Positions 1 to 64,000 of a stretch of DNA of 64,000 nucleotides are shown piece after piece; positions within the stretch are counted from its first letter, which is position 1, and each line of letters starts with the position of its first letter. The stretch lies in the NCBI GenBank assembly GCA_021806225.1, contig JAJZXW010000015.1, forward strand, positions 62,001 through 126,000. Reading direction: 5' to 3'. Source of the DNA: Nitrospirota bacterium. Lineage in GTDB: Bacteria; Nitrospirota; Leptospirillia; Leptospirillales; Leptospirillaceae. A program made the translations under genes and the position numbers. The notes under the pieces were generated by a model. The model was not told where the DNA came from. It made no database searches and was given only the letters and a program-made list of their open reading frames with translations.

Positions 1-478
1 ATCGGGCATGCTCGAAGTAGATTTTTCCGATCGTTTCATAGGCGTCTGTGTTGAGCGGGTCCTCCTGAATCAGGTCGTTGAGAAGGAGCACGGCACGCTT
101 CGGGTCCGAAAGTCCATGGGCCGCGAAGGCGAGATGTAGCAGGATGTCCCTTTTTTCGATAATGTTCTGACACCCTTCGATCAGGGTGTTGCCCAGTGTC
201 TCAGCCTCCTCGAACTTCTTGAAGTAGATGAGGAGATGCAGGGCATATATCCCGAGCTTCCGGTCGTTGGCATTCGATTCCCGCCATTCGGAGACCCGTT
301 TAAGGGCTTCGTCCAGACGTCCCCCCTGGATCAGCGCATCGGTCATAAGGTAGCGGAAGGGGAGAACTTCCGGCTCGTCCTTGATGGCGGACTCAGAAAG
401 ATGGAAGGCCTTGAGCCATTCATTGTTTTCGAGAGCCAACTGGATACGGGTGATACGGCTTTTTGAGGTGGGTTCCAT
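1..478 (-). CDS. TPR-repeat protein, N-terminal part (cut by window edge)
   Basis: The minus-strand frame is open from an ATG at 478 to the window edge, giving about 159 residues from MEPTSKSRITRIQLAL onward. It is helical throughout, with repeated pairs such as ALIQGGRLDEALKRVSEW and LIYFKKFEEAETLGN that look like tetratricopeptide repeats. There is no signal peptide or membrane segment at the visible N terminus, so it is probably cytoplasmic and acts as a protein-protein scaffold. A strong ribosome site (AGGAGGAG) sits just upstream of the ATG. It lies 46 bp downstream of lspA on the same strand and may end the ileS-lspA transcription unit. The partner and exact role cannot be told. Confidence 0.7.
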   Translation of the reverse strand, partial: MEPTSKSRITRIQLALENNEWLKAFHLSESAIKDEPEVLPFRYLMTDALIQGGRLDEALKRVSEWRESNANDRKLGIYALHLLIYFKKFEEAETLGNTLIEGCQNIIEKRDILLHLAFAAHGLSDPKRAVLLLNDLIQEDPLNTDAYETIGKIYFEHAR

Positions 479-524
479 GCCGATCTCCTCCTAAGCTCTT
501 TTTATCATGATGGACGGTGAAACA

Positions 525-1085
525 TCAGTGTTCAACGGTTGCCCTTTTTTGTTTTTGCTCCTCCCCCCACTGGAGAAAGAGCAGAAGGCCGACTCCCACC
601 ACGATCCCGGAGTCGGCAATATTGAAGGCGGGCCAATGATAGTCTCTGACATAGAAGTCGAGAAAGTCGATGACACGCCCATGAAGGATCCTGTCGAGAA
701 GATTTCCCGACGCTCCCCCGAGGATGAGGGCGAGCGGGTAGAATTCAGGAGATCCCGTCACTTTCTTTTTATGGCTGTAGTAAAGAATCGCGAACAGGGC
801 CAGCGCGGTAAAGAGGATGAACCCTCCCTGATGGGATTCGTTTTGGGTCTGTGAAAAGAGGCCGAACACGATCCCGGTGTTCCTCACGGACACGATCCGG
901 AAAAAATGGGGAATGACGTCGGTGTCGGTTCCGATCGGAATTTTTGAAAGGACATAATACTTGCTTGCCTGGTCGAGAGCGAACAGGCCCGCCCCCGTCA
1001 ATCCGTAAAAGAGCCATGAATTTTTGATCGGCCATCCCCTTTTGATTGGAGGCAGGCGTCCGATGGGGACCTGCAACCTCGACAA
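525..1085 (-). CDS. lspA: Lipoprotein signal peptidase (signal peptidase II)
   Basis: Inner-membrane aspartyl protease that removes the signal peptide from prolipoproteins after lipidation of the +1 cysteine. The 186-residue frame has four hydrophobic segments. Family motifs are GNLLDR (about 127-132), GRVIDFLDF with the likely catalytic Asp near 140, and FNIADSG with the second catalytic Asp near 158. The N terminus is longer than usual: the first possible start is a TTG at 1085 without a clear ribosome site, so translation may begin closer to WLFYGL. It follows ileS by 38 bp, the common ileS-lspA pairing. The window encodes several lipoproteins that would be its substrates. Confidence 0.93.
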   Translation of the reverse strand: MSRLQVPIGRLPPIKRGWPIKNSWLFYGLTGAGLFALDQASKYYVLSKIPIGTDTDVIPHFFRIVSVRNTGIVFGLFSQTQNESHQGGFILFTALALFAILYYSHKKKVTGSPEFYPLALILGGASGNLLDRILHGRVIDFLDFYVRDYHWPAFNIADSGIVVGVGLLLFLQWGEEQKQKRATVEH

Positions 1086-1123
1086 AAATTATATCATAAA
1101 TCGGGTCCGTATGGCCCGGCGAC

Positions 1124-3979
1124 TCACTCGATCCCCTGGAGTACCCTGTGGCACCGGGTGCATACGGGACGGTTTTCAGGATTTTTTCCCGTTGTGATTT
1201 TTCTTAGCCAGCAGCGCTCGCACTTGTCTCCTGGGGCGTGGAGGAGTGCGATGGTCGTACCGGGTGCCGGGCCTTCCGCACGGGCGAGGACCTGGCCATG
1301 ATCCAGGAGGTCCCCTGGTTTCTCCCAGGAAAATTTCGACACGATGAAAAATGTCTCAAAAAAATCGTCGGGCCACTGGTCCGAATTGAACCCTCCTGGA
1401 TCCCCCGTAATTCTCATATGGAGCTCGAGTGTGCTTCCTACACGCTTTTCCTTCTTGAGGTCGTCGGTGAGTTTTCCCAGTATGGCGCGCAGGCCGAGAA
1501 GAGTATCGATCTTCTCCTCCAGGTTTTGGTCGATCCTCCTGGGGTCTACTGCCGGGAAGGATTTCACGAGAATCCCCACCGATGTTTCGAGGAGAGAGGT
1601 TGCCGCGTTCTGCTTCGCATGATGGAGGATCTCGGTCGTGGTGAAGGGGAGGAGGGGGTGGATGATGGCCGAGAGCTCCTCCTGAATCCGGGCGATTGTT
1701 CCCTGAGTGTTTCGTCGAAGGGCGCCTCCCGCCTCCTCCGCATACAATCGGTCCTTGATCATGTCGAAATACTGGGCGGAAAGGGAAATCGAGCAGAAAT
1801 GGTTCAGTGTCTGGATGATCTGGGCAAATCTGTGGTGGTCGTAGGCTTCCAGGATCGTCGCCTTCGTCCGTTCCCAGACCGAGAGTATCCACCGATCGAG
1901 AATCTCCGGCGAATCCGGGAGAGCCTCTTTTTCCGGATAGTCGTAGAGGTTGCTCAGCATATACCGGAAGGTGTTGCGGATTTTCCGGTAGCCGTCCACC
2001 AGGTTATTCATGATCTCAAGCGAGAGGCGGGTGTCTTCCTGGTAGTCCGATGCCGCTACCCAGAGCCTCAGGACATCCGCTCCGTACTTGTCGATGATCT
2101 CGGACGGAGCGATGACATTTCCCAGGGTTTTGGCCATCTTCTTTCCCTGGCCGTCGACCACGAATCCGTGGGTCAGAACCGAACGGTACGGGGGCGATCC
2201 TTCGAGCGCCATGGAGGTCAGCAGAGAGGAGTGGAACCATCCGCGATGCTGGTCCGATCCTTCGAGATAGAGGTCTGCCGGCCACGCCAGATCCGTCCTT
2301 TTTTTGAGAACGGCCTCATGGCTGACTCCCGAGTCGAACCAGACATCGAGAATGTCCTCCTCGAGTGACAGGTCTGTTCCATTGCAAGCCGGACACCGGA
2401 CACCCTCAAGAAGGGAGCTTCGGTTATCAGGGTCGAACCAGAAATCGACGCCCTCCCCTTCGGTCCGGTCGGCGATTTTCCGGATGAAAGAGCTTTCCAG
2501 TGTGCACTTCCCGCATTGGTTGCAGGAGAAGGCGGGAATCGGAACCCCCCAGGCGCGTTGTCTCGAAAGGCACCAGTCCGGCCTGGTTTCGATCATTCCT
2601 CGGATTCTGTTTTCCCCTTTCTCCGGTATCCAGGAGATATCGCCAATGGCCTGGAGCGTTTTTTCGCGCAAATCTCCGGTTTCAAGCGAAAGAAACCACT
2701 GGGACGTCGCGCGGTAGAAAACGGGATTCTTGCATCTCCAGCAATGGGGATAGGAGTGTTCGAGGACTTCCTGGTGGAGCAGTGTCCGGGTCCTTTCGAG
2801 AAGGGCGATTACTTGGGGGGCGGCATCGAGGATTTTTAGCCCCACCCAGTCGGCGTCGATGAAGGCGATGGCAGTTCCGAAGCGGCCCTTCCCGGTGACG
2901 GGGGTTTCACTGGCGAGATTGTTCGCGCGGCCCACATCGAAGTCTTCTTCCCCATGGCCGGGAGCGATATGGACCAGACCGGTTCCCTGGTCTGTCTGGA
3001 CAAAATTTCCGGCAACGAGCGGAACTGTCTTGCCGGGGATAAAAGGATGTATCAGGCGCGGAAATTCGGCCATGAGCTCTGCGCCGGATTTCGACTCCCG
3101 GATCTTCGAGACACCCAGGATCTCCTTCCAGGGGGAGATGTTCTGTTTTTGCAGTCGGGTCAGGATTTCCTCCGCGATGATGAGGCGGGATCCCTTTTCG
3201 AGGTTCAGCGTGTCGTGGGTAAGAGCAAGGATCGTGTAACGGATTTCCGGATTGACGGCAACGGCCTGGTTTGCCGGAAGGGTCCAGGGGGTTGTCGTCC
3301 ATATGGGATAGTATGTCTTCTCTCCCCCTTCCTCTCTCGCGAACAGAACGGTCACGGAGGGGGATTTGTGGGGGGCGTATTCGACCTCGGCATCGGCCAG
3401 GGCCGTTTCGCAGATTCCGCACCAGAGGACCGGTTTTTCCCCCTTGTAGACGCGTCCTTGACTGTTCATGCGTTCGAGGGAGCGGAGGATCTCCGCTTCG
3501 TAGGCGAAGGCCATCGTCAGATAGGGGTGATCAAAATCCCCGATAATACCCATCCGGATGAATTCTTTTTTTTGAATTTCAGAATAGAGTGTGGCCGACT
3601 CCCTGCATTTTTTCCGGATTTCCAGGGCGGAGAGATCGCTTCTTTTTTTCCCCATGTCTTTGAGAACCTTGTGTTCGATCGGCAACCCATGGCAATCCCA
3701 ACCCGGAACATACGAGATCCTGAACCCTTTTTTGAGGGCGACCCGGTTGATGATGTCCTTCAAAATCTTGTTCATCGCATGGCCCATATGGAGATGGCCG
3801 TTGGCATAGGGAGGACCGTCGTGCAGGACGAAGAGGGGCCTGGATTCCGTTTCCTTTTTCACCTTTTCATAGAGATTCTCCCCTGTCCATACGGAGAGGT
3901 AGTCCGGTTCTTTTTTCGGAAGGTCGGCCTTCATGGGGAAGTCGGTTTTGGGCAGGTTCAGCGTATTCTTGAATTCCAC
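1124..3979 (-). CDS. ileS: Isoleucyl-tRNA synthetase
   Basis: Class I aminoacyl-tRNA synthetase charging tRNA-Ile, 951 residues, a normal bacterial length. The HIGH signature appears as HMGH within PPYANGHLHMGH (about 57-67). The KMSKS loop reads KMAKT (near residue 600), a deviation at the second and fifth positions from the usual KMSKS. The editing (CP1) domain contains a TTTPWTLPAN motif. The C terminus carries the zinc finger CERCW...CTRCH. The start is a GTG at 3979 preceded by AAGGAG at good spacing. It heads a short operon with lspA. The tRNA-Val gene lies just upstream on the other strand. Confidence 0.97.
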   Translation of the reverse strand: MEFKNTLNLPKTDFPMKADLPKKEPDYLSVWTGENLYEKVKKETESRPLFVLHDGPPYANGHLHMGHAMNKILKDIINRVALKKGFRISYVPGWDCHGLPIEHKVLKDMGKKRSDLSALEIRKKCRESATLYSEIQKKEFIRMGIIGDFDHPYLTMAFAYEAEILRSLERMNSQGRVYKGEKPVLWCGICETALADAEVEYAPHKSPSVTVLFAREEGGEKTYYPIWTTTPWTLPANQAVAVNPEIRYTILALTHDTLNLEKGSRLIIAEEILTRLQKQNISPWKEILGVSKIRESKSGAELMAEFPRLIHPFIPGKTVPLVAGNFVQTDQGTGLVHIAPGHGEEDFDVGRANNLASETPVTGKGRFGTAIAFIDADWVGLKILDAAPQVIALLERTRTLLHQEVLEHSYPHCWRCKNPVFYRATSQWFLSLETGDLREKTLQAIGDISWIPEKGENRIRGMIETRPDWCLSRQRAWGVPIPAFSCNQCGKCTLESSFIRKIADRTEGEGVDFWFDPDNRSSLLEGVRCPACNGTDLSLEEDILDVWFDSGVSHEAVLKKRTDLAWPADLYLEGSDQHRGWFHSSLLTSMALEGSPPYRSVLTHGFVVDGQGKKMAKTLGNVIAPSEIIDKYGADVLRLWVAASDYQEDTRLSLEIMNNLVDGYRKIRNTFRYMLSNLYDYPEKEALPDSPEILDRWILSVWERTKATILEAYDHHRFAQIIQTLNHFCSISLSAQYFDMIKDRLYAEEAGGALRRNTQGTIARIQEELSAIIHPLLPFTTTEILHHAKQNAATSLLETSVGILVKSFPAVDPRRIDQNLEEKIDTLLGLRAILGKLTDDLKKEKRVGSTLELHMRITGDPGGFNSDQWPDDFFETFFIVSKFSWEKPGDLLDHGQVLARAEGPAPGTTIALLHAPGDKCERCWLRKITTGKNPENRPVCTRCHRVLQGIE

Positions 3980-4058
3980 AAAGGCTCCTTGTCTGGGAGG
4001 GAAATGTGAATCTCTTGATAATCAATCAGGTTTGCTCTAGAATCAGGTTTTCCCAATC

Positions 4059-4133
4059 GGGCGATTAGCTCAGCGGTAGAGCACTGCCTTCACACGGCAG
4101 GGGTCACAGGTTCGAAACCTGTATCGCCCACCA
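4059..4133 (+). tRNA. tRNA-Val (anticodon CAC), CCA encoded
   Basis: A complete 75-nt cloverleaf can be folded. The acceptor stem is GGGCGAT/ATCGCCC, the D arm GCTC-AGCGGTA-GAGC, the anticodon stem CTGCC/GGCAG with loop TTCACAC, and the T arm ACAGG-TTCGAAA-CCTGT. The discriminator A is followed by a genomically encoded CCA. Loop positions 34-36 read CAC, decoding GUG valine codons. It is the only RNA gene seen in the window and stands alone on the plus strand between minus-strand genes. Confidence 0.95.
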
Positions 4134-4193
4134 TCCTCCTTCCAGCGCTCATTCTGACATCCTATCATAATTCCGGATCTCCCGCTCGGACCT

Positions 4194-4985
4194 TCATGAA
4201 ACAATGCGGTAGACCTCTGCCCAGGAGAGGGGGTATCTTCCCTTATCCCTGAACTCGCCCAGTCTTTTTGCCGATGATCCCGGATTGTCGAGGTGGATTT
4301 CCTCCAGACGCTTTTCTGTTTCGTCTTCTCCCGGCGGTCGTACGATGATGACCGAGAGCCCCGATCCATTCTGCTGGGCCCACCAGAGGCTGTCCCTGAA
4401 ATACCGGTGCGAAGCCAGCCCGCCCCAGAGGGCAAGGTCGACGCCCGTGCTTTCCGTAAGAATTTCGATAGGCTTTTGCATGGCGATCGCCAGAACCTCC
4501 TCGAGGGCCATGACGTCGTCCTCCGCCCGGTGCACGTTCTGATGACGAACGCCCAATGCCGAGGCGAGGTTGCGAAGCTTGTGGCTCTTCTGGTTCGGAA
4601 GAAGCTTCTTGAGGACCGGGACGGTGTCGATCCCGGGATTCCCCAGAGGGGGCTGCTCGAGTCTCATTATTTCCCTGTTCATCATCCCCATATCGAAGGA
4701 TAGATTGTGGGCGACCACGGTTTTTTCCCTGAAGAAATCCCGCATCTCCCTCCAGTACTCGGAGAAGGTTGGCGCTTCGCGAACCATGGCGTCATCGATC
4801 CCATGAATGTCTGTGTAAAGGGGAGGGATCGGTTCCTGGGGATTGATCAGGGAGGTATGGCGTCGGCCAAGACCCTTCCCGGACCATGCCGAAATGCTGA
4901 TTTCGACGATCCGTGATGATGGTTGCATGAGTAAACCGGTCGTTTCCACATCGAGGAAGAGGAGTTCCCTGAATCTTTCAGTCAT
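4194..4985 (-). CDS. DEDDh-family 3'-5' exonuclease (DNA polymerase III epsilon-like)
   Basis: A 263-residue protein whose first about 170 residues form a DnaQ-type exonuclease. Exo I is DVETTG (12-17), Exo II is HNLSFD (about 93-98), and Exo III is HRAEDD (about 152-157) with the catalytic His five residues before the last Asp. These would bind two metal ions and cleave 3' ends of DNA or RNA. The C-terminal about 90 residues match no domain I recognise. It is the last gene of the parAB-bactofilin-mnmA run, 33 bp after mnmA. It could be a proofreading subunit, but stand-alone repair or RNA-trimming exonucleases of this family are equally common. Confidence 0.8.
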   Translation of the reverse strand: MTERFRELLFLDVETTGLLMQPSSRIVEISISAWSGKGLGRRHTSLINPQEPIPPLYTDIHGIDDAMVREAPTFSEYWREMRDFFREKTVVAHNLSFDMGMMNREIMRLEQPPLGNPGIDTVPVLKKLLPNQKSHKLRNLASALGVRHQNVHRAEDDVMALEEVLAIAMQKPIEILTESTGVDLALWGGLASHRYFRDSLWWAQQNGSGLSVIIVRPPGEDETEKRLEEIHLDNPGSSAKRLGEFRDKGRYPLSWAEVYRIVS

Positions 4986-5018
4986 GCGGGTCTCGGGATG
5001 GAAGTGTGTCTGGTGTAT

Positions 5019-6101
5019 TCAGACAAGGCGGCCTGAACCGATCAAAATGCCGGTCCTGTCATAAAATGCGGCGATCTGTCCGGAGACGATACCATCGTGG
5101 GGTTCGTCGAGGGAAAATGTTGCAGAGTCGAGAGGGTGAGGTTTGCAGGGAACAAGACCCATGGTCGACCGGAAACGGACGAAAAGCGGAGGAGCGGTCT
5201 CCAGGGTCGCTGCGGCCACGACCCCCTGTGGGTCGTCGATTTCGAATGTCCGCCTCAGGAGGTCCTTTCTTGATCCCATGAGGACCTCTTTCTTTACAGG
5301 ATTTACGGAGAGGATATACAGGCGTTCCCCTCCCGCGATTCCGTGACCCCTTCGTTGTCCCCTGGTGAGACCGACTCCCGTCCTTAGGGATCCAAGGACC
5401 TTTCCGGCTGGGGTGACGGCCGTCCACGAATCGCTGTCCGGGTCGAACGGTTTACGAGGATCGAGGTATTCCGAGACCCTTTTTTCCGATACAAAGCAAG
5501 CCTCCTGGTTCTCCAGCATTCCGGAAACAGGAAAACCGGCCTTCATCGCGAGATTTCTGACCTCATTCTTTGTTTTTTCTCCCAGTGGGAGCAGAAAATT
5601 GTCCGGGGTGATCCCTTCCGTTCGTGAAAGGAAATAGGATTGGTCCTTCTGTCTGTCCGGGCTCATTTTGAGACCGAAGCGCTGGAAATCCTCCGAATAG
5701 CTCCAGGCGGCATAGTGGCCGGTGGCGATGGCCGGGATTCCTGTTTCGCGGGCGATGTCGAGGAGAGTCCTGATTTTGATGTCGGCATTGCAGGATGTGC
5801 AGGGGTTTGGAGTTTGCCCGGAGGCGTATCCATCTTTGAACGGTGTGACGACTTTTTCCTGAAAGGCCTGCGCCGATTCCCTTATTTCAAGAGGGATTTC
5901 AAGAATCCGGTCGCATAAATACTGGACCATGGGAACATGGCAGCAGGTTCTTTCAGTCCAGGGTCGATCGAGTCCTGTTTCATCCTCCCAGAGCTTCAAA
6001 ACAACGCCCAAGACCTCATAGCCCTCATTTTTCAGGAGCCATGCACAGACGGCGGAATCGATTCCACCGCTCAGCCCGACCAGGGCCTTCTTCTTATTCA
6101 C
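5019..6101 (-). CDS. mnmA: tRNA-specific 2-thiouridylase MnmA
   Basis: Thiolates U34 of tRNA-Lys, -Glu and -Gln. The 360-residue protein has the PP-loop ATP site SGGIDS (11-16), the first catalytic Cys in PCTSCNADIK, the motif ATGHYA, and the second catalytic Cys in EACFVSE, all in the expected order. The GTG start lies inside the bactofilin stop region: the two frames share GTGAATAA, an 8-nt overlap suggesting translational coupling. mnmE and mnmG, which add the carboxymethylaminomethyl group to the same uridine, lie a few genes upstream. The whole cmnm5s2U34 pathway except the sulfur relay is therefore in one cluster. Confidence 0.95.
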   Translation of the reverse strand: MNKKKALVGLSGGIDSAVCAWLLKNEGYEVLGVVLKLWEDETGLDRPWTERTCCHVPMVQYLCDRILEIPLEIRESAQAFQEKVVTPFKDGYASGQTPNPCTSCNADIKIRTLLDIARETGIPAIATGHYAAWSYSEDFQRFGLKMSPDRQKDQSYFLSRTEGITPDNFLLPLGEKTKNEVRNLAMKAGFPVSGMLENQEACFVSEKRVSEYLDPRKPFDPDSDSWTAVTPAGKVLGSLRTGVGLTRGQRRGHGIAGGERLYILSVNPVKKEVLMGSRKDLLRRTFEIDDPQGVVAAATLETAPPLFVRFRSTMGLVPCKPHPLDSATFSLDEPHDGIVSGQIAAFYDRTGILIGSGRLV

Positions 6102-6480
6102 CTTTCCCTGTACCCTCCGGTTCTTTCCGGACTCCGGTGTCCATCTCGCACTGTCCGTTGAAAATGACCCCCTCCTCGATGACCAGGGCGGGCGTTTTTA
6201 TTTCTCCCCGGATATTCGACGGTTTTACGAACTGGATCGATTCGGTTGCCGTGATCTTTCCGGAGACTGTTCCACCGCAAACCACCTTCCCCACATTGAT
6301 CGTTCCGGTGATCGTGGCTCCATCCCCGATGATCAGTGTGTTTTCCGAATGGATCTCTCCCTCGAGAACACCATCGATTCGGACGGTTCCCTCGAACTGG
6401 AGGTACCCCCGGAAGAGTGTTTCTTTCCCGAGGAAGGCGATGATGTTTCCTTTGGAGCCGTCCTGACCGCTACTTCTCAT
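6094..6480 (-). CDS. Bactofilin (polymer-forming cytoskeletal protein)
   Basis: A 128-residue protein dominated by short beta-strand repeats typical of the DUF583/bactofilin right-handed beta-helix, for example LIIGDGATITGTINVG and VEGxxxG-like turns. The N terminus (NIIAFLGKETLFRGYLQFEG) is the usual entry into the helix. Bactofilins polymerise without nucleotide and scaffold proteins at poles or on the membrane. I chose the ATG at 6480, which has AAGGA upstream and lies within the end of parB; an ATG at 6504 is also possible. Its position directly after parA-parB, overlapping parB, suggests a role linked to chromosome segregation or polar organisation. Confidence 0.85.
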   Translation of the reverse strand: MRSSGQDGSKGNIIAFLGKETLFRGYLQFEGTVRIDGVLEGEIHSENTLIIGDGATITGTINVGKVVCGGTVSGKITATESIQFVKPSNIRGEIKTPALVIEEGVIFNGQCEMDTGVRKEPEGTGKGE

Positions 6481-7336
6481 CCAGAGATCCTTCCTGTTTT
6501 TCATCTGCGTTGTCCGCGAGGCGGGTGATCATGGCTTCGAGTCCCTCCATCTTATTAAAACTGAGCTCGACCTTCCACCCTTTTTTTTGTTTTGTGATAC
6601 GGGCACGGCACGGGATGGAGCGCTCCAGGGACTGACTGTTCTCCCGGATCCAGACCAGCATCGATTCGTCCGTCGTTTCAGGGCGTTTCTTCTGTATTCG
6701 CGCGAGGCGATCCTCCAGGGCCCTGATCGAGAGATCCTTGGCGATGATTTCTTTCATCCAACGGACCTGGTCCTCCGGGGGGAGAGGAGAGAGGATCTTG
6801 GCATGGCCAAAGGTCACCTCCCCCATGGCTACGGCCGAAAGGACCTCCGTCTGAAGGTCCAGGATCCGGAGATAGTTGGCCACCGTTGATCTCTTGAATC
6901 CGATATATTCCGAGAGATTTTCCTGTGTCCATTGAAATTCTTCGGAGAGACGCCTGAGTCCCGTCGCAATTTCGACCGGGTTGAGGTCGCTCCTTTTGAG
7001 GTTTTCGACGAGGGCGATTTCAAGGAGGTCCTGGTCGGTGAAGTTCTTGACGATCGCCGGGATTTCGGACCACCCCAGGGATTCGGCGGCTCTGAGTCGT
7101 CTTTCACCTGAAACAAGGGTATATCCGTTCCCTTTTTTCATGACCATTACGGGGTGCAATAGGCCGTGGCGCTTCATCGAGGACGCCAGTTCCTCCAGCG
7201 CCTCCGAGGCAAAAGACTTTCTGGGCTGGTAGGGGTTGGGATGGACTGAAGCCACTGGAATTGAAGACGAGGGCTCCTCTCGAGGCTCTTCTCCATACAA
7301 GGAATCAATTCCGCGTCCCAGACTGATCTTAGCCAT
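6470..7336 (-). CDS. parB: Chromosome-partitioning protein ParB
   Basis: Centromere-binding CTPase of the ParABS system, 288 residues from ATG 7336. The N terminus MAKISLGRGIDSL is the ParA-stimulating tail. It is followed by the CTP-binding domain with ALVENLKRSDLNPVE and GERRLRAAE motifs (about 80-125), then the KorB-like helix-turn-helix (IGFKRSTVANYLRIL), and a C-terminal dimerisation segment. The ATG overlaps the parA stop by 8 nt (ATGGCTAA). A perfect parS palindrome lies just upstream of parA. Expressed with parA and the bactofilin. Confidence 0.95.
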   Translation of the reverse strand: MAKISLGRGIDSLYGEEPREEPSSSIPVASVHPNPYQPRKSFASEALEELASSMKRHGLLHPVMVMKKGNGYTLVSGERRLRAAESLGWSEIPAIVKNFTDQDLLEIALVENLKRSDLNPVEIATGLRRLSEEFQWTQENLSEYIGFKRSTVANYLRILDLQTEVLSAVAMGEVTFGHAKILSPLPPEDQVRWMKEIIAKDLSIRALEDRLARIQKKRPETTDESMLVWIRENSQSLERSIPCRARITKQKKGWKVELSFNKMEGLEAMITRLADNADEKQEGSLDEK

Positions 7337-8099
7337 AGGCGAGTATCTCCTTCGCAAGACTCATGTAGGATTGGGCCCCTTTTGACATCACATCGTAGAG
7401 GATTGCCGGTTTTCCGTGGCTGGGAGCTTCCCCCAGAGTGACATTACGGGGTATCGTGCTCGAAAAGACATCCTTTGGAAAATGCTTTCGGAGTTCGTCC
7501 AGAACGGAGGAGCTGAGTCTGTTTCTCTTGTCGAACATCGTCGGCAGAATTCCCTCGATGGAGAGCGTTTCGTTCCATCGTTGTTTGACCCGCTCCATCG
7601 TTTTCATGAGCTGACCCAATCCCTCAAGAGCGAAATACTCGCATTGAACAGGAATGAGAACGGAATGGGCTGCTACCAGGGCATTCAGGGTTATAAAACC
7701 CAGTGATGGAGGGCAGTCGAGAAGGATGTACTCAAATGACGAGATATCCGTTTCAGAAAGAGATTCTTTCAGGAGTCGATGGCGGATTGTCGCATCGATG
7801 GTGGCAGCTTCCGGTTCGAATCCGGCCATGGCAACCGAACATGGGATTGCGCTGAGAAAGGGGAGGTCAGTTTGCTGGACCAATTCCCGGAAAGGATGTT
7901 TTCCGGAAATGAGTTCATAAGAGGACCGTGGAGGCGTTCCGGCCAGGACCCCCATGCCGCTTGAGGTGTTTGACTGGGGATCAAGATCGATCACCAGTAT
8001 TTTTTTTTCCTCGACAGCCAGGGAGGCGGCGAGATTGATCGTTGTCGTCGTTTTTCCGACCCCACCTTTTTGATTCGCGATCGCCACGATTCGTGTCAT
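7329..8099 (-). CDS. parA: Chromosome-partitioning ATPase ParA (Soj)
   Basis: A 256-residue deviant Walker-A ATPase that binds DNA non-specifically and moves ParB-parS complexes. The P-loop KGGVGKTTT lies at about 11-19 with the signature Lys at position 11. The Walker A' DLDPQ (near 41) and Walker B LLDCPPSLG (near 120) follow. The ATG at 8099 is preferred over longer frames because GGAG lies six bases upstream and homologues begin MxRIVAIANQKGG. parS sits 18 bp upstream of the start. The length matches chromosomal Soj/ParA rather than plasmid ParA with an extra N-terminal domain. Confidence 0.95.
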   Translation of the reverse strand: MTRIVAIANQKGGVGKTTTTINLAASLAVEEKKILVIDLDPQSNTSSGMGVLAGTPPRSSYELISGKHPFRELVQQTDLPFLSAIPCSVAMAGFEPEAATIDATIRHRLLKESLSETDISSFEYILLDCPPSLGFITLNALVAAHSVLIPVQCEYFALEGLGQLMKTMERVKQRWNETLSIEGILPTMFDKRNRLSSSVLDELRKHFPKDVFSSTIPRNVTLGEAPSHGKPAILYDVMSKGAQSYMSLAKEILAYG

Positions 8100-8116
8100 T
8101 GGGTTCTCCATGAAAA

Positions 8117-8132
8117 TGTTCCACGTGGAACA
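8117..8132. promoter_or_regulatory. parS: parS centromere site
   Basis: TGTTCCACGTGGAACA is a perfect 16-bp palindrome and matches the widely conserved chromosomal parS consensus TGTTNCACGTGNAACA. It lies in the 41-bp gap between rsmG and parA. ParB from this operon would nucleate and spread from here. Its position next to rsmG-mnmG supports an origin-proximal location. Confidence 0.92.
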
Positions 8133-8140
8133 TTCGGGGA

Positions 8141-8737
8141 TTAGCCTTGAAAAATGGACTCCGTGAGGGAGATTGTCTTTGGTTTCCCCCATGAATCGAC
8201 GCACCCTGTTATGGCATAAGAGGAAACAGGAATGCAAGCAGGATGAGAATCATTTCCAAACCGAAAGAGTGTGCAGGGAGGGGAGGCGTTTTTCCTGATG
8301 AAAGGATCGGTATAAAGATCGTCCAGAGTAATGGCCTTCATGAGTATGAAAGGGGATGCAATCGGGTTTGTCAGAGAAGGCAGTATCCGAACGTTGGAAG
8401 CCCCGAGCCGGGAGGCGGCATATTCAATGAAAAAACGCTTCTTCGCCGTTCGCTCCAGGAGTATGAAGGAGCGGGAGGGGGCCAGGAGCGCAAAGATCAA
8501 TCCGGGAGTTCCGTTCCCGGATCCGAAGTCGATGACCTCGTCCGGGAGGCGGTCGCGTAAAAGTTCAAAGGCGAGAAGGGAGTCCAGAATGAGATTCTGT
8601 CGGATCTCCGTCAGGGTGCTGTAACCCGTCAGTCGAATTTTTTGATTCCATTCCAGAAGGAGCGTGGCATAAAGATCAAGCTGTTCACGTATGGGGGCGG
8701 GAAGCGTGATCCTTCCATACTCGAGTGTGAAAATCAT
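8141..8737 (-). CDS. rsmG: 16S rRNA (guanine527-N7)-methyltransferase RsmG
   Basis: SAM-dependent enzyme methylating G527 of 16S rRNA, 198 residues. The SAM motif is VIDFGSGNGTPGL (about 68-80), preceded by the typical RsmG N-terminal helix with LLEWNQKIRLTG. The C-terminal third (after ILMKAITL) is less conserved than usual and runs into a tail with two cysteines. The ATG overlaps the mnmG stop in an ATGA junction, so it is probably translated by coupling. The mnmG-rsmG-parA-parB order is classic. Confidence 0.9.
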   Translation of the reverse strand: MIFTLEYGRITLPAPIREQLDLYATLLLEWNQKIRLTGYSTLTEIRQNLILDSLLAFELLRDRLPDEVIDFGSGNGTPGLIFALLAPSRSFILLERTAKKRFFIEYAASRLGASNVRILPSLTNPIASPFILMKAITLDDLYTDPFIRKNASPPCTLFRFGNDSHPACIPVSSYAITGCVDSWGKPKTISLTESIFQG

Positions 8738-10575
8738 GACCTGTTTTTGTGCTGAAACTTGAGGATGGATATCCGGAGAAGGTCGATCGATCCCGGGGTT
8801 ATCCCCCTGAGAGATTGGGCCTCCGAAAGTCGGGAGGGCCGTTCCTTCTTGAGGCGATGATGAACTTCCCGCGAAATGCCAGGCAATTGCAGTTCGAGGA
8901 TCTCCGGGGGGATCGGAAGATCATCCATCCTGTTCCAGCGATCGTTGGAAATTTTGACATACCCGTCATATTTGACCTCCTGCTCCAGGGAGGAGAGCCA
9001 GGAAGGCGGGACATGGGAAAAATGGTCGGGAAGCGCTTCGCCGATCAGCAAAGCCAGGGAGTAGTCCGGAGAGCGAAGGAGGTCGAGGAGGGATTTCCCC
9101 TCCTTCCGGGTTGATGAAAGGGCAGCCCTGAGCTGCCGGTGAAAAGAGTCCCTTCGGGAATATTCCTCCGCTTTCTGTGGAGGGAGGAGGCCAAGAAGAA
9201 GAGCCTGGGGCGAAAGGCGATCTGCGGCATTGTCGTTCCGGATGTAAAGTCGGTTTTCAGCACGGCTGGTAAACATCCGGTAAGGCTCGTCCACGCTGTG
9301 TGTAACCAGATCGTCGACCATGACCCCCAAGTAGGAGCTCTGCCGGTCCGGAGCCCAGGATGGCCGCCCGGAGGCCAGCAAAGCGGCATTGATGCCGGCG
9401 ACAAGACCCTGGCCGGCGGCTTCCTCATAACCGGTTGTTCCATTGATCTGCCCGGCAAGAAAAAGATTTGATAGGGTTTTGGTCCGAAGGGTATGATCCA
9501 GCTGGTCCGGGAAGACGAAATCATATTCGACGGCATATCCCGGTCGCAGGATCACGGCCTGCTCGAGACCGGGAATGGAGGAGACGATCTTTTCCTGGAC
9601 ATCCAGGGGCAGGCTCGTAGAGATTCCATTGGGATAGTATTCGTCGACGTCAATCCCTTCAGGTTCGACAAAGATATGGTGGGTCGCGCGTTGGGGGAAC
9701 TTGACGATCTTGTCTTCGATGGAGGGGCAGTAGCGGGGGCCGATGCCGTGAATTTTCCCGCTGTAAAGGGGGGATCGGTCGAGGTTTTCCTCGATGACCT
9801 CCCGGGTTCTATCGGTGGTCGATGTCAGAAAGCAGGGCTTTTGCGGTCCTCCGTAAAAAAGGGTATTCGGCGGAGAAAAAAGGGAAAAGAATGGAACGGG
9901 ATTGTCGCCTGGTTGGGGGACCATGCGTTCAAAGGCGATGGATCGCCCAAGCAGGCGTGGAGGCGTCCCTGTCTTCATGCGGCCAAGGGAGAGGCCGCAT
10001 TTGTCGGAAAGAACGGAGGAGAGCCCTGTTGTTGCGCGCTCCCCCCCCCGGCCACCGGAGGTTGCATCGAGGCCCACATGTAGACGGCCGTTCAGGAATG
10101 TCCCTGTGGTAAGGACAATCGAACGGCCATGGATCCGGGAGCCATCCTGAAGAACGATATGGTCGATTTGTCCGTTGACGATTCCGAGATCGACGGTTTC
10201 CCCCTGACGCAGAAAGAGGGAGGGTTGGCTGTCGAGGAGCTTTCGGGCTTCGACGCGGTAACGAGACCTGTCGCATTGAGCGCGAATGGCTTGAACGGCG
10301 GCTCCCTTCCGGGTATTGAGCATCTTGAACTGAATTCCCGACCGGTCGGCCAATTCCCCCATGGCGCCCCCCATGGCATCGATCTCCCGAACGAGGTGGC
10401 CTTTGCCGATCCCTCCAACCGAGGGATTGCAGGACATTTGCCCGATCAGATCGAGATGCATCGTGACAAGAAGGGTACGCTGACCCATTCGTGCAGCGGC
10501 GTAGGCGGCTTCGATCCCGGCGTGCCCGCCTCCTACGACAAGAACATCAAATATTGTTGCTGTAGTCTGACCCAT
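8734..10575 (-). CDS. mnmG: tRNA U34 carboxymethylaminomethyl-modifying enzyme, FAD subunit MnmG
   Basis: Forms the heterocomplex with MnmE that installs cmnm5 on U34 of tRNAs. From ATG 10575 it has 613 residues, close to the usual about 620. The FAD-binding dinucleotide fold is VLVVGGGHAGIEAA (about 11-24). Further signatures are CNPSVGGIGKGHLVREIDA (about 48-66), GTPPRL, and GQINGTTGYEEAAGQGL. The open frame extends upstream into mnmE coding sequence but the family start is clear. mnmE ends 4 bp upstream. Confidence 0.95.
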   Translation of the reverse strand: MGQTTATIFDVLVVGGGHAGIEAAYAAARMGQRTLLVTMHLDLIGQMSCNPSVGGIGKGHLVREIDAMGGAMGELADRSGIQFKMLNTRKGAAVQAIRAQCDRSRYRVEARKLLDSQPSLFLRQGETVDLGIVNGQIDHIVLQDGSRIHGRSIVLTTGTFLNGRLHVGLDATSGGRGGERATTGLSSVLSDKCGLSLGRMKTGTPPRLLGRSIAFERMVPQPGDNPVPFFSLFSPPNTLFYGGPQKPCFLTSTTDRTREVIEENLDRSPLYSGKIHGIGPRYCPSIEDKIVKFPQRATHHIFVEPEGIDVDEYYPNGISTSLPLDVQEKIVSSIPGLEQAVILRPGYAVEYDFVFPDQLDHTLRTKTLSNLFLAGQINGTTGYEEAAGQGLVAGINAALLASGRPSWAPDRQSSYLGVMVDDLVTHSVDEPYRMFTSRAENRLYIRNDNAADRLSPQALLLGLLPPQKAEEYSRRDSFHRQLRAALSSTRKEGKSLLDLLRSPDYSLALLIGEALPDHFSHVPPSWLSSLEQEVKYDGYVKISNDRWNRMDDLPIPPEILELQLPGISREVHHRLKKERPSRLSEAQSLRGITPGSIDLLRISILKFQHKNRS

Positions 10576-10579
10576 GAGG

Positions 10580-11914
10580 TTATTTTCCCAGACAGAAAAG
10601 GTTGAAGACACGATCATAAATATCGGAGGCAGGTATGGCGCCCACCCCATCATCCAACACCCGACGCCCCTCTTCAAGAGCGGACAGGGCCAAGTCGATC
10701 CTTCCCGACTCAAGAAAGGATCGCGAACGACGAATCGACAAACGGAGGCGTCGAAGAGTCTTGATCTGTCGATCGGAGTCGAGGGAGGAGGATCCAGGAA
10801 GGGATGAGGAATAATAGGTTTCGGCCAGCCTGCTGAGACGTTCACAAAGGGAGGGAAGACCCCTTCGGGTTCGCGCCGATACGAGATGATCGTAACGGGA
10901 GGGGTCGGAGGGAGTCGTCAGGTCGACCTTGTTCCAGAGAAGGAAGAAGGGAATTCCTTTCTGAGAGGGAAGGAAGTCGGGGGGAGCCGGAAAATCCGGG
11001 CAGGCGATCCAGAGAACGCAGTCCACGCGGGATAAGGATCTCCGGGCCCTCCGGATTCCTTCCTGCTCGATTCCGTCCTCTGAGGGGCGGAGCCCTGCGG
11101 AGTCGAGAAGGACGAGATCCCCGAAGGGAAAGGAGAGGCGCCCCTCCAGAAGATCTCGGGTGGTTCCGGGAAGAGGGGAGACGATAGCCCGGTTGTCCTT
11201 GAGGATCCGGTTGAAAAGAGAGGATTTCCCCGAATTCGGATGGCCAGCGATCAAGACGGTGAAGCCGTTGAAGGGTTTCTTCGCTTTGGCGGTCCGGTTG
11301 ATGACCTCTGAGATGGATCGCTCCAATGTCTGAATGCGGTCCTGGAGAACATGGGGGGAGAGATTCGAAAGCGCCTCCTCTTCTTCTTCCGGATGGTCGA
11401 GAAGGGTGAAAAAGAGGGCAAGGAGATTGAGAAAATCGTCACGAATCCCATAAAGTGGGTGGTTCTCCGAAGAGGTGTAGTGATGGTGGGCCACCTGAAA
11501 TTCGGCATAGGAGGGGGCCAAAATCATGCGGTGGAGGGATTCGGCTTTCAGAAGGGAGATTTTTCTGTTCTGATAGGCCCGAAGGGAAAATTCCCCTGGC
11601 CTGGCAAGCCGGATCCCGAGGCCATGAAGGAGTGCGAGAAGATGCCGGATGTTGTGCGGGTTTCCATGGGCTTGGATTTCGACGAGATCTTCGCCGGTAA
11701 AGGACTGGGGGGCCTTAAAAAAAAGAAGGAGGCAATCGTCGACAGGCGATCCCCTCTCGATGGCCGTTGCCCGGTAGATGCGACGGTGTTCGAGTGTAGA
11801 GGGAAGAGAGGGAAAGAGTGGCTTGATCCGGTCGGAGAGGTTGTCTCCGGAAAGACGAAGAATACCGACCGGTTGGGAAACAAGGACAGTGACGGGAGCG
11901 ACGATTGGTTCCAT
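10580..11914 (-). CDS. mnmE: tRNA modification GTPase MnmE
   Basis: Potassium-activated GTPase partner of MnmG, 444 residues. The N-terminal formyl-THF-binding domain contains SLRAYQNRKISLLKAE. The G domain, inserted in a helical domain, has G1 GHPNSGKSS (about 221-229), G2 region PGTTRD, G3 DSAGLR, and G4 NKVD. The protein ends FCLGK, the conserved C(I/L)GK tail whose Cys is needed for activity. yidC lies 21 bp upstream on the same strand, as in many genomes. Confidence 0.95.
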   Translation of the reverse strand: MEPIVAPVTVLVSQPVGILRLSGDNLSDRIKPLFPSLPSTLEHRRIYRATAIERGSPVDDCLLLFFKAPQSFTGEDLVEIQAHGNPHNIRHLLALLHGLGIRLARPGEFSLRAYQNRKISLLKAESLHRMILAPSYAEFQVAHHHYTSSENHPLYGIRDDFLNLLALFFTLLDHPEEEEEALSNLSPHVLQDRIQTLERSISEVINRTAKAKKPFNGFTVLIAGHPNSGKSSLFNRILKDNRAIVSPLPGTTRDLLEGRLSFPFGDLVLLDSAGLRPSEDGIEQEGIRRARRSLSRVDCVLWIACPDFPAPPDFLPSQKGIPFFLLWNKVDLTTPSDPSRYDHLVSARTRRGLPSLCERLSRLAETYYSSSLPGSSSLDSDRQIKTLRRLRLSIRRSRSFLESGRIDLALSALEEGRRVLDDGVGAIPASDIYDRVFNLFCLGK

Positions 11915-11935
11915 GTGGTGTCACCGAGACCGATC

Positions 11936-13510
11936 CTAGCGCGGCTGGGAGGTCTTGAATAGGTAGCGCATGGTGAAATATTGCTGTCCGATTGTCAAAA
12001 CATTATTGACGATCCAGTAAAGGACCAGACCGGAAGGAAAATTCAGAAAGAAAAATGTCATGACGACTGGCATAAACATCATGATCCGCTTTTGCATGGG
12101 ATCTGGTGTCGATGGAGTCAGCCGGGTCTGTATGATCATGGAAATTCCCATGATGACAGGAAAAATATAATAGGGATCTTTCTGGGACAGGTCGTGAATC
12201 CAGAGAAGAAAAGGAGCTTGTCGAAGTTCGACGGTGTTGTTGAGAATGTTATAGAGGGCCACGAAAACGGGAATCTGGACGAGAACGGGAAGGCACCCCC
12301 CCAGCGGGTTGATGCGGCGTTCTTTGTATAGCTCCATCATGGCGGCGTTGAGTTGTTGGCGATCGTCCTTGAATTTGGCCTGCAGTTTTTTGATCTCGGG
12401 CTGAAGCTGCTGCATCTGGAACATGGAGCGGTAGGACAGGTAGGTAAGCGGCGAAAAAAGGAGTTTGATGAAAAGGGTCAGAATGATGATGGCAAATCCG
12501 TAATTGGCCATATGGGCATAAAGATTCGAAAGGATCAGGAAAAGAAACTTCGCGAGGAAACTTACAAGGTAGATCCTGCCAAAAAGAAACCATCCGAAGT
12601 CGACGGTATCGATAAGGCCCGGGTCGGCATTTTTAAGAAGGGTGTATCGTTTGGGGCTGCCCGTGATGGAGAAAGTCGCATCCCCCGGAGGAAGATCGAG
12701 GCGGATGAGGGAGGAGGATTTGTCCTTGATGATTTCGGTGGTGGCCGAAAGTCCGGAGAGGGAAATGAAGCCTATGAAATATTTAGTTTCATTCCCCACC
12801 CAGGATAAAAGTCCCGGGCTGAAGGATTCGGCCTGATCCTTCTTGAATTCGCTGAGTTTTCCGGCGGCGTTCCCATAAATGGGGCCCTGGAATTCGGTCC
12901 CGTAGGACTGGGCTTCGTCGGTCATTCCGAAATCCAGTCCCGGAAGAAAGACAAGAGGGAGTTTGTCCGGGTTCGAGATATGAACCGAAACGCGAAATCC
13001 CTTGGCCGGAATGGTGTAGGCAAGGGTCACAGAGTGGCCATTGTAGATATAATTTTCTTGGAGAAGGGTGTTTTTCGCAGAGACGGGAATAATATTTGAT
13101 GACGGGGCGGCCCCGTTGACGGTCTGGGATTCGAGCGTCAAGGGAATAAGTCCATTTTTGTCTCTGACGACGACTCCGCCGCCGACAAACCCGGGTTTGG
13201 ACATAAGGAGGTTGACGGGAGTTTTCCGGTCAGCCTCGAGATATCCGGGGAGGGACCAGGAGGTCATTGTTCCAGACTTTTTAGAAAAGGAAAGCTTGAG
13301 GTCCGGTGACGAAAGGACGAGAAGGTCGCTCTCGGGATCGTTCAGCATCGGGATGGAAATGAGCTTGGAGGATATGATCCCTTTTCCGGAAGGAGACGTC
13401 TGGGGTGCGGGCTTGTGGGTGGAAAAGTAATAATAGAGGAGGAAATTGAAACCCAGAACGATGGCGATCAGCGGCAGCATTCTTTTGAGCATCGAAAATT
13501 CCACTTTCAC
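11936..13510 (-). CDS. yidC: Membrane protein insertase YidC
   Basis: Inserts and folds inner-membrane proteins, alone or with Sec. About 524 residues: an N-terminal membrane anchor (LIAIVLGFNFLLYYYF), a large periplasmic beta domain (about 60-320) as in Gram-negative YidC, then the conserved 60KD-IMP/Oxa1 region with five membrane segments, including GCLPVLVQIPVFVALYNIL and FPSGLVLYWIVNNVLTIGQQ. The start may be GTG 13510 or ATG 13492 (MLKRMLPL). It follows yidD and rnpA in the standard rpmH-rnpA-yidD-yidC order. Confidence 0.95.
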   Translation of the reverse strand: MKVEFSMLKRMLPLIAIVLGFNFLLYYYFSTHKPAPQTSPSGKGIISSKLISIPMLNDPESDLLVLSSPDLKLSFSKKSGTMTSWSLPGYLEADRKTPVNLLMSKPGFVGGGVVVRDKNGLIPLTLESQTVNGAAPSSNIIPVSAKNTLLQENYIYNGHSVTLAYTIPAKGFRVSVHISNPDKLPLVFLPGLDFGMTDEAQSYGTEFQGPIYGNAAGKLSEFKKDQAESFSPGLLSWVGNETKYFIGFISLSGLSATTEIIKDKSSSLIRLDLPPGDATFSITGSPKRYTLLKNADPGLIDTVDFGWFLFGRIYLVSFLAKFLFLILSNLYAHMANYGFAIIILTLFIKLLFSPLTYLSYRSMFQMQQLQPEIKKLQAKFKDDRQQLNAAMMELYKERRINPLGGCLPVLVQIPVFVALYNILNNTVELRQAPFLLWIHDLSQKDPYYIFPVIMGISMIIQTRLTPSTPDPMQKRIMMFMPVVMTFFFLNFPSGLVLYWIVNNVLTIGQQYFTMRYLFKTSQPR

Positions 13511-13544
13511 TTTAAGGGGACCCCGTCATGGACAGGGGTCGGGG

Positions 13545-13739
13545 TCAGGGGTAATCAATCCCGCCGGGATGAAACGGGTGGCAACGAAGGATCCGGAAGA
13601 TGGATTTCAGAAAGGCCTTCGAAAAAGGATATTTTTGGAAGGCCAATCTCGAATATTCGGAACAGGACGGATGAAAACGACAGGATGGCGGGAGGAAGGG
13701 AGAAACAAACCTCTGATAAAAACGAATCACGGTTTGCAT
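13545..13739 (-). CDS. yidD: Membrane protein insertion efficiency factor YidD
   Basis: A 64-residue protein with the family hallmarks: YQRFVSP near the start, then [11 protein letters not shown] with its two cysteines, and [11 protein letters not shown]. It is an amphipathic, membrane-associated protein that helps YidC-dependent insertion. It starts 2 bp after rnpA and precedes yidC, its usual place. Confidence 0.93.
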
Positions 13740-13741
13740 CG

Positions 13742-14083
13742 TCAGGCCTTCATCCTGTTAAGGGTCCTGCAGGCGTCACCCATCTGTTCCAGAAGAGTCG
13801 CGAAAGGAACGGTCCGGGATGGGGACCGTCCCATGAGAGCGTATTCTCCAGTCGGGAAGCCCGTCGTGTGGCGAAAAGATTCTCTCAGACGTCGCCTGAT
13901 TCTGTTTCTGTAGACGGCCTTGCCGAGTTTTTTCCCTACGAGAATGCTGAGCCGTTGGTCGGGGGAAAGTCGACAAAGAAGTACAAAGGAAGGACAGACG
14001 AACTTTATTCCCGGTGAGTCGATAAGAGACTGGATCTGAAACCGGGTGAGGGGAACCGCCTTCAATGGGGGAACCCTTGTCAA
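13742..14083 (-). CDS. rnpA: Ribonuclease P protein component
   Basis: Basic protein subunit of RNase P, which matures tRNA 5' ends; 113 residues. The RNR signature [17 protein letters not shown] (about 52-68) binds the RNA subunit. The likely start is a TTG at 14083 overlapping the rpmH stop codon (TTGA), suggesting coupled translation; a second TTG 18 bp downstream is possible. The gene order rpmH-rnpA-yidD-yidC is canonical. Confidence 0.92.
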
Positions 14084-14214
14084 ACTGTAAGGCGATAGCG
14101 TCCTTTGGCCCGTCTCTTTTTAAGAACTTTTTTGCCGGCTGTCGTGGCCATCCGCTTGCGGAACCCATGGGTTCTCGTACGGCGTAAGTTGCTGGGGTTG
14201 AAAGTCAGTGACAT
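14080..14214 (-). CDS. rpmH: 50S ribosomal protein L34
   Basis: A 44-residue, very basic protein. It begins [18 protein letters not shown] and continues with [20 protein letters not shown], the invariant L34 pattern (homologues begin MKRTFQPS). AGGAGAA lies upstream of the ATG at 14214. In many bacteria rpmH adjoins dnaA. Here the next gene upstream is rplI, 76 bp away. Confidence 0.96.
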
Positions 14215-14290
14215 ATGTTCTCCTCAGGCTGGTAAGGGAAGAGGGGTGAAAAAACCCTCTCCGGAATATGAATCGCTGGGTGTTGTCGAC

Positions 14291-14743
14291 CTATTCGGAG
14301 ACGACCTCGATCTTCAGGGAGGCCTGAATGGCGTGTCCAAGTGAGACGGAAACAGAATATTCTCCGAGCTCGCGAATGGGAGATTCAATGTGGAGCTGTT
14401 TCTTGTCGATCGTGATGTCTTTCTTGGCGAGAAGTTCGGAAAGATGCATCGTGGTCACCGAACCGAAAAGCTTTCCGTTGTCACCGGTCTTGACGGGAAC
14501 ACTCAAGACAAGCTCGGAAAGGGTTTGGGAAAGATTCGTAAGGGTGTCGTGCTCCTTTTGAGCTTTCTTGCGAATCTGAGCCTTCCGGACCTCAAGGGCT
14601 GCCAGTTCCTCTTTGCCTGCGAGAACGCAGAGATTCTTGGGGAGAAGGAAGTTTCTGGCATAACCGGAAGAGACGGAGACCAGATCACCTGGATTCCCGA
14701 GGTTTTCGATTTTCTGTTTTAAAATGACGTCTGTCTTTCCCAT
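14291..14743 (-). CDS. rplI: 50S ribosomal protein L9
   Basis: A 150-residue protein of the large subunit. The N-terminal RNA-binding domain has the family signature GDLVSVSSGYARNFLLPKN (about 18-36), followed by the long connecting helix and a C-terminal domain ending in SLGHAIQASLKIEVV. It appears to be the first gene of the origin-type cluster on the minus strand; a promoter-like sequence lies upstream. Its usual neighbours rpsF, ssb and rpsR are not seen. Confidence 0.96.
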   Translation of the reverse strand: MGKTDVILKQKIENLGNPGDLVSVSSGYARNFLLPKNLCVLAGKEELAALEVRKAQIRKKAQKEHDTLTNLSQTLSELVLSVPVKTGDNGKLFGSVTTMHLSELLAKKDITIDKKQLHIESPIRELGEYSVSVSLGHAIQASLKIEVVSE

Positions 14744-14776
14744 GATATCTCCGCTTTTTAAGAGTTAAACCGTAAC

Positions 14777-14806
14777 AGTGTAGCAAAGGCCGACCCGAGT
14801 AATCAA
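14777..14806 (-). promoter_or_regulatory. Candidate sigma-70-type promoter for rplI
   Basis: On the minus strand TTGATT and TACACT are separated by 18 bp, each matching 4 of 6 consensus bases, with the -10 box about 34 bp before the rplI start. This is a by-eye match only. No other promoter is obvious in this gap. Confidence 0.4.
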
Positions 14807-14887
14807 TGGCTCGTCAAATTCGGGTTCGTTCCGGATTGAAGATCTGGGGAGACACAGGTTAGACTACCAGAACATGTCGAAAAAAAT

Positions 14888-16012
14888 ATGTGGTGTCTGG
14901 GGGTGCGGCTTGTGAGGACGGGATTTACAACGGGAGCCTGTGCTCAGGCGGGTGTCAGAGCCTGTCTTGACGCCCTTGTGAGCGGCATTTGGTCCGAAAA
15001 AGTCAAAATCCGCCTTCCGAATGGCCGAAATGCCGAATTTGTCCTGAATCGACACGAATCCGGAACCCGGACGGGATCTCCCTGGGCTATGGCCTCTGTC
15101 ATCAAGGACGGGGGGGATGATCCGGACTGTACCCATGGGGCGGAAATCGTGACGGAAGTGTTCCTGACCAATGACGGCCGGGTGGAATATTTTGCAGGAA
15201 CAGGAGTCGGAACCATCACGAAACCCGGCCTGGCCATCCCGGTCGGAGAACCGGCGATCAATCCCGTTCCCAGAAAGTCCATGGCGGAAGAGTTCATTGC
15301 TTCGAAGGAGAGAATCATCTCGCAAATGGCCGTGAAGAATCCGGGGGTCCAGATCACGATCTCCATCCCCGATGGAGTGGCGCGTGCCGAAAAGACGTTG
15401 AACGCGCGGCTCGGAATCGTAGGGGGGCTTTCCATTCTCGGAACGAAAGGAATCGTCGTTCCTTTCAGCACGGCGGCCTATCGGGCCAGCATCGCCCAGG
15501 CGATCGATGTGGCCAGGGCCCGGAACCTCGACACGGTCGTAATGACCACAGGGGGGCAGAGCGAAGCCTTTGCGATGCGTCTCTATCCCGAGCTCTCCCC
15601 CGAAGGCTTCATCCAGATCGGAGACTTCACTGGGTTTTCCATACGGCAGGCGGCGAAAAAGGGGATCAGACGGGTCATCATGGCGGGATTTCTCGGCAAG
15701 TTTTCGAAACTCGCAAAAGGGGTCACGCAGACCCACGCGGCCGGCTCCCAGGTGGATCTCGCCTTCCTCGTCGAACTCGCCCGGGAAACTGGATCGTCCG
15801 AAGAAACCTGCCAGGAAATACTGAAGGCCAATACGGCCCGCCATGTGGGAGAGATCCTCGAGGGGGCGGGGAACCGCACATTTTTTGAACTCCTGTGCCG
15901 GAAAATCCTGCACCACCTGTGCCGGATCGCCCCCCATCCCCCCGAGATGGAAATCCTCCTTTCCAACTTCCGGGGAGAGCTGATCGGTCGGGCGGGAACA
16001 GGCGATGATTAA
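14888..16012 (+). CDS. cbiD: Cobalt-precorrin-5B (C1)-methyltransferase CbiD
   Basis: Acts in the oxygen-independent cobalamin pathway, methylating C1 during corrin ring contraction. The 374-residue protein has the family N terminus RTGFTTGACA (about 10-19). It continues with glycine-rich blocks GTGVGTITKPGL and GGLSILGTKGIV, and TTGGQSE, all typical of CbiD. First gene of a seven-gene plus-strand run. No cobalamin riboswitch was found in the 144-bp gap before it. Confidence 0.93.
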   Translation: MWCLGVRLVRTGFTTGACAQAGVRACLDALVSGIWSEKVKIRLPNGRNAEFVLNRHESGTRTGSPWAMASVIKDGGDDPDCTHGAEIVTEVFLTNDGRVEYFAGTGVGTITKPGLAIPVGEPAINPVPRKSMAEEFIASKERIISQMAVKNPGVQITISIPDGVARAEKTLNARLGIVGGLSILGTKGIVVPFSTAAYRASIAQAIDVARARNLDTVVMTTGGQSEAFAMRLYPELSPEGFIQIGDFTGFSIRQAAKKGIRRVIMAGFLGKFSKLAKGVTQTHAAGSQVDLAFLVELARETGSSEETCQEILKANTARHVGEILEGAGNRTFFELLCRKILHHLCRIAPHPPEMEILLSNFRGELIGRAGTGDD

Positions 16013-16658
16013 AGAAAGGCTCGTCCACGTGGTCGGGGTGGAACCGGAGGGCCCCCAACCGGATTTTCCTCCCTTGGCTGGCCTTCTTTCCCGCTGCGGG
16101 ATTCTTTGCGGGGGAAGGCGGCACACCGAGGCACTCTCCGGACGCCTTCCGTCCGGCGTCCAGATCCTTCCCATCACGAACAACGTGTTGGAAATCGTTT
16201 CGACCCTGACGGAATTCATAAAAAAACCTGAAGGAAGAATCGCGGTCGTTCTGGCTTCAGGCGATCCACTTTACCATGGGATCGGGGGCCCGCTGTCCCG
16301 GGCGATCGACCATGGGTATGTCGCGTATTATCCGGCCACCACCTTGGTCCAGCGGGCGTTTTCCCTCCTGGGGGAGCCGTGGGAGGATGTGCGGGTCGGG
16401 AGCATTCACGGAAAAAAGGAAGACCCGGTTCTGTCCGCCGGGCGATGGATCTTCTACACGGGAGGCTCCAGTGGGCCGGTCTCCCTTATCGAGATGGCGG
16501 CCCGCCAGGGATTTGGGATCCAGGAGATGACCGTTCTCGAAAAGATCGGCCTCCCCGGCCAGAAGGTGACGTCCTTTCGGTCCCAGGATCTCGAAGAAGT
16601 GAGATCCCAGGAATTTCAGACCTTGAACATGGTTGTCATGACCGTTGACATTAAATAG
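16005..16658 (+). CDS. cbiE: Cobalt-precorrin-7 (C5)-methyltransferase CbiE
   Basis: A 217-residue SAM-dependent tetrapyrrole methylase. The N terminus VHVVGVEPEGP, the LASGDPLYHGIG signature (about 83-94) and the late YTGGSSGP region fit CbiE, equivalent to the N-terminal half of CobL. Its start overlaps the end of cbiD by 8 nt. CbiT, the C-terminal half of CobL, is the separate next gene, as in anaerobic-type clusters. Confidence 0.88.
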   Translation: MIKERLVHVVGVEPEGPQPDFPPLAGLLSRCGILCGGRRHTEALSGRLPSGVQILPITNNVLEIVSTLTEFIKKPEGRIAVVLASGDPLYHGIGGPLSRAIDHGYVAYYPATTLVQRAFSLLGEPWEDVRVGSIHGKKEDPVLSAGRWIFYTGGSSGPVSLIEMAARQGFGIQEMTVLEKIGLPGQKVTSFRSQDLEEVRSQEFQTLNMVVMTVDIK

Positions 16659-16676
16659 AGACAGGAACCCCTGCAT

Positions 16677-17300
16677 ATGACCGATCGGCTTTTCGGACTA
16701 CCAGAAGAGGCATTCCGATTCACAGTCCCCCGAAAGGGGCTGATCACCAAGACCGAAATCCGTGTCCTGTCCCTAGCGAAACTTGACTTGCGGCCCGGTC
16801 AGATCCTATGGGACATCGGCGCCGGGTCCGGATCCGTGGGAATCGAGGCGGCCCGACTGGTGCCGGATCTCTCCGTCTGGGCGATCGAAAAGGACGAGGC
16901 GGACTACGGTTGCCTTCTGGAGAACATCCGGACCTTCAACCTCTCCCTGCGCATGAATCCGGTTTTTGGAAAGGCGCCCGAGGCCCTTCGGGACCTTCCC
17001 AGACCCCACCGGGTCTTTGTCGGAGGCTCCGGCGGGAGGATGGCCGATCTCCTCGATGTCTGCTGGGGAGCGGACACTCCCCCCGGGATCGTGTGCAACC
17101 TTGCCACTGTCGAGAACCTGGGCGAGGTGCTTTCGTGGGCAAAAGGCCGCCGGATCGAACCGGACATTCTTCATGTCCAGGTCGGCCGGGGGCAGCCCAT
17201 CGTCGGCCTACATCGGATCGAGGCCTTGAACCCCGTCTGGATCGTTTCCCTTTTCCCGAAGGTGGGAGAAGACCATCCGGGAGAGGGGGGACGGGAGTGA
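16677..17300 (+). CDS. cbiT: Cobalt-precorrin-6B (C15)-methyltransferase, decarboxylating, CbiT
   Basis: A 207-residue class I methyltransferase. The hallmark opening is PRKGLITKTEIRVLSLAKL, followed by the SAM-binding motif LWDIGAGSGSVGIEAA (about 43-58) and a later VGGSGGRM segment typical of CbiT. It methylates C15 and removes the acetate side chain on ring C. The stop codon overlaps the GTG start of cbiG. Confidence 0.92.
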   Translation: MTDRLFGLPEEAFRFTVPRKGLITKTEIRVLSLAKLDLRPGQILWDIGAGSGSVGIEAARLVPDLSVWAIEKDEADYGCLLENIRTFNLSLRMNPVFGKAPEALRDLPRPHRVFVGGSGGRMADLLDVCWGADTPPGIVCNLATVENLGEVLSWAKGRRIEPDILHVQVGRGQPIVGLHRIEALNPVWIVSLFPKVGEDHPGEGGRE

Positions 17301-18439
17301 ACGGGACCCAGCCTTCGCCGGAAAAAAAACTGGCCGTCGTGACGATCACACGCCCCGGACTGGTGGTGGCGGCAAAAATTGCCCGGGAATGCGGGGCGGA
17401 CCTCTTTGTCTCGGACAGGTATGTTCCGAACATTCCCGAAGACCTTCGACCGCTGGCCCACCCCTTTGACGGGGTGCTCAAGAACCTTCTGCCGGATCTC
17501 TTTGCCCATTACGATGGTCTTGTCTTCATCATGGCGCTGGGAATCGTCGTCCGGTCGATCGGACCCCTCATCGCCGACAAGACACGCGATCCGGCCGTCC
17601 TGGTCGGAGACGTCCAGGGAAAGTTCATCATCAGCGTCCTTTCTGGCCACCTCGGAGGGGCCAATCGTCTGGCGCAGGAGGTAGCACGGACAACAGGGGC
17701 CATCCCTGTCGTCACAACCGGAACCGATGTGACCCAGAATGTGGCACCGGATCTGATTTCCCAGGAGATCGGAGCCGAGCTCGACCCCCTCGACCAGCTC
17801 AAGCGGGTGAGTTCAGCCATCGTCGACGGTGACCCTGTTCTATTTATGAACCTGGAGGGGCTCGCGATTCCCTCCCTTTCGGGAGCCCTCAAGCCGAACA
17901 TCCAGAAATCCGATACCTTCCCCGACCCCTTTCCGTCCGTTCGGGCCGCCGTCGTGATCTCCCGCCTGATTCCCGGTCGTTCCCTTCCGGCCGGTGTCGA
18001 GGGAATTTCTCTCATACCCCGGGTTTACGGCGTCGGAATCGGGTGCAACCGGGGAACCTCGCCGGATGAAATCACCTCGGCCCTGAACGCTCTTCTCGAA
18101 ACCCACCGAATCCATCCCAAATCCCTCCAGGCATTCGGGTCGATCGACCTGAAGGCCGACGAACGGGGGATTCTGGACACCGCCTCCCGCTTTTCGAGAC
18201 CTCTCTTCTTCTTTTCCCGGGAGGCTCTGGGGGCGGTGGATGTCCCGAATCCGTCGGGGGTCGTCCAGAAATTTGTTGGGACGCCAAGCGTGGCGGAGCC
18301 GGCCGCCATCCTCGCTCTGACGCAGTCCCCTCCCCCCTGGAAGGGACATGCGATTCTCGAGATCGAAAAGAAGAAATCCGGCAATGTGACTCTGGCGCTA
18401 GCCCGATGGGTGCCTGAACCGCCAACCTCCAATCCGTGA
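17297..18439 (+). CDS. cbiG: Cobalt-precorrin-5A hydrolase CbiG
   Basis: Opens the lactone ring and removes C20 as acetaldehyde, the step that defines the anaerobic corrin pathway. It has 380 residues from GTG 17297, which shares GTGA with the cbiT stop. The central hallmark is LSGHLGGANRLAQEVARTTG. The C-terminal domain begins near GIGCNRGTSPDEI and contains the motifs FGSIDLKADE and FVGTPSVAEPAA. The same frame is open far upstream inside cbiT but that extension is not coding. Confidence 0.92.
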   Translation: MNGTQPSPEKKLAVVTITRPGLVVAAKIARECGADLFVSDRYVPNIPEDLRPLAHPFDGVLKNLLPDLFAHYDGLVFIMALGIVVRSIGPLIADKTRDPAVLVGDVQGKFIISVLSGHLGGANRLAQEVARTTGAIPVVTTGTDVTQNVAPDLISQEIGAELDPLDQLKRVSSAIVDGDPVLFMNLEGLAIPSLSGALKPNIQKSDTFPDPFPSVRAAVVISRLIPGRSLPAGVEGISLIPRVYGVGIGCNRGTSPDEITSALNALLETHRIHPKSLQAFGSIDLKADERGILDTASRFSRPLFFFSREALGAVDVPNPSGVVQKFVGTPSVAEPAAILALTQSPPPWKGHAILEIEKKKSGNVTLALARWVPEPPTSNP

Positions 18440-18451
18440 GATGAGGACTCA

Positions 18452-19276
18452 ATGACAAAAAGCTATATCACCCCTTCCCGGGAAACGAGGGGGGGGGCCT
18501 TGACCCTGGTGGGATTCGGGCCAGGGTCGGAGGACCACTTGACGCCGATCGCCCGGCGTGCGATCGAGGACGCCGACATCATTATCGGATACCGCACTTA
18601 TATCGATCTCGTCCGGCACCTTATCGGTCAGAAGACCGTGATTGAAACGGGAATGACCGAGGAAATCGACCGGGCCACCCAGGCGGTGGAGCTGGCCTAC
18701 TCCGGCCAGCGGGTGACTCTCGTGAGCAGCGGGGATGTGGGAATATACGGGATGGCCGGACTCGCCTACGAAGTCCTTGACCAGAAGGGGTGGACAGGAA
18801 CCGAAATCGCCGTCGAAGTGATACCGGGGATAACCGCCCTGTCTGCCTGTGCCTCTCTTCTCGGGGCACCGCTCATGCACGATTTTGCCTCGATCAGCCT
18901 CTCCGATCTTCTGACGCCCTGGGAGATCATCAGAAGGCGTCTCGAGGCCGCCGCGGCCGCAGATTTTGTCGTGGCCCTCTACAATCCGCGCTCTTCGAAG
19001 AGGGTCCGTCAGGTCGAGGAGGCCCGAGAGATCCTGCTCGCCCATCGCGCTCCGGAGACGCCTGTGGGCATCGTGAAAAGCGCCATGAGAGAGGGAGAGA
19101 CGGTCGTCATTTCGACCATCGAGAACATGCTGACCCATCCCATCGGGATGCTGACGACCATCCTTGTAGGGAATTCCCAGACCCGTCTGGTTTCCGGAAG
19201 AATGGTCACCCCCCGGGGCTACCGGAACAAGTACGACCTCGAAACCGGGTCGCGCCTGAGGAAGGCCGAGGCGTGA
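18452..19276 (+). CDS. cbiH: Cobalt-factor III / precorrin-3B C17-methyltransferase CbiH
   Basis: A 274-residue tetrapyrrole methylase. The signatures are LVGFGPGSEDHLTPIA (near the N terminus), IIGYRTYIDLV, and VSSGDVGIYGMAGL, which are specific to CbiH/CobJ. It methylates C17 and starts ring contraction. GAGGA lies just before the ATG. It follows cbiG by 12 bp. Confidence 0.93.
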   Translation: MTKSYITPSRETRGGALTLVGFGPGSEDHLTPIARRAIEDADIIIGYRTYIDLVRHLIGQKTVIETGMTEEIDRATQAVELAYSGQRVTLVSSGDVGIYGMAGLAYEVLDQKGWTGTEIAVEVIPGITALSACASLLGAPLMHDFASISLSDLLTPWEIIRRRLEAAAAADFVVALYNPRSSKRVRQVEEAREILLAHRAPETPVGIVKSAMREGETVVISTIENMLTHPIGMLTTILVGNSQTRLVSGRMVTPRGYRNKYDLETGSRLRKAEA

Positions 19277-19815
19277 GCGCCGGGAAGGAAGCGGAGCCTC
19301 ATGGTCTTGTCATCGTCTACACAGGAGACGGGAAAGGAAAGACGACCGCCGCCCTAGGCATGCTCTTCCGGGCCGCCGGCTACCGGATTCCCTCCCTGAT
19401 GGTCCAGTTCATGAAGGGTCGCATGCATTCCGGGGAGAGGGAAGCCGCCCTGGAGTTTGACGGGAGAATCACGATCGTCCCCATGGGAGAAGGATTCACC
19501 TGGGAGACAAAGGACGTGGCCCGGGATCGTCTGGTCGCCCAACAGGCCTTCGCCTATGCACGGACGGAGGCTCTTTCGGGAGGCTATGGCATCGTGGTCT
19601 TTGATGAAATCAATATCGCTCTTCGATACAATTATATCGATGTGGATCAGGTCTTGTCCTTTCTTGACGAGAGACCCCGGGGCCAGCATGTGGTCCTGAC
19701 AGGGCGTAATGCCCCCGAGGCCCTTATTGAAAGGGCCGACCTTGTGACGGAGATGAAGATGATCAAACACCCCTTCGAAAAGGGGATCATGGCGCAGAAA
19801 GGGGTCGATTTTTAA
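19273..19815 (+). CDS. cobO: Cob(I)yrinic acid a,c-diamide adenosyltransferase
   Basis: Transfers the adenosyl group from ATP to the cobalt of corrinoids; 180 residues from GTG 19273, overlapping the cbiH stop (GTGA). The P-loop is YTGDGKGKTTAALG (about 16-29), followed by VQFMKG, VFDEIN and VLTGRNAPE, all diagnostic of the CobA/CobO/BtuR family. The stop TAA shares its last base with the def ATG. Confidence 0.93.
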   Translation: MSAGKEAEPHGLVIVYTGDGKGKTTAALGMLFRAAGYRIPSLMVQFMKGRMHSGEREAALEFDGRITIVPMGEGFTWETKDVARDRLVAQQAFAYARTEALSGGYGIVVFDEINIALRYNYIDVDQVLSFLDERPRGQHVVLTGRNAPEALIERADLVTEMKMIKHPFEKGIMAQKGVDF

Positions 19816-20369
19816 TGGCGTTGCTTAAAATAGCGAAGATGGGCAATCCCATCCTGAGGAAAATTTCGGAGCCGGTCACGAAAAAGGATATTCAGGCGGC
19901 AGACTTCCAACGATTCATCGACGACATGATCGAAACCATGCGCGATGAGGACGGGCTCGGCCTCGCAGCGCCGCAGGTGCATGTCTCCAAACAGGTCGTC
20001 GTCATCGAGTCCCTCGAGGACGACCGGAGCCCCGAAGCCCCCCCCTTTCCTCTTCTAGTTCTCGTCAATCCCGTCTTCAAGTACCTCTCGAAGGAGCTGC
20101 GGACGGGTTGGGAAGGGTGCCTTTCTCTGGACAACCTCCGGGGAAAGGTCCCGAGGTCCCGGGCCGTCAGGCTCGAAGCCCTCGACCGGAACGGGAACCC
20201 TGTCCTCCTGGACTGGGAAGAATTTCCGGCGGTCGTCCTGCAGCACGAGATCGACCACCTGCGGGGCCATCTCTTTGTCGACCGAATGAAGGACATGAGT
20301 ACTCTGACACATCTGGGGGAATTTCACCGGTACTGGATCAAGGGAGAGAAGAACGTCGAGGAGGTCTGA
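19815..20369 (+). CDS. def: Peptide deformylase
   Basis: Removes the formyl group from nascent proteins. The 184-residue protein has the three metal motifs GLGLAAPQ (about 43-50), EGCLSL (about 102-107) with the ligand Cys, and QHEIDHLRG (about 145-153) with the two ligand His and catalytic Glu. It is the last gene of the cobalamin run, with a one-base overlap with cobO (TAATG). The reason for this pairing is not obvious and may simply be operon growth. Confidence 0.95.
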   Translation: MALLKIAKMGNPILRKISEPVTKKDIQAADFQRFIDDMIETMRDEDGLGLAAPQVHVSKQVVVIESLEDDRSPEAPPFPLLVLVNPVFKYLSKELRTGWEGCLSLDNLRGKVPRSRAVRLEALDRNGNPVLLDWEEFPAVVLQHEIDHLRGHLFVDRMKDMSTLTHLGEFHRYWIKGEKNVEEV

Positions 20370-20388
20370 CCTTCGGGTCGGACCTTTT
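20362..20388 (+). terminator. Intrinsic terminator of the cobalamin-def operon
   Basis: AGGTCTGACC-TTCG-GGTCGGACCT forms a 10-bp stem (one G-T pair) with a TTCG tetraloop, followed by a T run. The def stop codon lies inside the left arm, so termination is built into the gene end. Confidence 0.75.
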
Positions 20389-20392
20389 CAGG

Positions 20393-21127
20393 TCAAGCCT
20401 TTAGCTTCCCGAGAATCTCGCAGAGGGCCCTTGCCGGGTTTTCGGCCCGGAGGATAGGGCGCCCCACCACCAGAAGGTCGGCGCCCATCCCGAGAGCTTC
20501 GCCGGGCGAGGCGGCATTGGTCTGGTCGTCGTTGGCGACGGCCGTCTCCCTTGGCCTGATTCCGGGGGTCACCAGGTAAGGGTCCCTTCCCCAGAGCGAG
20601 CGGGCGAGGGGGAGTTCCTTCGGAGACAGGACGAGACCGTCCGCTCCCGATTCGAGAGCCATCGCGCCCAGAAGCCTCACCGTCTCCTCGCGGGTCGGCA
20701 ATCCGATCAGGTGGAGCTCCCCGGCCGTCAGGTGGGTCAGGGCGGTCACCGCCACCAGGACAGGACGATTGTCTCCCAACTCCTCGCAGGCCTGTCTGGC
20801 GGCCTGGATCATCGACGGCCCCCCGAGGGCGTGGATGGTGATCATCCGGATGGCAGATGAGGGGAGATGCCGGATCGTGTCGTGGACGGTATTGGGAATG
20901 TCATGCCATTTCAGATCCAGAAAAATCGGGATCTCCAGACGCTCGGCTTTCCGGATGAGCGCCTCCCCATAGGACAGAAACGGCACCGGCCCGACCTTCA
21001 CCATTCCCGCCAGAGGTCCTATCTCTTCGAGAAGAGCCAACCCTTCGGCCGGATCGGGGATGTCTAGGGAGAGGCACACGGGATTCTTGAGGGAGAGACG
21101 CGTCCGGAGCGCCCGTTCGCTACCCAC
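20393..21127 (-). CDS. pyrF: Orotidine 5'-phosphate decarboxylase
   Basis: Last step of de novo UMP synthesis, 244 residues, normal length. CLSLDIPD near the N terminus carries a conserved Asp. The active-site signature is FLDLKWHDIPNTV (about 74-86) with the Asp-x-Lys-xx-Asp catalytic set. Near the C terminus VTPGIRP binds phosphate, followed by GADLLVVGRPI. The GTG start overlaps the prmA end by 8 nt. Confidence 0.95.
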   Translation of the reverse strand: MGSERALRTRLSLKNPVCLSLDIPDPAEGLALLEEIGPLAGMVKVGPVPFLSYGEALIRKAERLEIPIFLDLKWHDIPNTVHDTIRHLPSSAIRMITIHALGGPSMIQAARQACEELGDNRPVLVAVTALTHLTAGELHLIGLPTREETVRLLGAMALESGADGLVLSPKELPLARSLWGRDPYLVTPGIRPRETAVANDDQTNAASPGEALGMGADLLVVGRPILRAENPARALCEILGKLKA

Positions 21128-22016
21128 GGGATTCTTCCTTCACCAGACAGTAAGTATTGTAACGATGGCCGGAATAGACATTGAAGGGAGCCCCCAAACC
21201 CCTGAGGGAGTCCTCCACCTGGGAAGATTCCTCCATGGACACTCCCGAGCACACAAGCCATCCGCCCGGAGACACCCGTTCCCAGAGAATCGCGGCCATC
21301 CCGACCAGGACAGCCCCCGTGACGTTGGCAACAACAAGGTCGAAATGATCCGGAGGGTTCTTCGATCCGGAGATGATCCGTCCATCTCCCTCGATGACCG
21401 TCCCGCGCCCCTCCATTCCGTTCAGACGCACGTTTTCTTCCGTGGCCTCGACGGCGTAGGGATCGTTGTCGATGGCAAGAAGGGTCGCCCGGGGGTCGAC
21501 CCGGAGAGACGCAATCCCCAGAATGCCGGTGCCGGCTCCGAAGTCCAGCACTCGTCCCGTACCACCCGTCCCTGCGTTCTTTTCGAGAATCCGTTCGAGA
21601 CAGCAGTGGGTCGTCTCGTGCCACCCTGTCCCAAAGGCCAGCTGCGGATCGATCCTGATGGATGGTTCATCGACCGGATCCGGATCCCAGGCCGGGACCA
21701 CCGTCAGGGTGCCTCCAACCGTGAAGCGCTTGAAACCCTGTTCTTTCCAGAGCTCCTGCCAGTCCCGCTTTTCGTAGGAGTCGCTTTGCAGGTCCCACGC
21801 GCCCATGGACCGAAGCGCCTCCTCCAGCAGGAGACGCTCCAGGGGGGTGGCAGAGGGAGGTGTAAAGGAGATTCGGCAGGGATCCTCCTCCTGAACCAGA
21901 ACGGGAATCTGGCAGCTCTTTGCAATCCAATGCTCGAGGGCCGGAGAATCGTCCGGGCTGCAGAGCAGAGTGAGGACCTCATAGCTTTCGGATGAGTCGG
22001 GGGATTCGGGCACCAA
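21120..22016 (-). CDS. prmA: Ribosomal protein L11 methyltransferase
   Basis: A 298-residue SAM-dependent enzyme that trimethylates L11. The C-terminal methyltransferase domain has DPQLAFGTGWHETT and the SAM loop VLDFGAGTGILGIAS, then the VVANVTG motif corresponding to the usual NI(L/V)A. The N-terminal domain is the L11-recognition part. The start is a TTG at 22016 or a GTG at 22013, with GAGGAG upstream. pyrF follows with overlap and a thioredoxin-like gene precedes it by 12 bp. Confidence 0.9.
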   Translation of the reverse strand: MVPESPDSSESYEVLTLLCSPDDSPALEHWIAKSCQIPVLVQEEDPCRISFTPPSATPLERLLLEEALRSMGAWDLQSDSYEKRDWQELWKEQGFKRFTVGGTLTVVPAWDPDPVDEPSIRIDPQLAFGTGWHETTHCCLERILEKNAGTGGTGRVLDFGAGTGILGIASLRVDPRATLLAIDNDPYAVEATEENVRLNGMEGRGTVIEGDGRIISGSKNPPDHFDLVVANVTGAVLVGMAAILWERVSPGGWLVCSGVSMEESSQVEDSLRGLGAPFNVYSGHRYNTYCLVKEESRG

Positions 22017-22028
22017 ACGTCAATCTCC

Positions 22029-23066
22029 TCAGGGGTTGAAGGTCAGCGTATAGAGGGCCGCTCCCCGGTCCGGGAAAACCAGATCCAGGCGATGTTCGCC
22101 GTAGGGGTCTCCCGAGACGAGGGAGTACATGCGGGCCTCCTTGAGAAGGATTCCCGTCTGTTTGGGGGAAACCGTCCGGATGTCCTTGCCGAAAAAATGT
22201 TTCGGGAGCGAATGTCCGTCGAGAAAGACCAGGACAGGAAGAGAGCGTTTTCGAACGGCTCGTTTCAGGACGGCATTGACTCCAGTTCCATGGTAAATGA
22301 CGGTCAGCGATGAGGTCTGTCCCGACTGGGGGCGTCGGGAAACGATCCGGTCCGGTTGTGTCCGCCAGGGGCCCTGGAGGGTGATGAGAGATGGAGGAGG
22401 CGAATGGCCGGCATAAAGCGCCGCCCCTTCGGAGTGATAGCCGGTGGGGTTTCCAAGACGTCCCCGGTTTGTTCCGGCATAGAGCTCTGGAGTCAGGGTT
22501 CCAGGAAAGTCCGCGCCATCCTGGCCGCCGTTCCTGGAGGAGAGATGGAGGGCCAGACGGATCTGGTCCTCGAGGAGATCGTATCCTCCCTCCCCAAAGG
22601 CATGGTAGACGAGATGTCCCTTCCTGTCGTAGAGGTAGTCCGCCGGCCAATAATGGTTGTGAAAGCGGTTCCAGAGTCTTTGATCTTTGTCCATGACCAC
22701 AGGAAAGCGAATTCCATAGAGGCGAATGGCGTTTTCGACCCGTTTCGGTTCGGCCGCAAAGGAAAACTCCGGAGCATGAATCGCCACGACGACCAGACCC
22801 TGTCTTCGGTATTTTTCGTAAAGCGCGTTCAGATGGGGGAAGGTCCGGATGCAGTTGATGCAGGTATAGTCCCAAAAATCGTAAAGGACGACCTTTCCGG
22901 CCAGGTCCGGGGGGTGTTCCATTCCATCGGGCCCGATCCACCCTCCGTTTCCTTCGAGGGAAGGGGTCTGGGCCCGGGCGAACGCAGGGACGGCAACAAG
23001 AATCGCTGCGAGGAAAAAGGAGATGCTCCCTTTAAGGGATGTCAAAATACGGAACCCTTGTCCCAT
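22029..23066 (-). CDS. Secreted thioredoxin-like protein, TlpA/DipZ C-terminal type
   Basis: About 345 residues from ATG 23066 (AAAGGA upstream). A signal peptide or anchor (ISFFLAAILVAVPAFARA) is followed by a redoxin domain with FWDYTCINCIRTFPHL, an active-site C-x2-C, and a conserved cis-proline region (HNHYWPADYLYD). The last about 120 residues, ending GEHRLDLVFPDRGAALYTL, resemble the extra C-terminal domain of DipZ-type proteins. It probably acts in the periplasm on protein thiols. The transmembrane CcdA-like part of full DipZ is absent here. Confidence 0.78.
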   Translation of the reverse strand: MGQGFRILTSLKGSISFFLAAILVAVPAFARAQTPSLEGNGGWIGPDGMEHPPDLAGKVVLYDFWDYTCINCIRTFPHLNALYEKYRRQGLVVVAIHAPEFSFAAEPKRVENAIRLYGIRFPVVMDKDQRLWNRFHNHYWPADYLYDRKGHLVYHAFGEGGYDLLEDQIRLALHLSSRNGGQDGADFPGTLTPELYAGTNRGRLGNPTGYHSEGAALYAGHSPPPSLITLQGPWRTQPDRIVSRRPQSGQTSSLTVIYHGTGVNAVLKRAVRKRSLPVLVFLDGHSLPKHFFGKDIRTVSPKQTGILLKEARMYSLVSGDPYGEHRLDLVFPDRGAALYTLTFNP

Positions 23067-23216
23067 GGTTCTTGATCCTTTGGATTGCCCCGTGGCAGGG
23101 AACGTCTGATACGACCGGGTTGGTGTGTCGTCACAAAAAAGAAAGGAAGACCAAAAAGGTCTTCCTTTCCTGAGAGTCCACAAAATGCGTTCGCCCTATG
23201 GGTGACGTCGAAGCGG

Positions 23217-23501
23217 TCAGGGATGAGTCCCATCCCATTTTTCCGGACGGAATCCTTCTTTGGAGAGTTCGAAGGGGGACTTGAGATCGGTGATCATGAT
23301 CATCTTGATGGCTTTATGCTTTGCCAAATCGTCGCAGATTCCGACGCAGATCTCGCAACCTTTACAGCGATCGACCGCCACAAAGGCCGTCTTGGCGGCA
23401 TTGTCGTAGAGGATGGTGTTGGCCTCGGGGCAATACTGTGTGCATAGCCGGCAGGCTGTCTCGCTGCAGATGGCTTGATCGATATGTGCGACTAAGTACA
23501 A
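23217..23501 (-). CDS. porD: 2-oxoacid:ferredoxin oxidoreductase, delta (ferredoxin-like) subunit
   Basis: A 94-residue protein with eight cysteines for two [4Fe-4S] clusters. The first group is C-x4-C-x2-C-x3-CP (CSETACRLCTQYCP) instead of the usual C-x2-C-x2-C-x3-CP. The second is C-x2-C-x2-C-x3-C followed by Asp instead of Pro (CKGCEICVGICD). It would pass electrons from the catalytic subunits to ferredoxin. Last gene of the alpha-beta-gamma-delta operon. Confidence 0.82.
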   Translation of the reverse strand: MYLVAHIDQAICSETACRLCTQYCPEANTILYDNAAKTAFVAVDRCKGCEICVGICDDLAKHKAIKMIMITDLKSPFELSKEGFRPEKWDGTHP

Positions 23502-23524
23502 GGGTCCACTCCTTATGGGTTAGA

Positions 23525-24217
23525 TCAGACCGAGGCCTTTTGAGGTTTGGCTGCCCACCCGTGCTCCTGCGCATACTGGTAGGCGCCTGCGATCACGGCC
23601 ATGTTGCTCTTGAGCAGCTGCTCCTTCTTTGCGAACTTCTTTTCGATCACGTTGTCGAGGGCCGCCGTGCCGCCGGAGACGACGAAACCCTTTCCGAGGA
23701 ACCGCTCCCGCACTGACTGTTCGAGAGAGGCCATATCGGGAATCCCCAGAATGGAGGCGATTGCCCCGACCATCGCCATGTTGGTCGCCAGGTCGGTTCC
23801 GCCAATTTCGCGGGCCATGGTGGTAGCCGGAAGATAATGGATGCGGGCATCCCGCTCCTCGAGTTCCCGGACCTCGTCAGGCTGAAGGGCGATAGGGGTG
23901 TCTGAGTTGATCAGCACGACGCCGTTTGGCTTGAGCCCGGAGTAAAAAGGCATCGTATAGGATTTTCCATGGGTGATCACCTGGGGATGGAAAATCATGA
24001 TGACGTTGGGATAGATGATTTCCCCGATTTCATAGATCTTGTCGATGGCGATCCGGACGTACGATTCGACCGGGGCCATGCGTTTCTCTGATCCGAAGAA
24101 GGGCACCAGGGTGCTCTCTCCCCCGCTGATGACCATTCCGTTGCTCAGGATGTGGGAGGCCGTGACGACGCCCTGTCCTCCAATTCCCGCCATTCGAATG
24201 TTGTACCGCTTGAGCAT
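23525..24217 (-). CDS. porG: 2-oxoacid:ferredoxin oxidoreductase, gamma subunit
   Basis: A 230-residue subunit from ATG 24217, which has AAGGAGAG upstream. The opening RMAGIGGQGVVTAS is the hallmark of the gamma subunit, followed by PFFGSEKRMAPVESYVRI, which fits subunits handling CoA. Substrate preference (pyruvate or 2-oxoglutarate) cannot be decided from sequence alone. Lies between beta and delta in a short-spaced operon. Confidence 0.9.
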   Translation of the reverse strand: MLKRYNIRMAGIGGQGVVTASHILSNGMVISGGESTLVPFFGSEKRMAPVESYVRIAIDKIYEIGEIIYPNVIMIFHPQVITHGKSYTMPFYSGLKPNGVVLINSDTPIALQPDEVRELEERDARIHYLPATTMAREIGGTDLATNMAMVGAIASILGIPDMASLEQSVRERFLGKGFVVSGGTAALDNVIEKKFAKKEQLLKSNMAVIAGAYQYAQEHGWAAKPQKASV

Positions 24218-24275
24218 GCGATTCTCTCCTTGGTTGACGGGTCCGTGAGCCGGACCCGTCCGATTGATGCGACCC

Positions 24276-25139
24276 TTACTTCTTTGCCTTTTTCGCCGTG
24301 TCGATGGAGTCGAGGTAGGCCTTGGCCTCATCGGAGATGATCTCCATGAACCCGTAGCGCTTGGCTTCGATATCCCGGGCATCATCGAGCACCTTGGGTG
24401 TCGGGATGGCATACTCGATGTTGCAGGAGGTGTAGGCCTGAATGAAGGTCGGTCCCACTTCGCGGGCGATCATGACGGCCTTGCGGACGACGGAGGCGAC
24501 CCGGGTCGGATTGGTGGGGGTGAGCCGGGCGATGTAGGCAACCCCGGAGGTCTGGGCCAAGCCGATCATGTCCATCTTTTCAAACATTTTGCCCTTGGGG
24601 GCCATCTTGAGAAGGGCACCCCTCTCGGTCATGCCGCTTTCCTGTCCACCGGTGTTCCCGTAGACCTCGTTGTCCAGCATGATGGTCGTGAAGCGCTCCT
24701 TGCGGAACCAGGAATGCATGACGGCGCTGAATCCGATATCGGCCAGTCCTCCGTCGCCCGCCATGACCACCACATCCTTGGCCTGATCCTTGAACCGGAC
24801 CTCGAGGCCGCGCTTCAATCCGGAGGCCACAGCATTGGTGTCGCCGTAGTTTCCATAGATGAAGGGAATGGAGGTCTGGGTCAGTGCCAGCCGGCCGCAG
24901 CCGGCCGTTCCGATCAGAACGGTGTGTTCAGGATTGGGGAGTCCGACCATGGTCAGCCGGATAAAGAGAGTCATTGCGCAGCCGGCGCACATGGGATGCT
25001 CTTCGAGGACTTCCTTGAAGGAGCCCATCTCCGACACTTTTTTCTGTTTCCCGTAAGGACCGCGTTCAACGAGATCCAGGTACTCCTTGGTCATGTACTT
25101 TTCCCATCCGGGAGTGATCGAGATATTTTTAACGCTCAT
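24276..25139 (-). CDS. porB: 2-oxoacid:ferredoxin oxidoreductase, beta (TPP-binding) subunit
   Basis: A 287-residue thiamine diphosphate subunit. HPMCAGCAM gives two cysteines of the proximal [4Fe-4S] cluster and GTAGCGRL a third. The TPP/Mg motif is MAGDGGLADIG...DNEVYGNTGGQ (about 110-145), and a later Cys lies in YTSCNIEYA. In the reductive TCA cycle this enzyme carboxylates acetyl-CoA (or succinyl-CoA) with reduced ferredoxin. I chose ATG 25139 (MSVKNISITPG) because GGAG lies upstream at good spacing. Confidence 0.92.
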   Translation of the reverse strand: MSVKNISITPGWEKYMTKEYLDLVERGPYGKQKKVSEMGSFKEVLEEHPMCAGCAMTLFIRLTMVGLPNPEHTVLIGTAGCGRLALTQTSIPFIYGNYGDTNAVASGLKRGLEVRFKDQAKDVVVMAGDGGLADIGFSAVMHSWFRKERFTTIMLDNEVYGNTGGQESGMTERGALLKMAPKGKMFEKMDMIGLAQTSGVAYIARLTPTNPTRVASVVRKAVMIAREVGPTFIQAYTSCNIEYAIPTPKVLDDARDIEAKRYGFMEIISDEAKAYLDSIDTAKKAKK

Positions 25140-25200
25140 GGCGGGCTCCAATATATTCTTTGTTATTCGTCAATTGTTTCCGTCGATTGATTCTGAAACT

Positions 25201-25218
25201 CCTCCTGCTGGCAGGAGG
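25201..25218. repeat. Intercistronic inverted repeat between alpha and beta genes
   Basis: CCTCCTGC-TG-GCAGGAGG is a perfect inverted repeat in the 96-bp gap between the alpha stop and the beta start. It would fold with a four-base loop as a 7-bp stem. There is no T run, so it looks like an RNA processing or stability element rather than a terminator. Confidence 0.5.
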
Positions 25219-25235
25219 CGAAGCCGTTCGTCTCC

Positions 25236-26474
25236 TCAGAACACAAATTTCTTTTCGGGGAAGATCGTCTGGAGAATCATCTCCGTGGGCATCGACATGC
25301 CGCCGTACACTCTGGGGCCGGGCACGATTTCCGCCTTGCTGTGGCCGTAAAGGGCTGTCACGATCTCGCGGTGAAGCCATCCCATGTAGTTGAATTCCGG
25401 AACGATGATCCGCTTCGCGTGTTTGCAGGCTGCGCGAAGTTCGGGGGTCGGAAATGGGCGGATGGAGCGGACCTTGATGAGCCCGACTTTGGTGTTGTGC
25501 TCCTCCTCCGCCTGACGGACGGCTTCGCGGGACTGGGAGACGGCGCTTCCCGAGGCGATGAGCATGATCTCCGCGTCGGGGTTCACGACCTCGATCAATC
25601 CTCCCATGTACTTGTTGATGTACCGTCTGGCCCGTTCATTCGCCGCCCAGACCTCCTGCTGCCAGGAGGCATGGACCTGATAGCTGATGAAGTTGCTCTT
25701 CTGGATGGGGGCATCGCGCGAGAGCCTGGCCGGTGGATTTTCATTGTCCATTGCCGGAACGGCCTCCGCGTAGGGATCCCTCGGAGGAAGCTTGATGTCC
25801 TTCGAAGGGATGCTGACATAGCCACGGGCATGGGTCACGAAGAATCCGTCGACGGCCACCGCCACCGGAAGCGTGATCTCGGGGCGCTCCGAAATGATGA
25901 AGGCCTTCATGGTGTAGTCGAAGAAGTCCTGCTGATTCTCTCCATGGAAGAGAATGATTCCGCAGTTCAGGAGATAGGCGAGTTCCACGTTGTCCGGCTG
26001 GATGGCCAGGGGGGCGTTCACGACCCGGCACATGATGAGGAGGACTGCCGGAATACGTCCGCCCGGCCACGAGGCGATCACTTCCATTCCTCTCATGAGG
26101 CCCGGACCAGCCGTGGCGGTCATGGAGCGCGCTCCCGCACGGGAAGAGCCGGCGATCGCGGACATCACCCCGATCTCCTCTTCTCCGCGGTAGTATTCCT
26201 TGACATATCCTTCGGCCCAGAGGGAGCCGACCTGCTGCATGGTTTCGCTCTGGGGGGTGATGGGGTAGGAGATGGCGACATCGACATTGGAACGGCGGAT
26301 GGCTTCCTTCGCCGCTTCCGAGCCGGTAATGAAGGCCCGTTCCCGGGGGGCTTCGAAGAACATGTATTCGGGGGTCACGACCTTCTGGCGGTCCCCTGCG
26401 GTCAGCTCCACCGCCTCCTTCGTCTCCGCCGGCTTTTCTGCCGTGACATCCTTGACTCCTGCCGAATCAGACAT
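25236..26474 (-). CDS. porA: 2-oxoacid:ferredoxin oxidoreductase, alpha subunit
   Basis: A 412-residue catalytic subunit from ATG 26474, with AAGGAG upstream. Family motifs are FITGSEAAKEAIRR, VAISYPITPQSETMQ, the GEEEIGVMSAIAGSSRAGAR segment, and TATAGPGL. The C-terminal domain contains EFNYMGWLHREI. First gene of the four-gene operon. A paralogue begins at 63086 and is about equally similar to the family. The two probably serve pyruvate and 2-oxoglutarate, but which is which is not decided here. Confidence 0.93.
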   Translation of the reverse strand: MSDSAGVKDVTAEKPAETKEAVELTAGDRQKVVTPEYMFFEAPRERAFITGSEAAKEAIRRSNVDVAISYPITPQSETMQQVGSLWAEGYVKEYYRGEEEIGVMSAIAGSSRAGARSMTATAGPGLMRGMEVIASWPGGRIPAVLLIMCRVVNAPLAIQPDNVELAYLLNCGIILFHGENQQDFFDYTMKAFIISERPEITLPVAVAVDGFFVTHARGYVSIPSKDIKLPPRDPYAEAVPAMDNENPPARLSRDAPIQKSNFISYQVHASWQQEVWAANERARRYINKYMGGLIEVVNPDAEIMLIASGSAVSQSREAVRQAEEEHNTKVGLIKVRSIRPFPTPELRAACKHAKRIIVPEFNYMGWLHREIVTALYGHSKAEIVPGPRVYGGMSMPTEMILQTIFPEKKFVF

Positions 26475-26648
26475 TGAAAGACTCCTTAGGTGAGGAAAGT
26501 TGTATAAAAATGCCGGAAAAACATAAAGACGATCTTCCCGACAGGTCCAGAGGCTGGACGCTTGCGGTCCGGACAGCTCCGCTTCCATGGTTGTGGACGC
26601 AGGAGGCAGAGAGGTAGCCCGACTTCGAATCATTCCCGAATTCCCAAT

Positions 26649-26678
26649 ACACTATCATCAGTTTCCGAATCAAGTCAA
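26649..26678 (-). promoter_or_regulatory. Candidate promoter of the oxidoreductase operon
   Basis: On the minus strand TTGACT is followed after 18 bp by TAGTGT, about 175 bp before the alpha start. The -35 box is good and the -10 weak. It implies a long leader. The 221-bp gap between the operon and the upstream gene shows no other clear signal. Confidence 0.3.
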
Positions 26679-26695
26679 ACGGAAATGGGCATGCA

Positions 26696-27307
26696 TTACT
26701 CAGCGTGTTCGTCCAGGCCCGCGGCCAGCTCATGGCGAAATTCCTCAGGAATGTTGACCGATCGCGTCTCATCCCACTTCCAGTCGGGCCGCTTGGTTGA
26801 GGCCCCTTTTCGAAGGTGTTCGATGTGATCCCTCCCTTCGGGGGTGTGGCCCCAGGGTGTGACGGACCCTTCCCCAAGGGCTTTTTCAAGACGGTCAAGG
26901 AGGGCCTCGAAGAGCGAGAGGTCTCCGACGTCGAAACCTTGGCAGGGATTCGAGGGAGCATCGCTGTCGTGAAGAACGAGAACGAACCCTTCATGACTTC
27001 TTTCGGCGTCGAGGTGGGCGAGAACCGCCTCAAGCCGCGATTTGGGAACTCCCGCGAGAATCGAGATTCCGGGTGAAAAGGGCAGGGAATCCAGGGGCTT
27101 CCAGTCCGGAATGTGCGCCTGGTCCATGGCGGGGACGAGATCGCGAAGTCTCGACAGGAGCCGCTGGCGGTGCGGATCGCTGTCGTTCCAGCCCCAGCGG
27201 GGGCTGGAGCCGAGATAGAGTGTCGGGCGGGCCCGGGTCAGGATCTCCCGGACCAGGAGATCCATATCCCGGGAGGTGTGCTGTTTTTTCGAATCAGGGT
27301 GTTCCAT
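26696..27307 (-). CDS. Unrecognised 203-residue soluble protein
   Basis: I do not recognise this family. It is soluble, charged and rich in His, Asp and Trp (for example PRWGWNDSDPHRQR and RPDWKWDET), with one internal Cys, no signal peptide and no membrane segment. A central helix-rich part (SLFEALLDRLEKALGE) is flanked by polar stretches. It lies 187 bp downstream of the Hyf-like operon and 221 bp upstream of the oxidoreductase operon, on the same strand as both. It could be co-transcribed with the membrane complex and be an accessory factor, but this is only positional. Confidence 0.6.
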   Translation of the reverse strand: MEHPDSKKQHTSRDMDLLVREILTRARPTLYLGSSPRWGWNDSDPHRQRLLSRLRDLVPAMDQAHIPDWKPLDSLPFSPGISILAGVPKSRLEAVLAHLDAERSHEGFVLVLHDSDAPSNPCQGFDVGDLSLFEALLDRLEKALGEGSVTPWGHTPEGRDHIEHLRKGASTKRPDWKWDETRSVNIPEEFRHELAAGLDEHAE

Positions 27308-27494
27308 GGAGGGATGCGCTCCTTTCAGGGCCGTGTGGGAATCCGAACCGTTGTCGGCGATTGGCCGTATGCGAATGAGGCGAAGATCGTCGTTCTTGTG
27401 GTGGTCTTTTGATCCTACGACGTGTCGAAGGCGAACGCAACCCGAAAATGGGGGAATACGGGGGAAGGAAGGTGATCCGTTGTTTTTTCCCGGA

Positions 27495-27989
27495 TCACTC
27501 CCGGCCGGTACGCGCGAGGGTGAAGGATTGAAGGATTGCCCGCCGGATCTCGTCCGGGGTCGGAGGGCACCCCGGAAGCCGATGGTCGACCGGGATCACC
27601 TGGGGCGCTCCGTTCAAGACCGCATAGCTGTCGCGGAAAATCCCCCCGTCGCAGGCGCAGTCTCCCAACGCCAGGACGCGGCGTGGCTCCGGGATGCCCT
27701 CGAGCGTTTTCGTCAGGGGCTCTTTCATGGCTTTCGTGACGGGTCCCGTCACGATGAGAAGATCCGCATGCCGGGGAGAGGCCACGAATTTTGCCCCATC
27801 GGAGGAGAGGGCGTAATAGGGGTTTTCCAGGGCCAAGAGCTCCAGTTCGCAGCCGTTGCAGGATCCTGCGTCGACATGCCGGATGGCCAGACTCCTCCCG
27901 AAGCCCGGAGTGGGGGGCGGTGTGACGGGCCGGGACCTCTTTTCAGTGAGCCGGCCGGTCCGAAAAATTTTCACGAGAAGCTTCCACAT
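27495..27989 (-). CDS. hyfI: Hyf/complex I-like small Fe-S subunit (HyfI/HycG/NuoB family)
   Basis: A 164-residue protein with the NuoB/HycG four-cysteine set: SCNGCELE (two Cys), GDCACDGG and LPGCPP. These would bind the terminal [4Fe-4S] cluster (N2 in complex I) next to the quinone or active site. The N terminus is positively charged. Last gene of the six-gene membrane operon. The cluster ligands are intact here, unlike the metal ligands of the partner large subunit. Confidence 0.85.
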   Translation of the reverse strand: MWKLLVKIFRTGRLTEKRSRPVTPPPTPGFGRSLAIRHVDAGSCNGCELELLALENPYYALSSDGAKFVASPRHADLLIVTGPVTKAMKEPLTKTLEGIPEPRRVLALGDCACDGGIFRDSYAVLNGAPQVIPVDHRLPGCPPTPDEIRRAILQSFTLARTGRE

Positions 27990-28004
27990 TGCGCGTCGTC
28001 TCCC

Positions 28005-29567
28005 TCAAAGGTCGTGGCCGCTGTAGCTCAGGTTGAAGGATTTGTTGATCAACGGGAAGTCGGCCACGAGATTGCCCGGGACGACGACCTCCAGTGCGGG
28101 CCAGAGGAGGGCGGAAGGCTCCTGGATGTGAGCCGCCCGGATCACCCCTCCGGGCGACAGCCGGACCCAGGCCAGGACCTCTCCCCGGAAGCCTTCGACG
28201 ATGCCCAGCCCTTCGGCTGTTTCCGGGTTGTCGGGAAGGGGCTCGGCAATGGAGTTTTCGGGTAGATGTTCGAGGAGGGCCCTGGCGAGAACCAGAGACT
28301 CCTGGATTTCAAGAAACCTGATCAGGACGCGGGCCGCGACGTCCCCCTCGTGGGCCAGGGCGAGCGCCGGAGGAAATCGCCGATAGGGGTCTCCCCCATG
28401 GTCGGCCCGGAGGTCCCAGGCCTGGGCGCTGGCACGACCGACGACTCCTCCGGCACCGAGCCGGCGGGCGACCTCCGGCAGAAGGACTCCCGTGTTCTGG
28501 AATCGGTCCTGGAGACCGCCATGGTCGTCGTAAATTTTTTGAAGCTCCGCCACCTCCGCCGAGAGAATCCTGTTTTCATCGAGAAGATCCCGGATGGCGG
28601 TGTCGTCGAGGGTGGCGCGGACCCCTCCGGGTGCGACCAGGTCGAAAAGATATCGGACTCCGAAATGGGTCCGGTTTCTTCTGAGCAGATCTTCCTTGAG
28701 GCGACCGAACTGGGAGAGGCCGAATCCGAGGCCGGCATCGTTGCCAAGGGCCCCCAGGTCTCCCAGATGGTTGGCGATCCGTTCCCGCTCGAGTAGGAGG
28801 GCCCGCAGAAAGCGGACGCCGGCAGCCGGAGTGAAGTCCAATGCCTGCTCGACCGCCTGCGCGAAGGCGATGGAGCAGGCGACGGTCGAATCTCCCGAGA
28901 TGCGAGCAGCCAGACGGGCGCCTGAGGAGATATCCCGGCTTCGGAAGAGGCCGTCCACGCCCTTGTGGGTGTATCCGAGACGCTCTTCGAGACGGAGAAC
29001 CTTCTCGCCTACGACCTGAAAGCGGAAATGGCCAGGTTCGATGATGCCCGCGTGGACGGGTCCCACGGGAATCTCGTGAACCCCCGGACCGAAGACGGGG
29101 ACGAATGGGTATTCCCGAAGATCCGCCCGAGGAGTCTCCGGAATGCATGTTCCCGGAGGAGACGACAGGGGAGGAACGGACCAGAGTCCCTGGCTGATCC
29201 AGGGACGGGTGTCTTCCAGACCCTCGGGGGTGAACCCGAAGAGATCCCGGACGCTCCGTTCGAACCGGTCGACGGCAGGAAGGAAAGACGAGAGAGAGGG
29301 AAAGGTCTGGCGACCCTCTGGCGAAGACAGGGGGAGAACAAGGACGAACAGGCCTTCTCGCAGGAGAAAGGCGGTGCAGATCCGGGGTTCTGGAGCTCCG
29401 GCGGCCCACAGACCGAGGAAACGTCCCCCGGATGCGGCCAGGATCCGTGCCTCCTCGAAATAATCCCCCGGAGTCTCCTGGGGGATGATGGCGCGCGGAA
29501 TCCCGTCCTCCCGGGGGATGAGGCAGAATCCCGGGGACACCCGTTTCGGAAAGGTGTCATTGTCCAT
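28005..29567 (-). CDS. hyfG: Hyf/complex I-like large subunit lacking [NiFe] ligands (HyfG/HycE/NuoCD family)
   Basis: About 520 residues: an N-terminal NuoC-like domain (FERSVRDLFGFTPEG) fused to a NuoD/HycE domain (EPGHFRFQVVGEKVLRLEERLGYTHKG). In real group 4 hydrogenases four cysteines bind Ni-Fe, in RICGIC near the start of this domain and DPCxxC near the end. Here the matching stretches read RISGDS and NLSYSG, so by eye all four are Ser or Gly. It is therefore not a hydrogenase. It fits the energy-converting hydrogenase-related (Ehr) group. The start overlaps the end of the hyfF-like gene by 11 nt. Confidence 0.85.
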   Translation of the reverse strand: MDNDTFPKRVSPGFCLIPREDGIPRAIIPQETPGDYFEEARILAASGGRFLGLWAAGAPEPRICTAFLLREGLFVLVLPLSSPEGRQTFPSLSSFLPAVDRFERSVRDLFGFTPEGLEDTRPWISQGLWSVPPLSSPPGTCIPETPRADLREYPFVPVFGPGVHEIPVGPVHAGIIEPGHFRFQVVGEKVLRLEERLGYTHKGVDGLFRSRDISSGARLAARISGDSTVACSIAFAQAVEQALDFTPAAGVRFLRALLLERERIANHLGDLGALGNDAGLGFGLSQFGRLKEDLLRRNRTHFGVRYLFDLVAPGGVRATLDDTAIRDLLDENRILSAEVAELQKIYDDHGGLQDRFQNTGVLLPEVARRLGAGGVVGRASAQAWDLRADHGGDPYRRFPPALALAHEGDVAARVLIRFLEIQESLVLARALLEHLPENSIAEPLPDNPETAEGLGIVEGFRGEVLAWVRLSPGGVIRAAHIQEPSALLWPALEVVVPGNLVADFPLINKSFNLSYSGHDL

Positions 29568-31029
29568 GCGTGAGCCCGATCGACAGAAGTGCGGTGTGAA
29601 ACAGCCGGCCAAGGGAATCCGGAAAGAACAGACCGATGACCAGTGCCAGGCCGAAGTGGATCCAGACCGGATAAAAGGTCAGGGTCGGGGTGGGAGATGA
29701 GGGGAATGCCGGCGCCTCTGAGGCTGATGTCATCTCCTGGATTCTTCGAAACAGGACCGCGAATGTGATCAGGAGGGCCAGGAGGAGAGGGGGGATCGCC
29801 CAGGGGGCCCGGGAGACGGCCGTCGAGAGGATCAGGAATTCGCTGGCGAAGATGGCGAAGGGAGGGAGGCCCGTGATGGCGAGGCCTCCGATCGTCAGGG
29901 CCCTGGCCAGTGCGGGTGTCCTCTCTCCGAGATTTCGGATTTCGGGGATCTTCTGGGATCCCGATGTCTGGACAACGTGGCCCACCACAAAAAAGATGGC
30001 GGATTTGATCAGGCTGTGGGAGGTCATGTGAAGAAGTCCGGCGAAGGCGCCCACAGGCCCTCCGAGTCCGAAGGCGAAGGTTGCGAGTCCCATGTGTTCG
30101 ATGGAGGAATAGGCGAAGAGCCGTTTGATGTCCTGTCGTTTCCACATCGAAAGGGAGGCGAGAAGGACCGAGACCAGACCGAACCCCAGGAGAAGCCGGG
30201 AGGTCAGGTGGTTGTGAAGGGATCCGTCGGCTAGCACCTTGATCCTGAGGATGGCGTACAGGGCCACGTTCAGGAGAAGTCCGGAAAGGACGGCGGAAAT
30301 GGGGGTCGGGCCTTCGGCGTGGGCGTCCGGAAGCCAGTTGTGAAGAGGGACGAGACCCACCTTAGTTCCGTATCCCACGATGAAAAAGATGAAGGCCAGT
30401 CCGATGACGGTGGGTTCCAGCGTCGTCTTGACCCCGTTCAGGTGGGTCCAGAGAAGGGCGGTTCCACCGGGTCCCAGGGTTTTTTCGGAGGCGAAATAGA
30501 GAAGGATGGTTCCGAAAAGCGCCAGGGCGATACCCACCCCGCAGAGGATGAAGTATTTCCATGCCGCCTTGACGCTCGCGGGTTTCCGGGTCCAGGCCAC
30601 GAGAAGGACGGTGGCCAGCGTGGCCCCTTCCAGGGAGACCCAGAGGATTCCCAGATTGTTGCTGACGAGGACGGCCAGCATGGCCAGGATGAATATCTGG
30701 TAGAGAGCCAGGTAAAGGCGGGTCCGTTCCGCTCCCAGGTGTCCGTGTGCCTTTTCGATGGCCATGTACCGGAGGGAAAAGAGAGAGGTCGTGGCTCCGA
30801 CGCCCCCCGTGATGACCACGAAGATCGCCGAAAAACCGTCCGAATAAAGCTGCTCCGCTCCTCCGGTGACAGGCCCATCCGTAAAGACCCGAAAGGCCAG
30901 GAGAAGGGAGAGGCCGAAAGTGAGAAAGGAGAAGAGGACATTGAGAGCGTCCGCCCCCTTGCGGTGTCCGACTATCCCCATGACGAGTGCCCCGAGAAGC
31001 GGGCAGAGAACGATGGCCGTAAGGATCAA
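29557..31029 (-). CDS. hyfF: Hyf-like antiporter-type membrane subunit (HyfF/NuoN family)
   Basis: A 490-residue integral membrane protein with about 13-14 hydrophobic segments. Proton-antiporter signatures include KVGLVPLHNWLPDAHAEGPTPISAVLSG, with its conserved Lys, His and acidic residues, and AYSSIEHMGL. These support ion translocation coupled to electron transfer. The start is a TTG at 31029 with GGAG upstream, 3 bp after the preceding gene. HyfF and HyfB are the two Mrp/complex I-like ion channels of this operon. Confidence 0.87.
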   Translation of the reverse strand: MILTAIVLCPLLGALVMGIVGHRKGADALNVLFSFLTFGLSLLLAFRVFTDGPVTGGAEQLYSDGFSAIFVVITGGVGATTSLFSLRYMAIEKAHGHLGAERTRLYLALYQIFILAMLAVLVSNNLGILWVSLEGATLATVLLVAWTRKPASVKAAWKYFILCGVGIALALFGTILLYFASEKTLGPGGTALLWTHLNGVKTTLEPTVIGLAFIFFIVGYGTKVGLVPLHNWLPDAHAEGPTPISAVLSGLLLNVALYAILRIKVLADGSLHNHLTSRLLLGFGLVSVLLASLSMWKRQDIKRLFAYSSIEHMGLATFAFGLGGPVGAFAGLLHMTSHSLIKSAIFFVVGHVVQTSGSQKIPEIRNLGERTPALARALTIGGLAITGLPPFAIFASEFLILSTAVSRAPWAIPPLLLALLITFAVLFRRIQEMTSASEAPAFPSSPTPTLTFYPVWIHFGLALVIGLFFPDSLGRLFHTALLSIGLTHGQ

Positions 31030-31032
31030 GGG

Positions 31033-31710
31033 TCACTCCATCGAGGTTGTGTCCATGTGCTTCAGGTCGAGGCTTTCGAAGGTCTCACGGATCTGGAAGA
31101 AAAAAATGCCGAAGACGAAGGTCCCGACAAGGACATCGAAGGCGACGCCAAGCTCCACGACCATGGGCATGCCGTAGGTTGCATTGATGGCCGAAAAGAA
31201 AAGGGCATTTTCCATCCCCAGGAATCCGATCACCTGCGTCAGGGCCTTCCTGCGGGAGATCATCATGAGGAAGGAAAGGAGAAGGGATGCGAGGCCGACT
31301 CCGATCAGCCCTTTCGACACGGTGCTCGCAAGTTCCGAAATGGGGCCGGCGAGGGTGAAGGAAAAGACCGCGATGGCAAGGCCCAGTACCATCGTCGACG
31401 GCACGTTGACAAGGACCTCGACCTCTCCCTGGATCCGGAGCCTGTTCAACAGTCGGAACAGGATGGCGGGAAGCAGGACGACCTTGAACGCGAAGGTGAA
31501 AATGGCGGAAAAAAGAAGATGTGTCTCGGCGGACAGAATGGCTACGGCGAGAGTGCTCAAGGTCAGGAGGACCCCCTGGAGGGCGAAGATGCGGACGAGA
31601 GAGGTCATGCGCCGGAGAGCCAGCATCGCAAAAGCCGACATGAGAAGGGCGCTTCCCAGAAACTGGACGAGGTCGTTCGCGAAGGGGTGCGCCGGAAGTG
31701 GCGGGGACAT
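31033..31710 (-). CDS. hyfE: Hyf-like membrane subunit (HyfE family)
   Basis: A 225-residue membrane protein with about six hydrophobic segments. FKVVLLPAILFRLLNRLR and GFLGMENALFFSA fit HyfE, whose C-terminal part resembles NuoK. The ATG at 31710 has GAGG upstream and starts 2 bp after the hyfC-like gene. Longer in-frame extensions upstream lie opposite hydrophobic coding of the neighbour and are not coding. Confidence 0.8.
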   Translation of the reverse strand: MSPPLPAHPFANDLVQFLGSALLMSAFAMLALRRMTSLVRIFALQGVLLTLSTLAVAILSAETHLLFSAIFTFAFKVVLLPAILFRLLNRLRIQGEVEVLVNVPSTMVLGLAIAVFSFTLAGPISELASTVSKGLIGVGLASLLLSFLMMISRRKALTQVIGFLGMENALFFSAINATYGMPMVVELGVAFDVLVGTFVFGIFFFQIRETFESLDLKHMDTTSME

Positions 31711-31712
31711 GG

Positions 31713-32678
31713 CTAGACCTCGAGGACGAAATGGATGAGAAAGCCCATGGTGGCCAGGAGATAGGCCAGGGCCGTGAATTCGGGTACCCGGAATATCCGG
31801 AGCTTCGCGAACAGGGTTTCGATCAGGGCAATCCCTGCCCCCGCCACCAGGAGCTTGGCGGAAAGGAACAGGAGGCCGGCCCCCAGTGAGCCGGGAGACA
31901 GGGAGGCCGGAAGCCCGGCCGGAAAGAAGAAGTCCGTTCCGATCAAAAGATAGAGAAGAAGTTTGATCTGGCTTCCCCATTCCATCATGGCCAGGAGAGG
32001 ACCCGAATACTCGAGGAGCATCGCCTCGTGGATCATGGTGAGTTCGAGGTGCGTGGACGGGTTGTCGATAGGAAGGCGCCCGTTTTCCGCCAGAAGGACG
32101 AGAATGAAGGCCAGAAGGGCGAACAGCAGGCTCGGGTGAAAAGGAGCCGATGCGCCGAGAAGGGAATGGAGGATGGCCGGAAGCGCCGTCGACCGGGACC
32201 AGAGTGAGGCCGTGAAAAGGATCATGAGAGTGGCCGGCTCCGCCAGGAATCCCACCATCATTTCCCGTCGCCCCCCCAAGTCTCCGAAGGGAGTGCCGGC
32301 GTCCATGGCGCCAAAGGCCATCAGCATCCGGGCCAGGGAAAAGAGCCCGACCAGGACCACCGCATCGGCCACAGGAGCGAGCGGCGGATCGGTGACGAGC
32401 GCGGGGACAAAGAGGACGCATGACAGGAGGGCTGCGAAGACGAGAAAGGGAACGACTCGAAACAGGAACGAGGTTCCCTCTGGAACGATCGTCTCCTTCC
32501 GGAAAAGGCGGACAAGATCCCTCCAGGGCTGCAGGATTCCCGCCGGAGACCTGTTCGAAAGGACGGACCGGCAGAATCCGATCCATCCGGAGAGGATGGG
32601 GGCCGCGAGGAGGGCGAGAACAATCTGGACGCCCTCGACAAGGATGGCCGAAGGGAGGGAAAGATCTCCTACATCCAT
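31713..32678 (-). CDS. hyfC: Hyf-like membrane subunit (HyfC/HycD/NuoH family)
   Basis: A 321-residue membrane protein with about eight hydrophobic segments. The NuoH-type signature is LAENGRLPIDNPSTHLELTM followed by IHEAMLLEYSG (about 200-230), the acidic loop that contacts the peripheral arm. FRKETIVPEGTS near residue 60-70 is also typical. This subunit connects quinone or redox chemistry to the ion channels. Overlaps the hyfB-like gene end by 10 nt. Confidence 0.88.
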   Translation of the reverse strand: MDVGDLSLPSAILVEGVQIVLALLAAPILSGWIGFCRSVLSNRSPAGILQPWRDLVRLFRKETIVPEGTSFLFRVVPFLVFAALLSCVLFVPALVTDPPLAPVADAVVLVGLFSLARMLMAFGAMDAGTPFGDLGGRREMMVGFLAEPATLMILFTASLWSRSTALPAILHSLLGASAPFHPSLLFALLAFILVLLAENGRLPIDNPSTHLELTMIHEAMLLEYSGPLLAMMEWGSQIKLLLYLLIGTDFFFPAGLPASLSPGSLGAGLLFLSAKLLVAGAGIALIETLFAKLRIFRVPEFTALAYLLATMGFLIHFVLEV

Positions 32679-34717
32679 CGAAACACCGTGAGAAGGAAGA
32701 TCAGCGTCCCGAAACTATAGACCAGATAAACGGAGATGCGTCCGCTCCGCACCTTTTCCGCCAGGGTGGCAATCGCCTGGAAAAGACGAAGGAGCGGACG
32801 GTAAAGGTAGGCCCAGTGCGGATCCTCGACGGTCAGATCGAAGACTGGACTCTTTTCCTCCGGTTCCGGGAGGTGGCGCTTCATGAGGAAAAAATTGGCG
32901 AAGAAATGGCGGATGGGCTGGGCGAAGGAGCCGGCCGAATCCTGCATGCGGAAGGTTCTTGTCCCGTAGCCACACCCCCAGACGGGGCTCTGACGGATGG
33001 AAGACTTTCCGAAAAGGCGGGGAAGCAGGAACGCCAGAGGCAGGAGAAACGCCAGAAGTCCCAGGAGGATCTCCGGGCTGTAGCTTGCCCCGCGGGGAGG
33101 AAGGGGGAGTAGCCACAGCCATCCCGCGGGGAAAGCGTTTTCGCGAAGAGGGGAGCCCGTCAGGGGCCGAAGGGCCTGATCGATCCACGACAGCATCCGG
33201 ACGGGCGAGAGGGCGAGCAGGAGACATCCCCCCACCATCCAGGCCATCCCGACCTTTTCGGCCGTCGAGACTTCGCGGGCGTTGTGGGCCCCTTCGGAGC
33301 GGGGGAGTCCCAGATATCCGATCCCGTAGAACTTGACGAACCCCATGGCAGCCAGGGCCGAGGCCAGGACGAGGAGAGCGCCCCCCAGCAAAACCGCGCT
33401 TCTCAGGAGAGTTCCGGAGAGACTTCCCGCCTGGAGGGCCGCCTGAAGCAGAAGCCACTCGGAGACGAAGCCGTTTCCCGGGGGGAGCCCGGCAATGCAG
33501 AGGACGCCAACCAGAACGAAGCCCCCCGACACCGGCATGCGTCGGAGCAGCCCTCCCATTCCGTTCAGGTCGTGGCTTCCGGTGGCGTGGATCATCGTTC
33601 CTGCCCCCATAAAAAGGAGACTTTTGAAAAAGGCGTGGTTGATGGCGTGATAGAGGGAGGCCGCCAGGGCGATCTCTCCGGCCATGGAATGGCCCGAACG
33701 CAGGTAGAGGATCGCGAGGCCGATCCCGAGAAAGATGATGCCGATGTTTTCGATCGATGAATAGGCCAGCAGTTTTTTGGGGTCCGACTGGACCAGGGCA
33801 TGGAGAATGCCGAAGAGCGCCATGAGTCCTCCGGCCAGGAGGACGGGTACGCCCCAGGCGTAGTTCAGATGATCCAGCCCCAGGAGCCCGAATAAAACCC
33901 GGAGGATCCCGTAGATGGCAGTCTTGAGCATGACTCCGCTCAACAGGGCCGAGGCCGGGGAGGGGGCGACCGGATGGGCCTCGGGAAGCCAGACGTGAAG
34001 GGGAATCAGCCCGGCCTTGGCTCCGAATCCCAGAAGGGTGCACACGAAGACGAGGAGGGCGGTCCCGGCCGGGGGAGCGCTCGTGCGCATGGCGTCGAAG
34101 GTGAAGGACGACAGCCCCGGGGACAGGCTGGACGGCTCGTGGGTGGCCAGGACGAAAAAGGCGACCAGGATCAGAAGGCTTCCGAAATGGGCCATGAGAA
34201 GGTAGAGGAAGCCGGCGTTGCGGACCTCCTCACGGTCGTTTTCCGTGACGACCAGCGCATAGGAGACGAGGGCCATGATTTCCCAAAAGACCATAAAGAT
34301 ATAGGCATCGTCGGCGAGGAAGACCCCTTCCATGGAGGCCAGGAATAGGGCGGTCCTGAGAAAGAAGGCCGGGAGCCTTGGGGGAGGAAGGCTCCGGAGG
34401 TAGCCGGCCGAGAAAAGAAGGATCCCGGTGGCCGCCCCTCCCAGAATCAGGAGGAAAAAGCTCGACAGGGGGTCCTGCCGGACGTGGAGAGGGAGCCCGG
34501 GAAGGCCTCCGGAGAGAACTCTTTGAAGTTCGGTGCCCCGTACGAGCCCCCGGATTCCAGAAAATGCGAGGACGACCCCTCCCGCGGCAAGAAGGAGAGA
34601 CAGGGGTCCCAGAAGGCCTTCGGAGCGCCGCAGAAGAAAAAAGCCGAGGATGCCGGTCATTCCCCAGGCCAGAAGGACAAGCAGGCTTGTGTCGAGAGAA
34701 TCAGGAAAGGGAGTCAT
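32669..34717 (-). CDS. hyfB: Hyf-like antiporter-type membrane subunit (HyfB/HycC/NuoL family)
   Basis: A 682-residue membrane protein and first gene of the operon. The antiporter core contains MVFWEIMALVSYALV, KAGLIPLHVWLPEAHPVAPSPASALLSG, AYSSIENIGIIFLG and HAINHAFFKSLLFMGAG. The C-terminal part (about 590-680) is a more polar extension with a final hydrophobic helix. No ribosome site is clear before the ATG at 34717. It is divergent from the small membrane gene at 34985, with a 267-bp shared intergenic region. Confidence 0.88.
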   Translation of the reverse strand: MTPFPDSLDTSLLVLLAWGMTGILGFFLLRRSEGLLGPLSLLLAAGGVVLAFSGIRGLVRGTELQRVLSGGLPGLPLHVRQDPLSSFFLLILGGAATGILLFSAGYLRSLPPPRLPAFFLRTALFLASMEGVFLADDAYIFMVFWEIMALVSYALVVTENDREEVRNAGFLYLLMAHFGSLLILVAFFVLATHEPSSLSPGLSSFTFDAMRTSAPPAGTALLVFVCTLLGFGAKAGLIPLHVWLPEAHPVAPSPASALLSGVMLKTAIYGILRVLFGLLGLDHLNYAWGVPVLLAGGLMALFGILHALVQSDPKKLLAYSSIENIGIIFLGIGLAILYLRSGHSMAGEIALAASLYHAINHAFFKSLLFMGAGTMIHATGSHDLNGMGGLLRRMPVSGGFVLVGVLCIAGLPPGNGFVSEWLLLQAALQAGSLSGTLLRSAVLLGGALLVLASALAAMGFVKFYGIGYLGLPRSEGAHNAREVSTAEKVGMAWMVGGCLLLALSPVRMLSWIDQALRPLTGSPLRENAFPAGWLWLLPLPPRGASYSPEILLGLLAFLLPLAFLLPRLFGKSSIRQSPVWGCGYGTRTFRMQDSAGSFAQPIRHFFANFFLMKRHLPEPEEKSPVFDLTVEDPHWAYLYRPLLRLFQAIATLAEKVRSGRISVYLVYSFGTLIFLLTVFRWM

Positions 34718-34984
34718 GGATGGAAGGGGCGGGGCGGAAGGCTCTTCGCCTCCCGGAAGCCTTGCGGTTTCGGGGTGAAGAGTTTTATTCGGCCAGCCAT
34801 GGGATTCCCGTCTGTTACGGATGCTCCGTTCATTATTCTGTTCACAGGTGTCAATTATATCATTTGATCTGGGGAGGAATGCAACGGGCTGTTCTGTGGG
34901 CAGTTATGGGGGAGGGATTGGATCGATCCTTGAATTTCGCCTCCCGGGGCGTTTAGGATGGAAGGGATGCTATGGAGGGCGAGA

Positions 34985-35311
34985 ATGCGAGAAGATCCAC
35001 GAGAAATCCAGCAAAACGAAATCGCACGGGAGATCGAGCGGAGCCAGGGACCGATTCCCTGGTGGATGGTCATTTTGATCGTCATCGTCTACGCCACCGC
35101 GATCATCCTGTCGCTCCCCATTCTTGGGAACAGGACCGGGCAGAACATCAACACCTTTTTCAGTGACACCCACAAGAGGGGAACTTTCGACTTCGGAACG
35201 GTGGGAGGAGGGGCCTATCTGGCCGGGGGATTTTTTGTGATCTATTATGTCTTCATGATCCGGCCCCGGCGCAAGAACAGGAAAAAGTCCGCCGATCTCT
35301 CCGGTCCCTGA
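34985..35311 (+). CDS. Small two-span membrane protein, unrecognised
   Basis: A 108-residue protein from ATG 34985, chosen because GGAGG lies seven bases upstream. A charged N terminus (EDPREIQQNEIAREIERSQ) precedes a span WWMVILIVIVYATAIILSL and a second span AYLAGGFFVIYYVFMI, ending in a very basic tail. The layout is reminiscent of small subunits of respiratory complexes, but I find no motif that fixes the function. The M50 protease gene follows by 3 bp, and the Hyf-like operon is divergent. Confidence 0.6.
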   Translation: MREDPREIQQNEIAREIERSQGPIPWWMVILIVIVYATAIILSLPILGNRTGQNINTFFSDTHKRGTFDFGTVGGGAYLAGGFFVIYYVFMIRPRRKNRKKSADLSGP

Positions 35312-35314
35312 CGG

Positions 35315-36157
35315 GTGGAGACTGTCCGCGGAAAGATTCTGGCCTCGTTCCTTTTCTTTTTTACCTGCCTCACGACGACCGGGGCAGGAGCGCTCCTGGC
35401 GGGCAAGGACCCTTTGTCCTCCCTAGGCGGATTGGCCTCCGGAATTCCCTACTCTTTCACCCTCATGCTGATCCTGTCGGCGCATGAGGCCGGCCATTAC
35501 CTCGTGGCGAGGAGGTATGGCGTGGCATCCCCCCTGCCATGGTTCATTCCGGCACCGACGCTCATCGGAACTTTCGGGGCTGTGATCCGGCTGCCCCGTC
35601 TTCCCGGAAGCCGGCTCGCCCTATTCGACATCGCTCTGGCCGGTCCTATGGCAGGACTTTTTCCGTCCATCGTCGCCCTCGCCGTCGGCATCCACCTTTC
35701 CACGTCCCTTCCGGGAGGAAGTCACCCGGGAACGGGCCTGGAGATCGGAGAATCTCTCCTCTTCCGTTTTCTGGAATGGATCTTTTCGACCGGTTCCACC
35801 GGCGACTCGACCCTCCTCCTCTCACCGGTCGGGTTCGCGGGATGGGTCGGACTGCTCGTGACGGCGCTCAACCTGATGCCGGTCGGGCAACTGGATGGAG
35901 GCCACCTGGCCTGGGCGCTCCTGGGGGCCCGGGCCCGAGGCCTCCTCTGGGGAATTTTTCCCCTGCTCCTTTACCTGGGCTTCCGGGGATGGAAGGGCTG
36001 GTGGATCTGGGCGGCTCTTCTTCTTCTCATGGGGGTGTCCCATCCGGAGCTTTCCGGGGATGGAGGCCGGCTTCCTGTGTCCCGGATTGTCTGGGGAGTC
36101 GCCGCCCTTGTCATCGAGATTCTGGTTTTTGTTCCCGTTCCTCTGCGATTTGCATGA
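35315..36157 (+). CDS. Site-2-type membrane metalloprotease (M50 family)
   Basis: A 280-residue membrane protein with about six to seven spans. The zinc motif HEAGH (about 53-57) lies in the segment LILSAHEAGHYLVARRYG, and the second metal motif NLMPVGQLDGGH (about 189-200) supplies the Asp ligand. These are diagnostic of site-2 proteases. Its closest relatives in style are plant and cyanobacterial EGY-like peptidases without a PDZ domain. The likely start is GTG 35315. It probably cleaves within membranes; the target is unknown. Confidence 0.8.
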   Translation: METVRGKILASFLFFFTCLTTTGAGALLAGKDPLSSLGGLASGIPYSFTLMLILSAHEAGHYLVARRYGVASPLPWFIPAPTLIGTFGAVIRLPRLPGSRLALFDIALAGPMAGLFPSIVALAVGIHLSTSLPGGSHPGTGLEIGESLLFRFLEWIFSTGSTGDSTLLLSPVGFAGWVGLLVTALNLMPVGQLDGGHLAWALLGARARGLLWGIFPLLLYLGFRGWKGWWIWAALLLLMGVSHPELSGDGGRLPVSRIVWGVAALVIEILVFVPVPLRFA

Positions 36158-36998
36158 TCTTGTCGACCATCCAGCCGTGGAGGAATCCGTTGCTGGCGAC
36201 CACCAGGGGGGCCTCGAGACGGAACGGGCTCCCGCATCCGTCGGAGACCGTCCCGCCGGCTTCGCGAACGATCAGCGTGCCTGCCGCCGTGTCCCAGGGA
36301 GACAGTCCTCTCTCCCAGAATCCGTCGAGCACCCCCATCGCCACATGGCAGAGATCGAGTGCCGCCGATCCCGAACGGCGGATTCCCTGGACCTCCCGGG
36401 AGAAGCCTTCGAAAGTCGCCATGTTTTTGAGTCGGGGGGTATCGGCGTGGCTGTATGAGAATCCGGTGGCGAGAAGGCTCCTCTGGGGAAGGCTTTCCCG
36501 GGAGACGGAGAGTCGCTGTCCGTCGAGGGTCGCTCCCCGACCGGCCGCCGCCTCGAAGTGCAATCTCCGCAGAGGGTCGACCACCAGGCCGTAGAGGAGG
36601 GATCCTGCGGATTCGAAGGCGATCGAGATGCAGAAACAGGGGTATCGGTGGGCGTAGTTGGTCGTTCCGTCGAGGGGATCGATGATCCATCGGTGGGGGC
36701 TCGCTCCGGACGGCATGCTTCCTCCGCTCTCTTCGGCGAGGAATCCATGGTCGGGATAGTCCCGGGAAATGGTTTCCATGACGGCCCGTTCCGAGGCCAG
36801 GTCGATCTCCGTGACGAGGTCGATCCGGCCCTTGTATCCCACCTCGATCGTCCGGGTCATTCCCTCGAGAAGGATTCCGGATGCGAGAGTTGCCGCTCTC
36901 CGGGCCGTGTCGGCGATTTGTCCGGGGAGAATTCCGGGGGGCCAGGAAATTCCTCCTCCGGATCTGTCTGCATCCTTTTGATTCATCGAACCTCCCAT
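36111..36998 (-). CDS. Inositol monophosphatase family protein (SuhB-like)
   Basis: A magnesium-dependent phosphatase of about 290 residues. Motifs appear in order: LVTEIDLASERAV, LAEESGG, IIDPLDGTTNYAH (about 105-117), and a C-terminal GLSPWDTAAG with the metal-binding Asp. Candidate substrates include inositol-1-phosphate, fructose-1,6-bisphosphate or related sugar phosphates. In autotrophs of this lineage, any of these is plausible. Start ATG 36998 or 36986 (MNQKDAD). Its 3' end overlaps the convergent protease gene by 47 bp. Confidence 0.85.
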   Translation of the reverse strand: MGGSMNQKDADRSGGGISWPPGILPGQIADTARRAATLASGILLEGMTRTIEVGYKGRIDLVTEIDLASERAVMETISRDYPDHGFLAEESGGSMPSGASPHRWIIDPLDGTTNYAHRYPCFCISIAFESAGSLLYGLVVDPLRRLHFEAAAGRGATLDGQRLSVSRESLPQRSLLATGFSYSHADTPRLKNMATFEGFSREVQGIRRSGSAALDLCHVAMGVLDGFWERGLSPWDTAAGTLIVREAGGTVSDGCGSPFRLEAPLVVASNGFLHGWMVDKIMQIAEEREQKPESR

Positions 36999-37169
36999 CT
37001 GTGCCCGGAAACCAAGAGCGTGTCGCCTCGCGCCTCGCCCATCCTAGCAGATTCCGCCCGGATTTCCATCGGACGATCCCGCCCGGAAGGGATGGGGCTA
37101 TCCAGAGAGAGGGATCTTGTACGATAATGGAAAAATGAACCCTGACATCGGGGAGGAGGGCTGCACGTC

Positions 37170-37712
37170 ATGTTTGTAACGATTACCTTTATTCGCTGGC
37201 TCCATCTTGTGGGGGCGGCGGCGTTGGTCGGAGGGATGGTCCTCCAGCTTTTTGTCGTGAGCCCGCTCCTTTCCTGGGTCGATCCCTCGATTCGCGGCAA
37301 GCTCGCGAAGAAGGCGACGGATTTCTATCTCCCGGTGTTCTGGGTGAGCCTTTCACTCCTCATCATGACCGGGGCTTTCGTCATCTTCGATAGGCTCGTC
37401 TCTCTTGAGAACATGGTCTTCCCATACAAGAACTCCTACGAGACTTTCTGGCTCCTGAAGCTGAGTTTCGTCGGCGGAATCGCCCTCTTGGGAATCCTGA
37501 TCGCCCGGATGTCGGGCGAGATCCGGACGACGACCCGGCAACAGCTGGCGACGGGCCCGGATTCCCAGGAGGCCCTGAAGCTCGAGGAAAAGAAGAGCCG
37601 GCTGCGCCAGACCGTGGGGCTTCTCCGGAACCTGAACGTCGTCCTCGGCATCTTCGTTCTTTTATGGGCCGCTGTTCTCCAGAACATTTTCGGACTACTG
37701 ATCCTCCGTTAG
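37170..37712 (+). CDS. Four-span membrane protein, CopD-like
   Basis: A 180-residue integral membrane protein. Four hydrophobic segments lie at about 7-30, 50-72, 92-112 and 152-178. The first contains RWLHLVGAAALVGGM with a His, a pattern seen in CopD and related copper- or heme-associated membrane proteins. The charged loop between spans 3 and 4 is helical. GGGGAGGAGGG lies upstream of the ATG at a slightly long spacing. Assignment to a copper function is tentative. It precedes the PEP carboxylase gene by 45 bp. Confidence 0.55.
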   Translation: MFVTITFIRWLHLVGAAALVGGMVLQLFVVSPLLSWVDPSIRGKLAKKATDFYLPVFWVSLSLLIMTGAFVIFDRLVSLENMVFPYKNSYETFWLLKLSFVGGIALLGILIARMSGEIRTTTRQQLATGPDSQEALKLEEKKSRLRQTVGLLRNLNVVLGIFVLLWAAVLQNIFGLLILR

Positions 37713-37757
37713 CTCCGCGCGGACAATTCGCGCCCCTACCCAAAGAGAGGAGCTTTC

Positions 37758-39320
37758 TTGGCGTATTTTCTCAAAAAGAACGACCGTCCCAAAAATGTCG
37801 CCGACCGGAAAATTCCCACGACGATGGCGACCCAGCATCCGGACAATGCGGCCGCCCCCTACTGGAAGGCCAATCAGGAGCCCTTCATCAGCACTCTCGA
37901 CGAGATCGAGGAGTGCTACCGGAGCTACATCGACATCGGCTGCCAGGAGTACATGTGGGACTGGGAGGGGAAATACGTCGACGAAGGGGTTGTCGAAAAA
38001 CTTTTTTCCTCGCATTTCGACTACTTCAAGGAAAATCAGATCGGAAAGGACGTTTTTCTCACCTTCCGGCTTCCGAACATCTGGTACGAAAAGGAATACC
38101 GGATCGCCCGGGCCTACATCGGGATCCTGACATTCGAGGATCTGGCGCGGGATCTGGGCGTCAAGACCCCGCCAGTGTTTGAAGTCATTCTGCCCATGAC
38201 CGATGAAGGGCAGAAAATGATCTATCTCCAGCAAACATTCCGCAAGATTGCCCGCCTCAAGCACCAGGTGTTCGACGAGGAGGGCGCGGTCCGTGATCCC
38301 TCCTATCTGCAGGTCATTCCCCTGGTGGAAGGGGTTTCGGAACTGACCGTCTCCCGCAAGATCCTGCACGATTACGTCGACCTCCATGCCGCGGAATACG
38401 GATCGAAGCCTCTTTACCTTCGCCCTTTCATCGCCCGGTCCGATCCCGCCCTGAACGCGGGAATCGTTCCCGCCACCATCGCGGCCAAGGTGGCCCTCTC
38501 GGAATACTTCCGCTTCGAGGAGGAGTCCGGGATACCGGTCTTCCCCATCATGGGGGTGGGATCTCTTCCGTTCCGGGGCGGCCTCTCTCCCTGGAATGTT
38601 CCTCACTTCATCGAAGAATACCCGGGGGTCCGGACGGTAACTGTCCAGTCGGCCTTCCGGTACGACTATCCCCAGGAGGATGTCCGGGAAGCCATCAATC
38701 TCCTCAATCGCTCCCTCCCGGGAACCGTGCCTCTGGCCTATACTCCTGACGAGGTTTCTGCGGGCGAGCGGCTGGTCTCCATCTTCTCCAATCATTATCA
38801 AAAGACGGTGGAGGAGGTCGCGGATGTGATCAACAAGGTCTCGAGCAGCATCCCTCCCCGCCGGGAGCGCAAGCTTCATATCGGGCTCTTCGGATATTCC
38901 CGGGGAATCGGACAGAAGCATCTCCCCCGTGCGATCGGATTCACCGCCTCCCTATATTCCCTGGGGATCCCCCCTGAATTGATCGGGACCGGGAGGGGGA
39001 TCGCCCAGGCGATCCGGGAAGGATACGGGGACACCCTTTCGCTCTTCTATCGCCGCCTCAAGGACGACATGCAGGATGCGGGGCATTATCTGAACAAGGA
39101 AAACCTCAACTTTCTCGCCTCGGAAAACCAGGCATGGATGGCGGTCAAAGAGGATATCGATCTCGTGGAAGATTTTTTCAAGATCGAACTGGGCCCTGTG
39201 ACGGTCGAGCATTACCTTCACAGGAACTTCGTCTCCAGCATCTATTTTCTGATGCAGGAAGAGAAGGACTTTTCCGACTATCTTCTCAAGTCGGCGCTTC
39301 TTCGAAGATCCCTCGGATAG
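37758..39320 (+). CDS. ppcA: Phosphoenolpyruvate carboxylase, archaeal type
   Basis: A 520-residue enzyme fixing bicarbonate onto PEP to give oxaloacetate. It is the short archaeal-type family (PEPcase 2), not the about 900-residue bacterial type. The N-terminal signature PTTMATQHPDNA is diagnostic. Other landmarks are EVILPMTDEG, GVGSLPFRGGLSP and GRGIAQAIREGYGDTL. The likely start is TTG 37758 with GAGAGGAG upstream. With the oxidoreductases in this window it would serve the carboxylation steps of the reductive TCA cycle. Confidence 0.93.
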   Translation: MAYFLKKNDRPKNVADRKIPTTMATQHPDNAAAPYWKANQEPFISTLDEIEECYRSYIDIGCQEYMWDWEGKYVDEGVVEKLFSSHFDYFKENQIGKDVFLTFRLPNIWYEKEYRIARAYIGILTFEDLARDLGVKTPPVFEVILPMTDEGQKMIYLQQTFRKIARLKHQVFDEEGAVRDPSYLQVIPLVEGVSELTVSRKILHDYVDLHAAEYGSKPLYLRPFIARSDPALNAGIVPATIAAKVALSEYFRFEEESGIPVFPIMGVGSLPFRGGLSPWNVPHFIEEYPGVRTVTVQSAFRYDYPQEDVREAINLLNRSLPGTVPLAYTPDEVSAGERLVSIFSNHYQKTVEEVADVINKVSSSIPPRRERKLHIGLFGYSRGIGQKHLPRAIGFTASLYSLGIPPELIGTGRGIAQAIREGYGDTLSLFYRRLKDDMQDAGHYLNKENLNFLASENQAWMAVKEDIDLVEDFFKIELGPVTVEHYLHRNFVSSIYFLMQEEKDFSDYLLKSALLRRSLG

Positions 39321-39358
39321 TCGGGTCGTCAAAGTGATGATTTTTCAGGAGAGTCTTC

Positions 39359-39667
39359 TTGGCCAAGTCCCTTGAAAAAAGGCTTTTTTTAAAGCTCGTC
39401 ATGCCGGTGGTCGTTATGATTGTGATTTCCTGGGTCCTTTACACCGTCAAGGACCCCTTGATGAAGGGGGCCGCCTTCGTGGCGCTCCTGTTCTTCGTTT
39501 CCTTCGTTGTCTTCATCCTCAGGAAGCAATGGCAGGAAAAGGAGGACTTCAAGGTTCCCACCTGGCTTTTTGTGGTTCTTATATCGATTCTCATCCTATT
39601 TCTGACTCTTGTCGGGGTCCTGCCCATCGTGACAATGTTCACAAAGCCTCCCGCATCCTATCCCTGA
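39359..39667 (+). CDS. Small three-span membrane protein, unrecognised
   Basis: A 102-residue hydrophobic protein with three spans (about 11-27, 33-53 and 68-92) and a short basic N terminus. The likely start is TTG 39359 with CAGGAGAG upstream. No recognised motif. It follows PEP carboxylase by 38 bp and ends before an intrinsic terminator, so it probably shares the PEP carboxylase transcript. Confidence 0.6.
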   Translation: MAKSLEKRLFLKLVMPVVVMIVISWVLYTVKDPLMKGAAFVALLFFVSFVVFILRKQWQEKEDFKVPTWLFVVLISILILFLTLVGVLPIVTMFTKPPASYP

Positions 39668-39680
39668 CACACCTCCACCC

Positions 39681-39713
39681 CTTCCCGGCCCTTCGGGCAG
39701 GGGGGCATTTTTT
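39681..39713 (+). terminator. Intrinsic terminator after the PEP carboxylase unit
   Basis: A GC-rich hairpin with core GGCCC-TTC-GGGC-type pairing and an extended lower stem (CTTCCC against GGGGGG with wobble pairs) is followed by six T residues. It begins 13 bp after the stop of the small membrane gene. Confidence 0.6.
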
Positions 39714-39822
39714 CCACATCCCGGGGAAAAATGCGACACTTACTGCTCTGCGAGCCATCGGCCTAGCAGGAATGGTGCAGTTCAAGTCATCATTATTTCA
39801 TGTTTTTTAAAATATTATTTTT

Positions 39823-39840
39823 TTGGCATCCGCCTTGCTT
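39823..39840 (+). promoter_or_regulatory. Candidate sigma-54 (-24/-12) promoter upstream of lpxC
   Basis: TTGGCATCCGCCTTGCTT matches the TGGCAY-N5-TTGCW consensus with exact GG-N10-GC spacing. An AT-rich stretch (39800-39822), as often needed for DNA bending, lies directly upstream. Transcription would start near 39850, about 90 bp before lpxC. By-eye match only. Confidence 0.5.
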
Positions 39841-39858
39841 TGGATTTGTCGTAGGGAT

Positions 39859-39945
39859 ATGGAAAAACGGTCAGTCGATCCGGATGCAGATCACCGGGAA
39901 GCCGGTAAGGCGGAATCAACGCTCCCAAGTGGGGGGAGGGAATGA
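39859..39945 (+). CDS. Possible 28-residue leader peptide before lpxC
   Basis: A short frame beginning ATGGAAAAACGG runs for 28 codons (MEKRSVDPDADHREAG...) and stops at a TGA that overlaps the lpxC ATG (ATGA). GTAGGGAT lies directly upstream, a modest ribosome site, and the ATG falls just after the predicted sigma-54 start. The peptide is charged and has no known motif. It could be chance; the evidence is the coupling-type overlap and position. Confidence 0.25.
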   Translation: MEKRSVDPDADHREAGKAESTLPSGGRE

Positions 39946-40862
39946 GGATGAGATGGCAAAGAACGCTGGCGAAGCCGGTTGAGATCCGGGGGACAGGCCT
40001 GCATTCCGGAAGGGAAGTGGCTCTGCTTCTTCATCCGGCCCCCGAGAACCACGGGATCGTCTTTCATCGGTCCGATCTGGGAAGCGTCTATATCCCGGCG
40101 CATGTCCGATTCGTCTCGGCGGAGCGTTCGACGCTTTCGACCGTCCTTTTTGATGGCCAGGCGACAGTTCAAACGATCGAGCATCTGATGTCCGCCTTGA
40201 ACGGGCTTTACCTCGACAATCTCGTCGCCGAGATCGACGGCGCTGAGCTTCCCATCCTGGATGGGTCGTCCCGCCCTCTCGTCGACGCCATTTCCGCCGC
40301 CGGAATCGTAGAACAGAAGAAGACCCAGAGATTCTATCGTGTCGTCCGGTCCGAAGAGTTCGTCTCTGGCAACAAATATCTCGCGATCGAACCATCCGAC
40401 CGCTTTGAGGTGGATTACGAGATCGACTTCGGTCCAGAACTTCTTCAAAGGTATCGCTTTACCCTGAGCGAATCCTCCTACGGGTCGGACATCTCCCGCG
40501 CCAAGACCTTCTGTTTCGAATCGGACATCCACAAGATGCGCGCCATGGGACTGGCCAGGGGAGGGAGTCTTTCAAACGCTCTTGTGATGGGCAAGAACGC
40601 CCTCCTGAACCCGGATCAGCAAACCTATGCGGACGAGTTTGTGCGCCACAAGATTCTTGATTTTCTGGGAGACATGAGGCTGCTCGACCGCCCGGTGGTC
40701 GGACGTTTCGTCGTCCGACGGGGGGGGCACGCCTTTCATACCGAGTGCCTCCGCTCCCTCTGGGAGAAAGGAAATCTGGCCCTTTCCTCCGCCAAGGCGT
40801 CCGCTTCGGATGTCGAAGCGCCTCCCGTCCCCGGAGAAAAGCTCATCCCCCTCGGTCAGTAG
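39942..40862 (+). CDS. lpxC: UDP-3-O-acyl-N-acetylglucosamine deacetylase
   Basis: Committed step of lipid A synthesis, zinc-dependent, 306 residues. Motifs: GTGLHSG near the N terminus, EHLMSAL with a zinc His (about 80-86), SRAKTFCF, and DEFVRHKILDFLGD with the other His and Asp ligands (about 225-238). The start may be 39942 or 39948; both have GGAGGG upstream. It lies behind a possible sigma-54-type promoter, so its expression may respond to an activator. It confirms an LPS-bearing outer membrane. Confidence 0.95.
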   Translation: MRMRWQRTLAKPVEIRGTGLHSGREVALLLHPAPENHGIVFHRSDLGSVYIPAHVRFVSAERSTLSTVLFDGQATVQTIEHLMSALNGLYLDNLVAEIDGAELPILDGSSRPLVDAISAAGIVEQKKTQRFYRVVRSEEFVSGNKYLAIEPSDRFEVDYEIDFGPELLQRYRFTLSESSYGSDISRAKTFCFESDIHKMRAMGLARGGSLSNALVMGKNALLNPDQQTYADEFVRHKILDFLGDMRLLDRPVVGRFVVRRGGHAFHTECLRSLWEKGNLALSSAKASASDVEAPPVPGEKLIPLGQ

Positions 40863-40893
40863 GCATTTCGGCAAGCGCTCCCTTTTCGAGTCC

Positions 40894-41214
40894 TTATCCC
40901 CGGGCGGGTCTTTCCCGGGCCCGGGAAAGGGAGAGAATTGAGCAGACAAGTGGAGCCTCCGAAACTTCCGTCTGGCAGCCGAGACGGTATTCGGGTTCGA
41001 GCATCATGGCCTTGGCCAGAAAGTCTTCCTTGGGGTTCCGGGCTCCCAGCGAATCCAATCCCTCGACGATCTTTACGAGACAGGTCCCGCAGGCCGCATT
41101 CCCACCGCAAACGAAGCCGAAGGTGATTCCGTTGGCCATGGCTCCCTGAAGAATGGTCTGCCCCGGAAGAATCTCTATTTCACGATCGAGTTCGATGATC
41201 TTGACGGAGGGCAT
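40894..41214 (-). CDS. [2Fe-2S] ferredoxin
   Basis: A 106-residue plant/adrenodoxin-type ferredoxin. Cysteine ligands are in FVCGGNAACGTCLVKI (C-x5-C-x2-C) and LGCQT about 35 residues later. EILPGQTILQGAMANGI is the usual first helix. The C terminus (SLSRARERPARG) is encoded across a perfect 20-bp palindrome. It could serve Fe-S assembly or oxygenases. It ends 31 bp from the convergent lpxC end. Confidence 0.85.
   Translation of the reverse strand: MPSVKIIELDREIEILPGQTILQGAMANGITFGFVCGGNAACGTCLVKIVEGLDSLGARNPKEDFLAKAMMLEPEYRLGCQTEVSEAPLVCSILSLSRARERPARG
40910..40929. repeat. Perfect 20-bp palindrome at the ferredoxin 3' end
   Basis: CTTTCCCGGGCCCGGGAAAG is self-complementary and lies inside the ferredoxin coding end, between it and convergent lpxC. 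It would form a strong hairpin in transcripts from either side. No T run follows, so factor-independent termination is uncertain. Confidence 0.6.
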
Positions 41215-41234
41215 GGACGCTCCCTTCTCTGGTT

Positions 41235-41858
41235 TCAGTGTCCGTAGAGCCTGTCGACGAGACCACGAACCGCCACTCTGGCGACGACATCGAATGTGGC
41301 GGGAGTCGACGGGAAAACGATCTTCTCGTATCCACGCCCTTCCCCCACACCTTCCCAGACAATGCGGTCCTGCCGGATGTCGTAAATCCTGGCATAGACA
41401 CGAACCTGTTCGGCACCACCGGCAATTTCGGCCATCTGGATCTGTGTCTCGAGCAGGTATCGGACTCCCAGGCGCTTTCCAAAGGTCCGTGCGGCCGTCA
41501 TGCCCCGAATGCTGTGGGCCGAGATGTGCGGTTCCATCTGGTTCCAGAGGGAGGCGAGCGAGCTGTCTTTCCCGAGTCTTTGTCCGACCTGGGATTCAAG
41601 GAGAAGGTTGCCGGGTGAGGGGTTCCGGGTATTCATCTCAGTATCGATCAGAGCCCCGATGGCCGAGGCATCCTTCGCTGTTCCGGATCCGGCCACGGTG
41701 GGAGTGATCGCGACCCCGTCCCGGGTGAGAGTTGCGGGGGAAAAGCCGTCGGCCATGTAGGATTCTTTGGAGAGGTTGTTGATCGAGTCGGCGCAGGAAG
41801 GAAGCAATAAAAGAAGGATCGGGAAGGCAAAATTACGGATTTGGTTTTTCAGGGTCAT
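41235..41858 (-). CDS. Lipoprotein, possibly CsgG-like fold
   Basis: A 207-residue protein with a lipoprotein signal peptide: NQIRNFAFPILLLLLPSC, with the lipobox LPSC placing Cys 22 as the lipidated residue. The mature part has GKRLGVRYLLETQI, VRVYARIYDIRQDRIVWEG and an alternating beta pattern that recalls the CsgG/LpoB-type periplasmic fold. The role is unknown. Its start overlaps the bifunctional-nuclease gene by 26 nt, and the ferredoxin gene follows by 20 bp. Confidence 0.65.
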   Translation of the reverse strand: MTLKNQIRNFAFPILLLLLPSCADSINNLSKESYMADGFSPATLTRDGVAITPTVAGSGTAKDASAIGALIDTEMNTRNPSPGNLLLESQVGQRLGKDSSLASLWNQMEPHISAHSIRGMTAARTFGKRLGVRYLLETQIQMAEIAGGAEQVRVYARIYDIRQDRIVWEGVGEGRGYEKIVFPSTPATFDVVARVAVRGLVDRLYGH

Positions 41859-42282
41859 CAGTTTTGTCCATTAATTGTGAAAAGTCCATGTGGGGTGGGG
41901 TTTTCTTAAGAATTCCCTCTTTCACGAAAATGGGGACCTGCCCCCGGATGGCGATGGCTACGGCGTCGCTGGGACGGGAGTCGATCGAAAACTCCGCACT
42001 GTCCGACAGCAGATGAAGGGTGGCGTAGTATGTCTCCCCCTCGAGCCTGTTGATGACGGCGGACAAGAGCTTCACATTGATGGAAGCCAGGAGGGAAATG
42101 AAAAGATCGTGCGTCTGCGGCCGGTCAGGGTGAGAACGGGCGAGGCCCATCGAAATGGCCTGGGCTTCGAAAGGTCCGACCCACACCGGAAGCGTCCATT
42201 CCCGGCTTTCGTCCTGAAGGATCAGAATATAGGCTTGGTTCGTTGCGTCGAAGAAAATTTCCCTGACGAAGACCTGGATCAT
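41833..42282 (-). CDS. Bifunctional nuclease-domain (BFN/DUF151) protein
   Basis: A 149-residue protein from ATG 42282, with AAGGAG upstream. Conserved features are ILQDESREWTLPVWVGPFEAQAI, the TH motif before DLFISLL, and SRPSDAVAIAIR (about 105-116), the hallmark of the DUF151 family. Plant and bacterial members have been reported as nucleases, and bacterial ones may regulate rather than cut. Together with the lipoprotein and ferredoxin it forms a minus-strand run. Confidence 0.82.
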   Translation of the reverse strand: MIQVFVREIFFDATNQAYILILQDESREWTLPVWVGPFEAQAISMGLARSHPDRPQTHDLFISLLASINVKLLSAVINRLEGETYYATLHLLSDSAEFSIDSRPSDAVAIAIRGQVPIFVKEGILKKTPPHMDFSQLMDKTDDPEKPNP

Positions 42283-42383
42283 GGAAGGACTCCTTTCCGG
42301 AGTATTTCCGGGTTTTGATTCTATTCTACCATTGAAAAGCACGGGATGGAAAACGCTGATTCCTCTGGTATTCCGAATCGAGT

Positions 42384-42408
42384 GAAACATTCGTGTTTCA
42401 ATATTGAA
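42384..42408. promoter_or_regulatory. Overlapping palindromes in the divergent gap
   Basis: GAAACA-TTCG-TGTTTC (42384-42399) and the perfect palindrome TTCAATATTGAA (42397-42408) overlap in the gap between the minus-strand nuclease-domain gene and the plus-strand 44-residue gene. They may bind a regulator or form a 5' hairpin. TATGAT at 42422-42427 could be a -10 box for the plus strand. Confidence 0.4.
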
Positions 42409-42533
42409 GCACTATCAATTCTATGATATGGTCTCAGGGCGGGGGATTTGGGGGTCTCCCGAATAGGATTATTTCTGAGAGAGAAGGTTTTCCTGACCTG
42501 GACCGAAGGGTCTCAAAAAAAGGGAGGACAATT

Positions 42534-42668
42534 ATGAAGAAGATTTCCGATCGTGGAGAGTCCAAGGGAATGTTGGCGGTGGTAATGGTCGCTGGTCTTT
42601 GGTTCGGGCTTATCGCCGTCTTCGACCATATTTCCATGCTCCAGAATCACTGGATGGGTTCTTGGTGA
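42534..42668 (+). CDS. 44-residue single-span membrane peptide
   Basis: Starts at ATG 42534 with GGGAGGA seven bases upstream. A charged N terminus (MKKISDRGESKG) precedes one span (MLAVVMVAGLWFGLIAVF) and a polar C terminus with His and Trp (DHISMLQNHWMGSW). It has a private promoter region and an intrinsic terminator 27 bp after the stop, so it is a monocistronic small gene. Function unknown; such peptides often stabilise oxidase or transport complexes. Confidence 0.65.
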   Translation: MKKISDRGESKGMLAVVMVAGLWFGLIAVFDHISMLQNHWMGSW

Positions 42669-42695
42669 TTCTTTTTTCGAAATGAGATAAAAAAA

Positions 42696-42724
42696 GGGTA
42701 GCCGGAAGGCTACCCTTTTTTTTG
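42696..42724. terminator. Bidirectional intrinsic terminator
   Basis: GGGTAGCC-GGAA-GGCTACCC is a perfect 8-bp stem with a four-base loop, flanked by six A on the left and nine T on the right. It serves the 44-residue gene on the plus strand and rnc on the minus strand. Confidence 0.9.
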
Positions 42725-42742
42725 GTCTGATCGGTTCCTTCT

Positions 42743-43816
42743 TCAGGACCCGGAAGAACCTTCTGGATGTTGCGGTCCCGAGACAAGGGTCAGGACGGGT
42801 TCAGCGGGAGATTCCGCAGTCGCAATGCCGGACTCCTCAAGGGAGTGGCTTTCCGGAATGGAGGACGTCACTGCGTCTGGGCTGGCTGCCGGGACCTCTT
42901 CCGCAGACGAAGACTCCTCTTGGGGAGATTTGGAAGGAATGTCGGGCATGAAACCTTCCTGGATCCTCCGCCAAAGATTTTCGAGGGCCGCAAAGCCAGC
43001 GCCCCTTTTTGTTCCCCCCGACGCCTGCTCGAGCAGAATGCTTCTCAGAAAGACCCCCATGACAAATCGGCGCTGATGGGACGGCCCGGATTCTTCCACC
43101 AGAAGGATTTCCGGAGTTCCTCCGAAATGCTGCTGGGCCCATTTCTGGATCAGGAGCTTGTAGTTCGGAGGGTTCTTCCCTCGTTCGCGGGTCTTTGGAA
43201 GGTCCTGCTCCGGAGAAGCCGCAGGTAGACGCCGGACCTCCCGTGGGGGGGAGGACTCGATGGCGCGAAGAATCTCCTGCAGCGGCTGGGCAAACCACGG
43301 GATCAGGATCTGGCGAGCGGTCTCCAGTCCATATTCGCAGTAAATGGCCGCGGCAAGCGATTCGAAGGTGTCGGCAAGAAGGGACTGGTTCTCCCGTTCT
43401 CCTGAAGAATGGCTCCCCTTGCCAAGAATCATGTAGGACCCGAGATCCATGCGTCGGGCGATCGATGCAAGGGTCTGGGTGCTCACGATTGTGGAAAAAA
43501 CCTGCCCGACCTCCCCCTCCGTGGCCTGAGGCCACATGTTGAGGAGGTATTCGCTGACAATGAGCCCGACAACCCGGTCTCCGAGAAATTCAAGGCGCTC
43601 ATAATTGGGAATGGGCTTTTTTCGACCCCGTTCATGAGAGGCTGAGCGATGGGTCAAGGCCTCTTCTATGCGGAGGCTTTCCTTGAATGGAAGGCCGAGC
43701 ATCCGGATCAGAGTCTCCGCTGATTTTGGGGTGTTCCCCTGCCGGACCTCTCCCAACGGAACCTCCAATCTAGTTTTGTTCGTTCCCGGTGGTGCTGGAT
43801 TAGCGGAATTGATCAT
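42743..43816 (-). CDS. rnc: Ribonuclease III with acidic C-terminal tail
   Basis: Double-stranded RNA endonuclease for rRNA and mRNA processing. About 357 residues from ATG 43816 (GGAGAG upstream); a longer start at 43861 is possible. Catalytic signature NYERLEFLGDRVVGLIVSEYL (usual GDAVL is GDRVV here) and the second acidic site ADTFESLAAAIY. A linker leads to the dsRNA-binding domain (NYKLLIQKWAQQ...GFAALENLWRRI). About 75 extra residues follow, rich in Ser, Pro and Glu, absent from typical about 230-residue family members. Confidence 0.92.
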   Translation of the reverse strand: MINSANPAPPGTNKTRLEVPLGEVRQGNTPKSAETLIRMLGLPFKESLRIEEALTHRSASHERGRKKPIPNYERLEFLGDRVVGLIVSEYLLNMWPQATEGEVGQVFSTIVSTQTLASIARRMDLGSYMILGKGSHSSGERENQSLLADTFESLAAAIYCEYGLETARQILIPWFAQPLQEILRAIESSPPREVRRLPAASPEQDLPKTRERGKNPPNYKLLIQKWAQQHFGGTPEILLVEESGPSHQRRFVMGVFLRSILLEQASGGTKRGAGFAALENLWRRIQEGFMPDIPSKSPQEESSSAEEVPAASPDAVTSSIPESHSLEESGIATAESPAEPVLTLVSGPQHPEGSSGS

Positions 43817-44069
43817 CGAAAAAGAGCTCTCCCACCTCCGGATCCCGGGGAGAACAGCCACGTTCCAGAGGTGCAGGTTTTCATCATAGCATATTTTTCA
43901 GGAGGGAATTGTGTTTGGGATCACGCGAAAGGAGGAGGGAGGGTCGTGGACAGGGTGATCCGAGCGCGGTGGGAACGGGAAGTCTCCTGCAGTTTCGGAC
44001 CGATGTCGCCGTGAAAGGGCGGATTGCCCGTCCCGCTCGGGATCTCATAACGTGTCGGGTGTCTGGCCT

Positions 44070-44924
44070 TTACCCCGGCTGGCAGAAGAGACAGTGGTAA
44101 AGGGAACGGGCTTCGAGGGTCGTGCGCTGGACGGGAAGACCGCACCCGGTGCAGGGGAGTCCTTCGCGTCCATAGACCAGGTGGTGCCTCTGATAGCCTC
44201 CGGCCCGACCGTCCTCGCGGGAGAAGGAGTGGATGGTCGATCCGCCTTCCGTTATGGCTGCCTCGAGGACCGACTGCAGGGCGGCCCACAGGGCCAGGGT
44301 CTCGCTGGACGAAAGGGAGCGGCTCTCCCGGAAGGGGGACAGCCGCGCCGCAAAAAGGATCTCGGCCATGTAGATGTTGCCGACTCCAGCCAACAGGCGC
44401 TGATCCATGAGTGCCCCCCGGAGGGGCCGGGAGGTTGAGGAGAGGAGGGTCCCAAGGTCGTCCGGGCTGATGGCGAGAGCATCCGGCCCGACTTGGGACA
44501 GCAGGTGGGCCGTTCGGGGGTCCCCTGCAAATTCGATCCGCCCGAACCGCCGGGGATCGACCCAGACGAGTCTTGATCTCCTGTCGGAAAATCGGATCTC
44601 GAGGTGGCTGTGTGGAGGGTTTGTGCGGGAGTCGATGCGTCTCCAACTCCCCGACATCCCGAAGCGGGACAGAAGGAAAAGGGTTCCCCGGTCGGCTGCA
44701 CTCTCTCCCGCCGGGAGGTTGGTCCCGGGGCGGGAAAATCCCATGATCAGGGTTTTTCCGTGACGACCGATTCCGGCTCCGACCCATCCGGAGCCGGGGA
44801 GATCCTGGGGGGGGGCTCCCACCCTGATCCTTTTTTCATGAATTCTTATTCCGGCGACGGGGGCTCCGGTAAAAAAAATCTCGAGATCCCTTTTCGAGGT
44901 TTCGACTTCGGGAAGTTCCGGCAT
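44070..44924 (-). CDS. mutM: Formamidopyrimidine-DNA glycosylase
   Basis: Excises oxidised purines such as 8-oxoguanine, 284 residues. The N terminus PELPEVET supplies the catalytic Pro and Glu. Other signatures are GRHGKTL, the helix-two-turn-helix region (LLAGVGNIYMAEILF), and the C-terminal zinc finger with GLPCTGCG...YHCLFCQ. It lies 27 bp after the YeiH-type gene. Oxidative damage repair suits an iron-oxidising, metal-rich lifestyle. Confidence 0.94.
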   Translation of the reverse strand: MPELPEVETSKRDLEIFFTGAPVAGIRIHEKRIRVGAPPQDLPGSGWVGAGIGRHGKTLIMGFSRPGTNLPAGESAADRGTLFLLSRFGMSGSWRRIDSRTNPPHSHLEIRFSDRRSRLVWVDPRRFGRIEFAGDPRTAHLLSQVGPDALAISPDDLGTLLSSTSRPLRGALMDQRLLAGVGNIYMAEILFAARLSPFRESRSLSSSETLALWAALQSVLEAAITEGGSTIHSFSREDGRAGGYQRHHLVYGREGLPCTGCGLPVQRTTLEARSLYHCLFCQPG

Positions 44925-44951
44925 GGAGGGAGAGTCCTTTCTTTAGATCGA

Positions 44952-45998
44952 TCATACCCCAGCCGATCCATGATGGCCATAGAGAAGGACCGACAGGGCC
45001 AGACCCACCCCGCTCACGAAAATCCACAACAGAAATCCGAGGCCGACGGGCTTCCAGCCGAAACGGACCAGACGGGAGAGATGGGTTTCGAGTCCCATTC
45101 CCACCATGGCGACCGCGAGGATTCCGGCGTCGATTTTCTGCAGAATAGATAGAAAGTGGGGGGGGATCGCGATCAGGAAGTTCAGAAGGACCACTCCGGC
45201 AAATGCGGCCACGAACCAGGGGAAATGCCGCGCATGATCCCCGTGGCCCCTTTCGCCTTGTCGAGACCTGAGGAGAATCATGGCTTCCAGCAGGAGGACG
45301 ACCGGAAGGAGGAGGGCGACCCGTGTCAGCTTGAGAACTGTTCCGGTCCGAAGGGATTCGTGGGAGTAGGGGAGTGTCGCTCCGATCACCTGTCCGACCT
45401 CGTGAATGGAAGAGCCGGCCCAGGCTCCGTAGACGGAGTTTGGCAAATGGATGAGGCGGTTGGCCAGAGGAAAGAGAAACATGGAGAGCGTTCCGAAAAT
45501 GGTGACGGTTGCCACCGAAAAGGCGACCTCCTCGTCCCGGCCCCGGATGACGGAGTTGGCCGCGACGATGGCCGAAGCCCCGCAGATCGCGGTTCCCGTT
45601 CCGAGGAGGAGGGAGAGGCTGTCCGGAAGCCCCTTGCGTCGACCGAGCCAGACCGCAGCCCCATAGACGAATGAGATGACCAGAAGGTCGAGGAGAAGCC
45701 CCCGAAGTCCGACGGAGAGAATCTCGCGGGCGGAAAAGTCGAATCCCAGGCCGATGACCCCAAGGCGCAGAAGCCGGCGGAAGGAGAAGTGGATCCCGGG
45801 TTCGAAGCGGCCATGGACGGGAAAGAGGTTTCGGACGAGGACCCCCAGAAGGATTGCCAGGAGAATGGGGCCCACAAGCATGCTTCCGGTGAGGTGCCGG
45901 GACAGGAGACTTCCGCCGTAGGCCAGAATGGCCAGAGCGACGGAGAGAAGGATGCCAGGTAGAAGAGGGAGGATGCGGGATGAGGGATTGTTCTCCAT
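44952..45998 (-). CDS. YeiH/UPF0324-family membrane transporter
   Basis: A 348-residue protein with about ten membrane spans. The family hallmark GTAICGASAIVAANSVI (about 130-146) is followed by GSSIHEVGQVIGA. Members are described as putative sulfate or anion exporters; the substrate here is not proven. AAGGA precedes the ATG at 45998. It shares a 118-bp divergent promoter region with amgK. Confidence 0.85.
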   Translation of the reverse strand: MENNPSSRILPLLPGILLSVALAILAYGGSLLSRHLTGSMLVGPILLAILLGVLVRNLFPVHGRFEPGIHFSFRRLLRLGVIGLGFDFSAREILSVGLRGLLLDLLVISFVYGAAVWLGRRKGLPDSLSLLLGTGTAICGASAIVAANSVIRGRDEEVAFSVATVTIFGTLSMFLFPLANRLIHLPNSVYGAWAGSSIHEVGQVIGATLPYSHESLRTGTVLKLTRVALLLPVVLLLEAMILLRSRQGERGHGDHARHFPWFVAAFAGVVLLNFLIAIPPHFLSILQKIDAGILAVAMVGMGLETHLSRLVRFGWKPVGLGFLLWIFVSGVGLALSVLLYGHHGSAGV

Positions 45999-46122
45999 GC
46001 GGAATCCTTCGGAAAGGGATTGGGTGTTGGAACCCGGAGCGTGGCCATGTACGATACCTATTGTAACGGGTCGGGAACGGGAACGGCATTGACATTTCTA
46101 ATCAAACAGAAAAGGAATGCGA

Positions 46123-47187
46123 ATGGACGGGGACTGGAAGGGCTTCGTCGGCGAATGGATGGGCAAGTCCGGGAAGCCGGGGGGCTTTGATCGGGAAGCT
46201 CTGGCGGGAGACGCCTCCAACCGGAGGTATTTTCGTGTCCGGTTTTCGGAAGGATCCCTGCCTCCGGCAATTCTCATGCAGAAAAACGCGGGAGAGGGTT
46301 TCAAAAAATCCGAGGAGGCCGTATCCGGTGGAGCCACCGGCCCCCCGGGAGACCCCTTCATTCTGATCGCCCGGTTTCTTTTGTCGCGGGGGATTCCCGT
46401 CCCGGCCCTCTATCATGTTCGTGAAAGCGGGGAGCTCATTCTCCAGGAGGATCTGGGGGACCACACCCTTGCCGGGCGCCTTTCCCGGAACCCGGAGGAG
46501 ACGGAGGCCCTGACGGAAAAGGTCCTCTCCCTCCTGGTCGCCCTCCAGAAGATTTCCTGGGAGGAAGATCTTTCCTGGCTTTCCGGGCGGAGATTCAGCC
46601 GGGATCTGATTCGCTGGGAGTTCGAGCACTTCGTCGAATATGGTCTTGCCGGAGCGCCCGAAGCCGCCCTCTCCCGGATCCGGGAGGCCTTCGACCAGGA
46701 GTCGGACCTTCTCGCGCAGGAGACCTCTCCGGTTCTCGTCCACAGGGACTACCACTCCCGGAACATCATGGTCCGGGAGGACGGGAGCCTCGGCCTCATC
46801 GATTTCCAGGATCTTCTTCTGGGATCGCCCTTTTACGACCTGGCCTCCTTCCTGTTCGACGCCTACCGCTCCCTTCCCATGGAGGAGGTCCGACGATGGC
46901 TCGTCCGCTATCGCGAACAGGCGGTCGAAGCGCGGGTCCTTCCGGCCACACTCTCTCCGGACCTGGCCGCGGCCTCCCTGTTCCGGCACGCATTTCAGCG
47001 CAACCTCAAAGCCTGCGGGCGTTTTTTCTATATCGCCGATGTCAAGGGAAATCCGTCCTTCCTCCGGTCGGTTTCCGGCACGCACCGGAATCTCGAGCGG
47101 CTCGCCAGCGCCCTTCCCGACCTCGCTCCGGTCTACGGAGAAATCCGTCCCTTTCTCCGGATGCCATCCGGGGAGCAGGAGGTGTGA
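46123..47187 (+). CDS. amgK: Aminosugar kinase AmgK (MurNAc/GlcNAc 1-kinase)
   Basis: A 354-residue APH-fold kinase; ATG 46123 has AAGGA six bases upstream (a second ATG lies at 46117). Catalytic motifs are VLVHRDYHSRNIMV (about 206-219) and GLIDFQDLLLGS, the Mg-binding Asp. By family it phosphorylates the anomeric carbon of N-acetylmuramate and N-acetylglucosamine in cell-wall recycling. Its stop overlaps the murU start, matching the amgK-murU pairing known in Pseudomonas. The pathway bypasses de novo UDP-MurNAc synthesis. Confidence 0.85.
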   Translation: MDGDWKGFVGEWMGKSGKPGGFDREALAGDASNRRYFRVRFSEGSLPPAILMQKNAGEGFKKSEEAVSGGATGPPGDPFILIARFLLSRGIPVPALYHVRESGELILQEDLGDHTLAGRLSRNPEETEALTEKVLSLLVALQKISWEEDLSWLSGRRFSRDLIRWEFEHFVEYGLAGAPEAALSRIREAFDQESDLLAQETSPVLVHRDYHSRNIMVREDGSLGLIDFQDLLLGSPFYDLASFLFDAYRSLPMEEVRRWLVRYREQAVEARVLPATLSPDLAAASLFRHAFQRNLKACGRFFYIADVKGNPSFLRSVSGTHRNLERLASALPDLAPVYGEIRPFLRMPSGEQEV

Positions 47188-47918
47188 AGATCTGTGGATT
47201 TGTCCTGGCCGCGGGGCTTGGGACGCGGATTCGCGCCCTTTTCCCCGATCTTCCGAAACCCCTGATCCCCGTGGCCGGTCGTCCTGCCATATCCTGGCCG
47301 CTGTCTTTTCTGGAGGGGTGCGGAGCGTCACGGGTCATCGTCAATACCCATTACCGGAGGGAGATGATGCGGACGGCTCTGCCCGGTCTCGTTCCCGGGG
47401 GGATGGAGCTGGTCCTCTCCGAAGAGGAGACGATCCTTGGAACCGGCGGTGGGATCCTGAACGCCCGGAAGTGGTTTCGGGAGTTCGACTGGCTGGTGGT
47501 GGTCAATGCGGACATCCTGACCGATCTCAGGCCGGGACGGTTCCTCCATCGGGCGATCGCGGACCGCTCCGATATCCACCTGGTGCTTTCCCCCCGGGGC
47601 CCCGAAACCGAAAGGGGACGAATCGGCCGGGAGCCTGGGGGAGGTCTCTGGCTCACGGGGGACGAGCGGCTTGCCGGAACCCGGTCCGGTGTCTTTCTCG
47701 GGATCCATTTCATCCGCCCTTCTGTTTTCGAGGGGTTCGGCCTCGAAGGGGCTCCCTCGATCATCGATCTCTATCGTCGGATGCGGAGAGGGGGGAGGCG
47801 GATCCGGGGAAGCTTCACCCGCGCGTTCTGGGTCGATCTGGGAACGGAAGATGGATATCGGCGCGCTCTCGAACATTTTGGATCCGGTCGGAAGAGAGAC
47901 CGGAGGGAGGAGGGGTAA
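47184..47918 (+). CDS. murU: N-acetylmuramate-1-phosphate uridylyltransferase MurU
   Basis: A 244-residue nucleotidyltransferase from GTG 47184, overlapping the amgK stop. The NTP-binding signature is LAAGLGTRIRALFPDLPKPL near the N terminus, followed by VNADILTD and an acidic metal site, and FWVDLGTEDGY near the end. It makes UDP-MurNAc from MurNAc-1-phosphate. The last 104 bp overlap the 3' end of convergent anmK. Confidence 0.85.
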   Translation: MKICGFVLAAGLGTRIRALFPDLPKPLIPVAGRPAISWPLSFLEGCGASRVIVNTHYRREMMRTALPGLVPGGMELVLSEEETILGTGGGILNARKWFREFDWLVVVNADILTDLRPGRFLHRAIADRSDIHLVLSPRGPETERGRIGREPGGGLWLTGDERLAGTRSGVFLGIHFIRPSVFEGFGLEGAPSIIDLYRRMRRGGRRIRGSFTRAFWVDLGTEDGYRRALEHFGSGRKRDRREEG

Positions 47919-49098
47919 TCTGCCCGAGGACCGCCTCTTCCCGGGCTCCGGTCACGCTCTTGATCGCGCCGGGACAGCCCGAAAGGGTCAGAAGGGCAAG
48001 ATAGGCGAAAGCCGCCGATTCGATCGACTGGGAGGGAAGGCCGAATTCGCCCGATTCCTGGACCGGAATCCCTGTCAGGACTTCGATCCGCTCCATCAGG
48101 AAGCGGTTCCGGACCCCTCCCCCGCCCGCAACGATGAGCCGCGGGGGGGAGGCCAGAAATCGAAGGCTTTTCCGGATCCCTTCCGCGGTCAGTTCGGTCA
48201 GGGTGGCCAGCAGATCGTCGATCCGGCCATGCGGATCGAGCCCGATGGATCGGAGGAAACTCAGGATCTCCTCCAGCCGGGCCTCGCCCCACTCCTCGCG
48301 ACCCGTCGATTTGGGGGGGAACCTGAAAAAATAGGGGTCGGCAAGAAGGATCTCCAGTAGAGGCCGGAGGACCGTCCCACGCCGGGCCCGTTCTCCGTTT
48401 TTGTCGATCGCCTCCCGTCCGTCGGTCAGGGCGAGGATGGCGAGGTCGAGAAGCATGTTGCCGGGTCCGGTGTCGAAGGCCGTGACCGGAATGCCGCTCC
48501 CGGAGGCGGGAAGGAAGGTGATGTTGGCGATTCCTCCGATGTTCAGGAAGGCCCGGTGCTCTCCGGCAGTGAAGACGGCCCGGTGGAGAACAGGCGCGAG
48601 GGGCGCCCCGCATCCTCCGGCGGCCAGATCCGCTCCCCGGAACTGGGAGACGACCGGAGCGCCGAAGGCACGGGCCAGGGGAAATGGGTCGGCAAGCTGG
48701 TAGGAGACCCCCCCCACCTCGGGGGCATCGGAAAGAAAGCTCAGCCGGTGGGCGATCGGATGATGCCGGAGGGTGACTCCATGGGTTCCGACGGCGCATA
48801 GGAGGTCGGAGGGGAGTCCGGCTTTTTCGAGAAGGATTTCTCCGAGCCGGACTTCCTTCCGTGAGAGAAGGTTGGCCATGTCCGGCATGAAACGGGAGGG
48901 GTCCTCCAGACGATCGCGGCCTGAAATCCAGTCTTTCATATCCTGTCTGAAGGCTGGTTCGAAGGGGGATTCTTCGAAAGCCAGCAGTCGGATCGTCCCC
49001 TTTTCAACGGAAATCAGAGAACCGTCAATTCCATCGAGAGAGGTCCCGCACATGAAACCCAATGCAAGAAGTGGCGGCCTTCCGGATCTGTCGTCCAT
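47815..49098 (-). CDS. anmK: Anhydro-N-acetylmuramic acid kinase
   Basis: Opens and phosphorylates 1,6-anhydro-MurNAc released from peptidoglycan. From ATG 49098 it has 427 residues, longer than the usual about 370. The family opening is GFMCGTSLDGID (Cys replaces the usual Ser of GxMSGTS), followed by the phosphate and sugar motifs GTHGVTLRHHP, LNIGGIANIT and FDTGPGNMLLD, and the later LIVAGGGGVRNR. The extra C-terminal residues are read through the end of murU. Together with amgK-murU this gives two recycling entry points. Confidence 0.9.
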   Translation of the reverse strand: MDDRSGRPPLLALGFMCGTSLDGIDGSLISVEKGTIRLLAFEESPFEPAFRQDMKDWISGRDRLEDPSRFMPDMANLLSRKEVRLGEILLEKAGLPSDLLCAVGTHGVTLRHHPIAHRLSFLSDAPEVGGVSYQLADPFPLARAFGAPVVSQFRGADLAAGGCGAPLAPVLHRAVFTAGEHRAFLNIGGIANITFLPASGSGIPVTAFDTGPGNMLLDLAILALTDGREAIDKNGERARRGTVLRPLLEILLADPYFFRFPPKSTGREEWGEARLEEILSFLRSIGLDPHGRIDDLLATLTELTAEGIRKSLRFLASPPRLIVAGGGGVRNRFLMERIEVLTGIPVQESGEFGLPSQSIESAAFAYLALLTLSGCPGAIKSVTGAREEAVLGQITPPPSGLSSDRIQNVRERADIHLPFPDRPRTRG

Positions 49099-49726
49099 GT
49101 TTCTCCTGTCGGTTGCCCGGCCTTCCCAGATGCCTCCCCCCGGATGGCCCGGGATCATCGGACTGGCGGGACGTTCGAATGTCGGGAAGTCTTCCCTCAT
49201 CAACCGTCTTGCGGGGGCCCACCGTCTCGCCCGGACGGGAAAGCGTCCGGGGGCCACCACCTATCCCAACCTTTACCGTATCCAGTCGGGAGGGTACTTT
49301 CTCGATTTTCCCGGTTATGGATATATGAACCGGAGCCAGGGGACGCGGCAAACCTCCCAGGATGTCTCGACCGCCCTGGTGGAGTCCCGTGAGGACCTGT
49401 CGGCGATCCTTCTTTGCATCGATATCCGGCGGGACCTCCTTCCGGCTGACCAGGAGGCGGCGCGATGGTTTCTCTCACGCAATCTTCCAGTCGCCCTGGT
49501 TCTGACGAAGCTCGACACCCTGTCGGGAAATGGCCGGACGGGGCCCATCAGGAGTTGGCGACGCTGGATCGAGGAGGAGGATGCAGACGGGATTCTGGGG
49601 CTGTTTCCCGTCAGCGCCCGAAGCGGAGAAGGCATTCCGGCGGTAGCCGAGCTTGTAGGGAGACTTCTTTCGGGATTCGAGGAGCCCGGAGTGGAGGCTA
49701 TCGGGGAAGGATGTCCCCCGGGGTGA
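49097..49726 (+). CDS. engB: Ribosome-biogenesis GTPase EngB (YsxC/YihA)
   Basis: A 209-residue GTPase needed for 50S assembly. The G1 loop is GLAGRSNVGKSSLIN (about 23-37), the switch region has PGATTYPN, G3 is DFPGYGYM, and G4 TKLD. From ATG 49097 the start shares two bases with the opposite anmK start; an ATG at 49130 is an alternative, since family members often begin close to this point. The 3' end overlaps the convergent foldase gene by 29 bp. Confidence 0.92.
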   Translation: MFLLSVARPSQMPPPGWPGIIGLAGRSNVGKSSLINRLAGAHRLARTGKRPGATTYPNLYRIQSGGYFLDFPGYGYMNRSQGTRQTSQDVSTALVESREDLSAILLCIDIRRDLLPADQEAARWFLSRNLPVALVLTKLDTLSGNGRTGPIRSWRRWIEEEDADGILGLFPVSARSGEGIPAVAELVGRLLSGFEEPGVEAIGEGCPPG

Positions 49727-50765
49727 CCCCGGTTCCGTTGTTCCGTTTCGCATAGATGGCGACATAAGAGTGAGCCCGGAGTTTCTCGAGCCAGAGCCGT
49801 ATCCGTTTTTCCGTCGTTTTTTTTGTCAGTTTGTTCAGGATGGTCTGCTTGATGTCGTCGAACTTCTGGTAGGGTTGGTTTTCCCGCTTCAGAACCTTGA
49901 TGATATAGAATCCCCGCGAGGTCTTTATCAGTCCGCTGGCTTTGCCGACAGGCAGGGAAAAGGCTGGACCGATGAGCTCGGGAAGAAGTTGATCCTTGGT
50001 CAAATCCCCCAGCAGTCCTCCCGACTCGGCGTTGGGGCCCTGGGATTCGGAGCCTGCGAGCATCTCAAAGTCGTCGCCGCGTCCGATCTGGTTGAGGATA
50101 TGCTGGCCTTTTTTCTCGATTTCGGCCAGCTGGGCAGGCGTCGCTCCGTCCGGGATGGAGAGGAAGATGTCGGCCAGGGAGACGTGGGAGGGGAGCCTGT
50201 AGTCGTTGCGGTGCTTGAGAAAGTAATCCCGGACCTCTTCCGGGCTGATGACGACGGTCGACCGGACTTCCTGGTTGACGAGTTTCAGCACGATCAGCTG
50301 TTTCTTGAGCTTGTGCCGGTATTGGCGGAAGGTCAGACCCTGGGAGGCAAGGGCGTTTTCGAGCTGCCATTTGGCCGAGATATTGTTTTTTTGCATGATG
50401 TCGTTGATGGCACGATCCACTTCGTCGTCGGTGACGGAAAGCCCCATCCGGTCGGCCTCCTCAAGCTCGAGCCTCTCGTTGATCTTTTTCATCATGACAT
50501 TGTATTCGAGGGAGGAGATCAGCTGGCGGTAGGCTTTTCCCTGATAGGCGGCGTGGAGCTTTTCGAAGGTGGGCTTGAGCTCCCTGTCGATCTCGCTCTT
50601 CGTGATCGGGTGATGGTTGACGACAGCCATGACGCTGTCTATCAGGATCCCGTCAGCCGCAGAGGCCTCTGTCACTCCGGGTACCGAAAGAAGGAGTAGG
50701 GAAAGAGTGAAGGGCAGGAGGCTGCCTCGGAAGAATCGGTCAGGAATCGGGCGGATCTGGGCCAA
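49698..50765 (-). CDS. Periplasmic peptidyl-prolyl isomerase / chaperone, SurA-like
   Basis: A 355-residue secreted protein. TTG start at 50765 with GAGGAT upstream. The signal peptide LLPFTLSLLLLSVPGVTEASA ends before ADG. The N-terminal chaperone region (VMAVVNHHPITKSEIDREL) resembles SurA, and a parvulin domain follows (about 190-290, HVSLADIFLSIP...GGLLGDLTKDQLLPEL). It probably escorts outer-membrane proteins. It is the last of three tandem foldase genes. Confidence 0.85.
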   Translation of the reverse strand: MAQIRPIPDRFFRGSLLPFTLSLLLLSVPGVTEASAADGILIDSVMAVVNHHPITKSEIDRELKPTFEKLHAAYQGKAYRQLISSLEYNVMMKKINERLELEEADRMGLSVTDDEVDRAINDIMQKNNISAKWQLENALASQGLTFRQYRHKLKKQLIVLKLVNQEVRSTVVISPEEVRDYFLKHRNDYRLPSHVSLADIFLSIPDGATPAQLAEIEKKGQHILNQIGRGDDFEMLAGSESQGPNAESGGLLGDLTKDQLLPELIGPAFSLPVGKASGLIKTSRGFYIIKVLKRENQPYQKFDDIKQTILNKLTKKTTEKRIRLWLEKLRAHSYVAIYAKRNNGTGVTPGDILPR

Positions 50766-50852
50766 GGGAATCCTCGAAAAAAAACGTTCAGGAATTTGTC
50801 ATTTTTCAATCATACATGATTGTCGGGGACATTCCTACGGGGAATGTTGAGA

Positions 50853-51785
50853 TCAGGGCTCCTGGAGAGAGAGGAAAGGACGGTATCGTGGAAGGACCAC
50901 TAGCGGGTTCCGGCTCATTTCCTTTGAAAACCAGTCTTCGAGCTCTTTTCTTCGGGCCCGCCTGACAATCTTTTTCCGGATCGAGGACTTCACGGAGGCA
51001 AACTTCCGGACGTGGGCGGGAATCATCCTGACAAGCTTCAGGATGTGATATCCGTAGGGAGAGGGGATCAGGGGGCTTACCTCTCCGGGCTTCATCGAGA
51101 AGAGGCGGTTGAAGGGAGAGGGCATCTCGCCCATGGCGAAGGGAGGCAGGAGTCCGCCATTCTTTCCTTCGGGGGAGAGCGACTTGGCCTTTGAGAGGGC
51201 GGAAAAAGAGCTTCCCGCTGCAAGGGCGGCGAGGATCGCCTTCCCTTCGTCCTCCGAGCGAACGACAATGTCTTTGGCCTCAGCCCGCTCAGGGAGGGTG
51301 TAGTGGGCCAGATGGCTCTTGTAGTCCTCCTTGAGCTTCCGAAGGGTCACGTCAGGAGCGGGGGCGACCTTCCGGGAGGTCTTTTCCAGTATGAGCCTTC
51401 GGCGAATGAAGGAATCCGGCGGGCTGTAGGGGGAGTGGGCGGGGGAGGGGGCCCCCGTCTCCTCCAGACGTTTTTTTTCCGCCGCCACCTCATCGGAGGA
51501 AACCTCCACTCCCAACTCCTTCCCTTTCTCCTCCAGAAGACGGTCATAAACCGTTTCGCGAAGGACGATGCTAGCCTGAGAGGAGGACCAGGAGTCGAGG
51601 GGTCGGGAGGCCAGGGCGTCAAGGCCGATAAAACGGGCCGTTTCCCGAAGGTCATTCGATGAAATGGGTTTTCCCGAGAGAGTCGCCACGACCCCCTCGG
51701 ACGACGGGGGCTTCCCCTGACAGGCCGGGAGTGCTATGAAAATCAGTCCCGAAAAAAGAGCCTGGAGGAGCCTTCGGGAGATCAT
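50853..51785 (-). CDS. Lipoprotein parvulin-type foldase (PrsA-like)
   Basis: A 310-residue lipoprotein: signal LQALFSGLIFIALPAC with the lipobox LPAC. The N-terminal part (VVATLSGKPISSNDLRETA) is SurA/PrsA-like. The parvulin core is at about 160-250, with AEAKDIVVRSEDEG, GGLLPPFAMGEMPSPF and PYGYHILKL. It would fold secreted proteins from the membrane face. Its start overlaps the preceding lipoprotein stop by 4 nt (ATGA). Confidence 0.83.
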   Translation of the reverse strand: MISRRLLQALFSGLIFIALPACQGKPPSSEGVVATLSGKPISSNDLRETARFIGLDALASRPLDSWSSSQASIVLRETVYDRLLEEKGKELGVEVSSDEVAAEKKRLEETGAPSPAHSPYSPPDSFIRRRLILEKTSRKVAPAPDVTLRKLKEDYKSHLAHYTLPERAEAKDIVVRSEDEGKAILAALAAGSSFSALSKAKSLSPEGKNGGLLPPFAMGEMPSPFNRLFSMKPGEVSPLIPSPYGYHILKLVRMIPAHVRKFASVKSSIRKKIVRRARRKELEDWFSKEMSRNPLVVLPRYRPFLSLQEP

Positions 51786-52690
51786 CTGGTTCCGGAGGTC
51801 GCTCCGGTCGATGCGGTCTTCGACGCTCCCATCACCTCGCCCAGTCCTTTCTGGTCGATCGAAATCTTCGTTTTTGCCCGCAGGGAGTTCAGAAAGGACT
51901 GGTATCGTTCCTGCTTCTGCTGTGAGGTGAGGAACTGGGAAATCCCGCTTTTGGCTTCATCAAAGGAAAGAAGCCTTCCGGACTGAACCTTGTCGATCTT
52001 GAAGAAATGGACACCATCCTTGAGAGGCAGGGGGCCGGTCACCGATCCCTGTGGAAGGTTGAAAAAGAACTTGGCGAACTGGGGGGGAACTGTCCCTTCG
52101 AAAATCTTTCCGACGGGTCCGCCCGAGTATCGGGAGATCGCCTTCGCGAATCCGTGACGTTTCTTCAGGGATTTTCCGACCGTCCCGGCGGTTTTTGCAT
52201 CCGGAAGGATCAGCTGGCGGACGAAGACATATCCCGGCTGCCGGATTTCGCTTTTATGCTGGTCGTAATAGGTTTTGACATCCGCGTCGGTGACATGGAC
52301 CTGTGAATCGACCTTCTTGTCCAGAAGCGCCTGGCGAAGGATCCGTTCCCGGCTGTTCCGGATTTTGCGGCTCAGGGAAGGATCGTTGGCGAGTCCCTCC
52401 CGTTCAGCCTCCTGGTTGATCAGGGCCCGGTCGATCAGACGATTCAGGACATCGCTCGGGACCGAGGCCGGAACCTGTGCGGGAAGTTTCATGGCCGAAA
52501 TGGAGCGGACCAGTTCCTCCCGGGAGATCTGCTGTTCTCCGACGGTGGCGATAATTCCCGATCCGGAGGTTTTATGGCAGGCGGAGAGGAGGGAGAGGGC
52601 AAGGGAGAGAAAGATCCCGGTTCGAAAAGCCTGTCCGGGATTCGTGGTTGCCCGTGCGGAAGACTGTCCGGCGTGTGATGGCTGGTTCAA
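51782..52690 (-). CDS. Lipoprotein parvulin-type foldase
   Basis: A 302-residue lipoprotein: after an unusually long polar N terminus, LSLALSLLSAC is the signal with lipobox LSAC. IATVGEQQISREELV starts the chaperone region, and PGYVFVRQLILPDAK with PVGKIFEGTVPPQFAKFFF and GVHFFKIDKV forms the parvulin-like core. The start may lie downstream of 52690 to give a shorter signal. First of the three tandem foldases after mfd. Confidence 0.8.
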   Translation of the reverse strand: MNQPSHAGQSSARATTNPGQAFRTGIFLSLALSLLSACHKTSGSGIIATVGEQQISREELVRSISAMKLPAQVPASVPSDVLNRLIDRALINQEAEREGLANDPSLSRKIRNSRERILRQALLDKKVDSQVHVTDADVKTYYDQHKSEIRQPGYVFVRQLILPDAKTAGTVGKSLKKRHGFAKAISRYSGGPVGKIFEGTVPPQFAKFFFNLPQGSVTGPLPLKDGVHFFKIDKVQSGRLLSFDEAKSGISQFLTSQQKQERYQSFLNSLRAKTKISIDQKGLGEVMGASKTASTGATSGTR

Positions 52691-52711
52691 GAAGGACTCC
52701 TTAACATTTTG

Positions 52712-52732
52712 GGAGGATCGGACGGATCCTCC
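52712..52732. repeat. Perfect intercistronic hairpin between mfd and the foldase genes
   Basis: GGAGGATC-GGACG-GATCCTCC is a perfect 8-bp stem with a five-base loop in the 54-bp gap. No T run on either strand. It may separate expression of mfd from the three foldases by RNA processing. Confidence 0.5.
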
Positions 52733-52744
52733 GGGGCTCGATTG

Positions 52745-55700
52745 TCACTTGGGGTCGGACTCCCGGTCCGGAGGGTGCAGAAAGCGTTTCAGGCCATCGA
52801 TCAGGGGCCCGGGAAGTGTCCGGACGATTTTCCAAGATCCGTCAGCCTGAAAGGATACCCGGTCTCCAAAGAGATCCATGGCCCTTGACAGACGGTCCCG
52901 GGAAAAGATTCCGGCCCGTTCCTTAAGGACGGCTTCCCGCTCCCGAAGGGAAACCTCCGCGAATCCGGCCTTCGTTGCAAGAACCCGGATCCGGGCCCCC
53001 GAAAACAGGGTGCGCGTCGGGCGGGGGAGAGGGCCGAACCTGTCGCCCAGCTCTTCCTCTATCCGGTCGATGGCCTCAAGAGTGTCAGCATGAGCGAGGC
53101 GCCGGTAAAAGTCAATTCTTTCCGAGGGATGGTCAATGTAATCTTCAGGGATCCTGGCCTCGATCTTCCATTCGACGCGCGCCGGATCGGTTTTTTGCTG
53201 CGTGTCGGGGAGCTCTGTCAGGTGGCCGATGGCCTCCTCCACCATTTCGAGGTAGAGATCGAGTCCGACCATGGCGACCTGGCCTGTCTGCTGATGGCCG
53301 AGGAGGCTGCCGGCCCCCCGGATTTCGAGATCTCTCATGGCGATCTGGTATCCCGATCCGAGGCCCGAATGTTCCTGGAGGGTGCGAAGCCTTTTCTTGG
53401 CCAGATCGTTCAGGCTGTCTTCGGCTCCCGTGATGAAGTAGGCGTAGGCCTGTTGCCCGCTCCGTCCCACCCTCCCCCGCATCTGGTAGAGTTCGGCGAC
53501 TCCGAAAAGATCGGCCCGGTTGACAAGAATGGTGTTGGCCGAAGGGATGTCCAGCCCTGCCTCGACAATGGTTGTCGAGACGAGGATGCGGCTTTGGCGC
53601 TGAATGAAGCGGGACATGACTGCCTCGATCTCCCGCTCCTCCATCTGGCCATGGGCGAAGGAGACGTTGGCCTCCGGAAAGAGGGCGGCCAGGTAGCGGG
53701 CCCATCGTCCGAGGGAGGAGACCCGGTTGTGAATGAAGAAGACCTGACCCTCCCGCGCCATCTCCCGGTCGATGGCCTCCCGGATGCGTTCCCGGTCGAA
53801 GCGGATGATGAAGGTCCGGATGGATTTCCGGCCGGGAGGGGGGGTCATGATGAAGCTGATCCCCTTGAGTCCCGACATGGCCATCTGGAGCGTCCGGGGA
53901 ATGGGGGTCGCCGACAGGGTCAGGCGGTCGACATGCGGAAACCGTTCCGTCAGCCGTTCTTTCTGTCGGACTCCGAACCGCTGTTCCTCGTCGATGATCA
54001 GGAGGCCGAGGTCGCGGAAGGAAACTGAGGCAGAAAGGAGGCCCGTCGTACCCACGACGATGTCCGTCTCCCCCCGTCCGAGACGCTCCCGGACGCACCT
54101 CTGTTCCGAAGCCGAAACCATCCGGGAGAGGCTTTCGATCCGTACGGGGAAGCCCGCGAATCGGTTCCGGAAGGTTTCGTGGTGCTGAAGGGCGAGCAGG
54201 GTGGTGGGGACCAGCACCGCCACCTGCTTTCCGTCGGCGACGCAACGGAAGGCGGCGCGCATGGCCACCTCCGTTTTCCCGAATCCCACGTCCCCCAGGA
54301 TCAGGCGGTCCATCGGAGTGTCCGATTCCATATCCTGCATGACGGCGTGGACCGCCTCTTCCTGGTCTGGGGTCAGGTCGTAGGGAAAGGCCTGGTCGAA
54401 CTCCCGGGTCATGAGCGATTCGGGAGAGAAGGAGAATCCCTGCGCTGTCTTCCGTCGGGCATAGAGCTCGACAAGCTCCGCGGAAATCTTTTCGATCTGC
54501 TTTCTGACCCTTGTCCGGGTGGCGGTCCATGACTTTCCTCCGAGGCGGTCGAGACGGGGCTCGATCCCCTCCGGGCCCTGGTAGGGCAGAACCTGGTCCA
54601 TCTGGTCCACTGCGACGTAAAAGCGGTCTCCACCCTGATATTCGATCACACAGAACTCTCCGGAGGAGGATCCCACCGTCACCTCCCGAAGTCCCCTGTA
54701 GCGACCGATGCCCTGATGGAGATGAACCACGAAGTCTCCTTCGGCGAAGACGGGGCGGTCCCTGCGATAGGCCTGGGAGCGGGTAGAAAAGGAGCGGAAG
54801 GGGGGGCGGGAGACGGTTTTCCGGAACAGCCAGGTGTCCGAAAGGACGAGAAGGTTGTCGCGGACGGACTCGAACCCTTCCTCCAGGTCTCCGAGGAGAA
54901 GGGAGATGGGCTGCCGGCCTTTTTCTCCGGAATCGTCCCCGAAGGTTGTCATAAAGGAGAGGCCGCCGGCCTCGAAGACATCCTTGATCCGGTCCCGCTG
55001 GCCCCGGGTGCGGCAGAAAACGACGATCTTCATTGTGCGGGAGAGCTCCTCGAGATCGGGGAGCCAGGAGCGGTTCCGGTCGATGCGGGATCCGGCCGGG
55101 ATGAGGAGGCGTGAGTCGGGTTCGTCAGGAATGGACGGAAGCGAGAGGCAGGGACGGGCCTTCTCCCATTCCTCTTTTTTCGAAAGAGTCAGGAATGCCT
55201 TGTCGGGAGGCGGAATCCATTTTCGCTCCTCCTCGGACAGGGCCTCCCATCCTTCCGTGATCCTTGTCGTCCAGTCCTGAAGCCTTGCGAGAAGGGGGGC
55301 CCAGTCGTCGACAAGGAGCAGGATGTCCTCCCGTGAAAAGACGGGAGAGCAGGCTTCGGGAAAGAATGTCGGAAAATGGCGTTCGATCCCGGGGGAGAAA
55401 GGAGGCAGGGTGTTCTGGAGGAGCCATTGTTCCTCCTCCGGGGATTGCCCTTTTTTGAGAACGGGTTTGAGCCATTCATGGCTCGGGAGAAGGTCGACCG
55501 AAGAAACGGACCCCACCGAGCGTTGTGTTCCGGGGTCGAAGAGACGGATGGAGCGGATTTCAAGATCGTCCCACTCGAGTCGCACCGGCTGTCTTCGGTC
55601 CGTCGAGTACAGATCGATCAGGGCGCCCCGGACCGAAAATTCTCCGGGAGCCGTCACCTGGGGGACCCTCAAATACCCGTAGGCGAGAAGGGTGTCGATG

Positions 55701-56218
55701 ACCGATTGGGGATCCTCTTCCTGTCCGGCCGAGAGGAGCCGCTTCGTGGTGTGGAGGAGGGCCGGAGAAAGGGTTTTGCGAAGGACGGCGGCGATAGGGG
55801 AGACGACAAAATCGGGGGGATTCGGGCCGGCCATCCGGTCCAGGGCATGAATGCGTTCGGCGCGAATGAAGTCGGCCGGACTCTCCCGTTCGTAGGGAAG
55901 GGTCTCCTCCTCCGGAAAGAGAAGTCCGTCGAACGGCCGGTCCAGAAGCGACGCGGTCGTCCTGATTTCCTCATAGAGTCTGAGAGCCCGTTCGGGGGTG
56001 GCAGTGAGGACCCAGAATATTTCTTTCCGTCCAGCCTCCCTGAGCAGGGCCGGCAGAAAAGGAAAGGCCTCCCGGTTCACGCCCTCGATCCGCCCCGAGG
56101 TCTGCCTTGCTCCGGTGGCCGGAATTCGTGTCCGGAGAGCGTCGAGGGTGCGGCGGAAAGGGTGGAAGAGCGGCTCGTCAGCCACGGTTCTGCGAATATC
56201 GGTCGATGATCCGTTCAA
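52745..56218 (-). CDS. mfd: Transcription-repair coupling factor Mfd
   Basis: A 1157-residue SF2 translocase that removes stalled RNA polymerase and recruits UvrA. A UvrB-like N-terminal part contains [12 protein letters not shown]. The RNA polymerase-interacting CarD-like domain lies near 470-560 ([28 protein letters not shown]). The helicase motifs follow: [41 protein letters not shown] and the arginine-finger region [12 protein letters not shown]-terminal TRCF domain ends the protein. The start overlaps the upstream adenylyltransferase gene by 41 nt. Confidence 0.96.
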
Positions 56219-56696
56219 TCAGACCGGTGGTGGAGGAATCCGGCACCAGAGGGATGGAGCGGACCTCTCCCCCCCTCTTGAGAACTAGATCGCTTCCCAC
56301 GATCCTGTCCGGGCTCCAGTCCCCACCTTTGACAAGGACGTCCGGAAGAATCTGTCGTATCAGCTCTTCCGGCGTATCGGCATCAAAGAATGTGACATAA
56401 GAAACGCAGGCAAGGGAGGCCATGACCCGGGCCCGGTTGTCCTCGGGGACGATGGGCCGGCGGGGTCCCTTGAGCGTCGCCACCGAACGGTCGGTGTTGA
56501 GTGCGACGACGAGGATCTCACCCAGCTCCCGGGCCTTTTCGAGGACCTCTACATGGCCGGCATGAAGGAGATCGAAACACCCGTTGGTGAAGACGATCCG
56601 TTCCCCCCTGGACCTGTGTCGGTCCAGGACGGGGAGAAGGGATTTCGGATCGAGAATCTTCGAGGAGGTCGCGGAAAAAGGAATGCTGGAGGCCAT
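56178..56696 (-). CDS. D-glycero-beta-D-manno-heptose 1-phosphate adenylyltransferase (HldE C-terminal type)
   Basis: A 172-residue cytidylyltransferase-like enzyme. [17 protein letters not shown] carries the HxGH nucleotide site (HAGH, about 41-44), and [19 protein letters not shown] is typical of the RfaE2/HldE domain. It activates heptose for LPS core synthesis. The kinase domain (HldE N-terminal) is not fused and not in this window. The likely start is ATG 56696, 20 bp after gmhA. Overlaps the mfd start. Confidence 0.85.
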
Positions 56697-56716
56697 CGTC
56701 TGTCCGGATCCGGAGG

Positions 56717-57310
56717 TCAGGATGTGCGGGGAAACAGGATTTCTTCGACCATCTCGCACAGGACGTGGCCCAGGGTGATGTGCGTTTCCTGGATGCGCGG
56801 GGTCAAAGGGGAGGGAACGATGAAGGCCAGGTCGACAAGTTCTTTCATCCGTCCGCCTGTCCCGCCCCCGAACCCAATGGTCGCAAGACCGGTACTCCGG
56901 GCCTTTTCCAGGGCGAGCAGAACATTCTTGGAGTTCCCGCTCGTGCTGATTCCGATGGCCAGGTCTCCCGGACGCCCGTAGGCTTCGATCTCGCGGGCGA
57001 AGATGTGTTCGTAGCCGTAATCGTTTCCGATGCTGGTCAGAGTGGCCATTCCCGTTCCCAGGGCTATGGCGGGCAGACCCTTCCGGTTGATGTAGAAACG
57101 GCTGACGAGCTCTCCGGCGATATGGGAGGCATCTGTGGAAGAGCCCCCGTTTCCGAAGATGAGAAGCTTTCCCCCGCTTCGGAAGGTCTCGACCATCATG
57201 TGGGTCGCCTTTTCGATCAGGGGAAGGGACCCCCTCAGAAAGTCTTCCTTCGTGCGGACGCTGTCCCTGAAGATCGATTCGATTCTGGAGGAGAGGGTGG
57301 CATTGTCCAT
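56717..57310 (-). CDS. gmhA: Phosphoheptose isomerase
   Basis: Converts sedoheptulose 7-phosphate to heptose 7-phosphate, the first ADP-heptose step. 197 residues with the SIS-domain motif [18 protein letters not shown] (about 52-69), the loop [11 protein letters not shown], and a C-terminal zinc-binding helix with [16 protein letters not shown], where His and Glu sit as in GmhA. Adjacent to the heptose adenylyltransferase gene, supporting an LPS inner core. The DnaA-binding homologue DiaA shares this fold but lacks the context. Confidence 0.92.
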
Positions 57311-57336
57311 GGGAAATGGCTCCGAAGTGAATTGTT

Positions 57337-58623
57337 TCAGGCCTGCGCCCGGGTTTTTTCCAGGGCCCTCTTGAAGCGCTCCAGCGCCTCGCCCACAATT
57401 CTGTCATCGTGACAGGTCGAGAGGAACAGGGCCTCGTACTGGGAGGGAGGGAGAAGGAGTCCCTCGCGCCGGGCTTCCTGGTGAAAGATCGAAAAGAGGC
57501 GGATGTCGGACCGCTCCGCGCTTTCGAGGTCGGTCACCGGGTGGGAGCTGAAGAAGAGGGTCATCATCGATCCCATCCGGTTCAGCTGAACCGGAAGACC
57601 AAGGTGGCGGGCGGTCGAAAGAATGCCCTCGGCCAGAATCCGGCTTTTTTCCTCGAGCAACGAATAGAGGGCGGGAGTCCTGAGCTTCGCGAGGGTCGCG
57701 AGCCCTGCCGCCATGGCCACCGGGTTCCCTGAGAGCGTTCCCGCCTGGTAAACCGGCCCCTCCGGGGCGACCATCTTCATGATGTCTTCTCGTCCGCCAT
57801 AGGCCCCCACCGGCATCCCGCCGCCAATGATTTTTCCCAGAAGGGTCAGGTCGGGCTCCATTCCGAAAAGGACCTGGGCTCCACCGTAGGTCAGACGGAA
57901 TCCCGTGATGATCTCGTCCGCAATGAGGAGTGCTCCGTTCCCTTCCGTCACGTCCCGGGCCGCCAGAAGAAACTCCTCGTCGGGAGGGACGACACCCATG
58001 TTACCGGCGACAGGTTCCAGAATGAGGGCGGCGACGGTCTTGCCTTCACGTTTGAAAAAATCCCGGAGAGCCTGTGTGTCGTTGTAGGGGAGGACAACAG
58101 TATCCTGGATGACGGCCTCCGGGACCCCGGCGCTGGTCGGTATCCCGAAGGTCGCCCCTCCGGATCCGGCTTTGACGAGAAGGGCATCGGAATGGCCATG
58201 GTAGCCACCTGCGAACTTGACGATCCTGTTTCGTCCCGTAAAAGCTCTGGCCAGCCGGAGGGCCGACATGGCGGCCTCGGTTCCCGAATTGACGAACCGG
58301 ATGCGGTCGAGGCCGGGAACGGCCCGGGTCAGGGCCTCCCCCAGCTGGATCTCCGTTTCGGAGAGACCTCCGAAGGATAGCCCCTTGGAGGCGGTGGCCC
58401 CTATGGACGCCAGCACATCGGAGTCGGCGTGGCCCAGGATGAGGGGGCCGAAGGAAAGCACGAAATCGATGTAGTCCTTGCCGTCGATGTCGGTGATAAT
58501 GGGGCCTTTCCCCTGGCGAATGACGGGGGGATGGCCTCCCACGGCCTTGTAGGCCCGGACCGGACTGCTGACGCCACCGGGAAAGATCCCGCAGGCTTTT
58601 TTGAAACCTTCTTCAGAATTCAA
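57337..58623 (-). CDS. hemL: Glutamate-1-semialdehyde 2,1-aminomutase
   Basis: PLP enzyme making 5-aminolevulinate for heme and corrinoids, 428 residues from TTG 58623 with GGGAGCG upstream. The motifs are [15 protein letters not shown] near the N terminus, [17 protein letters not shown], and the PLP-lysine segment [17 protein letters not shown]. Longer in-frame starts exist upstream but the family length favours the TTG. It supplies tetrapyrrole precursors also needed by the cobalamin genes in the window. Confidence 0.94.
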
Positions 58624-58639
58624 TCGGACGCTCCCGAAT

Positions 58640-58807
58640 GTGAGGGTGAGAGTTTTCGCTGTTGCCCATCCCTGGAAGGACGACGAAGACATCGAAGATT
58701 ATCATATTTTCAGTCCGGATGGAAATGTTTCCGGTTTGTTGCGCGCCTCGTTCGGGGAAAGAATAGCCGATTCACTGGCTTATGTTTCTGATGTGTTACA
58801 AAAATGA
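58640..58807 (+). CDS. Possible 55-residue soluble protein divergent from hemL
   Basis: A plus-strand frame from GTG 58640 encodes 55 residues with an acidic patch (HPWKDDEDIEDYHIF) and an amphipathic C-terminal helix (ASFGERIADSLAYVSDVL). It reads like real protein rather than a shadow and begins 16 bp from the hemL start, so it would be divergent. No ribosome site is clear and no family is recognised. Confidence 0.35.
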   Translation: MRVRVFAVAHPWKDDEDIEDYHIFSPDGNVSGLLRASFGERIADSLAYVSDVLQK

Positions 58808-58942
58808 GGCGTGCCTCAATGGCCGGTGTCTGAAATTGTATACGGATCAGGATTGCGGATCGTCCAGGGAATGGTATCTTTCTTGCGTCATGATACAAGA
58901 TGCCGGAATCAGGTTTTTTTACCCAAAGGAGGTGAGTTATCG

Positions 58943-59176
58943 ATGGGTGGAAAAGGATTTGTAGGCTATTGGCTCAACGCGGCTTTTTCTGCGGTCGGCT
59001 CCGGATCGGTGGTGGGATTTTGCCTCCAGGAATGGTTTGGGGCCCACCGGTTCGAAACATGGAGAGAGTCCTATGTCTGGATCTACTGGATCATGGTTCT
59101 CTCGACCATCGCAGGAGCGCTGATAGGCATTTATTCCTATGCCTATCATAAGAAAAAGGAAAGCTGGACCTGGTAG
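58943..59176 (+). CDS. 77-residue two-span membrane protein, unrecognised
   Basis: Starts at ATG 58943 with an exact AAAGGAGGTGA ribosome site. Two hydrophobic segments (GYWLNAAFSAVGSGSVVGF and VWIYWIMVLSTIAGALIGI) flank an aromatic loop with His and Arg (EWFGAHRFETWRESY), ending in a basic KKKESW tail. No motif fixes the role. It stands alone on its strand with a private upstream region. The layout resembles small accessory subunits of respiratory enzymes. Confidence 0.7.
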   Translation: MGGKGFVGYWLNAAFSAVGSGSVVGFCLQEWFGAHRFETWRESYVWIYWIMVLSTIAGALIGIYSYAYHKKKESWTW

Positions 59177-59345
59177 GACCCTGACGCGAATCGCTTGACG
59201 TCGGGATCAATAATGCAAGGGGGCAGCTTCGGGCGGATCTGTCCGGCATCGATGGGTGTCCACTCGTCTGCTCCTTAAATTTCTTCGGCATCTTCCGAAA
59301 TTGAATGACATCCTCGGAATCTTCGACTAAAGACGGGATGCGGCC

Positions 59346-59444
59346 ATGGCCGGTGACTGGAAAAAGCTTTGGATCATTGCGGCGGCCGCCTCGGCTGTAG
59401 GCGCGGCCATCGGCTTTTTTTTCGGTCTGAGGGGGGGCGGCTGA
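59346..59444 (+). CDS. Possible 32-residue single-span peptide
   Basis: ATG 59346 opens a frame of 32 codons: MAGDWKKLWII followed by an Ala/Gly-rich span (AAAASAVGAAIGFFFGL) and a short RGGG tail. It looks like a one-span membrane peptide with small-residue packing motifs. The ribosome site is weak, so it may be chance, though it lies between two other small or membrane-protein genes. Confidence 0.4.
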   Translation: MAGDWKKLWIIAAAASAVGAAIGFFFGLRGGG

Positions 59445-59503
59445 CGCCCTTTTCCGATATGGATTCTGCCGATGCCCGTGATCGACTTCTTTTGAAATTC
59501 CTG

Positions 59504-60367
59504 TCAGTATCCACCTCCCTGATCCTTGAGACTCCTGACCGCGACGATGATGGCCGCTACCAGGGGAAGGATCGACACTCCCGCCACGATAAGGGTTCTT
59601 TTCCCCGTTCCAGCCTTACGGCCAAATGACGACACTCGCCCGGCCAGCCCCCCGACCAAAAGGGCCCCGGCCAGGGAGCTGATCACCACCGGCGAAATGT
59701 CCACGTACCTGAGTCCAATGACGAGGAGGGCCCCGATCACCCATCCGGGTTCGACCCCTGAGATGCGGGTTCCGAAAAAGGCAGACAGAAGCATGGCCCC
59801 GAAAACGGCCGCAAGTCCCCCCGCCAGCTGTCCGACGAGGAGGCTTCCCGAGAGGGGGGACAAGACAGCGAGCGCCGCGGCCGTGAAAAAAGGGGGAAGA
59901 AGGAAAAGGGGATCGAGTCCCTTGATGCGGTCGACAGGGTAGCTGAAACGGATTCCGAGCCAGACCGCGAGGGTCGAAATATAAGAAAGGGCTCCCTGAA
60001 ACAGGGAGTCCTGTCTGAGAATCGGAAGGGTCAGAAGAAGGAGGCCCAAAATCACCCCGACTGACTCGAGGGGAAACAGAGATCTCCCCGGAAACAGGTG
60101 TCTCAAAATGAAGATTGCGGAGGCGAGAAGCGGAATCCAGTCCATTGGCCGATCCGGATCAAAAAAATGGCGGATCGAGCCGGGATCGAACACGGCGAAG
60201 ACAAGAAGAATCCCCGAGAGGATGACGAGATCCGCCACAAGAAGGGGGCTTTTCAGCCATTTTTTTGGAAGAAGCCGTATGGACGAAAGAAGGAGCAGAA
60301 CGCAGATGAACGGAATGGCGGCCGGATACATCAAGGCCACGGCCGGGGCGATGGAGAGTGTTTCCAT
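59504..60367 (-). CDS. Multi-span membrane protein, unrecognised
   Basis: A 287-residue hydrophobic protein with about eight to nine predicted spans and Gly/Ala/Leu-rich helices, for example LLVGQLAGGLAAVFGAMLLSAFFG. Charged loops are few (FDPDRPMDW; SYPVDRIKGLD). No substrate or cofactor motif is visible. It ends with a polar tail (RSLKDQGGGY). It lies downstream of a yceI family gene on the same strand, separated by a hairpin terminator. Confidence 0.6.
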   Translation of the reverse strand: METLSIAPAVALMYPAAIPFICVLLLLSSIRLLPKKWLKSPLLVADLVILSGILLVFAVFDPGSIRHFFDPDRPMDWIPLLASAIFILRHLFPGRSLFPLESVGVILGLLLLTLPILRQDSLFQGALSYISTLAVWLGIRFSYPVDRIKGLDPLFLLPPFFTAAALAVLSPLSGSLLVGQLAGGLAAVFGAMLLSAFFGTRISGVEPGWVIGALLVIGLRYVDISPVVISSLAGALLVGGLAGRVSSFGRKAGTGKRTLIVAGVSILPLVAAIIVAVRSLKDQGGGY

Positions 60368-60424
60368 GGGGCGTATTCTCCGGGAACGGATGAAAAATGT
60401 GGAGGACGGGATGGTGTGAGGTAA

Positions 60425-60446
60425 GGGGGGCTTAAGCCCCCCTTTT
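60425..60446. terminator. Hairpin terminator between yceI family gene and the membrane-protein gene
   Basis: GGGGGGC-TTAA-GCCCCCC is a perfect 7-bp GC stem with a four-base loop, followed by TTTT on the plus side. On the minus strand, where it would end the yceI family transcript, the T tract is only two bases, so efficiency is uncertain. Confidence 0.5.
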
Positions 60447-60451
60447 CACGA

Positions 60452-61105
60452 TTACTTATTCTCTCTGATTCCTTCGACACTGATGTAGAGCTGGACCTTG
60501 TCTCCGATCATGCCCGGATAGGTCGTGATTCCGAAGTCGCTTCTCCGGACCGCCCCTTCGGCGTCGTATCCGGTCAGATATCCGCCCCAGGGTTTCGGGA
60601 GGGCTGAAACATTGGCGGCTCCGACCTCATGAACCTTTAAGGTGACGGTGCGGGTTTTTCCATGAAGGGAGAGTTTTCCGGTCAGAAGGCCCGTTTTTTT
60701 CCCTGTTTTTTTATAGCGGGTGGCAACGAAGCGGATCGTGGGAAAGGTCCTGGCGTCAAAAAAGTCTGGCCCCCTCAGATCTTTGTCTCGCATGGGATGG
60801 TCGGTGTCGATGCTGTTCGTGGCGATGTTGATGACCACATCCGTTTTTCCGGAATCGAGCCGGTAGTGTCCGCTGATGGTATCGAAGCGCCCGACGGCTG
60901 TGGCCACCCCCGCATGTCCCACGGTAAAGGTCACCGAGGTGTGGTCGGGGTCGATTCTGTAAAGTCCGGAGGGATCTCCGGTTCCGTTTTTGTAGGAGGC
61001 CGACCAGGCGGGGAGAATGCCGTTGAAAACGAGGAAAAGGAGGAGCAAGGTCGCGGTGGCTGTCCCGATCACGCGGGGTTTCCGAATCCCGGGGGTTAGG
61101 CGCAT
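60452..61105 (-). CDS. YceI-family periplasmic protein
   Basis: A 217-residue secreted protein. After an N-terminal hydrophobic segment (ATATLLLLFLVFNGILPAWS-A), the mature part has YRIDPDHTSVTFTVGHAGV, RGPDFFDARTFPTIRF, LHGKTRTVTL and RRSDFGITTYPGMIGDKV, the complete YceI pattern. The family binds isoprenoid-like lipids in a barrel and is induced by base or stress in some bacteria. An inverted repeat lies 31 bp upstream of the start. Confidence 0.92.
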   Translation of the reverse strand: MRLTPGIRKPRVIGTATATLLLLFLVFNGILPAWSASYKNGTGDPSGLYRIDPDHTSVTFTVGHAGVATAVGRFDTISGHYRLDSGKTDVVINIATNSIDTDHPMRDKDLRGPDFFDARTFPTIRFVATRYKKTGKKTGLLTGKLSLHGKTRTVTLKVHEVGAANVSALPKPWGGYLTGYDAEGAVRRSDFGITTYPGMIGDKVQLYISVEGIRENK

Positions 61106-61135
61106 GGAAATCTCCTTGGATGAAAGTTGTGAGGC

Positions 61136-61160
61136 ATGCGTTAGGTGGAGCCTAACGCAT
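61136..61160. promoter_or_regulatory. Inverted repeat upstream of yceI family gene
   Basis: ATGCGTTAGG-TGGAG-CCTAACGCAT is a perfect 10-bp inverted repeat with a five-base spacer, in the 211-bp gap between the yceI family start and the J-domain gene. Candidate operator, or a hairpin in the leader of either gene. Confidence 0.45.
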
Positions 61161-61316
61161 TTCGCATCGTGAGTGCGATGACCAGTTCATTGTTGCATGA
61201 TTTTAGTTTTAATGCAAACTTGTTACGGGGGTCGATTTGAACATCGGGGAGATTGCCTTTAAAATGAACATTCCCAGTATTTTTTCCAGGACCTTCAATG
61301 CGGAAGGAGCGCGGGA

Positions 61317-61907
61317 TTGGAGAGGACCCCCGGAGAGATCAGGCAGGAGCTCGTGGGCCACATCGAACGGATGGTCTGCCGATGCCAGGAATCTTCCTGG
61401 TTTTCTCTCGAGCGCTCCCTCGAAATGGACTGGGCCGTAAGCGGCTTCGGCGAAATGGAGGAGCGGTTCACCGAACTTGACCGCCTTTTCTCCGGACTTC
61501 TGGAAGAGGTTCTCCGGGAGTCGTCGCGCTCCGGTCTGGCCAAGATCGCCCGGAAGGCGGAATTTCTGGAAGACCGCTTCGAGGAGATGGACAGCCTGCT
61601 CAGAAATCGTCCCCGCCGAAAAAGGGCGGCCTTTCCCTGGGAGAAATTCTTCCGGATGGGAGCGGGGGACGGGGGACAAAATCCTGAGTCCGGACGCGAG
61701 GATCGTTTGAAGGCGGCCTATCGCACGCTGGGACTGCCAGATTCCTCCCTCTGGGAGGAGGTCCGGAAGAAAGCCCGGGCTCTTCTGAAGGAGCTGCATC
61801 CGGACATGCGCTCCGGAGACAGGAGTCAGGAAGCCAGAATGCGAGAAATTCTTGATGCCTACGCCATTCTGAAGGAATACTGCGGAATGGCCCGGGGCGA
61901 AAAATAA
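61317..61907 (+). CDS. J-domain protein with helical N-terminal region
   Basis: A 196-residue protein. The likely start is TTG 61317, with GGAAGGAG upstream. The N-terminal about 120 residues are helical and acidic (for example LDRLFSGLLEEVLRES). The C-terminal about 60 residues form a J domain with LKAAYRTLGLPDSS and the invariant HPD (KELHPDMRSG), ending in EILDAYAILKEY. It would stimulate an Hsp70 partner, with the N-terminal region choosing a client. No membrane segment. Confidence 0.8.
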   Translation: MERTPGEIRQELVGHIERMVCRCQESSWFSLERSLEMDWAVSGFGEMEERFTELDRLFSGLLEEVLRESSRSGLAKIARKAEFLEDRFEEMDSLLRNRPRRKRAAFPWEKFFRMGAGDGGQNPESGREDRLKAAYRTLGLPDSSLWEEVRKKARALLKELHPDMRSGDRSQEARMREILDAYAILKEYCGMARGEK

Positions 61908-61949
61908 GGATTGACGGGCTAAGGATGCATGTTTGGAGGGACTGAAGGT

Positions 61950-62234
61950 ATGGATCCGGTCGAAATAAACGACCCTGAGAAAATTCAGGAAATCCTCAAG
62001 GGGGTTACCCTTTCGGGGGAAGGCTTCGTGACGGGATGTCTCCTTGAGGATGTGTGGGATGCGGGCCTTACCTATCCCGACTATTTCAGGGCGGGAGGAG
62101 AGGATCCGACCGCTTCGCTCAACGGAGTGTCTCCCGCATGGGAAACCTATCACCTGCGCCAGGGAAAAAAAGTCGTGAATGTCTACGGAATGGGTTCGAG
62201 GGGTCGCAGAATTCATGTGACCGAAACGCCTTGA
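61950..62234 (+). CDS. Unrecognised 94-residue soluble protein
   Basis: Begins at ATG 61950 (MDPVEINDPEKIQE) with GGAGGG upstream; an ATG at 61929 is possible. The sequence has a helical start, a LLEDVWDAGLTYPDYF region, and a basic C-terminal MGSRGRRIHVTE. One Cys is present and there is no membrane segment. It lies between the J-domain gene and the DUF1841-like gene in what looks like a small operon. Confidence 0.6.
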   Translation: MDPVEINDPEKIQEILKGVTLSGEGFVTGCLLEDVWDAGLTYPDYFRAGGEDPTASLNGVSPAWETYHLRQGKKVVNVYGMGSRGRRIHVTETP

Positions 62235-62263
62235 GCCGAAGATGAAAACAGAGGGGACGGGAC

Positions 62264-62668
62264 ATGCTTTTTGACGCAGATCTTCTCGAGCATATCAGGT
62301 TGGTCGCCCGGGAAGGGGATCTTTCAGGGGAGGAACGGGATATTGCGGAAATCCTTGAGATGCACCCGGAGTTTGCGGAGATCTGGAACGATCCCGGAAA
62401 GGATCCGGCTCGTCCACTCGAAATCGACGGGCAAATGGTCAACCCTTTTGTGCATGTCGCCTTGCATCTGATCGTCGGGCGACAGATCCGGCAGGGAATC
62501 CCGGCCGAGGTGAAGAAAGCCTATCTTCACCTCGTGGAGCGGGGAGAGGGCGAACATGAGGCTCTTCACGCGCTGATGGGATGGTACGGCAAACTCTATT
62601 TTGAATCTGTCCGCAAGAGCGACTCGTTTGACGAATCCCGTTATGTCCAGGGGCTGGCCTTTCTCTAG
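62264..62668 (+). CDS. DUF1841-like protein
   Basis: A 134-residue soluble protein with NPFVHVALHLIVGRQIRQGIP and GEHEALHALMGWYG, the His-rich pattern I associate with the DUF1841 family. The spaced His residues in VALHLIV and HEALHAL could bind metal. AGAGGGGA lies upstream of the ATG. No function is known for the family. It follows the 94-residue gene by 29 bp. Confidence 0.6.
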   Translation: MLFDADLLEHIRLVAREGDLSGEERDIAEILEMHPEFAEIWNDPGKDPARPLEIDGQMVNPFVHVALHLIVGRQIRQGIPAEVKKAYLHLVERGEGEHEALHALMGWYGKLYFESVRKSDSFDESRYVQGLAFL

Positions 62669-63085
62669 TCCGGCGTCAATTGGTCCATGGAAAACGGGAA
62701 ATGATATTCGATTTTCGTCTGCATTTTTCGAGGATGTCCTTGACTTTAGCTAGCGGCGGACTTTAGAATTGACGGACCGTTTCCCCTTTGCCGGTCTTGG
62801 TCTGCAATGCAGGATTCTTCTGGTCCCTGCCAGACCACGACATGGATTTCGCGCTCTCCAAGGCCTTTCGGTTCTCGGAGGGTCCGGGGAGATGTGTCCG
62901 GTCTGAGAGGTTTTTCAGGTCACCGAAATATCGCGGGCCTGGCATGAGTACGAGCGAATGCCAGGATCCCTTGCGGATATGCTCAAAGGATCAACCGGGC
63001 CTCCCGGAGGAAGCCGTCCTGCCTCTTTGATCATGAAGAGAGTCGGCTCTCTCGGGATAGCACTTTTACTTGAAGGAGCAGAAAG
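62669..63085. other. 417-bp intergenic leader of the second oxidoreductase operon
   Basis: No convincing gene. TTGACT at 62740-62745 and TAGAAT at 62764-62769 with an 18-bp spacer form a plausible plus-strand promoter, implying a leader of about 310 nt. AGAGAG-TCGG-CTCTCT (63037-63052) is a perfect 6-bp hairpin 22 bp before the ribosome site of the alpha gene. Short frames in both directions lack ribosome sites. Confidence 0.4.
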
Positions 63086-64000
63086 ATGGCGACAGAGACA
63101 AATTCCCGGGTTCCAAAGATCGGTCAACGAAACAAGAAAGGCCAGCTGATCACGGATCCCAACGAGATGTTCTTCCTTTCCCCCCGAACCCCTTCGTTCC
63201 TGACCGGGTCTGAGGTCATTCGCGAGGCGATCAGACGTGCCAGCGTGGATTTTTCCGTTGCCTATCCCATCACGCCGCAGTCCGAAGCCTCGTCCCTGGT
63301 TGGCGAGCTCTTTGCGGAAGGATATGTCGGAGACTACATGCGCGGTGAATCGGAGTTCGCCGTTATGGGCCAGTGCGCGGGAGCCGCCTTTGGCGGAGCC
63401 AGAGTCTTCACGACCACGGCCGGTCCGGGAACACTCCGGGCATTCGAAAACTTTCCGATGTGGGCCGGTAGCCGCCTCCCCATCCAGGTGGTCTTTACGG
63501 TCCGGGGGGTAAACTCGCCCCTGACCATCCAGCCGGATACGCTGGAAATCGCCTTCATGCTGGAGACCGGAATGCTCCTCTGGCATGCGGAAACCGCCCA
63601 GGATCTCTTTGATTTCATGCTCAAGGGGTACTATGTTGCGGAGCAGCCGGAGGTTCATCTTCCCATCGGCGTCATCTGTGACGGATTTTTCGTCACCCAC
63701 ACCAAAGATATGGTCATGATGACTCCGGAGGATCTGGCCCTGCCGCATTACGATCCTTACCGGAGCCCGGTCGTCTGCATGGACATGGAGGTTCCTCCAG
63801 TTCGCATGATGCGCGATCCCTTCGTTATGAAATCCAATTACATCAGCTATATGACGCATGCGAGCTGGCAGCTTGAAATCCGGGCAGCCATCGAGCGCTC
63901 GCGAAAACATACCATTCCGATTCTCGATGGTCTGATCGAGGTTGAGAATCCTGATGCGGAGATCTTGATGGTTGCATCAGGCACCGCCGTTTCGCAGGCA
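63086..64000 (+). CDS. Second 2-oxoacid:ferredoxin oxidoreductase alpha subunit, N-terminal part (cut by window edge)
   Basis: Open to the window edge, 305 residues visible. GAAGGAG lies upstream of ATG 63086. Family motifs match the alpha subunit at 25236-26474: FLTGSEVIREAIRRAS, VAYPITPQSEASS, TTTAGPGTLRAFE, and SNYISYMTHASWQ. It differs by a distinct N-terminal extension (RVPKIGQRNKKGQLITDPNE) and by AGAAFGGARVF in place of AGSSRAGARSM. It probably belongs to a separate enzyme, for example 2-oxoglutarate:ferredoxin oxidoreductase if the first is the pyruvate enzyme, but the roles could be reversed. Confidence 0.9.
   Translation, partial: MATETNSRVPKIGQRNKKGQLITDPNEMFFLSPRTPSFLTGSEVIREAIRRASVDFSVAYPITPQSEASSLVGELFAEGYVGDYMRGESEFAVMGQCAGAAFGGARVFTTTAGPGTLRAFENFPMWAGSRLPIQVVFTVRGVNSPLTIQPDTLEIAFMLETGMLLWHAETAQDLFDFMLKGYYVAEQPEVHLPIGVICDGFFVTHTKDMVMMTPEDLALPHYDPYRSPVVCMDMEVPPVRMMRDPFVMKSNYISYMTHASWQLEIRAAIERSRKHTIPILDGLIEVENPDAEILMVASGTAVSQA

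Follow-up and report, generated by a model that had tools for sequence, protein, structure and literature searches.

A 44-codon reading frame, placed between a divergent nuclease-domain gene and the convergent rnc gene, raises the question of whether such a small membrane peptide (peptide A) stands alone or belongs to a wider regulated system. The window, namely the whole 64,000-nucleotide stretch that was analysed, lies on contig C38 of a 1.43-Mb genome that is 67 % complete. A sequence-only reading of the window had presented the frame as a real, independently regulated small gene without a known family. The gene is indeed separately placed and belongs to no curated family; nevertheless, it is not a lone orphan, as the following sections describe. 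For comparison, a family set of 21 genomes (G000–G020; 14 of the genus and 7 others) was used within a searched sample of 295 genomes.

Architecture of the peptide A locus

The frame of A opens with an ATG at 42534 and closes with a stop codon at 42666–42668 (Table 1). The AlphaFold2 model consists of one helix (residues 5–42, mean pLDDT 81) and gives no information on a partner. The strong ribosome site reported before is present, and so is the perfect bidirectional terminator: the two 15-nt arms (42689–42703 and 42708–42722) pair perfectly, and since an A-run precedes and a T-run follows them, the terminator should be usable from both strands and is common to A and rnc. The monocistronic arrangement proposed for A is a prediction from position, based on the convergent rnc and the divergent nuclease-domain gene. 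The listed start of the nuclease-domain gene is probably too far upstream, with the real start likely near 42283. On the minus strand, a ferredoxin gene (40894–41214) and a 207-aa ORF (41235–41858), the latter having no match in Pfam or NCBIfam, form a run with the nuclease-domain gene.

Table 1. Features around the peptide A gene, in window coordinates
Feature	Position	Strand	Basis
Nuclease-domain gene (bifunctional nuclease), divergent from A	41833..42390	-	PF02577
Extra half-site TGAAACA, four bases before the operator	42383..42389	+	Read from sequence
Operator TGTTTCAATATTGAAGCA	42394..42411	.	1 mismatch to TGTTTCA-N4-TGAAACA; overlaps A -35
-35 element TTGAAG of A, overlapped by the operator	42404..42409	+	Promoter alignment, pattern scan
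Extended -10 element TGATATGGT of A	42424..42432	+	17-base spacer between -35 and -10 hexamers
Ribosome site GGGAGG of A	42522..42527	+	Read from sequence; kept in A upstream alignment
Peptide A MKKISDRGESKGMLAVVMVAGLWFGLIAVFDHISMLQNHWMGSW, 44 aa, single-helix membrane protein	42534..42668	+	ORF, conservation, AlphaFold2
Bidirectional intrinsic terminator, common to A and rnc	42689..42722	.	Hairpin arms; downstream hairpin kept in relatives
rnc, ribonuclease III, convergent to A (stop at 42743)	42743..43861	-	TIGR02191 above cut-off

Neither Pfam nor NCBIfam gave a match above cut-off for A, in line with the claim of no known family. Known small oxidase subunits (FixQ/CcoQ, CydX etc.) returned no Pfam match at E ≤ 1 for A or for its relative B (see below), and no known oxidase subunit matched either peptide in sequence searches. 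Subunit IIa of the ba3 oxidase (CoxIIa, PF08113), considered first because of a resemblance and then rejected, had no profile match at the A locus in 21 genomes. Beyond the family, matches stayed weak, reaching 0.0038 with A and 0.00034 with B at best; most were situated inside long ORFs, and we regard them as helices that matched by chance. Profile matches in the PDB were unrelated helices (E 0.05 and worse), and the Rfam matches at the A locus were all far below gathering, being mostly the terminator.

Conservation and loss of peptide A

Peptide A is a protein-coding small gene under purifying selection. It occurs in 12 of the 21 family genomes (Leptospirillum kin), comprising 7 of the 14 genus genomes (G000, G002, G006, G008, G009, G012, and G013) and 5 of the 7 beyond the genus (G015, G017, G018, G019, and G020), while the remaining 274 of the 295 genomes yielded just weak matches in other contexts. 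All 44 residues are identical in G000, G006, G009, and G013, and the codon changes separating G000 from the other three are exclusively synonymous (15 synonymous and 0 nonsynonymous against G013, 13 and 0 against G006, 11 and 0 against G009). The sequence-only reading had named loss of the frame among relatives as its own refutation; the frame is kept, and the gene that it called real is real. Across 11 aligned copies, the invariant columns are M1, K2, S5, D6, G8, G21, L26, F30, N38, and G42. The His/Trp-rich tail pointed out earlier holds within the genus and gives way to NHxPIG beyond it; these His/Trp residues do not make up the conserved core.

Gene order around A is kept among the carriers. 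Beyond the genus (L051 in G017, L052 in G018, and L054 in G015), a 2Fe-2S ferredoxin gene lies between the nuclease-domain gene and A, accompanied by a TusA-like gene recognised by eye from the ORF lists; the window ferredoxin sits on the opposite side of the nuclease-domain gene from A.

In five genus genomes (G001, G003, G005, G007, and G011), the gap between the nuclease-domain gene and rnc is present and A is absent from it. In the rnc tree, these five genomes together with G010 form one supported clade, so a single loss accounts for them. A further absence is possible in G014, where the nuclease-domain gene was not found. In the gap of G001 (L081, G001:C46), a different ORF of approximately 85 residues (MTVIEKSRVLNWAKTIG...) occurs where A is missing. 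Furthermore, nine family genomes (G001, G003, G004, G005, G007, G010, G011, G014, and G016) carry a shorter RNase III-like match, approximately 40 % identical to rnc and away from the rnc locus, which is the sole match found in G004 and G016.

The 18-bp operator at the A promoter

The palindromes noticed upstream of A (GTGTTTCAAT/ATTGAAGCAC, 42393–42412) correspond to an 18-bp operator with the consensus TGTTTCA-N4-TGAAACA, which was fixed after the sequences had been inspected. The scan at no more than one mismatch covered 17 genomes (12 A carriers and 5 A-less genomes, leaving out G004, G010, G014, and G016) and located the operator upstream of A in 10 of the 12 carriers. The A operator of G018 has 2 mismatches, and the best site of G017 has 5, so that A stands there with no operator. 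A TGAAAC half-site also precedes 6 of the 7 genus copies in the promoter alignment. At no more than 2 mismatches, 7 genomes contained 71 sites versus 16 for the reversed control pattern. In G015, the sole single-contig genome of the family, 15 such sites were found. One belongs to A and two to B, 11 fall inside ORFs, and the remaining one is intergenic, beyond where a transposase-like ORF ends. No gene of this genome other than A and B has the operator at its promoter. Hence, the claim of independent regulation is wrong insofar as the operator of A also serves other genes. The parS site of ParB was rejected, by reasoning alone, as the identity of the palindrome, because parS has a spacing of N2, whereas this site has N4 and is promoter-bound.

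A could also be read as a membrane peptide of toxin-like or holin-like character, stray and specific to its lineage, with the palindrome a coincidence. A is small, hydrophobic and cleanly lost in one sub-clade, as such a peptide might be. Nevertheless, neither an antitoxin RNA nor a partner is seen (the Rfam matches being far below gathering), A is inherited vertically in a kept neighbourhood with dN near 0, and the operator is kept across genera, which makes this reading very improbable.

The position of the operator differs between lineages. Copies of A in G015, G019, and G020 have the operator across their -10 and start region, and this position suggests repression, as a protein bound there should block RNA polymerase. 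In the genus, the operator overlaps the -35 element with its centre near -37, where the sign of its effect on A is ambiguous and a bound protein could also activate.

Peptide B and the adjoining sigma-54 activator

Peptide B is a one-helix peptide of 37–45 residues (e.g. MSGAKNLTFVILAAFPFLLMAVFEKIDHALKGGLGGF in G000), encoded directly after a sigma-54 activator gene in 13 genomes and, like A, restricted to the family in the phylum sample. By its domain content, the gene before B is assigned as a sigma-54 enhancer-binding activator: Sigma54_activat and the Fis-type HTH_8 are above cut-off, and the GAFTGA loop is present in 13/13 B-linked copies. Its N-terminus (L117, L104, and L088), approximately 130 residues long, contains cysteines that recur, matches nothing in Pfam, and could be a redox or metal sensor. 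In the g2 genomes G014 and G018, an activator with GSFTGA occurs and no B follows it.

In the profile comparison of A with B, the score was 30.1 (probability 91 %) and the alignment spans nearly the whole length. The maximum of 150 shuffles that kept helix and flank composition was 19.9, and reversed B scored 7.9; on this basis, A and B are taken as paralogues, with B a remote one whose homology to A extends beyond helix composition. No third paralogue was seen in the loci retrieved.

At least one operator site of no more than 3 mismatches is located at the activator stop or B promoter in 11 of the 13 B loci, and in 11 of 13 the stop codon of the activator gene is where the sites begin. At B, the window genome has weak sites, with 3 and 4 mismatches. 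In G001 and G007, the activator and B are present with neither an operator of ≤3 mismatches nor a good sigma-54 match. Conversely, in G006 and G008, A carries the operator and neither activator nor B was found, both assemblies being incomplete; the assemblies with no close activator are 69–89 % complete.

The position of B right behind the activator gene in 13 genomes would also suit a pair of regulatory peptides rather than subunits, in which B feeds back on the activator or a membrane sensor, acting like connector or phage-shock peptides, and A is the resting-state version; the desaturase and ccoN genes described below would then be ordinary regulon members. Since the G015 operator marks only the promoters of A and B, the switch does not need the oxidase, which favours such peptides. 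In addition, the genus peptide resembles the two-component connector SafA (PF17073; E 0.0086) in 7 of 11 members. That resemblance is below the Pfam gathering cut-off (16.5 bits versus 27) and absent in the other 4 members, so SafA was rejected as the identity of A, and neither a sensor nor a membrane partner was found linked to the activator. Peptides of this regulatory kind are somewhat unlikely, in our estimate.

Two promoter classes under one operator

The promoters of A and B belong to different classes, sigma-70-type and sigma-54, respectively. The pattern TTGAnn-N14-TGn-TAnnnT matches 12/12 A promoters and 0/23 B, desaturase, and ccoN regions, and occurs once in the 64-kb window. For sigma-54, a 12-point score was built on the -24 GG / -12 GC element with a pass at ≥10, a value that the window reaches approximately 0.03 times per 200 bases. 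The score passed in 11 of 13 B promoters (failing in G001 and G007), in 4/4 desaturase upstream regions, in 5 of the 6 site-bearing ccoN upstream regions (failing in G002 C73), and in 0/12 A promoters. The -12 of genus B promoters is TTGA/TTGT rather than TTGC. Both the score and the pattern were fixed post hoc, with the promoters already inspected; the operator search that located the desaturase and ccoN sites has no bearing on the sigma-54 result, whereas the sigma-70 pattern is dependent on the A promoters.

These promoter arrangements are also relevant to a reading in which A and B are co-induced partners instead of alternatives, with the operator read by a different regulator or activating A in the genus. 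The operator centre near -37 would be suitable for this. Moreover, sites persist in G003, G005, G006, and G008, where no close activator was found, and G001 and G007 possess the activator and B without a site. Against these points, the operator lies over the -10/start region of A in G015, G019, and G020; nearly all the other intergenic sites examined are followed by a sigma-54 promoter, and promoters of this class depend on an activator of that kind; the sites at B begin at the activator's stop codon in most loci; and the genomes with no activator are the incomplete ones mentioned above. This reading is judged distinctly unlikely.

Desaturase and ccoN genes preceded by the operator

In the genus, the operator also precedes an acyl-ACP desaturase gene and one type of the cbb3-oxidase gene ccoN. 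The desaturase was identified by PF03405 in G005 and G008 and by eye in G001 and G003, and its sites are kept in G003 and G005, where no close activator was found. Site-bearing ccoN genes of one type occur in G000, G008, G009, and G012, while that on C73 of G002 is of another type and has the operator with no sigma-54 match; PF00115 was tested in G002. Contig C127 of G002 ends before ccoN would be reached; the gene is inferred there from near-identical upstream sequence. The ccoN scan took 23 of 26 loci, leaving out the partial copies L201, L202, and L209; a start motif was found in 18, and the five loci with none were examined separately. Among the 18 genus ccoN loci scanned, 16 have no site of ≤3 mismatches (one with only 136 bases upstream). 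The link between ccoN and the operator is confined to the genus, since no site of ≤4 mismatches lies within 700 bp of five ccoN genes from other genera.

A second, paralogous activator with GSFTGA instead of GAFTGA is located divergently beside ccoN in G000 and G002 (L211, G000:C53, 9481–10893; L212, G002:C87, 6957–8402). In G012, the site-bearing ccoN has a cytochrome c peroxidase gene as its divergent neighbour. The G012 ccoN frame (L124, G012:C55, ~1411–2456) starts at approximately codon 150, immediately following the conserved promoter and operator; truncation, recombination or an assembly join would account for this.

According to a report on NaCl-adapted L. ferriphilum, cytochrome c peroxidase rises 10.9x together with CcoN and fatty acid desaturase, each at 4.9x, among 26 named up-regulated genes and alongside 43 up-regulated hypothetical proteins (PMC9053815). 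In the same data, two sigma-54 regulators fall (4.3x and 10.2x); either may be the B-linked activator, which would count against the switch proposed below (PMC9053815).

A proposed switch between A and B

Terminal oxidation and the membrane are the functions indicated by the co-regulated genes, and A and B are therefore read as interchangeable versions of one component of a respiratory complex, either a small subunit or a modulator, swapped via the shared operator; this reading is tentative, its chances being a little short of even. A and B would be two forms of one small single-helix membrane protein that serves a respiratory membrane complex, either as an accessory subunit or by modulating its activity; the best candidate for this complex is the cbb3-type terminal oxidase. 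During ordinary growth, A would be made from its sigma-70-type promoter, and B would be made from the sigma-54 promoter once the adjoining activator is on. The B-linked activator, or its close paralogue beside ccoN, would bind the 18-bp palindrome, activating B from an upstream site (as well as one ccoN type and the acyl-ACP desaturase in the genus) and turning A down where it lies on top of the A promoter. The cell would thereby swap A for B on changing its oxidase and membrane lipids. The strongest gaps against this switch are the lack of an activator found in G006 and G008, B with no site in G001 and G007, A with no site in G017, and the genus-limited ccoN link.

A more specific version of the switch, in which one sigma-54 activator exchanges two paralogous single-helix subunits of a terminal oxidase, each of approximately 40 residues, repressing A and inducing B as well as an alternative ccoN and the lipid desaturase, which uses O2, and thus retunes respiration and membrane in extreme acidophiles, is doubtful. 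The prediction itself is simple, namely two tiny membrane paralogues with opposite promoter classes and one common operator. It names operator, candidate activator, and regulon together, and gives an otherwise orphan small protein a function-bearing context.

Comparison with known systems

No description of the A/B gene pair was found in the literature searched (one open-access library). NmpR of Myxococcus xanthus is a sigma-54 activator of an oxygen-utilisation regulon that acts through paired palindromic enhancers (GCGCA-N5-TGCGC) and controls a cbb3 oxidase (PMC11841059). It thus resembles the A/B system in its sigma-54 activator, palindromes, and cbb3 oxidase, but has another operator, is a phosphorelay response regulator, and is not accompanied by a small-protein pair in the text available (PMC11841059). 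CcoM, a 36-aa subunit of the Pseudomonas stutzeri cbb3 oxidase, is similarly tiny and is linked to cbb3 oxidase and low oxygen (PMC10433244). The likeness is one of description; A and B, in contrast, are two paralogues whose promoters belong to opposite classes, and their partner is putative.

Regulators such as NtrC at glnAp1/glnAp2, and TyrR, repress a sigma-70 promoter by overlap and activate elsewhere, and the TyrR boxes are 18-bp palindromes as well. There, however, two promoters serve the same gene, whereas in the A/B system two promoters serve two paralogues. In the case of PspF–psp, a sigma-54 activator controls small membrane proteins, but the operator and the proteins differ from those of A/B, and we know of no sigma-70-driven paralogue in that system. 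Should the switch be true, relatives of biomining iron oxidisers would have a bacterial counterpart to the isoforms of oxidase subunits that are regulated by oxygen. The yeast COX5a/COX5b pair shows such an oxygen-dependent isoform swap, with paralogous oxidase subunits under opposite control; compared with A and B, the yeast pair is eukaryotic and involves larger proteins and other regulators.
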